64,000 bases of DNA, taken from assembly GCA_023150835.1 (NCBI GenBank), contig JAKLKB010000008.1, positions 18,361 to 82,360 of the forward strand. Direction: 5' to 3'. Within the stretch, counting starts at the first letter, position 1. Each line of letters starts with the position of its first letter. This DNA comes from Myxococcota bacterium (GTDB lineage Bacteria; Myxococcota_C; UBA6777). Shown here in pieces: positions 1 through 64,000 of this stretch. The notes below the pieces were generated by a model, which was not told where the DNA came from, did no database searches, and was given only the letters and a program-made list of their open reading frames with translations. The position numbers were made by a program, and so were the translations under genes.

Positions 1-440
1 GCGAACGGAGATGCTCACACAACAACAGATGTTTGTATGAGCAGTGGTTCGAGCAAGGAACATCCGCTTTTTTGCGTTTTGTTTGCCTTTTTACGTACAA
101 ACGTGTTGTCTTTCCGACAGCACAGACGAAGTGTTCGAGTGTTCGGGGTGGGGGGCCAAACATCGCTTAACAAGGCGCGTGTGGGGCAACGCCCCACCAA
201 ATCCATTCCATCGCGTCCGTTCTATTCGGATGCCGAACCCGCGATCTGTGTAGACGATCACCGCCTCAATAATTCCTATTGTCGCGCTGCTCACCAAACC
301 GTCGGCGCGCTTTCTTCGTCCGTCCGTTGTCTTGCGTTGACAGGGTGCTGCGTGGGTGATACCTTCGCGACCTTCTTTTGTCGTGCGCGCCGCCGTTGAG
401 CGCCCTCCATCTTACTTTCTTGACACGGAGATCTGACGCG

Positions 441-1916
441 ATGAGTTTGACCGTTTACAACAGCAAAACCCGCCAAAAGGAGCCTTTTGTCCCCCTCCAG
501 CCCGGGAAGATCTTGATGTATGTCTGCGGGATCACGCCTTACGATTACTCGCATATCGGTCATGCTCGATGCTACGTTGCTTTTGACGTGATCTACCGTT
601 ATCTCCGTTACGCGGGCTTTGAGGTCACTTATACCCGAAACTACACCGATATCGACGACAAGATCATCAAACGCGCCCAAGAACGCGGCGTCGAAGCCGT
701 CGATCTGGCCGCTGAATTCATCGAAGCCTACAAGGAAGACATGCAGGCCCTTCATGTCTTGCCTGCCAACCATGAACCCAAAGTCTCCGAAACCATCGCA
801 GAGATCATTGAGATGGTCCAAACCATCCTCAAACGTGAGATGGCTTATGTCGTCGATGGAGACGTCTACTTCCGCATTGATAGTATGCACGACTACGGCA
901 AACTTTCGGGGCGAAACCTCGAAGAACTCCGCTCAGGCGCTCGTGTCGAAGTCGACACACGCAAAGAAAACCCCCTTGACTTCGCCCTTTGGAAGTCTGC
1001 CAAACCCGGCGAACCCGCGTGGGATTCTCCGTGGGGCAAAGGCCGACCCGGCTGGCATATCGAATGCTCCGCGATGAGCCAAAAATTTCTCGGAGATATC
1101 TTTGATATCCACGGCGGCGGAAAAGACTTGCTTTTCCCACACCACGAAAACGAGATCGCCCAATCCGAAGCCTGCACAGGTGGACACACACACGTCCGCT
1201 ACTGGCTTCACAACGGTTTCGTCAACATCGACAACGAGAAGATGTCCAAATCTCTCGGCAACTTCTTCACGATCCGCGAAGTTCTTAAACTCTATCACCC
1301 TGAAACCTTGCGGCTTTTCTTGCTCAACACCCATTATCGCGGACCGATCAACTACTCTGACGTCAATCTCAACGAAGCCCGAAAACGTCTTGATTATTTC
1401 TATGAAACCATCCGCAATAGTCTCAAGATCCTGCAATCCTCTTGGGATGCCATCGAAAACAAAGCCATTGGCGATTTTGATCAGCACTTTTCTCCCGACC
1501 ATCCGCTTCGACAGCGCTTTATCGAGGCGCTTGACGACGACTTCAACGCTCCGAAAGCTATGGGAGAGATGAGCGACCTGTTTAGCCAACTGAATGCCCT
1601 CGCCAACCGTTCCCTTGGTTTGCCCGAAGAAACCAACGATCGCTTGTTGCGAGATGGGTTGCGCTATGTCAAAGAATTCTCCCATGTTTTTGGCGTCTGG
1701 CTCGAAGATCCCGATGCTTATCTTTCCATGCCCCAAGGACAAACCGCTGAACAAGCCCTAACACCCGAAAAGATCGAAGCATTGCTTGTGGAGAGAAAAC
1801 AAGCCCGCGCTGATCGAAACTTCCAACGAGCCGATGATATCCGCAAGCTGCTTGCGGAAAACAACATCGAGATCAAAGACGCTCCCGATGGAACGACTTG
1901 GAAGTACGCCAGCTAG
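441..1916 (+). CDS. cysS: Cysteinyl-tRNA synthetase
   Basis: Translation from ATG 441 (MSLTVYNSKTRQKEPFVPLQPGKILMYVCGITPYDYSHIGHAR...; KMSKSLGNFFTI) has class I HIGH- and KMSKS-type motifs typical of CysS. Confidence 0.97.
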   Translation: MSLTVYNSKTRQKEPFVPLQPGKILMYVCGITPYDYSHIGHARCYVAFDVIYRYLRYAGFEVTYTRNYTDIDDKIIKRAQERGVEAVDLAAEFIEAYKEDMQALHVLPANHEPKVSETIAEIIEMVQTILKREMAYVVDGDVYFRIDSMHDYGKLSGRNLEELRSGARVEVDTRKENPLDFALWKSAKPGEPAWDSPWGKGRPGWHIECSAMSQKFLGDIFDIHGGGKDLLFPHHENEIAQSEACTGGHTHVRYWLHNGFVNIDNEKMSKSLGNFFTIREVLKLYHPETLRLFLLNTHYRGPINYSDVNLNEARKRLDYFYETIRNSLKILQSSWDAIENKAIGDFDQHFSPDHPLRQRFIEALDDDFNAPKAMGEMSDLFSQLNALANRSLGLPEETNDRLLRDGLRYVKEFSHVFGVWLEDPDAYLSMPQGQTAEQALTPEKIEALLVERKQARADRNFQRADDIRKLLAENNIEIKDAPDGTTWKYAS

Positions 1917-1920
1917 TTAT

Positions 1921-2000
1921 CAAGACGCTGATCTCTTTGCCAATACGGGGTCAAGGGGGCCGTGACCCCTTGTGGGGCGTGGCGTCACACCCCACAAGAT
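1921..2000 (-). repeat. Partial family C palindromic element (GGGGTGTG..CACGCCCCACAAGGGGTC..GGCCCCCTTGACCCCGTATTGGC core)
   Basis: On the minus strand it matches the core shared by elements at 10335, 13140, 31085, 38440, 47200 and 56504. Confidence 0.75.
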
Positions 2001-2013
2001 AAACCGAGATGTG

Positions 2014-2141
2014 TCATACGAAATCCGCTCATGGTGTGATCGGAAGATGTAGGGGCAGCCCCCTGTGGCTGCCCAAGAACAGAACTACTGTAACAACTCG
2101 TGCCGACGTTTCGAACACACATCTCTCGGATTATCGTGTAA
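2014..2141 (-). repeat. Family A MITE-like element, complete
   Basis: Ends TCATACGAAATCCG and CTCGGATTATCGTGTAAG are inverted; central hairpin GGGGCAGCCCCCTGTGGCTGCCC. Confidence 0.8.
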
Positions 2142-2170
2142 GTCCTCTCCTATTAAAAGCAGGAAAAGTC

Positions 2171-4204
2171 ATGGAAAAGCGTTCGTTGGCGCACTCCTCT
2201 GGATCTCTCGAAGGTGTCACTCTCGGCAAGTACCGTATCGAGCAGCGTGTTGGAGGAGGTGGGCAGGCGGTTGTGTACAAGGCCCTGCATCTCGAATTTC
2301 AAACCCCCGTTGCCATCAAGGTTTTGACGGATCGCGTCTCGCAAAGCGCGACTTTGCGCGAGCGCTTTAAGCGCGAGGCTCGGCTCCAATTCAAGCTCCA
2401 ACATCCTCATATCGTCCGAGCCTTCGAGATCATCGAAGAGGACTCTCTTCTTGCGATCGTCATGGATTGGGTCGAAGGGGTAGATCTGGAGCGTTATCTT
2501 GCGACGCATCCACAGCCGCTTTCTCACGCAGAGATCGAGCGCTTGTTTGTGCCGGTCCTTTGGGCCGTAGACGAAGCCCACAAACAACACATCATCCACC
2601 GTGATCTCAAACCCTCGAATATCTTGTTGAGTGGTCCTGTGGGCCGCGAGATCCCCAAAGTGATGGACTTTGGGATCGCCAAAAGTCTCGAAGACGACAG
2701 CCAACACACCCAAACCAACGCGCTGCTCGGAACTCCCCATTACATCGCCCCCGAACACGCAGCATCGAGCAAATACGTCGATCACCGCGTCGATATCTAC
2801 GCCTTGGGTGTCACGTTGTACCAGATGCTTTGTGGGAGTTTGCCATTTGCTGGAAAAGATCTTGTGCAACTGATCACCGCGCACCTGACGCAAGATCCAC
2901 CTCCGATGCGGTCGTGGGGTGCAGAAGTCTCCCCTCTTTTAGAACAAGTCGCTCGAAAAGCCCTCGAAAAGCGCCCCGAGGCGCGCTTTCAAAACTGCCA
3001 TGACTTCGCAGAAGCCCTTGTCGCGGCCCTCCACAACGACGAGGCCACCGCTCTCAGACACCTTCGCGGTACGCAGTCGATATCTTCTCCCCAAGTCTCC
3101 GCACAAGATGTCCTTCCTACAGGCGAAATGGACGCTTATGCGCATTCTCCAAACAGCCTTGTTTCGCTTGCTACCACCACCCCTGCCAAAGAGCCGTTGC
3201 CTTCCAAACAGCCCGATACATCGAGGTATGCCTCTTCTTCCAAACAGGCCGATATATCGGGGCATGCCTTTTCTTCCAAACAGGCCGATATACCGAGGCA
3301 CGCCTCTTCTTCCAAACAGGCCGATATACCGAGGCGCACCTCTTCGCGTTTTGTGGCTGCTGGCCTGTTGGTTTTGCTCGCGGTGGCTGTGGTGATCGGG
3401 GTTGTTGAGATGCGTGTCGTCTCGAACTCTCGCTCCGAGCGGAGCAATCCCCCCGCTCCGACCCAACGTACAAACCAACCCCCCTCTCTCGTCCCCGCTG
3501 AAACATCCATCGCATCGGCGAAAAAGCCACCCTCCGAAATGCCCATCGCATCGGCGAAAAAGCCACCCTCTGAAGCGCCCATCGCATCGACCTCGACGCC
3601 CGCAATTGAAAGGCCGAATGTACCGCCTATTTCAAAAGCAACCACCGATAGCGCAACTGCTGCCGGAGTCTCGGGGAAAAACGCAACGCCTCTAGCGAAG
3701 GCCCCCGTCGTTGTGCGGCACCCGTCTGTTCGTAAACCGCCCTACAAGCCGAATCCGTACTTGTTGTTGCCCCCTGTTGAGGAAAAACATTTTTCATCCT
3801 GCCCAGATTGTTTGCATGCGTTTTGGCTGGCGCGTCGGTCTTTTCGCAAAGACGCCTGCAAAGAAAGGCCGCTTAAAGTCGCGGCACGACGGTGTGTTCG
3901 GCTGTGTAAACAGGACATGGATTTTTGTACGTCCTACGCGATGAGCTTGCCTTACCTTTATCCTTCTGCGCTGCGGCGCGGTGGTTCCGAGACGATGGAC
4001 GATCAGATCGACCGCTGTGCGCATAACCTTCTGCATAAGTTCAACGAGATATTATTGCAAAGCGGCTACCATTCGGGGGTTTCGTTGGCGCCTGAGCGTT
4101 GTGTGACGCGTTTTCGTAACCATATCCGAAGGCGTCTGGCCTCGCGAGGGCAAAAAAGCCGGTTTGCTTGGTCGCCGTTTGATCATTATCCCTACCTTCC
4201 CTAG
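2171..4204 (+). CDS. Membrane-anchored Ser/Thr protein kinase with Cys-rich C-terminal domain
   Basis: LGKYRIEQRVGGGGQAVVYKA, HRDLKPSNILL, DFGIAKS kinase motifs; TM segment FVAAGLLVLLAVAVVIGVVEM; C-terminal CPDC...C...C..C...C pattern shared with the next kinase. Confidence 0.92.
   Translation: MEKRSLAHSSGSLEGVTLGKYRIEQRVGGGGQAVVYKALHLEFQTPVAIKVLTDRVSQSATLRERFKREARLQFKLQHPHIVRAFEIIEEDSLLAIVMDWVEGVDLERYLATHPQPLSHAEIERLFVPVLWAVDEAHKQHIIHRDLKPSNILLSGPVGREIPKVMDFGIAKSLEDDSQHTQTNALLGTPHYIAPEHAASSKYVDHRVDIYALGVTLYQMLCGSLPFAGKDLVQLITAHLTQDPPPMRSWGAEVSPLLEQVARKALEKRPEARFQNCHDFAEALVAALHNDEATALRHLRGTQSISSPQVSAQDVLPTGEMDAYAHSPNSLVSLATTTPAKEPLPSKQPDTSRYASSSKQADISGHAFSSKQADIPRHASSSKQADIPRRTSSRFVAAGLLVLLAVAVVIGVVEMRVVSNSRSERSNPPAPTQRTNQPPSLVPAETSIASAKKPPSEMPIASAKKPPSEAPIASTSTPAIERPNVPPISKATTDSATAAGVSGKNATPLAKAPVVVRHPSVRKPPYKPNPYLLLPPVEEKHFSSCPDCLHAFWLARRSFRKDACKERPLKVAARRCVRLCKQDMDFCTSYAMSLPYLYPSALRRGGSETMDDQIDRCAHNLLHKFNEILLQSGYHSGVSLAPERCVTRFRNHIRRRLASRGQKSRFAWSPFDHYPYLP
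3215..3345 (+). repeat. In-frame ~36-bp tandem repeat in kinase linker (SSKQADIPRHAS-type unit, ~4 copies)
   Basis: Repeated 'cctcttcttccaaacaggccgatat' units visible in the DNA. Confidence 0.8.
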
Positions 4205-4399
4205 TGCGTCGTGGCAGAAACGGCTCACCGCCTTGTGCTTTGCACAAAAGAACATCCTTCGCTCTAGCGCAAGTGCTTGGCAAGGCCCATGCTTTTTGGC
4301 ATCCTGTGAACGATCGTTTGAGGCTGCACGTCCAACTCCGTTGCACCAAACGAATTCTGTATCTGGCGCGCTCACATCCAACGACAACGAGGCACAAAG

Positions 4400-6574
4400 A
4401 TGGGTTTCGCGGACAAGCTACAAGGCAAAACGCTCGGTAAATACCGCATTGATGGCCTGATCGGAGATGGCGGTCAAGCCGTCGTGTACAAGGCTTGGCA
4501 CGTCGACTTTGAGTCGTGGGTGGCGCTGAAGTTTCTTCAAGAACACGTCGCACAAAAGAGCGCGTTGCGCGAGCGCTTCAAACGCGAAGCGCGGCTTCAA
4601 TTCAAATTACAACATCCCCATATCGTCCGCGTGATCGAGATTATCGAAGAAGGTGAGCTGATGGGGATGGCGATGGATTGGGTCGAGGGGTGCGATCTGG
4701 AGCATTACCTCGAAAACAAAGGAACCCCCCTCAATGCCGACGAACTTGCGCGATTGTTTTTGCCCGTCCTTGGGGCCGTTGGATACGCCCACAAACAACA
4801 AGTGATCCACCGCGATCTCAAACCCTCGAACATCTTGCTCGGTGGCCCTGTTGGGCAAGAGATCCCCAAAGTGATGGACTTTGGGATCGCCAAAAGCCTC
4901 GAAGATGAAAGCCAACACACCAAAACCAATTCCGTCCTTGGAACGCCTCATTACATCGCCCCCGAACAAGCCACCTCCAGCAAGTACGTCGATCACCGCG
5001 TCGATATCTACGCTCTCGGTATCTCGCTGTACCAGATGCTTACAGGGCATCTCCCGTTTGAAGGGCGTGATCTTCTTCAAGTTTTGGGGGCGCACTTGAT
5101 GATCCCGCCGCCTGCTTTTGCAGAGTGGGGGGTGCATACTTCTCCCGGGCTGGAGGCTGTCGTGCAGCGCTCTCTTGCCAAAGATCCCGACCTACGCTTC
5201 CAAACCTGCGAAGAATTTGCGGTGGCCTTGATCGAACAGCTTCAGATGTATGCCATTCACCAAGGCTTGGCGACACCTCTCCCTCATTCGGCTGTTTTTG
5301 CTGCCCAAGGAGCCTTGTCGCCTGCCCCGTTGTCCTTGGCTTCTGCGCCGCTGTCTTTTTCTTCGACACCGCTGTCTTCGCCCAACGCTGCCGCGTGGAA
5401 TACTCCTGCACCCTCGACAGCCTCCCTTCCTACAGGACAATTCGCATTCATCCAAGCTGTTGCCGCTGGCGGACCAAGAACTCCTCCTTCCTCGGTCCAT
5501 CAAAACCCGACGATCTTTCCTTCTGAAGGGCGAAAGCGCTCGTCTGCTCCGTTGCTGCTTCTGTTGCTTTTGGTGTTGTTTGCAGGGAGCGGTGGGTTGT
5601 ATCTTGCGGAGCTCCTTCCTTTTCGTTCGCCTGCATCGTCTTCTTCGGGCACGGCTCCACAAACGCCTCACCCCCAACATTCGCCCCCCGCAAATCAGCT
5701 CTCTCCACATCCCGCTCTGGCCGTCAAAAACGCTGCGCTGAGTGCAACCCCCCCGCAAGATCGCAGCTTTGACCACTCCATCACCACACAAACTCCCTCG
5801 GCCCGTTCCACGCGATCCAGCGCAACGACTCCACGCAGTCGCTCGTCGTCTGCTTCGCCCGATCCATCGGCCCGTGCGCGTGCAAAGCGGTCTTCTCTTC
5901 GAAAGGTTCGACCCGCACGAAGCCGACGCGCTCCACCCCATCCGCCCCAACGGCTCTCTCTGCCCATTTCTCCTCGTACCATACCGCAGCTCCCAAACGA
6001 TGCGCCCGCAAAACGACCTGCTTTGCTTGCGCTATCGCCTACGCCCTCGCCTTCACCGCGCCCGATCTTCGCCTCTTGCCAAGACTGCATCCAACAGCAA
6101 GTCCAACCCCACATCCAACGGCATAATTTTTATGAAAAAACTTGCAACGCGGATATCCTTCAACTGAGTGCCAAACAGTGCGCCTCGGTTTGTCAGAAAG
6201 ATCCTGCGCAGTTTTGTTTCCAATATGGCCGCCACAACGCCAACTTACATTTCCGCTACAATCCGCCTGCTTCGCTCTTTGTGGTGTGGCCTTGGTGGAA
6301 CCAGAACCGATGGAAGATCCAAGCCTGCCGAAAGATCTTACGTTTTGAATACGTTCATTTCTTTCCAATCCCCCTCTATCAGACCCGTGACTGGAAATCC
6401 TGCATCCGTCATTTCGATCAAGGAACCAAATCTGCGTTCCAAGCATGGCGCCAAACCAAGCTACCCAAATTCCCCCGATCCCCTCAAGATATCTCTCGTG
6501 GTTGGGATGATTTCCGCCGACGAGTCCAACGCCACAAACAACGAATCGAAGACGCTTTGCCCTTCAAAGATTAA
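4400..6574 (+). CDS. Ser/Thr protein kinase, tandem paralogue of the upstream kinase
   Basis: LGKYRIDGLIGDGGQAVVYKAW, HRDLKPSN, DFGIAKSLEDESQHT; TM SSAPLLLLLLLVLFAGSGGLYL; C-terminal CQDC...C...C...C domain as in 2171..4204. Confidence 0.92.
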   Translation: MGFADKLQGKTLGKYRIDGLIGDGGQAVVYKAWHVDFESWVALKFLQEHVAQKSALRERFKREARLQFKLQHPHIVRVIEIIEEGELMGMAMDWVEGCDLEHYLENKGTPLNADELARLFLPVLGAVGYAHKQQVIHRDLKPSNILLGGPVGQEIPKVMDFGIAKSLEDESQHTKTNSVLGTPHYIAPEQATSSKYVDHRVDIYALGISLYQMLTGHLPFEGRDLLQVLGAHLMIPPPAFAEWGVHTSPGLEAVVQRSLAKDPDLRFQTCEEFAVALIEQLQMYAIHQGLATPLPHSAVFAAQGALSPAPLSLASAPLSFSSTPLSSPNAAAWNTPAPSTASLPTGQFAFIQAVAAGGPRTPPSSVHQNPTIFPSEGRKRSSAPLLLLLLLVLFAGSGGLYLAELLPFRSPASSSSGTAPQTPHPQHSPPANQLSPHPALAVKNAALSATPPQDRSFDHSITTQTPSARSTRSSATTPRSRSSSASPDPSARARAKRSSLRKVRPARSRRAPPHPPQRLSLPISPRTIPQLPNDAPAKRPALLALSPTPSPSPRPIFASCQDCIQQQVQPHIQRHNFYEKTCNADILQLSAKQCASVCQKDPAQFCFQYGRHNANLHFRYNPPASLFVVWPWWNQNRWKIQACRKILRFEYVHFFPIPLYQTRDWKSCIRHFDQGTKSAFQAWRQTKLPKFPRSPQDISRGWDDFRRRVQRHKQRIEDALPFKD

Positions 6575-6577
6575 TTC

Positions 6578-7267
6578 TTAGCGAAGAGATCTTCCGCTGC
6601 GTGACCAACGGATATCCCAATATGTCGCAGGATCACGCGACCACAAGACGCGAACAGCGCGTGCGCGGAGGTTTTGGAGCGGGACCGAACCAAAAACACG
6701 GCTATCTGCGCTGTGATCGCGGTTATCACCCATCGCGAAAAAATGACCTTGGGGGATCGTTCGGGTTGGCATATCCCGAAGAAAAGGCTGGCTTGGGTCA
6801 AACTGCACGACATAACGGTGCTTTCCATTGGACTCAATGCGTTGGAGCCAACCGTCTTTTTGGAGCGCGGCGCTTTGTGGCAAAGGGGCACCGTTGCGCA
6901 AGATTACACCGTCTCGGATCGCCAAACGATCGCCTCCAACGGCGATCACTCGCTTGAGCAAGAGTGTTTGTGGATCGCGTGGGTCCACAAACACAACGAT
7001 ATCCCCGTACGAAGGCGCAGATTGCGAAGAGAGTAGCCGATCGGTAAAAGGAATCCGCAGGCCGTAGCTGTGTTGATAAGCCATCAAACGGTCGCCCGTG
7101 TAGACGCTCGGCTCCATCGAACCCGAAGGGACGTAGTAGGTCGCGGCGATCGAAGAACGCATCGCCAACGCCACCAGCAAAAAAACACCCAAGCTCAAGG
7201 CTTCTTTTAAAAAAGCTCGACATGACGAGAGGACGGGGGTATTGGATGGGTTCGTTTGGGTCGTCAT
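6578..7267 (-). CDS. lepB: Signal peptidase I
   Basis: YYVPSGSMEPSVYTGDRLMA (SxMxP), DPQTLLLKRVIAVGGD, GHFFAMGDNRDHSADSRVFG motifs of the S26 family. Start ATG at 7267. Confidence 0.93.
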   Translation of the reverse strand: MTTQTNPSNTPVLSSCRAFLKEALSLGVFLLVALAMRSSIAATYYVPSGSMEPSVYTGDRLMAYQHSYGLRIPFTDRLLSSQSAPSYGDIVVFVDPRDPQTLLLKRVIAVGGDRLAIRDGVILRNGAPLPQSAALQKDGWLQRIESNGKHRYVVQFDPSQPFLRDMPTRTIPQGHFFAMGDNRDHSADSRVFGSVPLQNLRARAVRVLWSRDPATYWDIRWSRSGRSLR

Positions 7268-7321
7268 TTTTTTTGCTCCATCGTTTCGGGTAATACGCAG
7301 TTTTTCGGCCAACTACGCCAC

Positions 7322-7440
7322 TCATACGATATCCGGGTGATGTGTACACAAAGCATCATTCGTAGACGCCCTATAATCGGGCAGACACAGGGGTCTGCTC
7401 CTACATTTTTACGATCACACAACGAGCGGATTTCGTATCA
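7322..7440 (+). repeat. Family A MITE-like element, complete
   Basis: TCATACGATATCCG...GGGCAGACACAGGGGTCTGCTC...GCGGATTTCGTATCA. Confidence 0.85.
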
Positions 7441-7558
7441 TCCCCAAACAAACGGTGCGCTTTTTGGGTTTATTCCTGTCGTGCTGAATAACAGCGAAGA
7501 GCGTGCGTCCAAACCGCCCGAAGCTCGCGAGCCTTCTCACAAAAAAAGGAGTTTTCTG

Positions 7559-8326
7559 ATGTTGTTACGAAATGGTTTTGCAAAGGCCGCTTTCTGGGTG
7601 GCGGTGGCTGTGGGGATCTTTGCTTGGGCGCAAGACGCTCAAGCCGATGTTCGTGATATCACGATGCAAGTTCATCTGCGCTATCTCAACGGTGCCTCGA
7701 AAAACTTTGCGTGGCGTCTGCGTTATTACCCCGCAACGGGCTTGTGCATCGGTCGAGTGGAAGACCGCGATGGTGTCGCCAACTTTGATGGCTCGTATAA
7801 TCCCGTCACACGGCGATTTCGCCTCGTCAAGCATTATCCGTATCGCACCACAGGCCGCAAGCGTTATTACTACACAGGCACGCGCATTGGAAAACGCCGT
7901 GTATCGGGCGTTGCGCGGTTTGATTCTCATCTGGGTCGACCTTATGCACGTTGGACGGCTACAGTATTGTTTTCGCGCTCGGTGTATCGCCCTGTATTCC
8001 GCAATATTCGACTGCGCGGCTTTTTGAGTTATCTCAACGCAAGCGAACCCAACAAAGCCTTCAAGTGGTCGCTGCGCTACGACAGCGGCTCGGGCATCTG
8101 TAACGGTACGGTGCGCGATCGCGACGGCTTCGCGACCTTCAATGGTACATACGACCACGCTTCCCAACGCTTTTATCTGGTGAAGCACTTCGTCGGTCGT
8201 GCCACGCAGCCAAACAAGTTCTACTACAAAGGGCGCATCATCAATGGCCGCTTTGTTGGAACAGCGCACTTCGATTCCTTCTATGGGAGGATGTACGCGA
8301 GGTGGAGCGCCAACAAACGCTGGTGA
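7559..8326 (+). CDS. Secreted protein with internal duplication, unknown function
   Basis: N-terminal signal peptide (FAKAAFWVAVAVGIFAWAQDAQA). Two homologous halves (LRYLNGASKNFAWRLRYYPATGLCIGRVEDRDG... / LSYLNASEPNKAFKWSLRYDSGSGICNGTVRDRDG...). Confidence 0.8.
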   Translation: MLLRNGFAKAAFWVAVAVGIFAWAQDAQADVRDITMQVHLRYLNGASKNFAWRLRYYPATGLCIGRVEDRDGVANFDGSYNPVTRRFRLVKHYPYRTTGRKRYYYTGTRIGKRRVSGVARFDSHLGRPYARWTATVLFSRSVYRPVFRNIRLRGFLSYLNASEPNKAFKWSLRYDSGSGICNGTVRDRDGFATFNGTYDHASQRFYLVKHFVGRATQPNKFYYKGRIINGRFVGTAHFDSFYGRMYARWSANKRW

Positions 8327-8336
8327 GCGTAGAGCA

Positions 8337-10160
8337 TCAAGCGTCGGTGTTGGCCTTGGCTTCGAGTTCTTGCCAACGGGCATAGAGCTGATCGACTTGT
8401 TGTTGGGCGGTTTGCATCTCGGTGTAGCTTTGTTGAAGGGCGCGGGGATCGCGGGCGGTGATGGGGTCTTGGAGGCGGGCTTGACAGGCGGCGAGGTGTT
8501 CTTCGGCGGCAAAGATTTTTTCTTCGATCTGGGCGAATTCTTTCTGCTCCATGTACGTGAGGGTGTTTTTGCGTTTTTTGGCGGGTGGTGAGGCGATGGG
8601 AGCGGGGGAGGCGGGGAGTTGTTTGACGTTGCGTTTTTGTTCTTTGCGATGGCTTTCCCATTGAGAGAATCCTGCAAAAAAGCCGTTGCTTCCGTCTTCT
8701 TCGAGGCTTAACACGATGTCGGTCACGTTGTCGAGGATGTAGCGGTCATGGGTGATCAAGACGAGTGCTCCTTGAAAATCGAGGAGGCTTTCTTCGAGGA
8801 GTTCAAGGGTCGGGATATCGAGGTCGTTGGTGGGTTCGTCCATCAGGAGGATATCGGCGGGTTGGAGCATAAGGCGTGCGAGTTGGATGCGGGCTTGCTC
8901 GCCCCCCGAAAGCAGGCCGACTTTGAGGCCAAGTTGTTCATCACGAAACAGAAAACGGCGGGCCCAGCTTACGATGTGCATCGGCTTGCCTTGGTAGATC
9001 ACGCGATCGTTGTCGGCAGCGAGGGCTTCTTGGAGGGTTTGGTTGAGATCGAGTGAAGCGCGATCTTGTTCAAATCGCAAGATCTTGAGTTGATCAGCGC
9101 GCTGAATCGTCCCTGTATCGGGGGACATCTCATCTGCGAGGATCTTGATCAGCGTGGTTTTCCCCGAGCCATTGGTGCCGATCAAGCCGAGGCGCATCCC
9201 GGGGCGGAGTTTCAGGCTGAGATTTGAAAAAAGTGTCCGCCCGCCGAGAGATTTGCTGATGCCTTGGGCGACGAGGAGTTCTTTGGTTTTTCGGCCTGTG
9301 TCGTCAAGGGCGATCTGTGCGCTGCGCTGGCTGGCACTTTGGCGATCGCGAAGGCCGGACAGTTCTTGGATCAGGCGTTCTGCTTCTTGGATGCGGGCTT
9401 TGGCTTTGGTGGTACGGGCTTTGGGGCCGCGTTGGAGCCATTCGGTTTCACGGCGAACTTTGCTTTGCAGCGATTGTTCTTGGCTTGCGAGGGCTTGGAG
9501 ATATTCGTCGCGCAAGGTAAGAAAGCGCGAGTAGTTTCCGCTGCTTCGGAAGATCCCGCCTTCGTAAACGGCGTTTAGTTCCATCACGACGGTGGTTGCG
9601 CGTTCCAAGAAAAAGCGGTCATGGGTGACGACCAAGAAGGCGAATCCGCCTTGGCGCAAGAGGTCTTCAAGCCACAAGATGCCCTCGACGTCGAGGTGGT
9701 TGGTGGGTTCGTCAAGCAACAATAGGTCAGGTTCGGTGGCGAGGGCGCGGGCGATATCAAGACGCTTTTTCCAACCGCCCGACAGCAGCGTTGCGGGTTG
9801 CGTGGCATCGCGAAAACCTGCCCGACTCAACGCGATCTGCACGTTGACTTGCTTTTGCAGATCATCCAACGGAGCGTCGCGTACAGCTTCGCGCAAGACA
9901 TCTTCAACGCTCATCCCTTCGGAGAATCGGGAGACTTGGGGGACGTAGCTTAGGCGCGTATCGCGGCGCAACGAGCGATTCCCTGTGTCGGGTGTGTCCA
10001 CTCCCGCGAGGATCTTGAGTAAGGTCGATTTGCCTGCGCCGTTCGGCCCGATCAGTCCGATGCGATCTCCTTCAAATATCCCCATCGACAAGCCTTGGAA
10101 TAAAAAACGCCCTTGCATCGACTTGCTGATATCTTGGCAGCTTAGAAGCACTTCGGCCAT
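8337..10160 (-). CDS. ABC-F family ATPase (Uup-like)
   Basis: Two ABC domains (GLIGPNGAGKST, LSGGWKKRLDIARAL; GLIGTNGSGKTT, LSGGEQARIQLARL), no TM, C-terminal coiled coil. Confidence 0.93.
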   Translation of the reverse strand: MAEVLLSCQDISKSMQGRFLFQGLSMGIFEGDRIGLIGPNGAGKSTLLKILAGVDTPDTGNRSLRRDTRLSYVPQVSRFSEGMSVEDVLREAVRDAPLDDLQKQVNVQIALSRAGFRDATQPATLLSGGWKKRLDIARALATEPDLLLLDEPTNHLDVEGILWLEDLLRQGGFAFLVVTHDRFFLERATTVVMELNAVYEGGIFRSSGNYSRFLTLRDEYLQALASQEQSLQSKVRRETEWLQRGPKARTTKAKARIQEAERLIQELSGLRDRQSASQRSAQIALDDTGRKTKELLVAQGISKSLGGRTLFSNLSLKLRPGMRLGLIGTNGSGKTTLIKILADEMSPDTGTIQRADQLKILRFEQDRASLDLNQTLQEALAADNDRVIYQGKPMHIVSWARRFLFRDEQLGLKVGLLSGGEQARIQLARLMLQPADILLMDEPTNDLDIPTLELLEESLLDFQGALVLITHDRYILDNVTDIVLSLEEDGSNGFFAGFSQWESHRKEQKRNVKQLPASPAPIASPPAKKRKNTLTYMEQKEFAQIEEKIFAAEEHLAACQARLQDPITARDPRALQQSYTEMQTAQQQVDQLYARWQELEAKANTDA

Positions 10161-10334
10161 CGCGGATCATCCTCATGTTTGCGTGCGTTCGATCATTCTC
10201 CCCAAGCGCTCTTGGGGCTGTGCGCGATCCTTCTAGCGCGTCGTGGGGTTCTTGGCAAACCCTCGACCCTCTGGACTCGGTACATCCGCGCTCTTCTCCC
10301 TGACAGAGAAAGGCCGCTTGATATCTCTCAGCAA

Positions 10335-10475
10335 AGCAGCAACTTGTGGGATGGTTTTTGGGGCGTTGCCCCACGCCCCACAAGGGACCGATGGCCCCTT
10401 GACCCCATATCGGCGGGACGAATAGAGGTTTTTCAAACCCACAACGGCTCCGCTTGACAAGACGCAAATACGGCT
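10335..10475 (+). repeat. Family C palindromic element
   Basis: GGGGCGTTGCCCCACGCCCCACAAGGGACCGATGGCCCCTTGACCCC...TTTTTCAAACC..CGGCTCCGCTTGA...CGGCTTTTTTTT as in other copies. Confidence 0.75.
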
Positions 10476-10505
10476 TTTTTTTAGAATTGTGTTGCTTCGA
10501 TCAGG

Positions 10506-10728
10506 ATAGGACTTACGCTGTTGGTAGCGCTCCCACCTACGCATAAGCACGATCAAAAAAATCAAACGCTCGGATGCACCGCAGTTTTTTCTTCGTGCTT
10601 GTGCTTATTTTCATCGGGGAGCGCTATGAAAAGGGAAACCCTGAGATATCAGAACGTTGTAGGGGCGGTTCGCGAACCGCCCACGCCCGAACATGAGCCT
10701 TTTTCGTATCGAACTGCGTAAGTCCTAT
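10506..10728 (+). repeat. Family B element with 13-bp perfect terminal inverted repeats
   Basis: ATAGGACTTACGC at 10506 and GCGTAAGTCCTAT at 10716; perfect palindrome core GGGCGGTTCGCGAACCGCCC near 10663. Confidence 0.8.
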
Positions 10729-10810
10729 ATTGATGAAGAAGTTTTTTTGAGCAAAGGGACCGAAGGTGCAGATATCATACGGCCAAATCGAGCGGCGAAA
10801 GGCAGGCAGC

Positions 10811-11320
10811 ATGGATACAAAAGCGGTCTTTGGGTTCGTCGATCCAAAAGTGCGGAACGCAGCGTTGCAAGTTGCCGAACAGTTGCGCAGGTTGGGCGTT
10901 CGTTTTGCGCTTGCGGGTGGTTTGGCTGTTGGGGTGCATGGCTACGTGCGAGCAACCAAAGACGTCGACTTTCTTGTGGGCGAAGAAGCCTTTGAACATC
11001 ACGGACTGTTCGTCACATTCAAGGCGGGTGTGCCGATTCAAGTCGACGGTATCCAAGTAGATTATCTGTCCGCTTTTTCTTTGGGAGAGCACCTCGTCCA
11101 AGACTTAGAACATCCGTCTGTTTGCGACGGACTGCCCGTTGTTTCCATCGAGTCGTTGATCTACATGAAGTTGGTTGCAAGGCGAAGACAAGATCAGTTG
11201 GATGTGATCCAGCTGATCAAAGCGGGCGCAAATACCCGTTCCCTTCGTCGTTATCTTCAAGAACACGCCGCAGATCAACTCCCTCTCTTTGAAGAGCTGC
11301 TTGAAGAAGCCGAAAAATAA
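10811..11320 (+). CDS. Nucleotidyltransferase-fold protein (MNT/AbiEii-like family, predicted)
   Basis: LGVRFALAGGLAVGVHGYVRATKDVDFLV matches the GG-x-A...T.D.D nucleotidyltransferase core; SIESLIYMKLVARRRQDQLDV downstream motif typical of this family. Confidence 0.75.
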   Translation: MDTKAVFGFVDPKVRNAALQVAEQLRRLGVRFALAGGLAVGVHGYVRATKDVDFLVGEEAFEHHGLFVTFKAGVPIQVDGIQVDYLSAFSLGEHLVQDLEHPSVCDGLPVVSIESLIYMKLVARRRQDQLDVIQLIKAGANTRSLRRYLQEHAADQLPLFEELLEEAEK

Positions 11321-11327
11321 GCTGAAA

Positions 11328-11502
11328 ATAGGACTTACGCGGTTGGGGTTGTGTTGTGGGGTTGGAACCCCACGCCCGGGCCTTAGAGCGCGGCTCTATG
11401 GACCCCGTGTTCGCGGGGAGATCGATGGTATTTCAAACAAGCAGCACAGCCGCTTGAAGTACTGCGAGTACGGGGTTTTTTTGTCAACAGCGTAAGTCCT
11501 AT
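11328..11502 (+). repeat. Family C element, complete, 175 bp with 13-bp perfect TIRs
   Basis: ATAGGACTTACGC (11328) ... GCGTAAGTCCTAT (11490); internal multiple hairpins and a T-run. Confidence 0.88.
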
Positions 11503-11518
11503 GAAAAGGTAAAAAAAG

Positions 11519-11863
11519 ATGTTGCTTTGGTGGAAACAACAGCAAAAGAACCCGATGCCCGAGAGGCCCTTGCATCCGAAGTGGTTGTGGGCGTTTGTGA
11601 TCGTGTTGATCGGTTTGACGGGACTAGGGGTGTGGATCGAGGCGAATCTTCCGTTGGATCCGCAGCGACGGACGATGCTTGCAGACCCGACGTACGCCTA
11701 CGAAAGAAACCTCAGCATCGCTTTGATGATCGGCCTAAGTGCGTCTTTGTTGGTGCGTTGGCGTTCGCAGTATGGGTATCTGATCCGTTATGGTGTGTAT
11801 TGGCTCGTAGGGGTGGGCGGTTTGATGATCGGCTATGCTGCTTGGTACGGGCTTTTGTGGTAG
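11519..11863 (+). CDS. Small predicted membrane protein
   Basis: 114 aa with about three hydrophobic segments (WLWAFVIVLIGLTGLGVWI, LSIALMIGLSASLLV, YWLVGVGGLMIGYAAWYGLLW). Confidence 0.6.
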   Translation: MLLWWKQQQKNPMPERPLHPKWLWAFVIVLIGLTGLGVWIEANLPLDPQRRTMLADPTYAYERNLSIALMIGLSASLLVRWRSQYGYLIRYGVYWLVGVGGLMIGYAAWYGLLW

Positions 11864-11871
11864 AGGCCAAA

Positions 11872-12993
11872 TCAATAGGGCGGAAACAGTCGACGTAGCC
11901 CGTGCAACAAAACAACGCAGAAGAAAAAAGCGTTGCGCAAGGGCAAGAGTGGCCAAGCCAGCTTGATGGGTGGGAGGGCGTGGGCGAGGGCGTGAGCAAG
12001 CCGTTTCATCCAAGCGAGAGATCGGGGGAGATCGCGTAGTCCGAGCCTCCAAGCAGACGGCATCTGTTCGGGAGGGGTATTTGCGCCTACGATGCCCCCG
12101 ACGATCGCTGCTACGGTATCGGTATCTCCGCCAAGGCGGATCGCGGCTTCTACCGCAGCACGAAGATCTCCAAGGTATCGCAACCAACAAAAGATCGCGA
12201 TCGGAACGGTATGGTTGATGTAGCCCGTCACTCCGCGCTGTAAGCCAAGTGCGTTCGCAGCTTCCGATGCTTCGGCGTCTTGCGAAAGATATTTGCGGAC
12301 GGTCAGCAAAGCATCGTGTAAGGCGTCTCCTTCGGCGTAGAGCATAAGCTGATCGAGAAGCTCGCAGGGAGTGTGGCTTGGAGCGGATGGAGAGAGCAGA
12401 CCAGCATGGAGGCGGGCGGCGCAAGCGATCAGGAATGCGCCAGCTTCGGCTTGTGGGTCTGTATGAGTGAGTCGCGTGCTGATCTTGACGAATAGGCGGA
12501 GTTGATCGAGATCGTGGCAAACAAGGCCGAGGATCGGGGCGCGCATGGCAGGCCCGTTTCCTGCGGAAAATACGCCGCTTTGGTGGGGTGGGAAGCCGAG
12601 CCAAAGCTTGAGGATGGCGCGCAACGTCGCAAAGCCCACCCCTGCGGGCAAACCAAGCAACCATCCCCGCAGTCGCCATGCAAGCGAGCGCCCAAAGCGC
12701 TGCGGATCGCCTTGGGCCGCAAGCCAAGCTTGGGCGGTCATGCAGTGGTGTTCGGTATCGTCGCTGATCATGCCGTAGCGACCGACAAAAGCGTGTTCGA
12801 TCGGGGCTGTTCCAAACAGCCGAAACGCACGTCGTGAAGGGATGCCTTCGCGTGGAAGCCCCACCGCGTCACCGAGCGCAAGGCCCCATAAACATCCGAG
12901 GATCTGGGCCTCGGTGGCTTGAGGGGGGCGAAAGACTAGAGCAGAGGCGTCTTGGGCCGTCGGATGGGCTGTTTGAAGAGGAGACGTAGGCAT
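11872..12993 (-). CDS. ADP-ribosylglycohydrolase family protein
   Basis: GCLWGLALGDAVGLPREG, ISDDTEHHCMTAQAWL, THTDPQAEAGAFLIA and RLGGDTDTVAAIVGGIVGA motifs characteristic of the family. Confidence 0.9.
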   Translation of the reverse strand: MPTSPLQTAHPTAQDASALVFRPPQATEAQILGCLWGLALGDAVGLPREGIPSRRAFRLFGTAPIEHAFVGRYGMISDDTEHHCMTAQAWLAAQGDPQRFGRSLAWRLRGWLLGLPAGVGFATLRAILKLWLGFPPHQSGVFSAGNGPAMRAPILGLVCHDLDQLRLFVKISTRLTHTDPQAEAGAFLIACAARLHAGLLSPSAPSHTPCELLDQLMLYAEGDALHDALLTVRKYLSQDAEASEAANALGLQRGVTGYINHTVPIAIFCWLRYLGDLRAAVEAAIRLGGDTDTVAAIVGGIVGANTPPEQMPSAWRLGLRDLPRSLAWMKRLAHALAHALPPIKLAWPLLPLRNAFFFCVVLLHGLRRLFPPY

Positions 12994-13139
12994 GGGTGGT
13001 ATGGGCCTTTCTTGATCGAGTCACCTGTTGAACTTTTGAGTGGGTGAGGCCGTCCACGCGATGCGTGCTGTTCGGCAAAAGCAGCGCGATCCTCGCCCCT
13101 CCAAGCGATAAAGCGGAGGGCTAAAAAGATCACCGCTTT

Positions 13140-13226
13140 TTATCCCTCACGGGGTCAAGGGGCCTTCGGTCCCTTGCGGGGCGTGGTACCTCGCCCCACA
13201 ACATCAATCAACTGCGTAAGTCTTGT
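13140..13226 (-). repeat. Partial family C element
   Basis: Minus strand: ACAAGACTTACGCAGTTGATTG...GTGGGGCGAGGTACCACGCCCCGCAAGGGACC..GGCCCCTTGACCCC. Confidence 0.75.
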
Positions 13227-13238
13227 ATTGATGGGGGG

Positions 13239-13348
13239 TACGCAGTTGAAAAGGGAAACCGTGAAGAATCAACCCGTTGTAGGGGCGGTTCGCGAACCGC
13301 CCGCGCCCAAACATGGGCCTTTTTCGTATCGAACTGCGTAAGTCCTAT
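13239..13348 (+). repeat. Family B element (second copy)
   Basis: TACGCAGTTGAAAAGGGAAACC...GTAGGGGCGGTTCGCGAACCGCCC...TTTTTCGTATCGAACTGCGTAAGTCCTAT; right part nearly identical to 10624..10728. Confidence 0.85.
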
Positions 13349-13377
13349 CTTGATGAAGAAAAAAGGAAAAAGAAAAG

Positions 13378-13809
13378 ATGTTTACCGAAGACATAGAGAT
13401 CCAAGAAGGTTTATCGATACCCTCCTCGGAGGTGTCGTTTCGTTATGCACGCAGCGGTGGTCCGGGAGGACAGCATGTGAACAAAGTCGAGAGCAAGGTG
13501 ATCTTGTTTTTCGATATCGCGGGTTCGCCGTCGTTAAGCGAGGAACAGCGGGCCTTGTTGTTGGAGCGTTTGCAGAGTCGCTTGGACAAGGATGGGGTAT
13601 TGCAGTTGACAGCGCAGCGTTTTCGTAGTCAATACCGAAATCGTGAGGACGCGATCGAGCGATTTCGGCTGTTGTTGGCAGAGGCTTTGACCGAAGAAGC
13701 CGAGCGCAAGCCCACCCGCACCCCGTATTTTGTGGAGCGCCGCCGCCTTGAAAACAAGCGCCTGCGCGCCCAACGCAAGCAAGACCGCAACTGGCGTTGG
13801 GACGACTAA
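13378..13809 (+). CDS. arfB: Alternative ribosome-rescue peptidyl-tRNA hydrolase (ArfB/YaeJ)
   Basis: SFRYARSGGPGGQHVNKVESKV (GGQ motif), R/K-rich C-terminal tail ERRRLENKRLRAQRKQDRNWRWDD. Confidence 0.93.
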   Translation: MFTEDIEIQEGLSIPSSEVSFRYARSGGPGGQHVNKVESKVILFFDIAGSPSLSEEQRALLLERLQSRLDKDGVLQLTAQRFRSQYRNREDAIERFRLLLAEALTEEAERKPTRTPYFVERRRLENKRLRAQRKQDRNWRWDD

Positions 13810-13860
13810 GGCAGAGGCTTGACTTTTGTCGATGGCTTGAACACCAGTTTGTTTTCGTCG

Positions 13861-15099
13861 ATGGGACGGGATGGAGAGCGCTTGGTTGTAGAGGAGGCAT
13901 CGGTGGGCGTTGTGCTGTTGTACCTTGCGATCCCTGTGACAAGCGCGTTGGTGGGGTGGGGGACCAATGTTCTTGCGATCAAGATGATGTTTTTTCCGTT
14001 GGAGGCTGTGGGCAAACCGCCTTTTTTGGGATGGCAAGGGATCATCCCTGCGAAGGTGCGGAAGATGGCGACGATCTGCGTGGAGATGATCTTGGGCCGC
14101 TTGATCAGCGTGCGAGAGATGTTTGATCGCCTTGAGCCGCTACGGGTGGCCGAAGAACTGAGGCCGCTGTTGGAGCAGACGACCGAACGGGTGGTGGCGG
14201 GCGTGATCTCCGAGCAGTATCCGCGCCTGTGGGAAGGTCTTCCTGCGATCGTCAAAGAGCGCACTTACAAACGCCTACACAAAGAACTGCCTGTTGTGGT
14301 CGAAGAGATCATGCAAGAACTGCAACTGCATATCGAAGAGATCTGCGACGTGCGGCAGATGGTAATCGAGGCGTTTGTGCGCGACAAAGCCCTGCTCAAT
14401 GCGTTGTTTTTGCGCTGTGGTAGCAAAGAGTTTGAATTCATCGGTCGTTCGGGACTGTACTTTGGATTCTTGTTTGGCCTTGTGCAGATGGGGATCTGGA
14501 TCGTGGTGAAGCCTTGGTGGTTGTTGCCGTTGGCTGGGCTGATCGTGGGGTATGCGACCAATTGGCTTGCGTTGAAGATGGTGTTTGAGCCGCGTGAACC
14601 GATGAAGTTCGGCCCTTTTGCGTGGCAAGGATTGTTTTTGAAGCGACAGCGCGAAGTCTCCCAAGAATACGCCGCGATCTTCGCACGCGAAGTTTTGAAT
14701 GGAAAAAATCTGATTGAAGCGATCTTGCGTGGACCTGCGGCAGATCGGTTGTTTGCGGTGATCGAGCATCACTTGAAGCGAGCAATCGATGAATCATCGG
14801 GATATTCGAAGCCGCTGATTCAGGTGGTGGCTGGAACGGCCCAATACATCGCAATGAAGGAGCGGATCGCCAAGCGCGTGATCGAGGAGATGCCGATGGC
14901 GCTTAGCCGTCTGCATCAATACACGGACGAGGCCCTTGGGATCGAAGAGACTTTGCGCAACAAGATGAATGAGCTTCCTCCCGCAGATTTTGAAGGGATC
15001 TTGCGCCCGATATTTCAGGAAGATGAGTGGATCTTGATCGCTGTGGGGGCATTGTTGGGACTGTTGGTGGGGTTTGCGCAATTGGGGTTTCTGTTTTAA
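13861..15099 (+). CDS. DUF445 family membrane protein
   Basis: TSALVGWGTNVLAIKMMFFPLEAVG...GWQGIIPAK and GYATNWLALKMVFEPREP..GPFAWQGLFLKRQ duplicated motifs typical of DUF445. An upstream TTG start at 13819 is possible. Confidence 0.9.
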   Translation: MGRDGERLVVEEASVGVVLLYLAIPVTSALVGWGTNVLAIKMMFFPLEAVGKPPFLGWQGIIPAKVRKMATICVEMILGRLISVREMFDRLEPLRVAEELRPLLEQTTERVVAGVISEQYPRLWEGLPAIVKERTYKRLHKELPVVVEEIMQELQLHIEEICDVRQMVIEAFVRDKALLNALFLRCGSKEFEFIGRSGLYFGFLFGLVQMGIWIVVKPWWLLPLAGLIVGYATNWLALKMVFEPREPMKFGPFAWQGLFLKRQREVSQEYAAIFAREVLNGKNLIEAILRGPAADRLFAVIEHHLKRAIDESSGYSKPLIQVVAGTAQYIAMKERIAKRVIEEMPMALSRLHQYTDEALGIEETLRNKMNELPPADFEGILRPIFQEDEWILIAVGALLGLLVGFAQLGFLF

Positions 15100-15114
15100 G
15101 GGTCGTGTTGGTGT

Positions 15115-16731
15115 TTGTTCGCAGAGGTGCGGGTGCGCCAAGGAGAGGGTCCCCAAGCGGGCGACGTTTGGGAGGATGAGGCGAGCGAGGAAGAAGTGGA
15201 GAAGGCGATGCAACAAGGTGTGTTAAGGGAGCCGATGTCGCCCGTCGATGCGGCTTGGTTGAGCATGGAAGAACCGACCAATTTGATGATGATCTCGGGG
15301 GTGATGCAATTTGCCCAGCCGATCGAGAAAGAAGCGTTGTGCCGTGTGTTGATGGAGCGGCTGGTGGGGCCGTATCGACGTTTTCGGCAGCGGGTGGTGG
15401 AGCCTGCGGTGGGGATCGGCGCACCGTATTGGGAGGAGGTGGAGTCTTTTTCTTTGGAAAATCATCTCGTGGAGATGGATATCGCCGCGCCCTACGATCG
15501 CTTGACGTACCAAAACCAAGTGAGCGTGTTGTTGAGCGAGCCGTTGGATCGGGACAATCCGCTTTGGTGTATGCACTTGTTGCGAGAGAATGGGGAGATT
15601 CGAGCGATCTTTGTGCGGGTACATCATTGTATTGCCGATGGCATCGCGCTGGTGGTGGTGCTGTTGTCGATGGCCGATCCAACCGAAGGCTCGGAGAACT
15701 CGACTCTTGCGGAATCCGAAGCTGTGCAAGGTGGTGCTGGAGGGCGGGAGGCAGCGGTGGAGTCGGACACGTTGTTTGATCGGCTGCGTGGTTTGGGCGA
15801 TCTTGCGCGGACAGCGATGGACAGCGGCGTGTTTCAAGCGGCGAAACAAGCAAGCGAACAAGTGATGGAGCAGTTGTCGACGCGAGCAAGCGGCGTGTTT
15901 CAGCAAGTACGGGAACTTTCGTCGAAGCTGCTTGATGGGGGGCGAGATTTGTTGCAACGCCCCGATCATTGGGCTGATCAAGTGCGTATCAGCGCGCAAG
16001 GTTTGTTGGCCCCTGTGCGCTTGTTGTTGGAACGCGATGAACCCGCAACACGTTTTCGTGGTCCCCTTGGGACGGCCAAAAAGGTGGCTTGGTCTCCACC
16101 GATCCCGTTGTCGGATATCAAAGCCCTTCGCACGACAACGCACGTAACGGTGAACGATATCTTGATGGCTGCGATGACGGGCGCTTTGCGGCGGTATTTG
16201 TTGCAACATGGCGAATCGCTCGATGGGATCGAGCTTCGTGCGGCGATCCCTGTGAATCTGCGACCGATCGAAGAAGCCAAGCGCCTTGGGAATGCGTTTG
16301 GTTTGGTGTTTGTGCAGCTTCCTGTGGGCGAAGAAAGCCGAGAGATCCGCACGTTGCAGATCAAAACACAGATGGATGAGCTCAAACGATCTCCCGAAGC
16401 CTTGGTGACGTTGGGGATCTTGCGCGCTGTGGGCTTTACACCTTCCGAGATCAAGCGATGGTTTGTGGAGATCTTTGGTCGTCGGCTGACTTGCGTGATG
16501 ACGAACGTTCCGGGGCCGCAGCAGCCATTGCGGATGGCAGGGCAGCCGTTGGAAACCTTGATGTTTTGGGTTCCACAGACAGGGCGTTTGGGGCTTGGCG
16601 TGAGCCTCTTGAGTTATGCGGGCAGTGTGCGTTTGGGCGTTGCGGTGGATGCCGGATTGATCGATGATCCCGATGCCATCGTGCAAGCATTTCAAGAAGA
16701 GATCGCAGCGATGATGCGCGATCGATCGTGA
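15115..16731 (+). CDS. Wax ester synthase/diacylglycerol acyltransferase-type protein (WS/DGAT)
   Basis: MSPVDAAWLSMEEPTNLMMISGV start-like motif, HHCIADG catalytic motif, C-terminal VMTNVPGPQQPLRMAGQPL. True start may be internal (MSPVDAAW). Confidence 0.92.
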   Translation: MFAEVRVRQGEGPQAGDVWEDEASEEEVEKAMQQGVLREPMSPVDAAWLSMEEPTNLMMISGVMQFAQPIEKEALCRVLMERLVGPYRRFRQRVVEPAVGIGAPYWEEVESFSLENHLVEMDIAAPYDRLTYQNQVSVLLSEPLDRDNPLWCMHLLRENGEIRAIFVRVHHCIADGIALVVVLLSMADPTEGSENSTLAESEAVQGGAGGREAAVESDTLFDRLRGLGDLARTAMDSGVFQAAKQASEQVMEQLSTRASGVFQQVRELSSKLLDGGRDLLQRPDHWADQVRISAQGLLAPVRLLLERDEPATRFRGPLGTAKKVAWSPPIPLSDIKALRTTTHVTVNDILMAAMTGALRRYLLQHGESLDGIELRAAIPVNLRPIEEAKRLGNAFGLVFVQLPVGEESREIRTLQIKTQMDELKRSPEALVTLGILRAVGFTPSEIKRWFVEIFGRRLTCVMTNVPGPQQPLRMAGQPLETLMFWVPQTGRLGLGVSLLSYAGSVRLGVAVDAGLIDDPDAIVQAFQEEIAAMMRDRS

Positions 16732-16743
16732 GGAGAGAGTTGG

Positions 16744-17571
16744 ATGTTGCGTGATCTATCGGAACGGATGGGGTGGATGCGAGAGCCTTCTGCGGAGGAT
16801 CTTGGGCGGCGAGCGCGGCGTATCGAGCGCTTTTTATGGCCTTGGCAACAGTTGTTGAAACCATCCGTCACAGGGTGGGAGAATATCCCCGAGCAGCGTC
16901 CGCTGTTGTTTGTGGGCAATCATACGCTGTTTGGAGTGTTGGATGCACCGTTGTTGTGGTTGGCCTTGTATCGGGAAAAAGGCATCTTGTTGCGCGGTTT
17001 GGGAGATCGCCTGCATTTTCAGATCCCGGGTTGGCGGGAGTTATTGACGCGCTATGGAGTGGTGTTGGCGGATCCCGAAGTCTGCGGTCAATTGATGCAA
17101 CAAGGTGAGGCGATCTTGGTCTTTCCGGGTGGAGCGCGGGAAGTGACCAAACGCAAGGGAGAACGTTACAAGCTGATCTGGAAGGAGAGACGGGGGTTTG
17201 CGCGGCTTGCTGCACAGCACCAATGTACGATCATCCCGTTTGCTTCGGTGGGGATCGAAGATATGTTCGATGTGGTGTTGGATGGAGACGAGCTTGCGGC
17301 TTCTCCTTTGGGGGCCGTGTTGGAGCGACTGCGTATCCGCAAAGATGTCTTGATGCCGTTGGCGGTGGGCAAAGGCCCGCTCGGTCTTCCGCGCTTGCAG
17401 CGGTTGTATTTCCATTTTGGAGCGCCGATCCCCAGCGAGGGCATCGATCCTGAAGACGACGCTGCGGTGTGGGATCTGCGCGAAGCCACGCGCCATTCGA
17501 TCGAAGAGAGCATCGCCATGCTTCGTCAAGCGCAACGTCATGATCCCAAACGCTTTTTATTTTTCCCCTAG
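16744..17571 (+). CDS. Lysophospholipid acyltransferase (LPLAT) family protein
   Basis: FVGNHTLFGVLDAPLL (NHxxxxD), LVFPGGAREVTKRKGE motif; directly downstream of WS/DGAT. Confidence 0.9.
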   Translation: MLRDLSERMGWMREPSAEDLGRRARRIERFLWPWQQLLKPSVTGWENIPEQRPLLFVGNHTLFGVLDAPLLWLALYREKGILLRGLGDRLHFQIPGWRELLTRYGVVLADPEVCGQLMQQGEAILVFPGGAREVTKRKGERYKLIWKERRGFARLAAQHQCTIIPFASVGIEDMFDVVLDGDELAASPLGAVLERLRIRKDVLMPLAVGKGPLGLPRLQRLYFHFGAPIPSEGIDPEDDAAVWDLREATRHSIEESIAMLRQAQRHDPKRFLFFP

Positions 17572-17575
17572 CCGC

Positions 17576-17838
17576 TCATACAACATCCGAAAGATCTGTG
17601 ATCGAAGGATAGGTGCGATCTGCTGTGACTGCCCTGTTCTTGGGCAGCCACAGGGGGCTGCCCCTACTTTTTCGCTTACTTCACGGACGGATTTCGTATC
17701 ACTGTTCTTGGGCAGCCACAGGGGGCTGCCCCTACTTTTTCGCTTACTTCACGGACGGATTTCGTATCACTTTTTCTTGGGCAACCACAGGGGGCTGCCC
17801 CTACTTTTTCGCTTACTTCACGGACGGATTTCGTATCA
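17576..17838 (+). repeat. Family A element with hairpin/right arm tandemly triplicated (~68-bp unit x3)
   Basis: Left end TCATACAACATCCG; three successive copies of TTCTTGGGCA(G/A)CCACAGGGGGCTGCCCCTACTTTTTCGCTTACTTCACGGACGGATTTCGTATCAC. Confidence 0.93.
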
Positions 17839-17840
17839 CT

Positions 17841-18515
17841 TTAGGGGGTGGCGAGTTCAGCATAGCGAAAGCGTGGGAATCCAGAGTTTCCTTTGTCGTC
17901 GTAGTATTTGAGCATTTGTAGCTTATAGTATTTCTTTTCTGCGGTGCGTACGACATAAAGAAATTCAGAGCGGGGGGCGAGGACGTGTTTGAGAAGGTCA
18001 TAGTAGTACCACTCTCCTTCTCGGCCAAAAGCGGAACGTGGTTCGTTCAGATTATTTCCTGTCTCATCCGCAAGATAGCCCTCTGTGGGGGCTTTTTCGA
18101 GAGCGTCGAAGTCTTTGTCGCGTAAGAGGGCGACTGTGGTGTCGCCTTCGCCGCTGACGCCGCTGTTGGTCTTGATGAAGTAGCGTCGGAAAGCGAGGTG
18201 CCAGCTTTTGTCTTTGTTCGGTGGTGAAGTGGGCTTGATCTCGGTGCTTTGGCCAAAGGCAAAGTAGATCCATTGATCGGGGTTGGAGGCGTTGATCTGG
18301 GTTTCCCATACGCCCGGGCGTTGTTCTTTGAGCGAGACAGGCGGACCGGGTAGAGTTTTGACTTTGATATCGTTGGGTTTTTGGTTTGGATCGCGCAACG
18401 AAGGCGCACAGCCCGCAAGCCACAAAAGAGCAACGGCAAAACATAGGAGCAGCAAGGTGTGGCTGCCCAAGAACAGGGCGGCTCTAGCGACTCGCACTAT
18501 CTTTCGAGCGCGCAT
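17841..18515 (-). CDS. HmuY-like heme-binding lipoprotein
   Basis: Lipobox LLLLCFAVALLWLAGC; WIYFAFGQSTEI...SWHLAFRRYFIKTNSGVSGEGDTTVALL...FLYVVRTAEKKYYKLQMLKYYDDKGNSGFPRFRY matches the HmuY pattern. ORF extends to 18587; ATG 18515 is the likeliest start. Confidence 0.85.
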   Translation of the reverse strand: MRARKIVRVARAALFLGSHTLLLLCFAVALLWLAGCAPSLRDPNQKPNDIKVKTLPGPPVSLKEQRPGVWETQINASNPDQWIYFAFGQSTEIKPTSPPNKDKSWHLAFRRYFIKTNSGVSGEGDTTVALLRDKDFDALEKAPTEGYLADETGNNLNEPRSAFGREGEWYYYDLLKHVLAPRSEFLYVVRTAEKKYYKLQMLKYYDDKGNSGFPRFRYAELATP

Positions 18516-18534
18516 CTCTCGGATATCGTACAAG
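18457..18534 (-). repeat. Truncated family A element (left arm), overlapping the 5' end of the HmuY-like gene
   Basis: Reverse complement CTTGTACGATATCCGAGAGATGCGCGCTCGAAAGATAGTGCG...CCCTGTTCTTGGGCAGCCACACC. Confidence 0.78.
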
Positions 18535-18647
18535 CGGTGATCGATCTGTGTGATCGGGTGGGTGGGGGAGGGGTGGTTGTTGTGCATGATGGCTCCGTTG
18601 ATGGGAGAGGGTCTTGGTTTGTTGCACGATATCTTCGCTCTCAGTGA

Positions 18648-21104
18648 TCAATATTGTCCGCGTACACCAAGGAAAAAAGTTCGAGGTCGGATGGGAAGCC
18701 ATTGATGGTTTCCCGAGCCAAGGATATTTTGGGCTGCGGCAAATACTTCGAGTCGGCGGTCAAAAAAAGAGCGGCTTAGGCGTGCGTGTAAAAGAACGTA
18801 AGGATCGATGCGGAGGGTGTCGTCTTTTTGATCGCCGTTGGTGTCGAGGAAAGCAAAACGCTCACCTTCAAAGATCCCACGTACAGTCAGTTGGAGATGG
18901 AGCCAAGGATCTTGGAGGGTGATCTGGGCGTGTGCGCGATGAAGGGCGCGCAGCGCAAGAGGCCGATTGTTTGGATGATCGATCGTGTCTGTCAGATTGT
19001 AGCCGACCTCAAAAGAAAACAGGCGGTGGGGGGTGAGACGAACCACCGCTTCGAGGCCGCGTGTGGTGGCCGAAGCGATGTTGGCGTATTGGACGCGGAA
19101 GGTGCCGGGCTTGGCCGGGTCGGTGATGACTTGTTCGATGATCAAGTTGTCGATCAGGTTGTAGAAGCCTTGGACAGAGAGCCACAGCCACGAGACCGCT
19201 TGCCACTCCGCACCGAGTTGGAAGCCGTTGGCGAATTCGGGTGCAAGGGCAGGATTGCCCTCGACAACATAACCGACGCTGTTGTTTTCAAAGGTGAGGA
19301 AAAGCTCTTTGAAGGAAGGAGCGCGAAAAGCGCGGCCATAGCTTGCGCGTAGGATCAACCCGGGCAGCGGGTCAAAGCGCACCGCAAGCTTGGGGTTGAT
19401 CGCGTAGCCGAATTGAGAGTCCAATTCAAAGCGAACACCCGGGACGACGCTGAGGCGAGGTGTGTCAACGAGCGGTATCCACTCGTATTGGGCATAGACC
19501 GCGCCTCGGCCGCGATGTGCAAAGCTGTCCTTGATGCGGTCAGCGCGCAAGTTTTCATAAAGTCCCTCAAGTCCGAGCGTCAGGATGTGTTGTGTCCCAA
19601 AAGCTCGATCCATCTGAAGGTTGGCTTGGAGTAGCCAGTCGAACGTTTCTTCGTAGAGATCGAAGGCATCGGAGCCTTGTTGATCGTAGAGAAATTGGTC
19701 GCGAAAAAAAGCAAAGTGCAGCGAAGACTTGATCCGTGTTGGTCCAGAAAGAACAGAATCTGTACTGAGGGTGAGGGTGGCTGTTTCGGTCCGATTTTTT
19801 CGATCAAAGACCGCGCCTGAGGTGGACGCATCGATCCCTGCGCGATCTTGGTAGAGATAATTTCCGCGCAAACTGATCCCAAATCGAGGAGAAGCGCGGT
19901 AAGAGGCGCGCCCTTCGACTTGGAGGATCTCGTTGGAACTTCCCGAGGTGGAAGCGAGGGGATCGCGGTCAGGGAGTTGGTAGGCGTCATAACGGTGCCA
20001 ACCAAGGGAGAGCTGCACATCCCATGCTTTTTGCTTCATGCCAAAGTAGCCCGTCAGATCGAGCAGATGGCCGCCACCGTTGCCATAACGAAGAAATCCC
20101 CCCGCTTCAATGGGTTTTTTGCTGCGCCGTGTGATGATATTGATCACGCCGCCGATGGCATCGGAGCCATAGAGTGCGGAAGAGGGGCCTTTGACGATCT
20201 CCACACGTTCGATGCGCTCAAGCGGAAAGCGTTGAAGATCGATCACTCCGCGCACGCGGCCAGAAACGCGTTCTCCGTCGATCAAGATCAGAACATACTT
20301 GGCATCGAGTCCTTGGAGGCGGACGCCCACCCCTCCGGCTTGATCGAAACTTAATTGAATTCCGCTGTGTGTTTGAAGGATATCCGAAAGGGTAGCGGCG
20401 GAGGTTTTTTCCAATTGGCTTCGGGTGATCACTTCGACGCTGTTGACGGTATCTTTGAGGCGCTGTTGCGTGCGTGCGCCTGTGACCACGATCGTGTCTT
20501 CCGAGGTATTGAATGAGACCGGTGTTGTGGGCTTTGTGGAGGTGTTGGAAGATGTCGATGCAGCGGGCTTTGTGGAGGTGTTGGAAGATGTCGATGCAGC
20601 GGGCTTTGTGGAGGTGTTGGAAGATGTCGATGCAGCGGGCTTTGTGGAGGTGGTTGCGTGCGAGGGTACGGGCTTTGTCGAGGTGGTCGCGTGCGAGGGT
20701 ACGGGCTTTGTAGAGGTGGTCGCGTGCGAGGGTACGGGTTTAGAGGTAGGTGTGGCTTGCGAAGAAGGAGGCGTGGCAGATGCAAAAGGTGCGAAGTATA
20801 GGCAAAAAACAACAAGAGCAGACAACGCGACGCGATGTGCAAGGTTGTGCGTGGCTCGAAGTGTCGGGGGATACGAAGTGCGTTGAGGAGTGAGGAGAGT
20901 AGGCCACGAAAGGGCGATGTTTTGAGGTTTGGGGGGGATAGAGGAGTGTGTGGCCGTTTGCATCCGAGAAGGTTCTTTCTTGTGGGGGCGCGGTGGTGTC
21001 GCGCTATCTTGGTTTCGGGGGTTGGTATGCTGTTTTTGCAGTGGGTTGTCAATCATGAAAGGAAGCCGCGCAGTGGGCGTTTCAAGTTCATTTGGATCGC
21101 GCAC
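18648..21104 (-). CDS. TonB-dependent outer-membrane receptor (probable heme/siderophore receptor)
   Basis: EDTIVVTGARTQQRLKDTVNSVEVIT TonB box/plug, RIERVEIVKGPSSALYGSDAIGGVINIITRR, C-terminal aromatic FLGVRGQY. True start probably internal (e.g. near 20963). Confidence 0.93.
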   Translation of the reverse strand: MRDPNELETPTARLPFMIDNPLQKQHTNPRNQDSATPPRPHKKEPSRMQTATHSSIPPKPQNIALSWPTLLTPQRTSYPPTLRATHNLAHRVALSALVVFCLYFAPFASATPPSSQATPTSKPVPSHATTSTKPVPSHATTSTKPVPSHATTSTKPAASTSSNTSTKPAASTSSNTSTKPAASTSSNTSTKPTTPVSFNTSEDTIVVTGARTQQRLKDTVNSVEVITRSQLEKTSAATLSDILQTHSGIQLSFDQAGGVGVRLQGLDAKYVLILIDGERVSGRVRGVIDLQRFPLERIERVEIVKGPSSALYGSDAIGGVINIITRRSKKPIEAGGFLRYGNGGGHLLDLTGYFGMKQKAWDVQLSLGWHRYDAYQLPDRDPLASTSGSSNEILQVEGRASYRASPRFGISLRGNYLYQDRAGIDASTSGAVFDRKNRTETATLTLSTDSVLSGPTRIKSSLHFAFFRDQFLYDQQGSDAFDLYEETFDWLLQANLQMDRAFGTQHILTLGLEGLYENLRADRIKDSFAHRGRGAVYAQYEWIPLVDTPRLSVVPGVRFELDSQFGYAINPKLAVRFDPLPGLILRASYGRAFRAPSFKELFLTFENNSVGYVVEGNPALAPEFANGFQLGAEWQAVSWLWLSVQGFYNLIDNLIIEQVITDPAKPGTFRVQYANIASATTRGLEAVVRLTPHRLFSFEVGYNLTDTIDHPNNRPLALRALHRAHAQITLQDPWLHLQLTVRGIFEGERFAFLDTNGDQKDDTLRIDPYVLLHARLSRSFFDRRLEVFAAAQNILGSGNHQWLPIRPRTFFLGVRGQY
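20525..20760 (-). repeat. Two adjacent in-frame tandem repeats (36 bp x3 and 33 bp x3) in receptor N-terminal linker
   Basis: 'gtggaggtgttggaagatgtcgatgcagcgggcttt' x3, then '(g/t)aggtggt(t/c)gcgtgcgagggtacgggcttt' x3; encode STKPAASTSSNT and TSTKPVPSHAT units. Confidence 0.9.
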
Positions 21105-21294
21105 CGATAGGGGGTTGCGAAAAGCTGTGGCTGTGGGCGCGCATCTTTTGTGCTAAAGGAGCGCGGTGTGTTTTGGATGCGGCGTTTGGGCGAGAGGATT
21201 GATCGAAGAAGGTGTTTGCGAGGAGCGAACGCACAGAAACTGCGTGTGCATCCGTCAATAGGATGGATCGAAGTAAGGTATTTGGGAGGAACAG

Positions 21295-21990
21295 ATGGGA
21301 AATTATGTGTGTGGCGAGCCGTTGTGCTTGTGGGAAGAAGAGGGTTTGTGGGTGTTTTCAAAGCCTTCGGGGATGTGTACACATCCCGCGCATGGGGAAG
21401 AGGGAGAGGATCTGTTGTCGTGGGCGCGTCGTGTGTGCGGTGCATCAGAGGCGTTAGCGCCTGTGCATCGGCTGGACCGGGAGACGAGTGGTTTGGTGGT
21501 GTGTAGCGAAGATCCACAGATGCGCGGTGGGATGGGGATCTGGTTTCGTGACGGAGCGATCCGCAAGGTGTATCTTGCGTTGGTGTACGGCTGCACCCGA
21601 AGCAAGGGAGTGATCGACAAGCCGCTTTCAGATGCACGCCGAGAGAAGCCGTTAGAGGCGATCACGCGGTATCGGTGTTTGGAGGTGTTTTTGGAGCGTG
21701 CTTCGTTGGTGGAGGTGGAGCCTGAGACGGGGCGAAAACATCAGATCCGACGGCACTTTCAAGGGATCGGCCATAGCGTCGTGGGGGATGCGCGTTATCC
21801 ACCCCCGCGCTGGCGTGCGCTGCCGGGATTTCCGGGGCGTTTGTGGCTGCATGCCGCAAAGATGATCTTGCCGAATGGACGGTCTTTTGAATCTCCCTTA
21901 TCTGAAGAGTTGGAGCAACATCTGCGGATCTTGCGCGAGGCCAACGAACAATGCGTCGCTGCTTCGAGCGCCTCGGCTCGTAAACCTTAA
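21295..21990 (+). CDS. RluA-family rRNA/tRNA pseudouridine synthase
   Basis: APVHRLDRETSGLVV catalytic motif (HRLDxxTSG), ETGRKHQIRRHFQGIGHSVVGDARY. Confidence 0.93.
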   Translation: MGNYVCGEPLCLWEEEGLWVFSKPSGMCTHPAHGEEGEDLLSWARRVCGASEALAPVHRLDRETSGLVVCSEDPQMRGGMGIWFRDGAIRKVYLALVYGCTRSKGVIDKPLSDARREKPLEAITRYRCLEVFLERASLVEVEPETGRKHQIRRHFQGIGHSVVGDARYPPPRWRALPGFPGRLWLHAAKMILPNGRSFESPLSEELEQHLRILREANEQCVAASSASARKP

Positions 21991-21994
21991 AGAG

Positions 21995-22065
21995 AGTGCA
22001 GGTTTTTCAAACCAACGACCCTGTCGCTTGGGCGTTCGCGAGCGCGGCTTTTTTTGGCTACTGCG
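21995..22065 (+). repeat. Right arm of a family C element
   Basis: AGGTTTTTCAAACCAACGACCCTGTCGCTTGGGCGTTCGCGAGCGCGGCTTTTTTTGGCTACTGCGT. Confidence 0.6.
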
Positions 22066-22399
22066 TGGCACCTATGTGTCATGGTTATTCTGTTGTTTTC
22101 GGTGAAAATGTCCAGTTCTGACAGCGGAATCAAGAATCGCACCGATACTTTGCTTTTGCTCTTTTTCGTTGTTTTCCGTACGCAAGCTCTTGGATAAATG
22201 AGGAATGCGTGTCTTGTGCGTGATATCTGTGCAGCATGAGCGTTATCCCGCACGGAGAGACGAAAAGACAGACGATCTTGCGTAATCGTTCTTTTGCGTA
22301 CGCCATCGATGTTTCCTTTGTCGCCGTTCACTTCTTATTTTTTACACGATATCAAACGGTTGCACAACCGAGGGGACACCTCAGCCTAATTGGGGTATT

Positions 22400-23962
22400 T
22401 TAGATCCAGTTTTCAGGGATAGTTTGTGCGTCGAGGTTCCAGAGCCCGTTGAGGACGTAGAGCATATCGCGAGCGGGTGCGGGGGTATCGCGCAGGCCGC
22501 TGATATGGTCGCGGATGGAGCGGATGGATTCGAGGGCATCTTCGCGGGAGAGGCGGGAGAAGTTGGGTGCGGGGAGGCCGAGGGCGGCGTATCCTTGGCG
22601 GATGGCGTCGCCGTAATGTTCTTGGAAGTGACCGCGAATGTGGGAGTTGTAGAAGAGGGTGCGGATGGTTTGATCGCGTCGGGCTTCGAGTTCGGTGCGT
22701 TCGATGTTGGAGAGTCCGGGTTGTTGGAGCAGCGATTGGAGTTGGTTGTAATAAGTGCGAAGGGGGCCTTGTTGGGAGTTCGTCACTTCTTCTTGTCCTT
22801 GGAAAAAGCGTTCAAAAGTGGCTTCATTGGATCGGACAAGTTCGTAGAGTTGGGCCATACTTTGGCCAGAGAGCGGGATATCGCGGCCAACGACAGCGAC
22901 ATCGAGGTTTTCGGCCTTACGGATGCCGCGTTGTAGGAGGTTGGCGGCGGTTTGATCGATGTCGACGCCCGCCCCGCGAGTGGTGCGTTCCCAAGCGGCT
23001 TGGTGGGTGGTTGCGCCAGAACCCGAGCCGGGGGCCGAGCCGCTGTAAGCCCAGATGGTTTTGGTGTTGGGAAACATCTCTTGGTACATCAGGTGTTTGG
23101 AGCGTCCGCCGGAGTAGCAAGCGGAAAGGTGGAGGTCTTCGACTTGTGCAGCGGCGCGGGGCATGGCAGCGGTGAGTCCGCGCATGGTGTCCCATGAGAT
23201 GCGACCATTGTCGTCGCCCCAGACGCCCGAACCGACGTGGTGTCCAGAGATCAGAAGGCGTGAGGGGATGGATCCGCCTTTTTCTGCGCGTGACCAGACT
23301 TGGGCGATCTGAGCGACTTCGTCGCGTGCGTTGTCGCCTGTATTTTTCAAGACATCGGCGATCTTTGCGGATTGTTCAGCGGGAAGGCCGAGGGTTTGAA
23401 CGAATCCATTGCGCCCGTCGTTGGTGGTGAGATCGTAGGTTTGGTTCCCGACACGGATCTTGTCTGCGCCGATGCGGGAATTCGTGATGGTATGGAGAGT
23501 TGCGCCTGTTTTGCGCAGCTCGTTGATCTCGTGTTTGGCGCCTGCGCTGGTGCGGGTTTCGTTGTTCATGCCGATGAACAAGATCTCGTCATTGCTGCGT
23601 GGGGTGTTGTTGGTGGGGTTGGTTTGGGGGGCGGAGGCTTGGAGGGAGGCGTCTTGGAGCATTAGACCGAGGACGCTTGCGGTTTTGCCTGCTTGTGTGG
23701 GGGTGGCTTGGCCCGAAGGGGCGGGAGCGGCTGCGATTAGAGTGGTGGAGTTGCCGTCGCGGTCAAAGTTATCGGCCATGCGCCACGCTTCTTGGGCGTC
23801 GATCTTTCCGTCGTTGTTGCGGTCTGCGCGTTGGAGTTGTTGGAGATTGAGGCCGTTGTCCGTGAGTTTTTGTTGGGCGTTGGGGTTGGTGCGGACTTTT
23901 TCGAGGTCGATGGTTTTGGTGTTGTTTTGCGTGAGGAAGTCTTGTCGGTTGATCTTGGTCAT
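22400..23962 (-). CDS. EF-hand protein with caspase-like (clan CD-type) His/Cys motifs
   Basis: N-terminal DRNNDGKIDAQEA and DNFDRDGNS Ca-binding loops; SRLLISGHHVGSGVWGD (His) and VEDLHLSACYSGGRSK (Cys) spaced like caspase/metacaspase dyads. Confidence 0.65.
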   Translation of the reverse strand: MTKINRQDFLTQNNTKTIDLEKVRTNPNAQQKLTDNGLNLQQLQRADRNNDGKIDAQEAWRMADNFDRDGNSTTLIAAAPAPSGQATPTQAGKTASVLGLMLQDASLQASAPQTNPTNNTPRSNDEILFIGMNNETRTSAGAKHEINELRKTGATLHTITNSRIGADKIRVGNQTYDLTTNDGRNGFVQTLGLPAEQSAKIADVLKNTGDNARDEVAQIAQVWSRAEKGGSIPSRLLISGHHVGSGVWGDDNGRISWDTMRGLTAAMPRAAAQVEDLHLSACYSGGRSKHLMYQEMFPNTKTIWAYSGSAPGSGSGATTHQAAWERTTRGAGVDIDQTAANLLQRGIRKAENLDVAVVGRDIPLSGQSMAQLYELVRSNEATFERFFQGQEEVTNSQQGPLRTYYNQLQSLLQQPGLSNIERTELEARRDQTIRTLFYNSHIRGHFQEHYGDAIRQGYAALGLPAPNFSRLSREDALESIRSIRDHISGLRDTPAPARDMLYVLNGLWNLDAQTIPENWI

Positions 23963-24119
23963 GGGTCAAAGGCTCCGAAAGGGTTGTGTTGTGGGGTGCT
24001 TGTGCGGGGTGAAGAGAGCAGGAGGTTGGTTGCAAAAACAGAGGCGTCGACAAGCACGTGTTTGGGGGAGATAGAATAGCGCCGAGGTGTCTTTTTGGAA
24101 AGGGATTCTTTCAAAAAAA

Positions 24120-27100
24120 TCAGGAGGGCGTCCGTCGGGGCGGCGCGGGTTGAGAGGAGGGGGAGGATCGGAAAAAGGGGGGCGGTGCGGAAGGGGTCGG
24201 ATTATTCGGTGGGATGGGTCGAGTGGAGGGTGTTGGATGGGGGAGTGAAGCGGGTTGAGTAGAGGGGGAGAGTTGAAGGGTGCGTTGAACGAGTTGTCGG
24301 TTTGGGTGAGAAAGAGAGCGGCGGAGTTGTTCGATGTCTAGGGGGCCGCCGAGTTTTTTGAGAGCGATGCGTGCGGCTTTTTTGAGTTGTGGATCGGGAT
24401 CGTTGGGTTGCCGGAGCAGTGCGGGGATGGCTTTGGCTGCGGCAGGGCCGATCTCGCCGATGGCACGGGCGGCACGCCATCGAATGAATGGGCTGCGATC
24501 TTCGAGGAGCAGGATCAGGTCGTCGAGCGCGGGGAGGGCAGCAGGGCCGAGGAGCGCAAGAGATTCTGTGGCTCTCCAGCGAAGTTGTGTAAAGGAGTGC
24601 TTGAGGGCGCGGCGAAGGCTAGGCAACAGAGGCAAAAGAGTTCGTGGTTGGGCGTTGAGGATATCGAGGACGCGCACGCGGATGATTAAGTGAGGGTGTT
24701 CGATGGCGCGGAGGAGATGAGGGATCGCTCGGGTTTTTTGTCGCAGTAAGGCGCGTCGGGCTTCGTGCCATGCGCGGCGTCGGCGGAGAGCAAAGATCAA
24801 GTTCGGGACAAGAGGTGTGGCGTGATGTGGGATCTCGGCGAGTGTTGCGCAAGATTCGCGGGCAATACGCGGGTTAGGCGAATGAAGGGCGCGTTGGAGG
24901 TGGGGAAGGGCATGGGGGATATCTTGTTGAAGCAGAGCGATCAGGCTGTGTTGGAGAGAACTATCGGTGTGTGGAGCGCCCATGAGTTGTATCAGGTGGG
25001 GGAAGACAGGAGCGATCGCGGCTTTGTGCGTTCGCAGCGTTTGGATGGCTTTTTCTTGGACGTTGCGGTCTGCGTGTGTGAGCGCATAGGCAAGGAGCGA
25101 AAGGTTGTGTGGGGCGTGTGCTTCGATCTCGTCCCAACGAGCGATCTTTTGGTGGGCAGGCGCATGATCGAGAAACTCTGCAAGAGGCCGTTGTTCGGTC
25201 GGAATAGCCTGTCGCATCAAAAAGCGTTGTGCGCGGTAGTAGGCTTGGCGGAGGGCTTGGGGATCTTGTTTGGGATCGAGTGCGCGCAGGGCAAGGGCGG
25301 CCGTCTTTTGGACGATCAAGGAAGGATCGCGCAGGGTTTTTTGCAGCAAAGCAAGCAGATCGGGGCGGGAGAGGCCGCGCAAAAGCAGACTTTTGAGGGC
25401 TTCGTTGCGAACGAGTTCGTCTTCGTCGGCAAGGGCTTGTTTGAGGCGCTCAAGGATCTGTGTTGCGTGTGGTGTGTGATGCGGGAGAATTTTTCCAAGA
25501 ATTCGGACTGTGTCTTGGCGAACTTTCCAATGGATATCGCGGGTTGCCTCGAACAGATCGAAAAGCAGAGGAGCCGCTTTTTCTCCCATGTGTTCGATGG
25601 CTTGGGTGGCGACGGCGCGGTAGCGAAAGTCTGGCGACTGGAGGGTTTGTCGGAATAGGGCGAGGACGCTAGGTGTGGGGATTTGGAGGCGCCCGAGAGA
25701 CAAGAGGGCTTGGCGGGTGATGTAGAAAGGGGAGCGTCGGGCAAGTTGAAGAAGTTCAGGAAGTGTGATTCGAGAAAAACTCGGGATGTCACCGAGTGTT
25801 TGAACGATACGCATTTGGATACGATGATGCTGTCCACGCAAGAGAGAGAGGATGCTTGGGACAGCGAGAGGACCGATCGCGCTGAAGATCTGTGCGATCT
25901 TGTGTTGGACACGTTGGGTTCCGTATCGGTCGAGGGCGGCGATGATCTCGGGGAGAGCGTGCAGCGCATAAGCAGGATGGGGCTGCAAAGCGCGTAGGGC
26001 AAAGAAGACGTGGGGTTCTTTTTTTGTGATATGAAGGAGTTTTTTCCATGCAAAAAAAGAAGAATCGTCGAGCAATTTTGAGGAATAAACTCTTGCGGCG
26101 TAAAGAAGATCTTCGGGATCTTGGGTGAATTGAAAGAAGCGCTTGAGGGGAGGCTGGAGGGTGGAGGGGGGGAGTTGTAGACGAGGCAGGCTGCGCAAGG
26201 CGTGTTGGCGGACTTGAAAGCTTGGGTCGTAGAGAAGAGCAAATAGCGCAGGTGCGGCAGGTTGGGCTTTCGGTCCGATTTTTCCGAGCGCCCAAGCAGA
26301 AGTGCGTCGGATCTGCCATTGGGCAGCGTGCGTGGCTCGGATCAGGTCTTGGAGTGCGGGGGAAGCGGCGGGGCCGAAGAGTCCGAGAGTATAGGCTGCG
26401 TTCGCACGTTGGCGCCAATGTCCGTCCTGCAAGGCGATACGAAGGGCAGGAAGAACTTTGGGGCCGATCTTGTGGAGTGTTTTTGTGGAGGCGTCTCGCA
26501 CGGATTTGACAGGATCATTGAGTCGAAAGAGCAGAGGTAGGCGAAGAGAATAAGCCAGCACACCGAGTTTTCCAGCGATCTTGATCCCACGTCGGCGAAG
26601 ATCGGCAGAAGGGGAGTGCAGGAGTACGCGGATGGTGGGCAAGACAAGGGGACCCATACGTGCGATGGCTTCGATGCTTTGGCCTGCAAGGTGGCGTAAT
26701 TTTAAGGTTTCCAAGAGGGTGGGGAGGGCTTGTTGGGCAAGGGGGCCGATGCGCCCGATGGCAAAGATGGCTGTGTTGCGCAGTCGGAGATCCGCTTCTT
26801 CGCGGGCGATCTGGATGAGAATGGGGGTGGCAGGCCACGCAGGGGTTCCAAAGGAGCCGATCACAAAAAGAGCAAGGGTGCGCTGTGGGATGGGTAGGGT
26901 CTCGTCTTTGGCGATGGCTTCGAGAGAAGGCAAGAGCAGCGGGCCGATGGTTCGGAGGGTTTGGATGGCCTGAGCGCGCAAGGGGCCTTTGCTTTGATGC
27001 GCGAGCAGAAAGATCTCGGGAGCAGCGGGGAGTGCGGCAGGACCGAGATCTTGGAGCAAAGGGAGGATCGCGAGATGAAGTCTCGGATGGGGAAGGCGGA

Positions 27101-27314
27101 GGGCGCGTCGCAGCGAAGGAAGGGCATACGTGCGCATTCGCTTGAAATAGTGTTGTGCTTGTTGGCGCTTTGAGGGCGAAGGGTCGAGAAGCTCGCTTAG
27201 TTTCCGATCATGGAGGGAGCGAGGCTGCGCAACAGGCGATGTACAGGCCATCTTCAAAAAGGCGCACACACCAAGGCTGAGCAACATTGTTGGAAAGCGA
27301 AGAGAGCGGTACAT
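24120..27314 (-). CDS. HEAT-repeat lipoprotein
   Basis: Signal/lipobox MLLSLGVCAFLKMACTS; >20 repeats of the type 'GPxALPxLxxLLxxxxxxxRxxAxxALGxIGP'. Confidence 0.88.
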   Translation of the reverse strand: MYRSLRFPTMLLSLGVCAFLKMACTSPVAQPRSLHDRKLSELLDPSPSKRQQAQHYFKRMRTYALPSLRRALRLPHPRLHLAILPLLQDLGPAALPAAPEIFLLAHQSKGPLRAQAIQTLRTIGPLLLPSLEAIAKDETLPIPQRTLALFVIGSFGTPAWPATPILIQIAREEADLRLRNTAIFAIGRIGPLAQQALPTLLETLKLRHLAGQSIEAIARMGPLVLPTIRVLLHSPSADLRRRGIKIAGKLGVLAYSLRLPLLFRLNDPVKSVRDASTKTLHKIGPKVLPALRIALQDGHWRQRANAAYTLGLFGPAASPALQDLIRATHAAQWQIRRTSAWALGKIGPKAQPAAPALFALLYDPSFQVRQHALRSLPRLQLPPSTLQPPLKRFFQFTQDPEDLLYAARVYSSKLLDDSSFFAWKKLLHITKKEPHVFFALRALQPHPAYALHALPEIIAALDRYGTQRVQHKIAQIFSAIGPLAVPSILSLLRGQHHRIQMRIVQTLGDIPSFSRITLPELLQLARRSPFYITRQALLSLGRLQIPTPSVLALFRQTLQSPDFRYRAVATQAIEHMGEKAAPLLFDLFEATRDIHWKVRQDTVRILGKILPHHTPHATQILERLKQALADEDELVRNEALKSLLLRGLSRPDLLALLQKTLRDPSLIVQKTAALALRALDPKQDPQALRQAYYRAQRFLMRQAIPTEQRPLAEFLDHAPAHQKIARWDEIEAHAPHNLSLLAYALTHADRNVQEKAIQTLRTHKAAIAPVFPHLIQLMGAPHTDSSLQHSLIALLQQDIPHALPHLQRALHSPNPRIARESCATLAEIPHHATPLVPNLIFALRRRRAWHEARRALLRQKTRAIPHLLRAIEHPHLIIRVRVLDILNAQPRTLLPLLPSLRRALKHSFTQLRWRATESLALLGPAALPALDDLILLLEDRSPFIRWRAARAIGEIGPAAAKAIPALLRQPNDPDPQLKKAARIALKKLGGPLDIEQLRRSLSHPNRQLVQRTLQLSPSTQPASLPHPTPSTRPIPPNNPTPSAPPPFFRSSPSSQPAPPRRTPS

Positions 27315-27330
27315 CGGGGCTCCAGAGAGG

Positions 27331-28896
27331 CTAGGGGAGAGGGGGAGGCCACGCGCCCAAGCGTTGTTGGACTTCTGTGGCGAAAGATCGCAGGGCAAGG
27401 CCCTTGTGTTGGCGAAACAGAAAGCGCCCAGCTTCCAAGTCAAGCGACCACCAAGCGCGACCTGTCGAAGCGTAGAGGACGCCTTTGTCGAGCTGATCGG
27501 GGTGGATGGAAGGAAAGTCGCCAAGGAGCTGTTGTAGAGGGTCTTCGATCTGCCATGCTCCGCGAAATGTTCCACGGCGAGCATCCAAAAGCAAAAGCAG
27601 ACGGCGTTTGTTTTCCCAAGGCAGAGGGATCAGAACATGATACGCATCGCGTAAGATTTCGCCTGCAATTAAGGTCGATGCGATACGATAAGGGCGGCTG
27701 ATCCAATGGATACGGCGCGCCTGAGTGTCAAAGATGGCAAGGCGCTTTTGTTGGGGATCGGCGAGTTGCCGCAGCCATAGCGGGAAGAATCGCCAAGGCA
27801 GCACACCCCACGCAGAGCGCGTCGGGCGAAGTTGTCCCCATGTATCGTAGAAGTTGGAAACAGCGTAACCTGCGGGGAGAGCGAGTTCTTTTTTTTGTGA
27901 GCGCTGGAGATCAAAGACACGGAGTTTTCGGCAAGGTAGCACGCTGCCATTGTTGCCGATCCATAGGGCATCTTGAGCCATACCGACAAGGACGCGGTGT
28001 GGATCGAGATCGGAGATCGCCAAGGTTTTTCCTTCGCGGTGAACGGCGTTCCATTGATCGGTGTGGGTGTCATAACGAGACCACAGATGGGTTTTGCTTT
28101 GTTCTTCCCAGCGGAATCCCCACATCCCGCTTTGGTGGGTGTACAAACGCCCATCGAGCGGGAGGGATCGCAGGCCGCCGTTTTTTAGGTGAAAGCGATG
28201 GAGAGAGTGAGGTTGTTGGAGGTAAAGGTGATCACCGTGGATTTGGGGGGCACGCAAGGCTCCGCCTTGTAGCGTATGCTCCCAGCGGATCGCGCCGTTG
28301 TGTTTGGAGAGGGCGAGGATGCGTTGTTGTTGTCGATCGTGTGGGTGTTGGAGAAACAGCATCGGACCTTGTGGTGTGACGAAGAGGCCGATGTAGAGGG
28401 ACCAATCAAAGGGTTTAGGTAGGGTGAATTGCCAACGCAATGTTCCGTTTAGAAGGTTTCGTGCGTCGAGTGTGTGGTTGTGGGTGCGCCCGAGGTAGAG
28501 AGAAAGATCGTCATGTTGAAGGAGCCTTCGCTGAAGTGTGGGGATGCGTCCACGTTGCCAGCGCGGAAGGGTGATCTGCCATCGGACTTGAGGAGAAGAG
28601 GGCGGGGTCCAACGCCACAAGGCCAGATGGGTCTGTTGCGGATCGGCTTCGCGCAAAACGACGATGGCTTGGGTGTTTTGGGGAACGGTGGTTTGGATTG
28701 GCAAGACTGCGCGGATCGTTTGGCCGAGGCCCATCAAGGGAGATGTGTCAGGCAGAGCCGCGCTTTCTCGGGGAGGAGGTTTGGCGGGAAGTGGGGATCG
28801 AGTGCTTTGAGAACCTGCACAGGTCGATGTATCGGCCATCCACAGTCCGCTACCGAGCCATCCCAAGATCAACCAATGCCACTGTTTTGCCACCAT
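27331..28896 (-). CDS. Secreted beta-propeller (PQQ-like repeat) protein
   Basis: Signal peptide-like N-terminus; LALSKHNGAIRWEHTLQGGALRAPQIHGDHLYLQ and GTLRWQFTLP repeats typical of PQQ-like propellers. Confidence 0.65.
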   Translation of the reverse strand: MVAKQWHWLILGWLGSGLWMADTSTCAGSQSTRSPLPAKPPPRESAALPDTSPLMGLGQTIRAVLPIQTTVPQNTQAIVVLREADPQQTHLALWRWTPPSSPQVRWQITLPRWQRGRIPTLQRRLLQHDDLSLYLGRTHNHTLDARNLLNGTLRWQFTLPKPFDWSLYIGLFVTPQGPMLFLQHPHDRQQQRILALSKHNGAIRWEHTLQGGALRAPQIHGDHLYLQQPHSLHRFHLKNGGLRSLPLDGRLYTHQSGMWGFRWEEQSKTHLWSRYDTHTDQWNAVHREGKTLAISDLDPHRVLVGMAQDALWIGNNGSVLPCRKLRVFDLQRSQKKELALPAGYAVSNFYDTWGQLRPTRSAWGVLPWRFFPLWLRQLADPQQKRLAIFDTQARRIHWISRPYRIASTLIAGEILRDAYHVLIPLPWENKRRLLLLLDARRGTFRGAWQIEDPLQQLLGDFPSIHPDQLDKGVLYASTGRAWWSLDLEAGRFLFRQHKGLALRSFATEVQQRLGAWPPPLP

Positions 28897-29080
28897 GGAG
28901 GTACTCCGTCCTGCTGCGGGGGGCGCTTTGGTCACGTTACGGGAAAAGATCTTACGCATCTTGCCCTGTGGAAGCAACGCTTTTGATTTGTGTGGTTCGC
29001 CTTCTGACGGGATGATCCGCTTGCGGTGTAAGTGTGTTGTGGTATCTTTCGCGGGGATCGGCCAAGCGAAGGAGCGCAGT

Positions 29081-31057
29081 ATGTCCGAAGCATCGACTCA
29101 ACGCATCTGTCACCAGTGTCAAGCGAATCTGCCTATCGAGGCGCGTTTTTGTTTGTTTTGTGGTGCAGCGCAGCCTGTCGGACAGGGGGCTGCGCCGAGC
29201 CCTGCGAAGCAACAGGCCGAGGCTTTCGGCAAAGCACCGACCGCAGACAGGGGGCAGCACGACACTTCTTTGGGGGAGATCGACGTGGGTGCAGCGACGT
29301 GGGTGGATATCTCGAACGATCGCGAACATACCGAAGGCTTGAGGAAAACAGAGGAATTGGGGCAAAAAACGGACGAGCAAACAACGCTTGAAGCGTTGGG
29401 ATCGGGTTCGACGTGGAGTCCTGCGCTTGTCGCAGCACGTCCGTTGGGGACACCTTCGGGAGAGCGTTACGACGGTCGGTTGCGTGTGGGGGATCGGATC
29501 GGTGGGCATTATGAGATCGTGGGTGTCTTGGGTGAGGGGGGGATGGGGGTGGTGTATGGTGCGCACGATCACAAAGCCCAACGAGAGGTCGCGATCAAGA
29601 CGCTGCATGCAAACCTGCTTGGCGATGCGGGAATTCGTCAGCGGTTTTTGCGTGAGGCGCGGGTGATGTCGACGTGGTCTCACCCAAATATCGTCCAAGT
29701 CTTTGATCGAATTGACGAACCAACGATCTTGGCGATGGTGATGGAGCGTGTAGACGGGATGACCTTGACGCAGTACCTCAAGCAATGGGGCGGGCAGATG
29801 CCTTTTGAGGAGATGCGGGAGATCTTTTTGCCGATCCTTGATGCGGCGGCAGAAGCCCACCGACACGGGATTATCCATCGCGATATCAAGCCCGACAACA
29901 TCTTGCTGGCGCGGGGAGTCAAGCGCATGGTCCCGAAGGTCGCCGACTTTGGGTTGGCCAAGATCCTCGAAGGGACGACCTACACCGTCACGGGGGCTTT
30001 GTTGGGGACTTGTTTGTATATGTCCCCCGAACAAGCCCAGAGTCAGCGCGCTTTAGATCACCGCTCGGATATCTACTCGTTGGGGATCTGCTTGTATCAG
30101 CTTTGTACAGGGCGTTGCCCCTTTATGGATGCCAATCATTTCTCCCTGATGATGGCACATGTCCACCAAGTCCCGCCTTCTCCTCGTCTTTTTCGGGCAG
30201 ATCTACCCGATGAAGTCGAGGCTTTGATCATGGAGACGTTGGCCAAGTCTCCCGAACAGCGGCCTGCTTCTTGTGAGGTGTTTCGTGATCGATTGCAACA
30301 AGCGCTGGATCATCTGCCTTTGGCTTCACCACCTTCTTCTTCGCGCCAGTTGTTGCCTGTGATGGTCGCTGCGGGAGCAGAGATGCGCTTGGTGCCTGCG
30401 GGGAATTTTTTGATGGGCAATGAGCGAAGAGAGATCTTCTTAGATGATTTTTACATGGACACTTATCCTGTGACAAATCGCTTGTTTCAGGTCTTTTTGG
30501 AGGCGACAGGTTATGGTCCGCGTGATCGAGAAGCGCATCGCTTTTTGGTGCATTGGGGGGCAGGGCGCAAGTGCCCGTCGCATCTTGCGGATCATCCCGT
30601 CGTTTATGTTTCTTGGTACGATGCAAGGGCCTATGCTGCGTGGGCAGGCAAGATGCTTCCTTCGGAGGCGCAGTGGGAAAAAGCAGCCCGAGGACAGGAT
30701 GGCCGAAAATACCCTTGGGGACGGGATGATCCCGACGATCTTCGTGCAAACTTTCACCGACGATCCCAAGGCACCCGTTCTGTGCATCTGTCCCCAAAGG
30801 GCGTTTCGGTGTACGGGATACAAGACTTGGCTGGAAACGTGTGGGAGTGGTGTGAAGACGTCGATGATCCGGCCTTTTATGCAAAGGGGCCGACGCACAA
30901 TCCCCGCAACGTGATGCGCTCGGAAGAGGCCCGCTTTGTTTTGCGCGGAGGTTCTTGGATCTACAATGCGCGTGCGCTGCGTACGACCGCCCGTTTTAGC
31001 CACGAACCCACCGCACGCCTTGAAGACGTCGGGTTCCGTTGTCTCCGCTTGCCGTAA
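29081..31057 (+). CDS. Ser/Thr kinase with N-terminal zinc ribbon and C-terminal formylglycine-generating-enzyme (FGE-sulfatase) domain
   Basis: ICHQCQANLPIEARFCLFCGAAQP ribbon; GGHYEIVGVLGEGGMGVVYGAHD, HRDIKPDN, DFGLAK kinase; MRLVPAGNFLMGNERREIFLDDFYMDTYPVTN...GNVWEWCEDV...RGGSW FGE domain. Confidence 0.93.
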   Translation: MSEASTQRICHQCQANLPIEARFCLFCGAAQPVGQGAAPSPAKQQAEAFGKAPTADRGQHDTSLGEIDVGAATWVDISNDREHTEGLRKTEELGQKTDEQTTLEALGSGSTWSPALVAARPLGTPSGERYDGRLRVGDRIGGHYEIVGVLGEGGMGVVYGAHDHKAQREVAIKTLHANLLGDAGIRQRFLREARVMSTWSHPNIVQVFDRIDEPTILAMVMERVDGMTLTQYLKQWGGQMPFEEMREIFLPILDAAAEAHRHGIIHRDIKPDNILLARGVKRMVPKVADFGLAKILEGTTYTVTGALLGTCLYMSPEQAQSQRALDHRSDIYSLGICLYQLCTGRCPFMDANHFSLMMAHVHQVPPSPRLFRADLPDEVEALIMETLAKSPEQRPASCEVFRDRLQQALDHLPLASPPSSSRQLLPVMVAAGAEMRLVPAGNFLMGNERREIFLDDFYMDTYPVTNRLFQVFLEATGYGPRDREAHRFLVHWGAGRKCPSHLADHPVVYVSWYDARAYAAWAGKMLPSEAQWEKAARGQDGRKYPWGRDDPDDLRANFHRRSQGTRSVHLSPKGVSVYGIQDLAGNVWEWCEDVDDPAFYAKGPTHNPRNVMRSEEARFVLRGGSWIYNARALRTTARFSHEPTARLEDVGFRCLRLP

Positions 31058-31084
31058 AAGCATCACGAAACTTCGAGGGCATAG

Positions 31085-31235
31085 GAGTGGTGCGGCTGCC
31101 AAAAAAGCCGTGTTTGCGAACGCTTAAGCGAGGGCGTTGATGGTGTGAAAAACATTGATCTGTTCGCCGATAGGGGGCCAAGGGGCGGCAGTCCCTTGTG
31201 GGGTTTGGGGTGACACCCCCACAAAAACCATCCAA
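31085..31235 (-). repeat. Family C palindromic element
   Basis: GCCAAAAAAGCCGTGTTTGCGAACGCTTAAGCGAGGG...GGGGGCCAAGGGGCGGCAGTCCCTTGTGGGGTTTGGGGTGACACCCCCAC. Confidence 0.7.
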
Positions 31236-31339
31236 ATGTGCAAGCTCTATCGGAAGAAAACTTGCGTCTTGTAGCGGGGTTGGGTTTGATGGGGGGACGT
31301 AGTGATTGAAGAAACACAACAAGAAAGGCCAGCGCGCTC

Positions 31340-32644
31340 ATGGAACAACAGAAAAACATCCGTATCACCGAACCTTCCCGCTGGAATGGGAGGATGGCTT
31401 GGCGTGTTGGTTGGTGGTTGGTTGGGGTTTGGTGGATCTTGAGTGGCTATGGGGGGGGGCAAGCACGCGCCAAAGGCAGCTTTCGGGACTATCAAAAGGC
31501 TTGTGAGAAAGGCAATCCCAACGGATGTTTGCAGTCGGGATATCTGCTTGAATTGGGCAAGAAAGTACCGAAAGACCCACAAGAAGCTTTGCGGATGTAT
31601 CTGCGTGCTTGTGAACTCAAGCAGGCGAGAGGATGCACAGACGCGGGGGTGATGTGGGCAAAGGGGCTTGTGGGAAAGCCTTCGATGATGAAGGCTTTAA
31701 CCCTTTACGAAAAAGGCTGTGCAGGGCGCGATCACAAAGGCTGTTTTTTGTGGGCGTTGTGGTTGGAGCGAGAGAAGCTCACACAGCCGATCGCGGCGGC
31801 GCACCAAGCCTATGAAAAAGCATGCACTTATGGATCGGGTGCGGCGTGTGTCTTGTTGGGGCGGCGCTTTGCAAGCGGGCGCTTGGCACCACGTGATCCA
31901 AAACGCGCTGCAGAATTGTTTCGCCGCGCTTGCTTGTCGCGAAATGATCATGAGGGTTGTGCGCGTTGGTCGATCTTTCTTGATCGTGGGGTCGGTGGGA
32001 CCGCCGATCCCGCGTTGGCTCAGCGCAATTGGAAGTGGTCTTGTGAGAAAAAGTATGGCTTTGCGTGTACGTTGTTGGGGGCGAGTTTTCGTGATGGACG
32101 TATCGGGAAACCTTCTCCCGCCAAGGCCGCCAAGATGTTTCGCTTGGGTTGCCGTTTGCGCGATCCAAACGGTTGTATGCTGTTGGCTCGCCTTTATGAA
32201 GGCGGTTCGGGAGCCAAAGCCTCCCAAGGAAAATCGAGTCGCCAAGCCCAAGAACTCTACCAAAAAGCCTGCCGTCTCGGTATGCACCAAGCCTGTTTTA
32301 CGCTTGCAGTGAATTACGAAAAAGGATCTGGCTTACGAAAAAATCGAGATCTCTCTCTCAAGATGTACGAAAAATCTTGTGAGCTAGGTTCTGGAATCGG
32401 CTGCTATGCTTTGGCATTTCATCTGCAAGCAGGCCCCCCACAAATCTCTAACGAAAAAAAGAAAAAGCCTAAAAAAAACAAAAAGAGATCACGCCCAAAA
32501 AAGAGTTCAAGATCCGCCTCGGCGGTTTCTTCGCCCAGACCGGCCTATGAGGTCCCAGAAGCCAAAGTCTTGCGCCTTGTGCAGCGTGCTTGTGCCTTGG
32601 GGTACGCGCTTGCGTGCAAAGTAGAAAAAATTCGCGAGCCATAG
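31340..32644 (+). CDS. Sel1-like repeat secreted protein
   Basis: N-terminal hydrophobic segment then repeated 'A..LY.KGC..G...GC..LA..YE.G' units (e.g. AKAAKMFRLGCRLRDPNGCMLLARLYEGGSG). Confidence 0.9.
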   Translation: MEQQKNIRITEPSRWNGRMAWRVGWWLVGVWWILSGYGGGQARAKGSFRDYQKACEKGNPNGCLQSGYLLELGKKVPKDPQEALRMYLRACELKQARGCTDAGVMWAKGLVGKPSMMKALTLYEKGCAGRDHKGCFLWALWLEREKLTQPIAAAHQAYEKACTYGSGAACVLLGRRFASGRLAPRDPKRAAELFRRACLSRNDHEGCARWSIFLDRGVGGTADPALAQRNWKWSCEKKYGFACTLLGASFRDGRIGKPSPAKAAKMFRLGCRLRDPNGCMLLARLYEGGSGAKASQGKSSRQAQELYQKACRLGMHQACFTLAVNYEKGSGLRKNRDLSLKMYEKSCELGSGIGCYALAFHLQAGPPQISNEKKKKPKKNKKRSRPKKSSRSASAVSSPRPAYEVPEAKVLRLVQRACALGYALACKVEKIREP

Positions 32645-32783
32645 AACAGCTTGCGGTCTTCGCAGAAGCGGCAAGCGTCGGGGTTGTACTGTGTGTGGGT
32701 CTCGGAGCAGGGGTGAAAGCGTCGAGAAAGCGTCGGCAGAGAGGGCCGCTAGAACGTTGCACTATGTGGATCGAAGCAGGGCG

Positions 32784-34631
32784 TTAAAGTGGGGTGGAGG
32801 AGAGGATGTTTCGTGCGCGGATCAAAAGCATCCCGACGTTGATGTGGGCGGGGCAAACAAAGACCACGACGACGCGGGGATGGGCATGCAAACGCCCAAA
32901 AAAGTGGATGAGGTTGGAAGAAAAGATCACACACTCCCGAAAATAGGGTTCTTGTGGGGTGCTGCGCTCTGTTTGTAAGAGCGCTTCGATGGTTTTGGCG
33001 CTTGGGCCTTCAAACAGCTCCGTAGTTGTGGCTGCGACGAGATCGAGCACCTCGCGATCGTGGGGGCGTGCGGTGTGGACGTCTACAAGAAATCCCGTGT
33101 CGATGTCGACGATGCCGACGCCAAGAAGGTGATGGATCTCTTGTAGGGCGCGTTGTATCAGCAGTGTTTCCGTGTTGGTGCGTGAGGAAGTGGGCGAGGG
33201 TTGTGCGGAAGCGGAAGCAGCGGGGGAAGCAGCGGGGAAAGCAGCGGAAGCAGCGGGAAAAGCAGCGGGGAAAGCAGCGTGGGAAACAGCGAAAGAAGCG
33301 GAAGCCGTATGGGAAGCAGCGGAAGCGTAAGGAGAAGAAAGCATGGAAGCCGCTTCGTAAGAAAGAGAAGGTAAGGAGGATGCGACACGCACCGAAGATT
33401 CGGATTCGTGGATGCGTTGCAGCGGGGAGATCGGCGTGAGCGTGGGGGCGTGGCTGAGCGGAGTCTCTTCGAAAGAGCCATCGAGCTTTTGTGCGTGCAA
33501 GGGGGCTTGAAGATCGCGGGTGGTGGGGGCGGGTAGGTCGTCAAAGCTGAGGCTTGCAAAAGGGTGGCGGTGGGCTTGGTCGAGGGCGGATGGGCTGGGC
33601 GAGACGCAAGCAGGACGGGGATCGGGTGCGTGATGTGCGTGGGGATGCAAGGGCAAAGAAGGGCGTGCTGTTGGTAAAGAAGAGACAAGCGAAGTCGGAA
33701 AAAGCGAGAGGCTTTCTTGGATGGCGTGTTCGAGGGTGGGGGCTTCGCGGAGGGCGTAGGCATGGACAGCATGAACAAGCGCACGCCAAAAGACGGATGC
33801 TGTGCTGGGTCGATCATCTGCTTTTTTGGACAGGAACCATTGCAAGGCTTGTTCGAGTTCGGGGAGTTTGGCGAAAAAGGGGTTGACATCGGAAAGTAGA
33901 GGCGGGGGTTTTTGAACGTGTTGTGACATCAGACTATAAGTGCTGTCGCCCAAGAAGGGGAGCCGCCCGGTCAGGGCTTCAAAGAGCAAGACACCCAACG
34001 AATAAAGATCCGTCCGAGGGTCGGGATCAAGCATCCCTTGGGCTTGTTCGGGGGACATATACTGAGGGGTGCCGAGAGTGGTTCCTGCAAGGGTGATCGG
34101 GCTATCCGATTCAAACAACCGAGCGATACCAAAGTCGATCAGTTTTGCGTGGGTCCACGTCTTTTTCTGGCGGGTTTTTTCTTTGAGGATCACATTCGCA
34201 GGCTTCAAGTCGCGATGCAAAAGTCCTTGCCGATGGATGTAGTCTAATCCGCTGGCGAGTTCTGCAAAAAGTCGCAACGTCTCAGTTAAACCAAGGCCCC
34301 CCGAGGAATGATCAAGGTACTCGCGAAGGTTTTCGCCCGCAAGAAACTCCATCACCAAGTAAAGACCGACGTGATCGTCGCGTGAAAAGTCCAGTGTCTT
34401 GACGATGTTTGGATGATCCAAACCCTCCAAGATCCGGGCTTCTTGGGTGAAACGTTTTTCCCAAGAAGACAACATCTCCGGATCGGTGCGCAAGATCTTG
34501 ACGGCGACGAATTGCTCGGTGTTTCGGTCTTGGGCGCGGTACACATACGCCATCCCCCCTGCGCTGATGCGCTCGCCAAGCCGCCAGCGGCCTCCGAGTT
34601 CGCGATCTTCCCACACATCGATGTGTACCAT
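32784..34631 (-). CDS. Ser/Thr protein kinase with C-terminal roadblock/LC7-like domain (predicted)
   Basis: GGRWRLGERISAGGMAYVYRAQD, HRDLKPANVIL, DFGIARLF; C-terminal LLGVGIVDIDTGFLVDVHTA...VVVVFVCPAHINVGMLLIRARNIL. Confidence 0.85.
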   Translation of the reverse strand: MVHIDVWEDRELGGRWRLGERISAGGMAYVYRAQDRNTEQFVAVKILRTDPEMLSSWEKRFTQEARILEGLDHPNIVKTLDFSRDDHVGLYLVMEFLAGENLREYLDHSSGGLGLTETLRLFAELASGLDYIHRQGLLHRDLKPANVILKEKTRQKKTWTHAKLIDFGIARLFESDSPITLAGTTLGTPQYMSPEQAQGMLDPDPRTDLYSLGVLLFEALTGRLPFLGDSTYSLMSQHVQKPPPLLSDVNPFFAKLPELEQALQWFLSKKADDRPSTASVFWRALVHAVHAYALREAPTLEHAIQESLSLFPTSLVSSLPTARPSLPLHPHAHHAPDPRPACVSPSPSALDQAHRHPFASLSFDDLPAPTTRDLQAPLHAQKLDGSFEETPLSHAPTLTPISPLQRIHESESSVRVASSLPSLSYEAASMLSSPYASAASHTASASFAVSHAAFPAAFPAASAAFPAASPAASASAQPSPTSSRTNTETLLIQRALQEIHHLLGVGIVDIDTGFLVDVHTARPHDREVLDLVAATTTELFEGPSAKTIEALLQTERSTPQEPYFRECVIFSSNLIHFFGRLHAHPRVVVVFVCPAHINVGMLLIRARNILSSTPL

Positions 34632-34923
34632 GCGCTCGTTCCTGTGTTTGCTTTGGGTAAAGGAGATGCAGGACAAAACAAGACCATGCAAGTGCGCATG
34701 GGATCGTCGGAAATAAAACGAAGTACCGTTGTTTTTTTAAGGGGGTTTTGGGAAAAGTCAAGTGTTTGTGGGCTGTCGGGTGCGTTAGATCTCGGATTTA
34801 AGAAGGGAAAAAAAGTGAGGGTCGCGGAGAACAGGAGAGGTGGCTTTGTGTGCGCGGAAGTCTTGGAATGAGGTCTCTGTGTTTAGAAAAGTTCTTGTCT
34901 GCCACGCAGCGGCTTTGTGTGCA

Positions 34924-35087
34924 TAATACGAAATCCGCCTGTTTACCATAAAGAGGTAGGAGCAGCCCCCTGTGGCAGCCCGATAATAGGGCATATCCGT
35001 AAAATGTAGGGGCAGCCCCCTGTGGCAGCCCGATAATAGGGCATATCCGTACTATCCTTTGTGTACACATTACTCGGATATCGTATG
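34924..35087 (-). repeat. Family A element with internally duplicated hairpin
   Basis: TAATACGAAATCCG...GTAGGGGCAGCCCCCTGTGGCAGCCCGATAATAGGGCATATCCGT (x2)...ACTCGGATATCGTATGA. Confidence 0.88.
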
Positions 35088-35088
35088 A

Positions 35089-36792
35089 TTATGCGAAGAT
35101 CTCGCTGGGTGAGCAAAGTCGGCGAGCGTAGCGCAAAAGGAGTTCGGTGGAGATGTTGGGAGGGAGGAGAAAAAGAACAGCGGCTTGGGTTTGAGTGGGG
35201 AGGAAAGCGATGTAATGGAGGAGATGTTCGGAGCAGAGGATGGCTTCTTGGAAGGCCAAGGGGGTGGTGGGCGAGGCGTTTTGGGTGTGGAGAAGCCGAA
35301 ACAACGGGGTTGAATGGAGGAGGGCGGCATGGGTCTCGGGATCTTGGGCGTGTTGTGCGATCCAACGTTCGTGGGGAAGGGAGAAGACGCCTGCCCCGCA
35401 AAGCGTGGGGAGTTGTTCAGCGGCTTTACGCAAGAGCCGTTCAGCGGCATGGCGGAAAGGGTCTTGAGGGAGGGCATTGGGTTCGATTAGGGTGTGCTCA
35501 TCCAGCCCTTCGATGCGGGGGTTGTGTGGGGTGGCGGAGGGCGGTTGTGTGGGGGGGAAGGTCTCTTGGGGGGCAGGATAAGGGGGGCGCGTGGCGTAGA
35601 AGGAGGGCAGAGCGTCAAGGGCATCAAAAGAAGAGGGGGCATGGGGCAGATCGTGGTGTTTGGACAGATCGTGGTGTTTGGGCAGAGAGAGCGTTGGATT
35701 TTCAAAGTGAAGCGCTTGTAAGGCATCCATTGAATCAAAGGCAGGGCGTCGAGTGGCGGGTGTGACGATGGAGGCGGGATGAGGGGTGAGTTTGGCGCGT
35801 GTGTGGCTGGCCATCTCGATGATTTGGGGCGGATCTTCCGAAGGATTCGAGATCTCGGGGAGGAGAGGTAGTTCAAGTGTGTCGAGTTCATCGATCCATG
35901 CGGGATCTTCGCGGTAAGCAAAGGAGCGGAAGGAGTCGAGGATGGTTTGCCAGAAAGTACGAAGGTCACGGGGCCGCGCTTCGGGGGTTTTGGCCATGCC
36001 CCAAAGCAGGGTTTGTTCGAGTTCGGGGAGGCGTTCAAAAAAGGCATCGCGTTCGCGCAGATAGGGAGGAGGGGCGTGGACGTGGCTGGCCATGATGGCG
36101 TAGGCCGTTTTGCCGGTGAAGGGAACGTCTCCTGTGAGGGCTTCAAAGAGCATCACGGTGAGGGCATAGAGATCCGTGCGGTGGTCGATCTGTTGTTGGC
36201 CTTGGGCTTGTTCGGGGGCCATGTAGAGGGGGGTTCCGAGGGTGGTGTTGGAGCGGGTGATCGGGGATTCTTCGTCGATGGGGCGAGCGATGCCAAAGTC
36301 GATGATCTTGATCTGTGGTGTTTTTTGGTGGGCTTGGGCAGGTAACAAGAAGATGTTGCCGGGTTTGAGGTCGCGGTGAAGGAGGCGACGGTGGTGGATA
36401 TAATCGAGACCTGCACAGATCTGCGAAAAGATCCGAGCGATCTCGTGGAGTCCGAGGGGAACGGTGCGGCGCTTGAGCAGATCTTGGAGGTTGTAGCCTT
36501 CTAGCCACTCCATGACCAAGAGATAGCCGAGAAAAGCGTCTTCGCCTGCATGGAGAGACCGCACGATATGGGGGTGGTGAAGTTGCGCAAGTAGGCGGGC
36601 TTCACGGAGGAATCGTTGTCCCCATGTGGTCTCGTTTTGGCGGTTGGGATCGAGTACCTTGATCGCGGCGGGTTGTTGGGAGTGGGTATCAAGGGCTTGG
36701 AATACAGAAGACATTCCGCCTGTGTAGACACAATGTTGGATCTTCCAACGCGAAAACAGGACACGATCTTTCCATAAAGACTCGGATAACAT
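35089..36792 (-). CDS. Ser/Thr protein kinase, paralogue of the 32784..34631 kinase
   Basis: FSRWKIQHCVYTGGMSSVFQALD, HRDLKPGN, DFGIARPID; similar C-terminal domain (LLHYIAFLPTQTQAAVLFLLPPNISTELLLRYARRL). Confidence 0.9.
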   Translation of the reverse strand: MLSESLWKDRVLFSRWKIQHCVYTGGMSSVFQALDTHSQQPAAIKVLDPNRQNETTWGQRFLREARLLAQLHHPHIVRSLHAGEDAFLGYLLVMEWLEGYNLQDLLKRRTVPLGLHEIARIFSQICAGLDYIHHRRLLHRDLKPGNIFLLPAQAHQKTPQIKIIDFGIARPIDEESPITRSNTTLGTPLYMAPEQAQGQQQIDHRTDLYALTVMLFEALTGDVPFTGKTAYAIMASHVHAPPPYLRERDAFFERLPELEQTLLWGMAKTPEARPRDLRTFWQTILDSFRSFAYREDPAWIDELDTLELPLLPEISNPSEDPPQIIEMASHTRAKLTPHPASIVTPATRRPAFDSMDALQALHFENPTLSLPKHHDLSKHHDLPHAPSSFDALDALPSFYATRPPYPAPQETFPPTQPPSATPHNPRIEGLDEHTLIEPNALPQDPFRHAAERLLRKAAEQLPTLCGAGVFSLPHERWIAQHAQDPETHAALLHSTPLFRLLHTQNASPTTPLAFQEAILCSEHLLHYIAFLPTQTQAAVLFLLPPNISTELLLRYARRLCSPSEIFA

Positions 36793-37084
36793 GGCACAAT
36801 CCTTCCACAAAAAGCACTCCACCATGCAAGGGTGTGCGCGGTGGGCGAGGATGTAGTGAGGTTGTGAAGGGATGTCAAGAGGGAAAACAAAGGATGGTGC
36901 GGTTGTTTTTGTGGTGAGAGGAGCGGGCGGGTGTTGTTTGGCGGATGTCAAGAGGGAAAATGAAGATTTGTGTGGTCGTCGATGGACAACAAGGCGGTAG
37001 GGTGAGGAGAGCGATGTTGTCATGGAGGAAGGCTTGGGATATAGGTGGAGAAGGCACAGGCGAAGAAGAGAGCGGAGCATCGGC

Positions 37085-37885
37085 ATGGTGGCAAAAGAGT
37101 TAACAAAACGTGAGGAGATCGAGCCTTATTTGCGGAGGGATGTGGGGTTGCATCTGTACGCGCTTGGGGATCTAGAAGAGCCATATTGGTCGCGGGCGCG
37201 TTGGTGGGGATGGGAAGAGAAGGGTGAGTTAGAAGGGGTGTTGTTGCTGTACAGCGGAGAAGAGGGGGCGACGGTCTTGGGACTCACGGACAAGGTGGCT
37301 GCGATGCAGTCGTTGTTGTTGGCGGTGGCTCCGATGCTGCCCGAGGAGTGTTACGCGCACCTGAGTCCACGGGTGGTGCAAGCGCTGGTTCGGGCGGGAT
37401 GGATGGTGGAAAAGAAGGCTGATCTTTTTAAGATGATGTTGACGGCCCCTGAGTTTTTGGAGCATTTGCGTTTTGAGGGAGTGGAAACTCCTACAGAGTC
37501 GGACTTTTTGGAGATCGAGAGGTTGTATGCGGTGAGTTATCCCGGGCATTGGTTTACACGCGGGCGTCTTGCCGAGGGATGGATGCGTGGGATCAAAGAA
37601 GCGGGGAGATGGGTTGCGGTGGCGGGGGTGCATGTGGTGTCACGACAGATGCGCGTTGCAGCGTTGGGCAATATCGCGGTTCATCCCGATGCACGGGGGC
37701 ATGGATTGGGATTGCAAGTGACAGGGGCTTTGTCGCGTGATCTACGAGTCCAAGGGATCGAGGATGTCGGATTAAATGTCCGTGTTGACAACAAAGTTGC
37801 ACGCCGTTGTTACGAGCGTTTGGGCTTTTCGGTGGTGGCTTCTTATGGAGAGTATCGGTTGCAGCGCGAGCAAAAGCTCGTTTGA
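37085..37885 (+). CDS. GNAT-family N-acetyltransferase
   Basis: ALGNIAVHPDARGHGLGLQVTGALSRDL...GLNVRVDNKVARRCYERLGFSVVASY (acetyl-CoA binding motif A/B). Confidence 0.9.
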   Translation: MVAKELTKREEIEPYLRRDVGLHLYALGDLEEPYWSRARWWGWEEKGELEGVLLLYSGEEGATVLGLTDKVAAMQSLLLAVAPMLPEECYAHLSPRVVQALVRAGWMVEKKADLFKMMLTAPEFLEHLRFEGVETPTESDFLEIERLYAVSYPGHWFTRGRLAEGWMRGIKEAGRWVAVAGVHVVSRQMRVAALGNIAVHPDARGHGLGLQVTGALSRDLRVQGIEDVGLNVRVDNKVARRCYERLGFSVVASYGEYRLQREQKLV

Positions 37886-37931
37886 GCGAGTGTCGAAGTC
37901 TTCCAACGCATTCGAGGTAAAATTCTCAACC

Positions 37932-38429
37932 ATGTCTACCGTTCAAAAGCTTTTTCCAGTACAAGCCAACAACGCATACAAAGGAAGCAAGATCGCCTTG
38001 TACGCGAGTTATCCGATCCTTACGATGCTGCTGTTTCGCTCATGCGTTCATTTTCTAAAAGGGGATGGTGGGGTGAATTCCATCGCCACCATCGTACGAT
38101 TTGACGGAAGTCCTGATCCCAACCGGGTGATCTATCTGTTTAGTTCGTTGTGGGGTTCTCAGCAACTGCTTTTTGTGTTGCTATTTGTTGTGGTGCTGGT
38201 TCGTTATAGAAACCTGCTGCCTTTGTTCTATGCGCTTCTTGTTGTTGAGGTCTGCTTTCGTTTGGTGGTTGGTTTTTTGCATTCTTTGGATACCTCTTTT
38301 TATCTTCGCACGCCGCCTGGAAAACTCGGAAATCTTCCAATGCTCATACTCTTGACGATCCTCCTTTTCTTATCGCTAAAAGAAAGATCGATTTCTGCAA
38401 ATAAAACAGTGGAATCTCCCGCAAAATAA
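37932..38429 (+). CDS. Small multi-pass membrane protein, unknown
   Basis: Several hydrophobic segments (LYASYPILTMLLF, QQLLFVLLFVVVLV, LPMLILLTILLFL). Confidence 0.6.
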   Translation: MSTVQKLFPVQANNAYKGSKIALYASYPILTMLLFRSCVHFLKGDGGVNSIATIVRFDGSPDPNRVIYLFSSLWGSQQLLFVLLFVVVLVRYRNLLPLFYALLVVEVCFRLVVGFLHSLDTSFYLRTPPGKLGNLPMLILLTILLFLSLKERSISANKTVESPAK

Positions 38430-38439
38430 CGGAGCACTC

Positions 38440-38590
38440 AGATATTGCGCCATATCCTTGAAAACTCCCGTGTTCGTGGGCTTTCAAGCGATAGTGCTGT
38501 AGGTTTGAAAAACGCTGATCTCTTCGCCAATATGGGGTCAAGGGGGCGTGACCCCTTGTGGGGTGTGGGGTGACACCCCACAAAAACAGA
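38440..38590 (-). repeat. Family C palindromic element
   Basis: TTGAAAACTCCCGTGTTCGTGGGCTTTCAAGCGATAG...GGGGTCAAGGGGGCGTGACCCCTTGTGGGGTGTGGGGTGACACCCCAC. Confidence 0.75.
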
Positions 38591-38621
38591 CCCGCCTACA
38601 TCCGTTCGATGTGCAAAGAGA

Positions 38622-40256
38622 TCAGGGAACGGTCCAAACAGCGGCTCCTGCGCCGGGATGGCGGACTTCTTTGGGATGATAGAGAGAAGCGTCGATCTCG
38701 GGAAAGAGATTGTCTTTGCTTTCGATCTCTTGGAGAGTGGGTAAGTCGATTTGATTTCGGACAAGCTGATCGGCAAGTGTCTGAAAGCGCGTGATGTGTT
38801 CGCGTGTGCGCTTTTCGGCATAGGGGACGGTGGTTTGCATAGTCATAATAAATGCCCAGTCGGAGGATTGGGCCAAGACAAGTTCGCGGGCCATCTGGTT
38901 GAGGGCGCGTTTTTGGAGGGTGGTGGGGGAAGAGAAGCGGCGCGTGATCTGGGCCATTTGTTCTTCGGCGTGGTGGAGGTGTGGATAGATCCACTCGTTG
39001 GTGTGGTTGAGCCAAACGCCGTAGTATCCGTTGGCTCCCCAACTGGAGAGTGCAGGGCGGACGACTTGGTGAGATTGCGGGAGGCGGAGATAATCTTCGG
39101 GGGTGATGAGCTGGATCTCGTCTTGATCGAAGGCTGCTTTGCGAAATAGGAATTCGAGAAATAGCGGCCCTTCAAACCACCAGTGGCCAAAGAGTTCGGC
39201 ATCATAAGGGGCCGTCAAGTGGGGGGTGATGCCGTGAAGAGCGTGTAAATAGCGACATTGTTTGATGCGATTGCGGAGAAAGTCGCCGGCATGGAGAGCG
39301 GCACGTTCGCGTGCCCATGTTGGGACGTAGGGTTCTTTTTTGGACAAGTCGACTTTGCCGGTGATGCGGTGGTATTTGATGCCAAGATTGCGGCGGATCC
39401 CGTCGGGATGGCGACAATCGCCGAGTTCTTCTTGGGGGAGGTCGTAGCCGAGATCGCGGTAAAACTCCCGATACAAGGGGTCTCCCGGGTATCCTTCTTC
39501 GGCGCTCCAGACTTGGTGGGAGCATTCTTGATCGCGGCCAAAGGCCATCACACCTGCGGGCGTACAGATCGGTCTTGCGGTACCGTAGCGTGGGGAGGGA
39601 GTGGCGTGGAGCAATCCGTGGCTTTCCATAAAAAAGTATTGAAGCTCCGCGTCTTTGAGCAACAATTCCATCCCGGGCGCATAGGCGCACTCTGAAAGCC
39701 AGATCCCTCGGGGCGCACGTCCAAAGTGCCGCGTGTAGTTACGCACGCCGATCTCGATCTGTGCGTGGCGTGCTTCGTCGGTGGCCATCAAGGGAAGATA
39801 GCCGTGAGTGGCGGGGCAGGTGACGATGGAAAGGCCGCCTTCGTCTTGGAGGCGAGCAAAGGCTCCGAGCAGATCTCGCTTCCAACGCTGGGTGTAGTCT
39901 TCGTGGACTGTTTTGAGATCGTGATAGGCGTGGTCTGATGCCTCGTGAAAGCGGGTGCCTTTGTGCGTGTGCGCTTGCCGCTCAGCAAGGGCCAACAACC
40001 GCTCAAGACGGGCGATATAGCGGTCTTGAAGCAGCGTGTCGTGGAGCATCTCACACAAGGGCGGGGTGAGCGACATCGTCAGCGCAAAGGGGACGCGATC
40101 GCGTTGTAGGCGTTCCATCATCTGAAGCAACGGAATATATGTTTCGGTGATCGCTTCGTAGAGCCAATCTTCCTCTAAAAAGTCGGGGTATTCGGGATGA
40201 CGCACGAAGGGCAGATGTGCGTGAAGAAGAATTGAGAGATAGCCTACAGGTTTCAT
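38622..40256 (-). CDS. Glycoside hydrolase family 57 / 1,4-alpha-glucan branching enzyme-like (DUF1957)
   Basis: GYLSILLHAHLPFVRHPEYPDFLEEDWLYEAITETYIPLL and RGIWLSECAYAPGMELLLKDA, PYDAELFGHWWFEGPLFLE. Confidence 0.92.
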   Translation of the reverse strand: MKPVGYLSILLHAHLPFVRHPEYPDFLEEDWLYEAITETYIPLLQMMERLQRDRVPFALTMSLTPPLCEMLHDTLLQDRYIARLERLLALAERQAHTHKGTRFHEASDHAYHDLKTVHEDYTQRWKRDLLGAFARLQDEGGLSIVTCPATHGYLPLMATDEARHAQIEIGVRNYTRHFGRAPRGIWLSECAYAPGMELLLKDAELQYFFMESHGLLHATPSPRYGTARPICTPAGVMAFGRDQECSHQVWSAEEGYPGDPLYREFYRDLGYDLPQEELGDCRHPDGIRRNLGIKYHRITGKVDLSKKEPYVPTWARERAALHAGDFLRNRIKQCRYLHALHGITPHLTAPYDAELFGHWWFEGPLFLEFLFRKAAFDQDEIQLITPEDYLRLPQSHQVVRPALSSWGANGYYGVWLNHTNEWIYPHLHHAEEQMAQITRRFSSPTTLQKRALNQMARELVLAQSSDWAFIMTMQTTVPYAEKRTREHITRFQTLADQLVRNQIDLPTLQEIESKDNLFPEIDASLYHPKEVRHPGAGAAVWTVP

Positions 40257-40325
40257 AGAATCAATCTTCCTTGTCCAAAAGAAAAAGGCGAAAAAGTAAA
40301 GGCCAACGTAAAGTTTGATGATCTG

Positions 40326-40437
40326 TCATACGTTCCGAGTGATGTATACGCAAAGGAGAGTACGTAGACGCCCGATTGTTGGGCCCCTGTGGCTGCCCCT
40401 ACATCTTTATGGTAACTCAACGGGCGGATTTCGTGCC
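40326..40437 (+). repeat. Family A element
   Basis: GTCATACGTTCCGAGTGATGTATACGCAAAGGAGAGTACGTAGACGCCCGATTGTTGGGCCCCTGTGGCTGCCCCTAC...CGGGCGGATTTCGTG. Confidence 0.85.
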
Positions 40438-40577
40438 GTACATTTCGAGGCGGATGCGATCGACGACTTTGAGGCGGGTGCGCCTCGCTGGTTTCGAGAT
40501 GGATGCGATGCAACCGACTGTTTCTGGTCGCGGAGGCGATGCGCCTAGACGGTTTCTGGTCGTAGATGCGATGCGAT

Positions 40578-42842
40578 CTATTGGGTGCGGTGGCGAAAAG
40601 CTGCCGAAGAAGGCGCACGATGGACCAACGAAGCCGACGACGGGAGGGGGCGGATCAATGAAGCCGAGCTTGGTGCGCCACCATGTGGGGGGAAGGTGCG
40701 AGGCGGAAAGATCGGTGGATGGGCTTTCCAAGGGGGGGTTCGTTGAAGATCGGCGGAAGTCGGGGCATGGCGGTGAGGTGGAGTGGGAGACAAGGACGCG
40801 GGTGCTTGTTGAGAAGAGGAGTCGCTGTGTTCAGAGGGGGTGTGGCTTGCGACAGAAGGAGCGGGAGGTTCTGGGATATGGGTGGAGATGGCCGCAGGTA
40901 CGTCATAAACAGCGGGTGTTGGGGCAGGATGAGCTTGCGCTTGTTCGGTATCCCAACGTACCCATGATTCGGTGGCTTGTGTGGAGGGAGGTGTTGCAGC
41001 AGTGCTTGTGGAGGGTGGGATTTCAAGGGAAAGGCGGCGGGGTGGTATCTTGAGATCGATGGAAGCGATCGGAAACCACGTACGGGCGGGCGGTTGGATG
41101 TGGGCCGCGATCATGCGGATTTGGGAGACTTGTGCGCGGACATAGCCGCTGTGGTATTGGGGAGGGACTTGGAATGTGTGGACGATATCGCCGCCTTCAT
41201 CGCGGGCCTCGATCTTCCACGGCGACTGCGGAGGTTCGGGGGTGTTCCAGTAAACATACACGCTTTGCGGATCGCGGATCATTGCGCGGATGCGGGTGTT
41301 TTCGTAGCGAGCAGGCAGCGTTGGGCCGCGATCGATGTAAGGCGTCGCTGAAGTGCGCGGAGGGTGCGGAGGCGGCGGCTCGATCGCAGCGTGTACTTCG
41401 TCGAGATCGGGTTGGAGGACGCTGTCGCGAGGGATCGGTGGCAGTTCGATGGTCTGGGCATTTTTTTCGGCTCGGGCTTTTTCTGCGGCGACAAGGGCGG
41501 CATAATCGTCTTCGTCTTGCCATACACGATCCTCTGTGTCGTTTTGGATCTCGATCGTTTCGGAGCCATCGGCGGCTTGCCTGTCATCGGCGGTGTTGAG
41601 CGTAGCGTCCGTTGTTTCGGTTTCAAGGAGCGTCGGGGCGGATGTTCCTGTCTCTGTAGAGAGGGTCGTTGTTGCTGTGGCCGCTGAAGCTCGTTCTTGG
41701 GTGCTGCTTGTGGTGGAGGCCGTTGTGGTGGTCTCGTTTGTGCTGCTTGTGGTGGAGGCCGTTGTGGTGGCCTCGTTTGCGCTGCTTGTGGTGGAGGCCG
41801 TTGCTGTCGATGGGCTTACATTGCTTGTGGTGGAGGCCGTTGCAGTGGTCTCGTTTGGACGGCTTGCTGTGGGGATTGTCTCGCTGGGTGGATTTGTTGC
41901 GTTCAGCGGACCTCGATCCTGATCGAGGGAAAGTTCGGTCGATAGGGCTATTTGGCTCGCTGTTTGTGAAGACACCTCTGTTGACATCGGGGCTGTGGCT
42001 GGAGTGGTAGTGGTGTGGTTGAGGGGATCTGCTTTGCGAGATTTCGCGGGTTGGGCGGGTTCGTTGTGCGAAGGCAAAGCGGTGGCCTTGGGTGGTGTTG
42101 GTTTGCGCGCCAAGAAAAAGTCTAGGATGGCTTGGATCAGGGAACGTTTGCTCATGCGGGTCCGTCCTGCGATATCCAGCGTTCGGGCGATCTGCTGGAG
42201 TTGTCGGCTGTTTTGGGATTCGAGCGCTTCGAGCGTCCAATCCGTGGGGGGGAGAGAAAAGGTCTGATCGGCTTCTGTGGCGCTTGGAGTAACGGGAGAT
42301 TGTGTCAAGCGGATGTCGGCGGTTTCGGTGAAAGAAAGCGACTGGATGCTTGAAGAAAACGACTCGGTGTTTGAAGGGCCGTCGATCGGGCTTGTCGGTA
42401 AACTTTTGCTCCAAATCGCCGAATCGCTCGGTTTGGTCGGTTCGGTCGGTTCGGTCGGTTGAGGCTTTGTCGGGAGAGCGGTTGGAAGGACTCTCGCGGG
42501 GGGATTCGGAACAGAAGAAAGCGTGGTCGGAAGGGCCATTGCGGGTGGAGTTGGCACAGGATGAACGGGTGATGGTGAGGTCTCTGTGGGTGGCGAGGCG
42601 GAGAGCCACGAGGTGATCTCAGTGGCCCGAAGCGGCTGTTGTTGGAGCGTTTCGAGGATCGCTTCGATGAGAGAGCGCTTGCTCATGCGTGTGCGCCCTG
42701 CGATATCGAGCCGTTGTGCGACAGTTTGTAAGATGCGCACGCTGTACGTGCCCAAGAATTTTTTGTCGATCATCCGACCAACTCCTGTGTTCAAACCCCA
42801 GCGGGATGTTTTGGGGAGAAGCACGTCTTGGCCTTGAAACAC
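40578..42842 (-). CDS. DUF4912 protein with two N-terminal SAP/Rho-N-like motifs and low-complexity linker
   Basis: Twice 'RxLDIAGRTRMSKRSLIxAIL'; PARYENTRIRAMIRDPQSVYVYWNTPE...DEGGDIVHTFQVPPQYHSGYVRAQV matches DUF4912; adjacent to GH57. Confidence 0.83.
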   Translation of the reverse strand: MFQGQDVLLPKTSRWGLNTGVGRMIDKKFLGTYSVRILQTVAQRLDIAGRTRMSKRSLIEAILETLQQQPLRATEITSWLSASPPTETSPSPVHPVPTPPAMALPTTLSSVPNPPARVLPTALPTKPQPTEPTEPTKPSDSAIWSKSLPTSPIDGPSNTESFSSSIQSLSFTETADIRLTQSPVTPSATEADQTFSLPPTDWTLEALESQNSRQLQQIARTLDIAGRTRMSKRSLIQAILDFFLARKPTPPKATALPSHNEPAQPAKSRKADPLNHTTTTPATAPMSTEVSSQTASQIALSTELSLDQDRGPLNATNPPSETIPTASRPNETTATASTTSNVSPSTATASTTSSANEATTTASTTSSTNETTTTASTTSSTQERASAATATTTLSTETGTSAPTLLETETTDATLNTADDRQAADGSETIEIQNDTEDRVWQDEDDYAALVAAEKARAEKNAQTIELPPIPRDSVLQPDLDEVHAAIEPPPPHPPRTSATPYIDRGPTLPARYENTRIRAMIRDPQSVYVYWNTPEPPQSPWKIEARDEGGDIVHTFQVPPQYHSGYVRAQVSQIRMIAAHIQPPARTWFPIASIDLKIPPRRLSLEIPPSTSTAATPPSTQATESWVRWDTEQAQAHPAPTPAVYDVPAAISTHIPEPPAPSVASHTPSEHSDSSSQQAPASLSPTPPHRHAPTSADLQRTPPWKAHPPIFPPRTFPPHGGAPSSASLIRPLPSSASLVHRAPSSAAFRHRTQ
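41697..41870 (-). repeat. ~39-bp in-frame tandem repeat (STTSSTNETTTTA unit)
   Basis: 'gtgctgcttgtggtggaggccgttgtggtggtctcgttt' repeated with small changes, about 4 copies. Confidence 0.88.
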
Positions 42843-43254
42843 GCGCTTGACTCTTGGAGATCGAGAAGCGATCTGTTGTGGGGTGGGGGATCTCTCCCAA
42901 ACGGGCAGGGGGGATACATCATCTCGGGTGGGCTGTCAACAGGAAAAAACATCAGAGAACGTCTCGATTTAGATGTCTTGTGGATTTTTATTACGATCTT
43001 GAGATAACAGAGTAGCATTTTGTAATGTTTTCATAAAACAAAGCAAACTCAGTTGTTTTGGCCTTTCCAGAAGCGATTCATCCAAGGATGCGAAGTCTTT
43101 TTTGATCACACGCGGTTGGATTCGGCGGAGGCGGAGGTGGTGCTTGACTTTGCGCTGTGCTCTCTTGTAGCAGTAACGGGCGAGATCTTTCGGCCATTTC
43201 TTTTGCTTTTTATGACACAGTGCCGCGAAGGCAGGGGGAACGCTGCTTATTGGC

Positions 43255-46200
43255 TTGCCCTGTTGCTTGCGTTGGATCGGAGGCTGCGCTTTGAACGTGA
43301 TCGATCGTTTCCCGCCTGTTCGGGAGCTGTTTGGGAGTCTTTGGCTTGGTTCTTTTGGGCGTCTTGGGGCGTTATGCCTTGTTTGGGTGTTTTTGGGGGG
43401 GAAGTGGGGAACCCAAGCTTCGGCGCAAAGCAGCGCACCGAAGGGCGGGATCGCAGGGTATTATCGCCAACCTACGATACATGGAAAGCAGATTGTTTTT
43501 GTGGCCGAAGGCGATCTGTGGTCGGTTCCGCTTGATGGAGGGAAAGCGCGCCGTTTGACCGTTCATCCCGGCGGTGAAGTCATGCCGCGTTTTTCACCCG
43601 ATGGAAAGTGGCTCGCTTTTTCCGCGGATTACGAAGGGGACAACGATCTTTACGTGATGCCCGCAGAAGGTGGTTCTCCCCGTCGTTTGACCTTTCGTCC
43701 CGGACCAGATATCCCTGTGGCTTGGACTCCAGACAGCCAGTACATCCTTTTTATGTCGCGCCGTCGTTATCAATTTTGGAACTGGTTCTTGTACAAAGTC
43801 CATGTATCGGGCAAAGAGCCGATCTCGCGTTTTCCTGTCGGCCACGCTGCGGCCCTTGCGTTCTCGCCTGATGGTCAGCGTGTCGCCTTCAATCGAGGTT
43901 TCCGTGAACTTCGCACGTGGAAGCGCTATACAGGCGGATGGGCGCAGGATATCTGGTTGGGGGATCTCAAGACGCAACGGTTTCAGAAGTTGACTACTTT
44001 TCCCGGAACAGATGTTCATCCGATGTGGTACAAAGATCGCGTTTACTTTGTTTCGGATCGTTCGGGGACGCGCAATATCTTTTCAATGGATCTGCAACGA
44101 AAACAGATCCTTCAGCACACCTTTCACGAGATCTGGGATGTTCGGTGGGCGTCGCTTGGGGGGGATCGCATTGTGTATCAAGGTGGTGCGGATATCTGGT
44201 GTTTGGATCTGACCACCAACCTGACCACTCGCGTCGATATCCGCCTGACCACCGACGCGATCCGTCGCCGCCCGCGTTATATCCCCGGGTTTGCGTATTT
44301 TGAAAACTACTTTGATCTCGACAAAACGGGGGATCGCCTTGTTCTCAACGTACGTGGCGATATCTTTCAAGTCCCCACCCAAAAAGGCGGCTATCCTGTC
44401 CGCGTCACCGCATCTTCCAACAGCCGAGAAAAGTACCCTTCTTTTCTACCAAGCGGAGACAAGATCATCGCAATGTCCGATGCTTCGGGCGAAGATGAAA
44501 TAACGATCTACGATGCGCTTGGCGAAGATCCGCCCAAATCCGTGACAAAGGGCGGAAAAGTCTGGCGCTTTTGGCCTGTTTCTTCGCCCGACGGGAAATG
44601 GGCCTTGTTTTCGGACAAAGACCTGAAGCTGTGGCTGGTGGATATCGCCACAGGAAAGACCCAGATGGTCGATCAATCCGAGACTTGGGAGATCTACACC
44701 TATTTCTTTTCTCCAGACAGCCGCTATGTCGCGTACGTCAAAACCGAAAAGAACCGATTGTCCTCGATCTTCCTCTATGATATCCAAAAGAAAGTAAGTA
44801 TTCGTGCTACACGCGATTGGACGAATGATTATGCTCCGACTTTTTCGGAGGATGGAAAAACGCTGTACTTCCTTTCGGATCGCTCTTTTGACCCGATATT
44901 CGGCAACTTTGATTTTCTCGATATCGTGGACAAGACAACGCGCATCTACGCTCTTTCTCTCGAACCCAAAACCCCCGCGCCTTATCGCATTCAAGACGCT
45001 TTGATCGACGCACGCGCCAAAGCAGAGGCCCAACAGCAGCCTGACACCGCCAAGATACCGCGACCACACCTGCGTCAACTCCGTCCGCTCCAACAAAAAA
45101 CCGACCTATCCACCGCCAAGATCGCTGCGGCCCCCTCCACACCCAAGACCCCCACCACTCAGCCTTCTAAGACTGCCAAGCCTTCGGTCGTACCTGAAAA
45201 AGGCACTCCACGTACTGCAAAGACGGCTCCTTTGCAGCAAAATGCTGGAAAACATCATCAAAAAACAAAAGAAAAAACAGCAGGCAGACCGCAGAGAAAA
45301 GAGCAAAAGAAAAAAGCACCACCTCAGATCGTCGTGATCTCGGAGGGCCTTGAAGATCGGGCCACTTTGTTGCGAGAGATCCCTGCTGGACATTATTTTG
45401 CGCTGCGAGCGGTCAAAGGGCGCTTGTTTTGGATGAGCCGTCCCACTTTTGGCGTGATGTCGCGAGCACACTGGCGATCTCCTGTCAATACCTTGTATGC
45501 CTTTGATCTCAAAAACAAAAAGGTTCTGACGATCGCGCCGAGCATCCACAGCTACGATATCTCGGACGATGGCGGCAAAGTCGCGATCCGCCGAGGGATG
45601 CGCTTTCAAGTCTTTTCTAGCCAAGCCCCTACTGCTCCTAAGGGCGATGTCGGGATCGTGGATCTGTCTTTCCTCTCCAAGTTTCGCGTCAAACCTGCCC
45701 AAGAATGGGGGCAGATCCTCAAAGAGGCATGGCGACTCCAGCGCGACTTTTACTGGGCGGCAGATATGGCCAAGATCCAATGGGACAAGATCGGGGCGCG
45801 TTATCTCAAGCTGCTACCGCGCCTTTTGACGCGTGGCGATCTCAACGATCTGATCGGCGAGATGATCGGTGAGTTGGGAACTTCACATACCTATGTCTTC
45901 GGCGGAGATCGCCGTCCTGTCGAATGGATCGCGCATGGTCTGCTTGGGGCTGACTTTGAGGCCGATGCAAGCGGGTTTTACAAAGTCAAGCACATCCTGC
46001 GCGGTGCGCCTTGGGCGCAACACCTTGCTTCGCCGCTTGCCGCCCACCATCTCGGCATCCAAAACGGCACGTATCTTCTCGCCATCAATCGTCAGCCTCT
46101 TACCACCAAAACTTCGATGTATGCGGCCCTTCAGAACACGGCTGGCAAAACGGTGATGTTGCTCGTCAATGACAAACCCACGCGCCAAGGCGCTCGCCGT

Positions 46201-46983
46201 GTCTTGGTTAAAGCCATCCACGTGGGGCAAGATAGCCAACTGCGTTATCTCGATTGGGTCGAAAGCCGCCGCCTTTTGGTGGACAAGTGGAGTGGAGGGC
46301 GTGTTGCCTACCTCCATCTTCCCGATATGTCGGCCAACGGACTCGTTGCCTTTTATCGTATGTGGTATCCCCAGCTTCACAAACACGCTCTCTTGATCGA
46401 TGTGCGCGGAAACGGCGGAGGCAACGTCTCTCAGATCCTGATCCAAAAACTCGCTCGCCGTATTTGGGCGGCCTTTACCGCACGCAATGTCAAAACTGCT
46501 TTTTGGACCGCTCCTTCGGCTGCTTTTCGTGGGCACATGGCTGTTTTGACCAATCAAAACGCAGGCTCCGATGGCGATATCTTTTGCCGTTCTTTCCAGA
46601 TCCTCAAGATGGGCAAAGTGTTTGGCACGCGCACATGGGGGGGCGTCGTCGGAATTCGCGGTGGCAAGTTCTTTTTGGATCGCGGCATGACGACACAACC
46701 CGAGTTTGCTTGGTGGTCGCGTCAAGATGGCTGGCGGATCGAAAATCAAGGCGTCACTCCTGATGTGATCGTCGATAACCTTCCTGAAGATATCGAGAAA
46801 AATTATGATCGACAATTGAAGAAAGTGACCAAGCACCTGCTTGCTTTGCTTAAACAAGCCCCCATCCCACCGTTGAAATTTCCTGCCTCCCCCGACAAGT
46901 CGATCCCCGGCTTCCTCGAACAATGGAAGCAATGGACCCAAGAAGTCCAACCCGCTCCCATCCGCCTCCCCAAAGAAAACTGA
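43255..46983 (+). CDS. Tricorn protease-like S41 peptidase
   Basis: N-terminal beta-propeller (GDLWSVPLDGGKARRLTVHPGGEVMPRFSPDGKWLAFSADYEGDNDLYVMPAEGG), PDZ-like region, C-terminal LLIDVRGNGGGNVSQIL and TNQNAGSDGDIF catalytic region. Start may be internal. Confidence 0.93.
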   Translation: MPCCLRWIGGCALNVIDRFPPVRELFGSLWLGSFGRLGALCLVWVFLGGKWGTQASAQSSAPKGGIAGYYRQPTIHGKQIVFVAEGDLWSVPLDGGKARRLTVHPGGEVMPRFSPDGKWLAFSADYEGDNDLYVMPAEGGSPRRLTFRPGPDIPVAWTPDSQYILFMSRRRYQFWNWFLYKVHVSGKEPISRFPVGHAAALAFSPDGQRVAFNRGFRELRTWKRYTGGWAQDIWLGDLKTQRFQKLTTFPGTDVHPMWYKDRVYFVSDRSGTRNIFSMDLQRKQILQHTFHEIWDVRWASLGGDRIVYQGGADIWCLDLTTNLTTRVDIRLTTDAIRRRPRYIPGFAYFENYFDLDKTGDRLVLNVRGDIFQVPTQKGGYPVRVTASSNSREKYPSFLPSGDKIIAMSDASGEDEITIYDALGEDPPKSVTKGGKVWRFWPVSSPDGKWALFSDKDLKLWLVDIATGKTQMVDQSETWEIYTYFFSPDSRYVAYVKTEKNRLSSIFLYDIQKKVSIRATRDWTNDYAPTFSEDGKTLYFLSDRSFDPIFGNFDFLDIVDKTTRIYALSLEPKTPAPYRIQDALIDARAKAEAQQQPDTAKIPRPHLRQLRPLQQKTDLSTAKIAAAPSTPKTPTTQPSKTAKPSVVPEKGTPRTAKTAPLQQNAGKHHQKTKEKTAGRPQRKEQKKKAPPQIVVISEGLEDRATLLREIPAGHYFALRAVKGRLFWMSRPTFGVMSRAHWRSPVNTLYAFDLKNKKVLTIAPSIHSYDISDDGGKVAIRRGMRFQVFSSQAPTAPKGDVGIVDLSFLSKFRVKPAQEWGQILKEAWRLQRDFYWAADMAKIQWDKIGARYLKLLPRLLTRGDLNDLIGEMIGELGTSHTYVFGGDRRPVEWIAHGLLGADFEADASGFYKVKHILRGAPWAQHLASPLAAHHLGIQNGTYLLAINRQPLTTKTSMYAALQNTAGKTVMLLVNDKPTRQGARRVLVKAIHVGQDSQLRYLDWVESRRLLVDKWSGGRVAYLHLPDMSANGLVAFYRMWYPQLHKHALLIDVRGNGGGNVSQILIQKLARRIWAAFTARNVKTAFWTAPSAAFRGHMAVLTNQNAGSDGDIFCRSFQILKMGKVFGTRTWGGVVGIRGGKFFLDRGMTTQPEFAWWSRQDGWRIENQGVTPDVIVDNLPEDIEKNYDRQLKKVTKHLLALLKQAPIPPLKFPASPDKSIPGFLEQWKQWTQEVQPAPIRLPKEN

Positions 46984-47009
46984 TCTTTTTCAACGTCCAA
47001 CAGCACAGG

Positions 47010-47325
47010 GATTGCGCGATTGGATGGGATTTGTGGAGCGGTTGCCCTGTAGCGCAACGAACACCGCCAACTCCAAGCCGCCCTCGAAGATTGCGCGATT
47101 GGATGGGATTTGTGGAGCGTTGCTCACCGCTCTCGCATTGATCGTCAATTGCGATAAACTTGAAGATTGCGCGATTGGATGGGATTTGTGGAGCGTTGCC
47201 CCACACCCCACAAGGGACCGATGGCCCCTTGACCCCGTTTTGACGGTGTGATCGCGATTTTTCCACGCCAACAGCGGCTCCGTTTGAAGTTCCGCGAACA
47301 CGGGGTTTTTCTTGGCTGTGTTCTC
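47010..47325 (+). repeat. Family C element with left arm repeated three times
   Basis: GATTGCGCGATTGGATGGGATTTGTGGAGCG at 47010, 47089 and 47165, the last running into GTTGCCCCACACCCCACAAGGGACCGATGGCCCCTTGACCCC...CGCGAACACGGGGTTTTT. Confidence 0.85.
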
Positions 47326-47330
47326 GTCGA

Positions 47331-50300
47331 TCAAGTGGCAGAGAGCGATACCATGCGCTTTTCGGCGTCAGGGGGGAGAGAGCCGGGGAGTAGAGCGTGC
47401 GCAAGGCGAAGAGGAGCTCGGATGTCCTGCGATCCCATCCATTCGAGGGCGGCTCGGACGAGTTTGGCGCCTTCGTCGTTCGCAAGCCAGAGTCCACGAC
47501 AAAGCATCGTTGCATGGGTGTAAGCAAAAGTATCCGTGTCTTCGAGGCGAGCTTCCGCTGCGGTAAGATATTGGAGTCCTTGTTCGGGTTTGCCGTCCAA
47601 AAAGGCACAACCCGCACGCAGTTGAAGAGACCAAGGAAAAGCCCACCGCACGACTTCGCGTTCGATGATCTTTGCGCAGCGCACCGCCTCACGGAAGAAC
47701 TTTTTGCGTTCTGAACCAAGACTCTGGAGCGCACACGCCAGCGCACAACGCCCACGCAGATGGTACAATTCAATACGATTGAATTGGATTTGAAGGAACA
47801 GACCTCGTCGGATCTGTCCCCATTGTTGGTGGATGTATTCCCATAAAGGAAACGGCAGATCTTGGTATAGCGCCACTTCGCCTCGGTTGACTAGCTCGAT
47901 GTAGTGTTGGAGGTGGAAGTTTCGCTTGGACCAAGGTTCGAGCGCCAAATCGATCGTTTCGAGCGCACGTTCGGGCTGATCCTGCACAAGGAGCAGTTTG
48001 GGCGCAACGCCAAGCCGCAAGTTCGTTTGGGTGTAGAGATCGCCGCGATCTTCGGCCTCATGCAAGATCAGCGGGAGTGTTCGTTGGCATTCTCGAAATT
48101 CCCCCATAAAGAGAAGGGCATTCATCGTGTAAAAATGGGCATTGGAAAGCTCCCAAGTCACGCCTGTGCAACTTTTTCTCAGGATGCTCTCTGCTTGGCG
48201 GCATCGGTCGTAAGCTCGTCGCCATGAACCCCCCGTAAAAGCCGCAAATCCCGTGGTGAGAGAACAGAATCCGATGATATGGGGGTTATTGAGTTGTTTT
48301 CCGATGGTCAGGGCTTGGGCGGTCATCTCTTCGGTGCGGCGTTGTCTGTTGTGATTCCGACTGGAGCGTTGGAAAGAACCGTAAGCGGCTTCCATCGCGT
48401 AGGCCAAGGCCAGCCGGTAAGGATCGCGTGCGCGGATGGCTTCGAGGAGGTGTTGCGCTTGGAACGCCATGCCTTGCAACGGATCGATTAGACCCGCATC
48501 GATCGAGACGACGCGGCACGCCTCAAGGCGCAAGGTTTGTTCTAGGCTAAGTCTGCTCGGAAAGTCAGACTGTTTGTGCTTACTCGTTTGGTGTTCGTAA
48601 AGTTCTTTGAGGTCGACCGTCGTCTGTGTGGGGGAGCTGTGGAGGGACGGGTTGCGGTGAAAGGGAAGATCAAAGATGTCTGGAAAGCGTTGAAAGAACA
48701 AGCGGATGCGGTATCGTAGCCACGTCCAGATGGTCTTGCTCGGAGAGTGACTCCATTGGAGGTTGAGCTCTTTGAGCAGCGGAGGGAGGATGTCAAAGCC
48801 TCGCTGAAGCTGGCCGCAGCGGATCAACTGGGTGGCGGCTTGGAGTCGCTGTTGGCGTTGGAGATGTTGGGCTTCTTCTTGTGGAATCTTCTTCTGCTGC
48901 TGAAGGCTTTGTGTGAGTTCGGCAGCTTTCAGATAAGCATCCGCCGAGCTTTCGCCGAGACCTTGTGTGGCAAGCGCCCCTGCGAGTCCTTGGTAGATGT
49001 CGCGCTCCTGAGCGAGATCAGGCTGTAGGGTGAGTGCATGGCGATACCATCGGGCTGCTTGAGCGAAGGCGAGAGCGTCTTCGGCGTCGCGAGCCGCCCG
49101 AAGTGTGTAGGCCAACGCTTCGAAGAAGTCGCCCGTTTGGGACAGGTGGAAGGCGAGTCGCTTGGCGTCGGGGATCTGTTCTTCGGAGAGTGCGTTCGCA
49201 AGGCGTTTGTGAAATTGGCGCTTTGCCTCGGTATCGTGTTGATCGAGCAACTCTAAGAGTGTCTCTCGGTGTCGTTCGTGGTAGATGTCGATCTCTTCGT
49301 CTTTCTGGCTTTCACGAAGTCGGATCAGATGCTGGTGTCGGAGTTGTCCTAGATCTGCGGCCTCAAGCGGCGAATCAAGGACGCGCAACAACAGTTTTCT
49401 TGTCGTCGGCTGTCCGGCTGTTGCGAGCAGATAAAGCAGCTCTTGTTGTTTGTCGGAGAGCTGCGAGAAACGAGCCTCAAACACATGGCGGAGTTGGACG
49501 GATTGGAGCATGGGATCGAGCTTGCGCTGCCACTCGTTGCGAGCGTCGTCTTCGGGAGGGGCTTCTTCTTCTTCGGCTTCTGTGGAAGCCTGAAGCAGGT
49601 CGGCGAGTTGTTCGGCGGGCGTGTGTTGTTGGAGGTATCGAACCAGTTCTTCTAACAGATAAGGATTTCCACCAGCTTGTTTTGCGAGAGAAAACAGCAG
49701 CGTCGAGCGACTTTTTGAAGGTTGACCCAACATCAGCGCAGCGAGTTCGGCAGCTTCGGCCACAGAGAGTCCTTTGACCACGAGGCGCGTGAGGGGAAAG
49801 CTGGTTCCAAAAAATTGATGATGAATCAGAAATTTTTGCAAAAAGGGGCTGCTGTCGAGGTCTTCGCTCCGAAAGCAGCCAAGGAAGAACAAAGCCGGGG
49901 GATCGGGTGGACGCAACAACTCGATCAACAGCGCCGCGCTGTCCTCATCGCCCCATTGTAGATCGTCGATAAAGAAGATCACCTTACGCTTTTTAGAGAT
50001 GCGATGTAAGAGTTCTCGCAACGCACCAAATGCCCGACGTCGTTGTTCTGTTGGATCGAGTGCCTGCTCGTATTCGTCGATCTGAAGGGGGCGAACGCGC
50101 CGCATCACTCGAAAGATCTGTATTAATTCTTCGATCCCTTCTGGGATAAGGACTCTGAGTTCGGAGGGCGGGAGCATATTCAGATGGTAGCTGAGTTGCT
50201 CCATCAGCCCGTCCATCGCTTTGTAGGGGATGGATTCTTGTTTGTAGCAACGAGCGCAAAGGGCGAGAGCGGGCGCTTCCCCCTGTAGAAGGGCGACGGA

Positions 50301-51494
50301 AAGACGGGCGAGATGGCTCTTTCCGATGCCACTCTCGCCTTCGATGAAAAGAGCTCTCGATTGGCCGCTCTCTGTTTGTTGGAAGGCGCGTCGAAGCTCT
50401 TTCAGCTCGACCGTTCGACCGATCAGCGGCATCTGTCCGACGAGGCTTTCCGAGCGCATCTGCGAGTCTACAGGGAGCTGTGCGCCGATCCGTTCGAGGA
50501 TCTCGATGCTTTTGGGTCGATCTTTCGGAGCAGGTTGGAGTAGATCGAGCGTAAGTTGGTCGAGCCATTCTGGGATCTCGTCGAACCATTCGCGGGCTGG
50601 CTTGGGTGTGCGGGTTTGTTTTTTTTGCAGGATCTCAGCGTAACTCCCCTCAAAAGGAAGTCTTCCTGCTAGGGCTTGGTACAACATTACGCCAACGCTG
50701 TACCAGTCGCTGGCTTCGGTGAGTGTTCGTTGGTAGGCTTGCTCTGGAGACATATACGCGGGTGTTCCGGCGGCTTTGACATCTTGATCGAGATTGAGTT
50801 GGTTGTGGCGCAGATCCGCGACCAGTCCAAAATCGAGGATCACAACGCGCCCTTCGGAAGTGACGAGGACGTTCGAGGGTTTGAGGTCTCGATGCAGGAG
50901 GCCCATCCGATGGAGGGTATCGACGCCCTGCGCCAGTTGGCGAAGTGAACTGAGCAGGCGCCCTAGATGAAAAGGGGCGCGGGCTTCGGGTGGGACGGAG
51001 TGCTCGGCGGGATGGTCGGGGTTGTATCGGGGCTTTTCTTCGTCTTCGCCTGTAGGCAAGCCGATGTCGGAGATGGATCTTGTGTCGAGGTAAGCCTGCA
51101 TGGCGAGAAGAGAGCGGGTGGGGCCTTCGACGAAGGAAGACAGCTTTGGGGGGATCTCTGATGGGTGTGCGGGCTGTTTTCTGGTGTACTCCAAAAAGTC
51201 CACCCCGTCGATCAGTTCCATCGTGAAGAAGAGTCGACCTGTCTCGTCGTCGGCTACAAGGTCGTGGAGAGCGACGAGGTTGGGATGGGCGAGATCTGCG
51301 AGGGCTCTAAACTCTCGCTTGAATTTGGAAAGCATCTCCGCGTCTGGGGTCTTGAGCGTTTTGAGCGCCACGACCGTGTTGAGCTGGTGATCGAGGGCTC
51401 GGAACACCACACCAAACCCTCCTTCTCCCAACTCTCCCAACAGCTCATATCGGCGATTTCCTAACCACACGGATGTCTCTTGTTTTTGTGTCAT
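47331..51494 (-). CDS. Large Ser/Thr kinase fused to AAA/STAND-type ATPase and TPR-like region
   Basis: NRRYELLGELGEGGFGVVFRALD, HRDLKPSNVLV, DFGLVADL; then RALFIEGESGIGKSHLARL (Walker A), KVIFFIDDLQWGDEDSA (Walker B), long helical repeat C-terminus. Confidence 0.92.
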   Translation of the reverse strand: MTQKQETSVWLGNRRYELLGELGEGGFGVVFRALDHQLNTVVALKTLKTPDAEMLSKFKREFRALADLAHPNLVALHDLVADDETGRLFFTMELIDGVDFLEYTRKQPAHPSEIPPKLSSFVEGPTRSLLAMQAYLDTRSISDIGLPTGEDEEKPRYNPDHPAEHSVPPEARAPFHLGRLLSSLRQLAQGVDTLHRMGLLHRDLKPSNVLVTSEGRVVILDFGLVADLRHNQLNLDQDVKAAGTPAYMSPEQAYQRTLTEASDWYSVGVMLYQALAGRLPFEGSYAEILQKKQTRTPKPAREWFDEIPEWLDQLTLDLLQPAPKDRPKSIEILERIGAQLPVDSQMRSESLVGQMPLIGRTVELKELRRAFQQTESGQSRALFIEGESGIGKSHLARLSVALLQGEAPALALCARCYKQESIPYKAMDGLMEQLSYHLNMLPPSELRVLIPEGIEELIQIFRVMRRVRPLQIDEYEQALDPTEQRRRAFGALRELLHRISKKRKVIFFIDDLQWGDEDSAALLIELLRPPDPPALFFLGCFRSEDLDSSPFLQKFLIHHQFFGTSFPLTRLVVKGLSVAEAAELAALMLGQPSKSRSTLLFSLAKQAGGNPYLLEELVRYLQQHTPAEQLADLLQASTEAEEEEAPPEDDARNEWQRKLDPMLQSVQLRHVFEARFSQLSDKQQELLYLLATAGQPTTRKLLLRVLDSPLEAADLGQLRHQHLIRLRESQKDEEIDIYHERHRETLLELLDQHDTEAKRQFHKRLANALSEEQIPDAKRLAFHLSQTGDFFEALAYTLRAARDAEDALAFAQAARWYRHALTLQPDLAQERDIYQGLAGALATQGLGESSADAYLKAAELTQSLQQQKKIPQEEAQHLQRQQRLQAATQLIRCGQLQRGFDILPPLLKELNLQWSHSPSKTIWTWLRYRIRLFFQRFPDIFDLPFHRNPSLHSSPTQTTVDLKELYEHQTSKHKQSDFPSRLSLEQTLRLEACRVVSIDAGLIDPLQGMAFQAQHLLEAIRARDPYRLALAYAMEAAYGSFQRSSRNHNRQRRTEEMTAQALTIGKQLNNPHIIGFCSLTTGFAAFTGGSWRRAYDRCRQAESILRKSCTGVTWELSNAHFYTMNALLFMGEFRECQRTLPLILHEAEDRGDLYTQTNLRLGVAPKLLLVQDQPERALETIDLALEPWSKRNFHLQHYIELVNRGEVALYQDLPFPLWEYIHQQWGQIRRGLFLQIQFNRIELYHLRGRCALACALQSLGSERKKFFREAVRCAKIIEREVVRWAFPWSLQLRAGCAFLDGKPEQGLQYLTAAEARLEDTDTFAYTHATMLCRGLWLANDEGAKLVRAALEWMGSQDIRAPLRLAHALLPGSLPPDAEKRMVSLSAT

Positions 51495-51721
51495 CCAGCT
51501 CACTCTGCAAGCTCGTTGGCTATCGGATCCGCGCCCCTGTGCGCTAAACCACCGAAAAGCAATGATTCTTCTTGATGGGATTGTGGCGAGCACTCAGATG
51601 ACGCAACGCGTCGATTTGCTTTGCCTTTCGCCGAGCGTAGACGTGGGGCGTCGAACTGTCAAGTTGTATGACGAGAGTGGATCTCTTCGGAGGAACGGAG
51701 CAGACTTTTTTGTAGAAAGGA

Positions 51722-51800
51722 GTTATACGATATTCGAGTGATGTATCCACAAAGGAGAGTACGTAGACGCACGAGTGTCGGGCAGCCAGAGGGGGGCATT
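51722..51800 (+). repeat. Truncated family A element
   Basis: GTTATACGATATTCGAGTGATGTATCCACAAAGGAGAGTACGTAGACGCACGAGTGTCGGGCAGCCAGAGGGGGG. Confidence 0.75.
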
Positions 51801-52029
51801 TGATCCAACGAATTCATTTCGAGTTCAAACCTGCGAACGATCATCTCGGGTAGTGCGGGGTTTCGCACCTCACCCCTGTCAAAGGCGGACATCCCCATGA
51901 CCCACGGGCGCAAACAAGGTTTGCTGTGCGTTATGGGGAAAGCAAAGCCAACGTCTCTGCCATCCGTACGCTTTTTTCTCCCCCCCCTCGCCTCTGCGAC
52001 AGCAGGGAGAGGGGGGCTGGGGGGGGGGA

Positions 52030-52085
52030 GGGTCAAACGACGCTTGAAGTGTCGCGAACACGGCTTTTTTTGGCAACTGCATCAG
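52030..52085 (+). repeat. Right arm of a family C element
   Basis: GTCAAACGACGCTTGAAGTGTCGCGAACACGGCTTTTTTTGGCAACTGC. Confidence 0.6.
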
Positions 52086-52114
52086 CCCGATGAGAAAAGA
52101 ACAATAGAAGCTGC

Positions 52115-52774
52115 TCACTCTTGGATAGACCACGTTGCTTTGCTCATCAGAAAAAGACCGGTATAATACGTGAAAGCATTAACAAAACCAAAGTTTGGGA
52201 TGTCTCCATGCGCGAGAAATTCGTAAGCCACTTGAAAATCGGTGCAGAAGAACAGAAACATACCGAGCGAGGCCATCAAAGCCCATCCGAGCTTGTTTTG
52301 CACGTAATTAGTCATCGAAAATGACCATGCCAGCGTGATCACAAGCAGATACACCGCCGTAAAAATCTGAAACAGAACGCTTTCATGGGGAAAGAGAAAG
52401 AAGAAGTAGAGTCCAAAGGCGACACCAAAGGCGAACAGCGCGGGGAGCAATAGAGAGAGGAGTTTTTCTTTGCGAAATTCGATGTATTGGGAGAAATTGT
52501 AGATGTTGAAGAGGTGTGCGATCAGGAAGATGCCCATCCCAAGCGGGAAAAAGATCGGGAGCGTGGCGTCCGCAAACAGGATGACCCATAGCGTAATGTA
52601 CAGCACTTTCGCATACTTTGAGTTCCTTTGCACGACAGCAAAGATCAAAGGGAGCAAGATCGAGATCCTTAAAACGACATCGATGAGGGTGTAATGGGGA
52701 GAGCCGATGAAGAAGGTGTCGTTGATCGCGATGATCAACGCCAACCCAAAGTAAACGACACTGACGATCAGCAT
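52115..52774 (-). CDS. YhhN-like membrane protein (lysoplasmalogenase family, predicted)
   Basis: ~8 TM segments, GMGIFLIAHLFNIYNF and C-terminal AFTYYTGLFLMSKA resembling YhhN proteins. Confidence 0.65.
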   Translation of the reverse strand: MLIVSVVYFGLALIIAINDTFFIGSPHYTLIDVVLRISILLPLIFAVVQRNSKYAKVLYITLWVILFADATLPIFFPLGMGIFLIAHLFNIYNFSQYIEFRKEKLLSLLLPALFAFGVAFGLYFFFLFPHESVLFQIFTAVYLLVITLAWSFSMTNYVQNKLGWALMASLGMFLFFCTDFQVAYEFLAHGDIPNFGFVNAFTYYTGLFLMSKATWSIQE

Positions 52775-52985
52775 GGTGGTTCCTCGTGTGGCATGGGGGG
52801 ACACATCATCCCACCCTTCGTTCTATCAACAATCGCGAACAGAAGCTACGCACTTGGCTTGTTTCATAAGGAGAGGTATTATGCCCTGTCCAAAGTGCTG
52901 CTCCTTTGTCGGAAGTGAGGTAGAACCCCACAACATAAGCCCAACGGCGTAAGTCCCAAATACAAAACAAATAAAGGAGAATATC

Positions 52986-54161
52986 TTGCGAAAAGAGTTT
53001 TCTCGCTCTGAAGAAGAAAGTATCGAAAACGCATTACGCGACCTCAAAATTGCTCGATTCCGTGTTGTGCTGCGTTTGGAGTCTCCGCTCCAACTTGAAG
53101 CGCTTCCGATCCATGCTTTGCGTGGCGGATTGGGCTTTCATTTGCGCCAACTTCATTGCCATCCCGAAGCGCAGAAGACTTGTTCTTATTGTCGCGCCGA
53201 ACGCGGTGAATCCGTGCCCAACGACGCCCCAAGCCTCCCTTCATTGAAACGCTTTTCTGGCGAAACTTCTGTCGAGCCTTCTGCCGAGCCTTCTGCCGCT
53301 CTTGCCGTGTCCCATCCTCTTTCGAGCGATTGTCCTTATGTCCAACTGTTCCATCCCGTCGACGAAAAAATGCAGCCGATCTCTGCACCTTTTCTGATCT
53401 CTGCGCCGCTTGCTCCGCTCGCCTTGAGACGCGATCAACTCGCCTTTGATCTCACTTTGATCGGTGAGGCGCGTTATGCTCTGTCTGCTTATGTGGCTGC
53501 CTTTTCGAGGATGGGTGACACCTTGCGGCTTCCTGCCCCCCGCCCGAGGCACCGTGAGGATCGCGAACCTTCGGGGCTTGGGACTCTTCAAACACCTTTT
53601 CGTGTGGAGTCCATCCAACAAGTCGACGCCCAAGGACTCTGTGCGGCTTCATGCGTCGAAGACGGTCGGTTTTGCTCTGACCAACCGCTGGAATTGTCGC
53701 TGGCTTCTTGGGCGGATCAGACGGCTCTTTCGTTTCGCCGTTTGGTGATCGAAACCGTCTCTCCTCTCCAACTCGAAGCGCCGCATATCCGTTATGCACG
53801 AGGGAATACGCACAAGTCTGATCGTGTTTTCCTACAATATCTTACCATCGATGATTTGTTTCAGCAGATCTGCCGCCGCTTGTCCAACCTTCTGCGCTTG
53901 CCTTTTTGGTCGGGTGAGCCGATGTGGGTCCTTGTCGATCTCCCTCCACGCTTGGATTTCATTGAAGCCCAATACCAATGGGTCGAGGAAAAGAAAAAAC
54001 ATCGCGAAAATAAATCATTTAATCTGAGCGGATTGACTGGGCGTTATGTCGTCAGTGGCCGCCCGGGCGGATTGTGGCCTTTTTTACAGATGGGGCGCTT
54101 TTTGCAAATCGGTCGCCGCACTACTTATGGCAATGGGCAGTTTCAAATCCACGCTTCTTGA
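52986..54161 (+). CDS. cas6: CRISPR-associated endoribonuclease Cas6 family
   Basis: Long RAMP-like protein with internal C..C (CSYCRAERG) and CPYVQLFHP region; C-terminal GLTGRYVVSGRPGGLWPFLQMGRFLQIGRRTTYGNGQFQI glycine-rich motif typical of Cas6; adjacent to cmr genes. Confidence 0.85.
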   Translation: MRKEFSRSEEESIENALRDLKIARFRVVLRLESPLQLEALPIHALRGGLGFHLRQLHCHPEAQKTCSYCRAERGESVPNDAPSLPSLKRFSGETSVEPSAEPSAALAVSHPLSSDCPYVQLFHPVDEKMQPISAPFLISAPLAPLALRRDQLAFDLTLIGEARYALSAYVAAFSRMGDTLRLPAPRPRHREDREPSGLGTLQTPFRVESIQQVDAQGLCAASCVEDGRFCSDQPLELSLASWADQTALSFRRLVIETVSPLQLEAPHIRYARGNTHKSDRVFLQYLTIDDLFQQICRRLSNLLRLPFWSGEPMWVLVDLPPRLDFIEAQYQWVEEKKKHRENKSFNLSGLTGRYVVSGRPGGLWPFLQMGRFLQIGRRTTYGNGQFQIHAS

Positions 54162-54194
54162 GCAAACTTCCCCCAAACGAAGAGCTTTTAAGAA

Positions 54195-55193
54195 TTATTT
54201 ACCCACCAATTCAACTTTTTGCAAAACGAGCAAGGTCTTGCCATCTTCGCTGTTGCGCTCGCGCCATTGCACCAACACCGCTTGTCCTTGCTTTGGCTCG
54301 CTTTTTAAAAAGTCTTCTGAAAACAGCTTGTTGCGATCTTTCTTTTTCCAATCAAACGAAAAATTGCCTGCGTCTGTTTCGATCTGGATGGTTGAAATGC
54401 CGTCATTTTTCGCTTCAAACTGCGTGACGATCCCTTCTTGTTTATTTTCCTTTGGAGGTGGCGTGAAGTTTAACGAAAGGTGTCCATACCCTGCAGCCGT
54501 TTTTCCTCCAATTCCGTATTCCATGAGCGCAATTTTCAAGATATCCATCACCAAACGGACCCACGCCTCTTCTCCTTTTAAGGCGATCAAATACTCTCCT
54601 GTTGCTGACAAAAACGGCACAGGATTTGGGCTGTCCCAATCTGCGGGGGGCTTCTTCCCACTCCCGTAATAATCGGCGTGATGAACTGTCATCACATCGG
54701 GCCACAACGCCTTTCCTTTCCACCCCGAATTCGGCTTGTATAACGCATCGAAAAAAGTGATGTTTCCCGCTTCTTCGGTCTCCCCAAACAGATAACGAAA
54801 GGCAGCGCTCTCTCGCCTGATATCCGCCAGCTCATTCGCTGCAAAGTGAGAAACCAACCCTTTTAATGCCGAACCCGGAATATACGGAACTCCGTAGGTT
54901 TTATGCAGCGTCATCCCTGTTTCGATCAACGATTCGGAACCCAAACCTACAACCATCCGCCCTTGTACAGACGCCAATGCTGTGATCGCACCGTATTCGT
55001 TTAAGCCCTTTTCCCATGACTCAAAGAAATGCTTATAAAAAGCAGGCTCTTTGATGGCGTGCGTGTTCGACACGTGTTGGCGGCGTGCTTCTGTGTCGTC
55101 TTTGTTCTGCGTTTCAATGTAGCACTCAAACCATAGCCCTGCATGACTACACTGCGCTGCTTTGTAAGACAAAAGTGCTTCTCTTCGTGACAT
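54195..55193 (-). CDS. cmr6: Type III-B RAMP protein Cmr6 with C-terminal extension
   Basis: YGVPYIPGSALKGLVSHFA, ITFFDALY, GIGGKTAAGYGHLS typical of Cmr6; ~85-aa extra beta-rich tail QEGIVTQFEAKNDGISTIQIETDAGNFSFDWKKK... Confidence 0.92.
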   Translation of the reverse strand: MSRREALLSYKAAQCSHAGLWFECYIETQNKDDTEARRQHVSNTHAIKEPAFYKHFFESWEKGLNEYGAITALASVQGRMVVGLGSESLIETGMTLHKTYGVPYIPGSALKGLVSHFAANELADIRRESAAFRYLFGETEEAGNITFFDALYKPNSGWKGKALWPDVMTVHHADYYGSGKKPPADWDSPNPVPFLSATGEYLIALKGEEAWVRLVMDILKIALMEYGIGGKTAAGYGHLSLNFTPPPKENKQEGIVTQFEAKNDGISTIQIETDAGNFSFDWKKKDRNKLFSEDFLKSEPKQGQAVLVQWRERNSEDGKTLLVLQKVELVGK

Positions 55194-55208
55194 CCTCCAG
55201 CCTCCGTC

Positions 55209-55589
55209 TTAGTCGTTGTCTTCGCTTGCGTCCACCTTGAGCAAAGACTGTGTGAATCGCTTGTGCCAAAGCAACACAGCGAGTGTTTCTTGAGTCAGGC
55301 GGATATAGTTCTGTAATGAAGCCGACCGAACTTCTTTCAACAGGGCTTCTTTGCTGTTTTGTTTCAGCAGCTTCGCGTCATGGAGTTGTTTTGCCAGATG
55401 ATCCAGAAGCAATTTTTGATCTTCGTTACCGCGTGATTCTACAAAGTGCAATGCTTGTGTAAGACCAGCGCTCTTGACCAGTACAGGAAGTTTATGCGCC
55501 ATCGTTCCGTATTTTTTCGCTTCGCTTTTTCCGGCCAACGGCTCCATCAGTTCGAAGGCTTTCGCTGCGCGTTTTTGCTCGCGTGTCAC
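55209..55589 (-). CDS. cmr5: Cmr5
   Basis: Small helical protein (V/M)TREQKRAAKAFELMEPLAGKSEAKKYGTMAHKLPVLVKSAGLTQALHFVES between cmr4 and cmr6; GTG start at 55589 overlaps the cmr4 end. ORF track start is 55619. Confidence 0.9.
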   Translation of the reverse strand: MTREQKRAAKAFELMEPLAGKSEAKKYGTMAHKLPVLVKSAGLTQALHFVESRGNEDQKLLLDHLAKQLHDAKLLKQNSKEALLKEVRSASLQNYIRLTQETLAVLLWHKRFTQSLLKVDASEDND

Positions 55590-56458
55590 GATGCACCTCC
55601 CACCAATCTCATGCTGCACAAGCCACGTCCGACAGTCGCTTTTCCGCCGAATTGCAACGTACCGCTGCTCAGTTTTTGAAGCTCACCAAAGGCTTCTTTG
55701 GCCTCCACCCATTCTCCGCCCACTTTGATCGATTGAAAAAGCGCCAGTCCGTACAAGATGCTTTCTGCGGGTAGATTTTCTTCATACCACAAGCCACCTT
55801 TTTCCACGCTTTTTGTCTCTTCTTTGATCTTAATGCGTGCGTTGATCTCTGTTCCTGTTTCAAGAAAATAGCTCAACATATCATCCGAGATCAGGCAAAG
55901 TCGTTCAACGAAAAGCTCTTGCCATGTCGGATCTGCAAAAAGCTGTTGGCTCAACCAAACCGCCCATGATTGTAGCTCGTTGCTGGCGACCGCATCCAGA
56001 TCAAGGTCTTCAAAGATCACTTTGTTGTTGTTTGTGCAGATCTTTGTTTTCGAGGTGACAAAGGCTTGCTCTTCTTTCGGAGCGGGGATCTTTTCGGGGA
56101 GTCCCTTGAGACCGATATCACGAAGATCCCGCGCAAAGCGCTTCAACACAAACGGGGAGGTCACCCACGCAAAGGTTCCCACAAAGCTGCGCAGCGGCAA
56201 GCACAGCAAAGACAGATCGGAAAACTGCAACGATCCCGCATGATCCGCTGCGTTGTCTGTCTCAGGACCAAACAGCTTTTTGCGCATCGCTTTGTCCACA
56301 CAAGCCGTACGCAATACTCCTTTGCACGAAGAGCCCGGCAAATAGGGAATCCCTGTCACCTTTTCCCGCGCAATCGGCAAGTCGATCACGCCGATACCTT
56401 GCCCTGTTCCCGCATGAAGCGGAGAAAGGGCATGCAACAGAACCAACTTCGCTTGCAT
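55586..56458 (-). CDS. cmr4: Cmr4 (type III-B backbone RAMP, Cas7 family)
   Basis: MQAKLVLLHALSPLHAGTGQGIGVIDLPIAREKVTGIPYLPGSSCKGVLRTAC typical of Cmr4; conserved D in GIGVIDLPIARE. RBS AGGAG upstream of ATG 56458. Confidence 0.95.
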   Translation of the reverse strand: MQAKLVLLHALSPLHAGTGQGIGVIDLPIAREKVTGIPYLPGSSCKGVLRTACVDKAMRKKLFGPETDNAADHAGSLQFSDLSLLCLPLRSFVGTFAWVTSPFVLKRFARDLRDIGLKGLPEKIPAPKEEQAFVTSKTKICTNNNKVIFEDLDLDAVASNELQSWAVWLSQQLFADPTWQELFVERLCLISDDMLSYFLETGTEINARIKIKEETKSVEKGGLWYEENLPAESILYGLALFQSIKVGGEWVEAKEAFGELQKLSSGTLQFGGKATVGRGLCSMRLVGGAS

Positions 56459-56503
56459 GATCATACTCCTTCTCTTGAAAATGATGATTTGTTTATTTGA
56501 ATG

Positions 56504-56675
56504 ATAAGACTTACGCGGTTGGCCTTGTTCGGTGGGGCGAGGTACCACGCCCCGCAAGGGACCTGTGGCCCCTTGACCCCGTTTGGGCGGAACAACCCTA
56601 CGTTTTTCAAACCAACCTCGGCTCCGCTTGATATACCGCGAACACGGCTTTTTTTGATCGCTGCGTCATTCCTAC
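56504..56675 (+). repeat. Family C element inserted between cmr1 and cmr4
   Basis: ATAAGACTTACGCGGTTGG...CCACGCCCCGCAAGGGACCTGTGGCCCCTTGACCCC...CGCGAACACGGCTTTTTTTGATCGCTGCGTCATTCCTA. Confidence 0.9.
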
Positions 56676-57928
56676 AGCGAGTTCAAAAAGGCTTGCAGAG
56701 GATCGGTCTCTCCATTGAGCGGTACGATGGCACTGGCCTCTTGGGGGGTGACATGGGCCGATTGCTTGCCTTTCGAACCGCTTTTGTTCAGGAGCAGATC
56801 GTTCGCAAACGGAAACGGGGCGCGAAGCACCAACGCCACGCCCACCACGTTGCTCCCCGTGTGGAAGGGGCGCAGGATCAGCGGCGAAGCCATCCGATCC
56901 CAATCAAACGGGCGCAGCTCGACATCGCCCGGCTCTCCGCGTCTGTCTGTCTCTCTTCTTTGTTGGAAATGGAAGATAATCGGTAGGCCGAAAAAAGCTC
57001 GTGGAAATCTTCGGATCACTTTCCCGCTGACATGGACGACAGGTGTTCGATGTGCTGGGGCGCTTTGGCGTGTGATCGCTCGAATGGCGTCAGGTTCGGG
57101 CCACTTGCTGCGCCCCGGGGTCGGAGGCGTCCCTTTGTTGCGTTGTTGGCGGAAGTTCTTGTATCGCTGCAACAGATTGGACCAGATGGCTTCCGCTTGT
57201 TTGTTTTCTCCTACGCAGCGCAATCGGGCTCCATGCAAGATCGGCATCTCGATGTTTCCACCTGTGGCCAAGGCGTAGTGCTTGAGTTCTTCTTGTAATT
57301 TCGCACAGAGTTTGTCTGCTTTTTCGGGATATTTGACTTCCTCGCCGTCGCGTTTTCGCAGATGCAACGCACCAAAGCCGCGCCGCCCACGCGCACCGAT
57401 CCAGCCGAAACAACTCCACGCCCACAACGCCGCTTCCACCTCTGCTTTCAGCGAGCTTGGATAACGCAGTGTCAGCTTGAATTGATGGCCCCACGGTGGC
57501 TCAAAGAGCGGTTCGCTTTGGGCTGGAAACGCTGCATACGAATAAGGCGACTTAAAGTGTCCGATATTTTTGACTGGGGCACCGCCGTGTTGGATACTTG
57601 AAGGAAGTGTGAAAGGTTTGCTTGCCTGTGTCTGTTCGACGGTGATCTGGACGCAAGAAGGCTGTTCGGTGGAGCCCCAGATGGCGGACTCTTTTGCGTG
57701 GAGTTCGTGTGTATTTTTGCAGGCTGCGCCGCGTGTGGCTCGCCACCAAAAGCGCAGATGCCCTCGGATAGTCGGCACGCGGATCGGCGTCACTTCGTCG
57801 GGTTTGCCTGCATCCACGCCGCCACCGTAAATAGGGGTAATCACGGTATATTCACGCGTTTCTGTGATGATCTCGTCTTGTCTCTTGACCCGATTGAGGC
57901 TTGGAAGGGCGGGAGGTTGTTTCGGCAT
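56672..57928 (-). CDS. cmr1: Cmr1 (Cas7 family RAMP)
   Basis: YTVITPIYGGGVDAGKPDEVTPIRVPTIRGHLRFWWRATRG is diagnostic of Cmr1. ATG 57928 preceded by AGGAGAGG; ORF is open up to 58042. Confidence 0.95.
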   Translation of the reverse strand: MPKQPPALPSLNRVKRQDEIITETREYTVITPIYGGGVDAGKPDEVTPIRVPTIRGHLRFWWRATRGAACKNTHELHAKESAIWGSTEQPSCVQITVEQTQASKPFTLPSSIQHGGAPVKNIGHFKSPYSYAAFPAQSEPLFEPPWGHQFKLTLRYPSSLKAEVEAALWAWSCFGWIGARGRRGFGALHLRKRDGEEVKYPEKADKLCAKLQEELKHYALATGGNIEMPILHGARLRCVGENKQAEAIWSNLLQRYKNFRQQRNKGTPPTPGRSKWPEPDAIRAITRQSAPAHRTPVVHVSGKVIRRFPRAFFGLPIIFHFQQRRETDRRGEPGDVELRPFDWDRMASPLILRPFHTGSNVVGVALVLRAPFPFANDLLLNKSGSKGKQSAHVTPQEASAIVPLNGETDPLQAFLNSL

Positions 57929-58038
57929 AGCCTCTCCTTCTGATGTGTGGCTTCTTTTTTTCTTGTCGAAGGCTTCTTTTGAATCTTCTTCGCTCAGGAA
58001 ACGCTTTCGACACCAAGAGTATCGCTCTCTTTGGGCTT

Positions 58039-59319
58039 TCAAGGGATCTGTGTGGTTCCGAACAACGCGATGCCAAAACCATCGCGGCGATCTTGTTCGA
58101 GATCAGAGATCGGCTGACACCAATGTTGATGCAGCCAACGGCGGATGGCAGAGGCTTCCCCTTCCAGTTTCAGATAAAGGACGCTTCCTGCGGTCATCAA
58201 TCGGCGCGTCGGCTTGGGCGCTCCTTGGCGTTTTGCTTGCGCCGTTTTGTACTGAAGATCCCAACCCGAGACCACTTGCGGTCTTTCGGTGCGCAGCGCA
58301 CACAAGCGAGGCGTCACGCCTTCTTTTGGCTCCAACAGCCACGTCGGAAGCGTGCCTCGCGTAAAATAAGCGGGTGTCGCAAGCAGCAATCGCGCCGCAC
58401 CTGCTTGCACGATCGCTTCTTCGAGTTCTTGGCTCATCTTGAACGCAGACTCCACGCCCTCTTGTTTGCGCCACATCCCAGCACGCCGCTCTCCGCCAAG
58501 ATAACCAAAGCCCTCTTTGAGCCGTTTCTCCCAGACCTGTGGCGCTTGTAGATGCGTCGCGATCCCCATCCGTTGGAGATCACCAAAGCGATTTTTTCCA
58601 GACGTTCTTTCTCCCGAAGCTTGCCCCTCTTTGGCACTTTCGGTCTTTGCCAAAAAGCGGATGCCTTGTACTTGAAACAGCGCGCCTTCTTCTGCGGTGC
58701 TGCTGTCCTCTTGCACAGACACGTGTGTCCGCCACTCGCTCTCTAACTGTCCGATCCCCAACGCTTTTGGGTCAATCGTTTGCGTCGTTGGCTGAAGCAA
58801 CCAGCGTTGCAGATGCGACCACTTCCAAAAGGCCGGGGCTGTACTCGCTGGCTTGCCTTTTTGCGGAGACGAAAGCATCAAAGGCACCCATCCACCGGGC
58901 AGATTGCTTTGCTCGCCTGTTCCCAGTCCCTGCGGTACAAGAGACACACAATTAACCTTGCCTGAGTCGTCTTTTGGGCCGCGCTCAAAACACACCGCAT
59001 CCAATGGACTCGGGAGATACCATTCTTCGATCTTTCCCGTTTCGCTCAAACGCACCAAAAATGGGCCTCGGCTGCTTACTTCCCGAAGCAACGCTTCGGC
59101 CATCGCGGATTCATTTGTGTAGCCGGTCCCTTCTACACAAAAACCCCCATGCGTCGGAGAACTTCCGAGATGCGTTCTGGCTGCTCCTGCGAGCGTTGAC
59201 GGATACGGAAACGATAGACTGTACGCCTTTGACCCGGGCGCACTCGCAAACGGACGACCATCACGCAGCACCACCACACTCTGCGGCTCCAAGATCCACC
59301 ACTGTTTGATCTCGCTCAT
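58039..59319 (-). CDS. cmr3: Cmr3 (Cas5 family RAMP)
   Basis: WWILEPQSVVVLRDGRPFASAPGSKAYSLSFPYPSTLAGAARTHLG typical of Cmr3; between cmr2 and cmr1. Confidence 0.93.
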   Translation of the reverse strand: MSEIKQWWILEPQSVVVLRDGRPFASAPGSKAYSLSFPYPSTLAGAARTHLGSSPTHGGFCVEGTGYTNESAMAEALLREVSSRGPFLVRLSETGKIEEWYLPSPLDAVCFERGPKDDSGKVNCVSLVPQGLGTGEQSNLPGGWVPLMLSSPQKGKPASTAPAFWKWSHLQRWLLQPTTQTIDPKALGIGQLESEWRTHVSVQEDSSTAEEGALFQVQGIRFLAKTESAKEGQASGERTSGKNRFGDLQRMGIATHLQAPQVWEKRLKEGFGYLGGERRAGMWRKQEGVESAFKMSQELEEAIVQAGAARLLLATPAYFTRGTLPTWLLEPKEGVTPRLCALRTERPQVVSGWDLQYKTAQAKRQGAPKPTRRLMTAGSVLYLKLEGEASAIRRWLHQHWCQPISDLEQDRRDGFGIALFGTTQIP

Positions 59320-59381
59320 CGCTACACCTATTTGTCTGCTTTTTGTGCGCTTTTTCTCTGTTACACATCTGTCTTAAAGTA

Positions 59382-61232
59382 CTAGAGATTTTGTGTCAAT
59401 GGCTCTGAAAGCGCGATCGCATCTTGGAGATATTTGGATAGAATCAGTTCTTGCGCAAGCTGCCCCACCGATATGCTGCTCTTCTTGCTGCTTTTTTCGC
59501 CATCCAATTGAGAAAGCAGAGTATCCGTTGTTTCTGTTTCCACAAAAGCCGAACTGCCCGTCTGACGGCGACCAAGGATGCGGCTCACCTCGTGGTGGAG
59601 CATGGCTGCGTACCTGCTGTTGTGTGCTGGGGCTGGTTCCATCGTCAAGGCCAATTCGCGCAGATGGTAGCCCGTCCCTTCTGGGATGCGGCCATTTCGG
59701 TACAGCGCGATCTGCTGATCGAGCCTGTTGTCGATACTCCCCCAATAACCCGCCACCGTCTGCTCACTTCCGCTGCGTTTGCTGATCGCGATCGCAAGTG
59801 CGTTTCGTGTCTTTTTCGCTGCTTTTTCTGCCCGACGAACCAACGCCAAACCTTCGGACAACGGCTCGACATGGTGAACGATCGCGACTCCAACAGACAA
59901 AGTCGGTGTCAATGTTTCTCCATTGTCGTCGATAAACCCAAATGAAGACATCCTGTCTCGGAAACTTTGTGCCAAAGCCCGCGCACAAGAAAGTAACTGG
60001 TGCAGCGGTACAAAGGCCAGCACATCGTCCCCTCCAGCATACACCAGATCCCCATCGTGGCGCTCTTCTACGATGGTGCGCGTGTGTTGCGCGAACCCTT
60101 CAAGCGAGCGCGATAAAGTACGGTGTTCTTGCAGACTTTTGCAGGCGTCGATGGCTTTGCCCATCCGATCCCCATCCGCAAGCAAGATCCCGTAATACGG
60201 AGCAGGACGCACTCCCCCCATCTCAAGGGCTTGATACACTCGGCGGAGGTGCTTCTTGGCTTCTTCGAGCCGATCTTCGCCGACATACTCGCTCAGTCGC
60301 TCTTCCAACAGACTTCCACCGTCCCATCGCTCCCACAAAGGATGTCCTTGGCGTGGAATATAGCCGAGTTCTGCGCCTGTTTCTTTTGCCGCCTCTTGTA
60401 GAAATCTTCGATACTCTTGAACGGCTTCGTGTACTCTTTGACTGCGACTATCTCCGCTCCGCCCAAGTTGGCGCATCCGCTCAAGCAACGGTAGGGATGC
60501 TGTATGCGAGGTGCTGAAAAAATTTTCTGCCCTTGTCCCCAAAGGGCCTCTGCCCAAACGCTTCAGCAAACCAACCCCGCACAGCCTTTCCGCTCCATTG
60601 ACACCAAATCGGCTGCGTAGTCCTCCCCGTCCTGCTTGTTCTGCTTTGCGCTCTCTTGCTTCGTCGTAAGCGCGTTCGTCGATGACCGATTCGCGCTGTC
60701 CATCCAAGCTGGACTTTGGAACATAATCTCCCCATCGCACCGCGTTGAAGTCACGCGTATTTTTTCGGCCTGCCAACAGGTCTTCTGCGCGGCTTCTCGC
60801 CCTGTTGTAATCCCCCTCCAATGGTACTGCCGCCCAGTAGCATTCCAATACATCCGCGAGCTGTTTGTCTGCGATCTCTTGATGGAACAGTTCATTGCTT
60901 CTTAATGCTGAAAACGCACTTTGGCTCAATGCCTGTAGTCTTTTTTGCATCGCTTCGTAAGCAGCTTCGGCAACTTCTCTCGGCGAATTCTTGATCTGTG
61001 CCACCACTTTGTTTGCAACGTTGCTCGCTGAATTCGCCGCGAGATCGATCGCTTCGTTTCCAAATGCTGGAAAGATCAGCGCTCCTTCCCCCTCTTGGAT
61101 GTGGATGCTTCTTGCTGCGGCTTTCGATAACTCGCTCAGAAGCCATGAGCCAAACCACAAATCCCGACATCTTCTTGCTGTGGCGATAAACTCTTGGACT
61201 GGACCGATGCTCATCACGAGAAGCGAGGCCAT
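59382..61232 (-). CDS. cmr2: Cmr2/Cas10 with intact GGDD palm motif
   Basis: SIGPVQEFIATARRCRDLWFGSWLLSELSKAAA, GILLADGDRMGKAIDA, LVYAGGDDVLAFVPL. No HD nuclease motif seen at the N-terminus. Confidence 0.97.
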   Translation of the reverse strand: MASLLVMSIGPVQEFIATARRCRDLWFGSWLLSELSKAAARSIHIQEGEGALIFPAFGNEAIDLAANSASNVANKVVAQIKNSPREVAEAAYEAMQKRLQALSQSAFSALRSNELFHQEIADKQLADVLECYWAAVPLEGDYNRARSRAEDLLAGRKNTRDFNAVRWGDYVPKSSLDGQRESVIDERAYDEARERKAEQAGRGGLRSRFGVNGAERLCGVGLLKRLGRGPLGTRAENFFSTSHTASLPLLERMRQLGRSGDSRSQRVHEAVQEYRRFLQEAAKETGAELGYIPRQGHPLWERWDGGSLLEERLSEYVGEDRLEEAKKHLRRVYQALEMGGVRPAPYYGILLADGDRMGKAIDACKSLQEHRTLSRSLEGFAQHTRTIVEERHDGDLVYAGGDDVLAFVPLHQLLSCARALAQSFRDRMSSFGFIDDNGETLTPTLSVGVAIVHHVEPLSEGLALVRRAEKAAKKTRNALAIAISKRSGSEQTVAGYWGSIDNRLDQQIALYRNGRIPEGTGYHLRELALTMEPAPAHNSRYAAMLHHEVSRILGRRQTGSSAFVETETTDTLLSQLDGEKSSKKSSISVGQLAQELILSKYLQDAIALSEPLTQNL

Positions 61233-61281
61233 GACTTCTTCTCTCCGTGTGCTTGGTGCGTGACTGGTCTTTCTCGGATCT

Positions 61282-61390
61282 TGTACGATATCCGAGGTGA
61301 TCTATGATCGAAGGATAGCGCCCAGACGCCCTATCCTTGGGCAGCTTCCCCTACATTTTTATGATCACGCAACGGGCGGATTTCGTATTA
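61282..61390 (+). repeat. Family A element between the DUF932-like gene and cmr2
   Basis: TTGTACGATATCCGAGGTGATCTATGATCGAAGGATAGCGCCCAGACGCCCTATCCTTGGGCAGCTTCCCCTACATTTTTATGATCACGCAACGGGCGGATTTCGTATTA. Confidence 0.88.
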
Positions 61391-61541
61391 CAGCTTTCTT
61401 TTGGTACCCATCGCAACGTTTTGTTTGTGTAGCACGAACTTTTTCGCCACGCAAGAACATTTTTTCGTTTTCTTCCAAAAAGCATACGGCACAGCAGCAG
61501 TCACCCGATCATGTTCTCTCTGTTTATTTGCTGTCGAAGTC

Positions 61542-62648
61542 TTACATATTGATACGATGATGTGGCAGCAACGGAGAAGCATAAAAACCATTCTCTTGAA
61601 ATTCTCCGCTCTCTTCTCGCAAGAAAGTTTCTAAAGAGCGATCCAGAATGAATGTCCCGGCCAGCTTTAGGTAATGACTTGGTCGTTTGCTCAGTGCTTT
61701 TTCGTGCGTTCCGAGCCATGTAAGACTTTGGGACAAAGACCACTCATTCGATCCTGTCTTTGCGATCTCGTCTCGCAAGTGTGCTTTGATGCGTTCCTTT
61801 GAGGCTGGCGCGAGGTTGAGGCGAAACAACAGATCGTCCACCAATTCCTTTTTGAGCGGGGTTTGGCGGCGTATCTCGACGTTTTGTTGGGTGTCTGCGA
61901 TTCGAGCAAATCCCGACTCCACAAACGCCCAGATAAACGTACTGATCGGTTGTTGGCGTGTATGTTTCCATTGAATCTCTTGCTCGCGCCCTCTCAAACC
62001 ATTTGCGCAGATCAACACGTAGCGTTCAGCTTTGGCCTGATAAGCGCTGTATCCATTGTTCAGGCCAAACAAGAAGTGGCTCTCTAATCCAACTTCCATT
62101 CGTTTCTTGGGAGAGCGAATAGAAAAGGATAGGCATGGGCGGCCAAAGTCGTCTCTGCCCCATGTTTGTTGTTCTGAGAAGATCTTCCCCAACCGCGCAT
62201 CCGATCGGATGGCCTGCTGGAGTTCTTCGTAAACCTGCCCTTGGTCGATCTTCACAAAATGCTCCGAAACCACGCCATAAATGCTCTCGCCGCTTTTCGT
62301 CGGAAGAATGCGCAAAATCGGTTGTTCTTGATACAACGCATCCCTCAATTCTTCTTCCAGTTTTTTGGCATTGCTTCGATAGGCTGCATCCCATCGCTGT
62401 TTGCACTGCGCGTAGTTCGCGTTGGCATCTGCTCCCTTTGGTAGATTCGGCCACAGCCGATTCGCCAACTGATGCAGCAGCGGGCGATCCAAGGAACCTT
62501 GGTAGGTTTGACCTTTGATGCGTACGGTTACGCCATTCTTTTTTAGAAAAAACTCCGCGTCTCGGGTGAATGGCACATCCCGAATCTTTGCTTCGTTTTT
62601 GACTGTTTCTTTGATTTGCTGCGGGAGTTGAGTCTGATCGAGCGCCAT
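61542..62648 (-). CDS. DUF932-like protein at head of the Cmr locus
   Basis: GESIYGVVSEHFVKIDQGQVYEEL, SHFLFGLNNGYSAYQAKAERYVLICANGLRG...WKHT, EWSLSQSLTWLGTHEKALS resemble phage/plasmid DUF932 proteins. RBS AGGAGGAC upstream of ATG 62648. Confidence 0.6.
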   Translation of the reverse strand: MALDQTQLPQQIKETVKNEAKIRDVPFTRDAEFFLKKNGVTVRIKGQTYQGSLDRPLLHQLANRLWPNLPKGADANANYAQCKQRWDAAYRSNAKKLEEELRDALYQEQPILRILPTKSGESIYGVVSEHFVKIDQGQVYEELQQAIRSDARLGKIFSEQQTWGRDDFGRPCLSFSIRSPKKRMEVGLESHFLFGLNNGYSAYQAKAERYVLICANGLRGREQEIQWKHTRQQPISTFIWAFVESGFARIADTQQNVEIRRQTPLKKELVDDLLFRLNLAPASKERIKAHLRDEIAKTGSNEWSLSQSLTWLGTHEKALSKRPSHYLKLAGTFILDRSLETFLREESGEFQENGFYASPLLPHHRINM

Positions 62649-63081
62649 GGCGTCCTCCTTATGGTTTCTCTTGCTTGTCTTGGCTTCCCATTTTGTAAAC
62701 GGAGAGAGCTTTTTGTTTCTGACAGAGATCCGACGGACGCTGTTGGATTTGTTTTATGGAGGAGTAGATACTCGTTGACAGAGAGCGAGAGGAGTAGACA
62801 TGGGAAGGGTTCGCCGAGAAACTCAAATAGCTATAAGATAGCGCAAAAAAAGAGGGAGGCGGAAGAAGGCGAGGGGAAGAAAAAAGCTGCGAAGGAACGC
62901 AGACGGCGGAGCTATGGGAAAAAACAGGGATTTGGGGAGTTCGTTCGAGCCAACAAAAGAGAAGAAAGAGAAAAGGTACGGAAAAAGTCGAAGCGCTTGT
63001 AGGGGAGGCAGGGAAAAGAGAAGCCCCAAATCGTAAAGCCCCCAACAGCGGGGTTGTCAAATGATCTATTCGACAAGCCTC

Positions 63082-63506
63082 TCAATAAGGCTCTTGGAAT
63101 GGGTCGATGACGTGAAGAGTCAGGCCATCAAAATCGGAAACGTTACGTGTCGCTACTGCAAAATTGTTCGCTATCGCGATGGCGGCGATCTGGCCGTCAA
63201 ATGCGCTCAATGGGCGTCCCATTTTTTTTCTAGAGCCATGATTTGGCTGTAGGTATAGGCAGCAGCCTCATCAAAAACCAAAACACGCTGATCGAATCCA
63301 TCCGTGACAAACGCAGCAAACCGTTCTTGTAGCGTGTATTTTCGATATCCATTCGGTAGGATTTCGAGTCCATAACCAATTTCGGCGAGTGTGATCGTTG
63401 TGAGATAGAGAGTTGAAAGCTCTTGACGATCCAACCAATCCAGTACACGCGTTGAAGGGGCAACCCTCATCGCTTCCGACACAACGTTGGTGTCTAAGAC
63501 GATCAT
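63082..63506 (-). pseudogene. FitB/VapC-type PIN-domain toxin, split by a -1 frameshift at A8 (possible pseudogene or slippage-expressed gene)
   Basis: Frame 1: MIVLDTNVVSEAMRVAPSTRVLDWLDRQ...DEAAAYTYSQIMALEKKWDAH*; -1 frame continues GRPLSAFDGQIAAIAIANNFAVATRNVSDFDGLTLHVIDPFQEPY*, the conserved PIN C-terminal half. Confidence 0.85.
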
Positions 63507-63736
63507 CTTGAAAGATCCAAAGGTTGCGCTTGCTCGCGTTTTGGCGTGTCAAGCTCGATCCCGTGCTCGGTTCCAAACAGTCGCAGCGCGAGTTTCCCCA
63601 AACGTTCCGTCGGAGCCAAGGCTTGTTGCAATATCTCGCGAGCTTCTTCTTCGATCGACACGCCTCGTCGCGCAGCTCGATCTTTTAGCCGATCGACCGT
63701 TGTTGGATCAAGCTTTTGGATGTATAAATCGGTCAT
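63503..63736 (-). CDS. FitA/VapB-type antitoxin
   Basis: MTDLYIQKLDPTTVDRLKDRAARRGVSIEEEAREILQQAL ribbon-helix-helix antitoxin motif; ATGA overlap with the PIN toxin. Confidence 0.88.
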   Translation of the reverse strand: MTDLYIQKLDPTTVDRLKDRAARRGVSIEEEAREILQQALAPTERLGKLALRLFGTEHGIELDTPKREQAQPLDLSR

Positions 63737-64000
63737 CGTTGTCTCTCTTCTTGCGTCACTTTCGGGTTGTTTTTTTGGCGAACAGTTCTGTTTCAATGCT
63801 AAGGGTTGAAAAAAAACCAGCGCGGAGAAGGAGAAGATCGGAGCGAAAAAGAGAGTCTCGATGCAAAAACAACAATGTTTCCAAGGGTGTCGAAAATGAC
63901 ATGGAGCCACGCAACCATCCGACTAAAAATAGAGGAGCAGCCCCATGTCGACGAACCATTCTAGCTATCTCACTTCTCTCGTCAACACTTTTTCTCACTT

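What the first reader, a model, noticed from the sequence alone, without database searches (positions are those of the whole stretch)
53000..62648. Type III-B (Cmr) locus with a DUF932-like protein as first gene and no visible CARF effector
Seen: cas6 (+) faces a minus-strand locus ordered DUF932-like, cmr2, cmr3, cmr1, cmr4, cmr5, cmr6. Cmr2 keeps GGDD. Known: Cas10 with GGDD normally makes cyclic oligoadenylates that activate CARF/SAVED effectors such as Csx1/Csm6, Can1/2 or NucC. None is recognisable in the window. DUF932 proteins are usually reported from phages and plasmids with unknown function. Inference: the 368-aa DUF932-like protein is either an uncharacterised accessory/effector of this Cmr system or an unrelated passenger.
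Basis: partly seen in the sequence, partly recalled or inferred. Interest (0 to 1): 0.75.

Follow-up and report, generated by a model that had tools for sequence, protein, structure and literature searches.

The report
Cmr CRISPR locus with unrelated neighbour
This is a normal type III-B (Cmr) CRISPR defence locus whose signal-activated effector proteins are encoded elsewhere in the same genome, and the odd first gene is most likely a stray phage/plasmid-type gene (family DUF932) that sits beside it by chance.

Summary
The gene order is as reported: cas6 (+) faces cmr6-5-4-1-3-2 (-); Cmr2 keeps GGDD and has no HD domain. The 368-aa protein (61542-62648, -) scores below Pfam's DUF932 cut-off (14.5 bits against 23), but profile-profile comparison shows a real, very divergent DUF932 protein: score 41, against at most 24 for 150 decoys and 21 for 60 shuffles. 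The proposed CRISPR link fails its own test: none of 99 related Cmr loci (78 with at least 1.5 kb upstream of cmr2) has a DUF932 gene. It is separated from cmr2 by 309 nt with two inverted repeats; gaps inside the operon are at most 114 nt. 'No CARF effector' holds only for this contig. The same genome encodes Csx1 (beside cas6, cas1/2, RT-PrimPol and an array, without Cas10), CARF-RelE, SAVED-Lon and a second Cas10 (III-D). Effector-less, HD-less, cyclase-positive Cas10 loci in genomes with several type III loci are a published pattern, explained by signalling in trans. In passing: DUF932 genes elsewhere often pair with a PD-(D/E)XK nuclease gene (7 of 17 genomes). The contig ends 1.35 kb past the gene, so the far side is unseen.

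The parts
52986..54161 (+). cas6 (crRNA-processing endoribonuclease); true start probably internal to this ORF
   Evidence: Pfam CRISPR_Cas6 3e-8, PADLOC Cas6 6e-39
54195..55193 (-). cmr6
   Evidence: TIGR01898 1e-39
55209..55619 (-). cmr5
   Evidence: PF09701 1e-28
55586..56557 (-). cmr4
   Evidence: TIGR02580 1e-73
56672..58042 (-). cmr1
   Evidence: TIGR01894 2e-18, PADLOC Cmr1 3e-30
58039..59319 (-). cmr3
   Evidence: PF09700 3e-71
59382..61232 (-). cmr2/cas10: cyclase motif GGDD at residues 400-403, no N-terminal HD domain
   Evidence: TIGR02577 2e-61; Cmr2_N match starts at residue 4; motif
61233..61541 (.). 309-nt intergenic gap with a hairpin (about 61310-61338) and a second dyad CTCGGAT..ATCCGAG nearer cmr2: likely regulatory region of the cmr operon
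61542..62648 (-). divergent DUF932-family gene, 368 aa; keeps SEHFVKID (128-135), NNGYSA..YVLICANGL (197-218) and H229; judged a passenger
63207..63910 (-). VapB/VapC-like pair next to it; the annotated vapC frame is only 99 aa, so its integrity is uncertain
   Evidence: NCBIfam VapC 2e-6, VapB-like 0.012; sequence

Best explanation
An ordinary type III-B Cmr complex. Cas6 matures crRNAs, Cmr1-6 bind target RNA, and the HD-less, GGDD-bearing Cmr2 answers with a cyclic nucleotide signal (probably cA4). That signal acts in trans on effectors encoded elsewhere in the same genome: Csx1 (CARF-HEPN), CARF-RelE (Cami1-like) and SAVED-Lon (CalpL-like). Spacers and guides plausibly come from the Cas10-less module on contig C183 (cas6, RT-PrimPol, PrimPol, cas1, cas2, array, csx1). 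The 368-aa gene is a divergent member of DUF932, a family of phages, plasmids and other mobile DNA whose genes are often next to DNA replication or recombination genes. It lies beside the operon without being part of it. Shown: gene identities, presence of the effectors, absence of DUF932 from sister loci, the intergenic gap. Inferred: the signalling in trans, the cA4 signal, the supply of guides, and the passenger status.
For: 0 DUF932-like proteins in the 80 closest named Cmr loci and 20 further regions, 99 of them with recognisable cmr2, including 35 with the same cmr2-3-1-4-5-6 order, where the upstream neighbour varies and the most frequent one is cas6. No homologue of the protein in 144 genomes at E 1e-3, in GTDB contigs, viral contigs, plasmids or phages. 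309-nt gap against at most 114 nt inside the operon, with two dyads. Own genome: two Cas10, Csx1 module, CARF-RelE and SAVED-Lon, four cas1 loci with arrays. Published precedent: 133 effector-less, HD-less, cyclase-positive loci, whose genomes are 2.57 times more likely to hold several type III loci; Csx1, Cami1 and CalpL listed as cA4-activated (PMC11229360). DUF932 genes elsewhere sit next to a PD-(D/E)XK nuclease, toprim, dnaN or SSB genes.
Against: The contig ends 1.35 kb beyond the gene, so an array or effector could lie just outside. The DUF932 gene is co-directional, and its codon usage and GC do not mark it as foreign. No terminator-like site was found on the - strand in the gap, so read-through is possible. 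It lacks the nuclease partner seen elsewhere, which would also fit an adopted new role. Linkage of the trans effectors to this Cas10 rather than to the III-D Cas10 is not shown.
Confidence: 0.7

Rival explanations
1. The 368-aa DUF932 protein is a lineage-specific accessory of this Cmr system (effector, regulator or nucleic-acid-handling helper) taken over from a mobile element.
For: Directly upstream, same strand, no obvious terminator between it and cmr2; no CARF effector found on this contig; no nuclease partner in this genome.
Against: 0 of 99 sister loci carry it; no CARF, SAVED or other known ligand-sensing domain by profile; 309-nt gap with dyads; other cA4-family effectors exist in the genome.
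Confidence: 0.12
2. The gene belongs to an integrated mobile element or defence island that continues past the contig end (with the VapBC-like pair), and may act for or against the CRISPR system as a mobile-element gene.
For: Family is typical of phages and plasmids; VapBC-like neighbours; contig breaks there.
Against: No integrase, transposase or phage gene recognised between 61.2 and 64 kb; compositional signal absent.
Confidence: 0.15
3. The DUF932 resemblance is a chance match and the protein is an unrelated orphan.
For: Pfam score below cut-off; no hit in the general homology searches.
Against: hhalign score 41.1 collinear over residues 39-311, against maxima of 23.9 (150 decoys) and 20.9 (60 shuffles); phmmer E 1e-5 to a DUF932 protein in a small set; conserved motifs kept.
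Confidence: 0.03

Closest known systems
Type III-B (Cmr) CRISPR-Cas of the cmr2-cmr3-cmr1-cmr4-cmr5-cmr6 order (Herpetosiphon, Chloroflexus, Meiothermus, Thermus, Polyangiaceae)
   Same: All six cmr genes, the same order, GGDD Cmr2 about 38-47% identical
   Different: cas6 convergent and downstream; a DUF932 gene upstream, seen in none of the others
Effector-less, cyclase-positive type III loci with proposed inter-locus signalling (PMC11229360)
   Same: HD-less GGDD Cas10, no effector seen locally, another type III locus and cA4-family effectors in the genome
   Different: Here the assembly is fragmented, so distance between the loci is unknown and the right flank is missing
DUF932 (PF06067) / TIGR03299 phage-plasmid proteins
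   Same: Conserved core motifs and collinear profile match over about 270 residues
   Different: Very divergent (12-20% identity), chromosomal-looking contig beside cmr2, no PD-(D/E)XK partner

Membership tests
Type III-B (Cmr) CRISPR-Cas | Cmr2/Cas10 with Cmr1, 3, 4, 5, 6 | tested here: met
Type III-B (Cmr) CRISPR-Cas | Cyclase motif GGDD intact | tested here: met
   residues 400-403
Type III-B (Cmr) CRISPR-Cas | CRISPR array and adaptation genes in the locus (usual, not strictly required) | tested here: not met
   no cas1 on this contig and no array in 50-64 kb; four arrays elsewhere
Effector-less type III locus with signalling in trans | No known effector in the locus, HD-less cyclase-positive Cas10, effectors or other type III loci elsewhere in the genome | tested here: met
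   right flank unseen
Effector-less type III locus with signalling in trans | Signal from this Cas10 activates the distant effectors | not testable with these tools
   needs biochemistry or genetics
DUF932 (PF06067) | Pfam gathering score of 23 bits | tested here: not met
   14.5 bits
DUF932 (PF06067) | Homology by profile-profile comparison and conserved core motifs | tested here: met
DUF932 (PF06067) | Shared fold | tested here: inconclusive
   Model of the window protein alone failed, pLDDT 35; a phage DUF932 models well, pLDDT 81
Type III ancillary effector | Sensor domain (CARF, SAVED) or known effector domain | tested here: not met
   no hit in Pfam (except weak DUF932), NCBIfam, PADLOC, PHROGs or PDB sequences
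Type III ancillary effector | Recurrent linkage to cas10 | tested here: not met
   0 of 99 loci

The most novel reading that the evidence does not exclude
The DUF932 protein is a new, lineage-specific partner of a Cmr complex: a mobile-element nucleic-acid protein recruited as an accessory or effector that acts without a CARF or SAVED sensor.
Probability: 0.08. Interest if true: 0.7.

Novelty: new member of a known kind. Interest (0 to 1): 0.22.

Why it matters
It removes a tempting but poorly supported candidate effector and gives a worked example of a split type III system: two Cas10 loci and separate modules with Csx1, CARF-RelE and SAVED-Lon in one genome. That makes the proposed inter-locus cOA signalling testable. 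The side result, that DUF932 genes repeatedly pair with a PD-(D/E)XK nuclease and that their fold has no solved relative, gives a concrete hypothesis for an orphan family.

Tried and rejected
Single-sequence AlphaFold of the 368-aa protein: unusable, pLDDT 35. Homologue searches of the protein in GTDB contigs, viral contigs, plasmids and phages: nothing. Foldseek of a phage DUF932 model against PDB: no match at E 1e-3, so no mechanism from the fold. Contig-end sequence against the rest of the assembly: no joining contig. Foreign composition of the gene: not supported. Literature on DUF932 or TIGR03299 with CRISPR: none relevant.

Full report
Observation. The window carries a complete type III-B module: cas6 (+, 52986-54161) facing cmr6, cmr5, cmr4, cmr1, cmr3 and cmr2 on the minus strand (54195-61232), identified by family matches. 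Cmr2 is 616 aa, starts directly with the Cmr2_N/palm region, so has no HD domain, and keeps GGDD at residues 400-403. Upstream, 61542-62648 (-) encodes 368 aa with a clear ribosome-binding site. The window ends exactly at the end of its contig, C111 (82,360 bp), 1.35 kb past the gene, and the end sequence joins no other contig.

What the 368-aa protein is. Pfam gives DUF932 only at E 0.031, 14.5 bits against a cut-off of 23; NCBIfam, PADLOC, PHROGs and PDB sequences give nothing. Against an alignment of 11 DUF932 proteins from phages, plasmids and genomes, hhalign gives a score of 41.1 (E 6e-5 for the single comparison), collinear over residues 39-311. Sixty shuffles reached at most 20.9 and 150 decoy ORFs at most 23.9. 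A DUF932 protein from another genome matches by phmmer at 1e-5 in a small set, and the core motifs are kept: S-x2-[YF]-x2-ID, N-x-G-x-A followed by YxLxCxNGL, and a later H. It is therefore a real but divergent DUF932 protein.

Is it linked to Cmr? I fetched the 80 closest Cmr2 loci from named GTDB genomes with up to 10 kb flanks and 20 further regions, one of which is the III-D locus of the same genome. Ninety-nine loci have a recognisable cmr2, 78 with at least 1.5 kb and 56 with at least 5 kb upstream (at least one locus is present twice, L036 and L110). None contains a DUF932-like protein by profile or single-sequence search. Thirty-five share the same cmr2-cmr3-cmr1 order; the gene upstream of cmr2 varies among them, and the most frequent one is cas6. 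DUF932-type proteins are in about 5% of sampled genomes (18 of 372, own included), so one chance linkage needs no special cause. Between the gene and cmr2 lie 309 nt with a strong hairpin and a second dyad, while gaps inside the operon are at most 114 nt; these look like the control region of the cmr operon itself. Codon usage and GC neither mark the gene as foreign nor tie it to cmr.

Where the effectors are. The claim of no CARF effector fits the contig but not the genome. Contig C183 carries Csx1 (CARF-HEPN), cas6, an RT-PrimPol fusion, PrimPol, cas1, a cas2-sized ORF and an array with about 40 repeats ending ATTGAAAC, with no Cas10. Contig C114 carries a CARF-RelE protein and a SAVED-Lon protease beside a Cas3. 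By the palm-domain profile there are two Cas10 proteins in the assembly: the window's Cmr2 and a III-D Cas10 on C44, also with GGDD. The other arrays go with type I modules (Csd1 on C149, TM1802 on C138, Cas3 and Cas4-Cas1 on C237). A survey of 1113 type III loci found 133 effector-less, HD-less, cyclase-positive loci; genomes of effector-less loci are 2.57 times more likely to hold several type III loci, and the authors proposed signalling between loci. They list Csx1, Cami1 (CARF-RelE) and CalpL (SAVED-Lon) as cA4-activated (PMC11229360). The window's locus fits that class. That its signal actually reaches those effectors, and that C183 supplies its guides, is inference.

What DUF932 may do in general. 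A phage DUF932 protein models well (pLDDT 81, pTM 0.75), has no solved structural relative at E 1e-3, and its named matches among viral models are mainly DUF932, TIGR03299 and DUF945 proteins. In 7 of 17 other DUF932-bearing genomes the gene is adjacent, on the same strand, to a PD-(D/E)XK nuclease gene (PF12705), of which most of these genomes hold only zero to three detectable copies. On plasmids the neighbours include toprim, dnaN and SSB genes. This suggests a part in DNA replication or recombination of mobile elements; it is an inference from gene neighbourhood only. The window's genome has no such nuclease match.

Verdict. The Cmr locus is ordinary, effectors able to serve it are elsewhere in the genome, and the DUF932 gene is most likely a passenger. 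A lineage-specific accessory role is not excluded, because the protein has no close relative anywhere I searched and the far side of the locus is not assembled.

Noticed in passing
L065, L067, L069, L071, L166, L168, L169, L171, L176: DUF932 genes sit next to a PD-(D/E)XK nuclease gene (PF12705) on the same strand in 7 of 17 genomes: a possible exonuclease/DNA-binding recombination pair for an orphan family.
   Followed up: partly
L059 (G000:C183:36000-51157): Cas10-less type III-like module: Csx1, cas6, an RT-PrimPol fusion, a second PrimPol, cas1, a cas2-sized ORF and an array running to the contig end.
   Followed up: partly
L188 (G000:C114), 5075-10338: SAVED-Lon (CalpL-like) preceded by two unassigned ORFs (192 and 570 aa) where CalpS/CalpT would be expected but without any Pfam match, next to a CARF-RelE gene.
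   Followed up: partly
L052 (G000:C44:12500-24523): Type III-D locus with GGDD Cas10; its last gene (329 aa) matches PADLOC candidate family PDC-M55C.
   Followed up: no
window 63207-63910: VapBC-like pair near the contig end; the toxin match covers only a 99-aa frame, so it may be frameshifted.
   Followed up: no
window 61310-61338: Strong hairpin AAGGATAG...CTATCCTT in the 309-nt gap before cmr2, followed by a second dyad; possible regulatory site of the cmr operon.
   Followed up: partly
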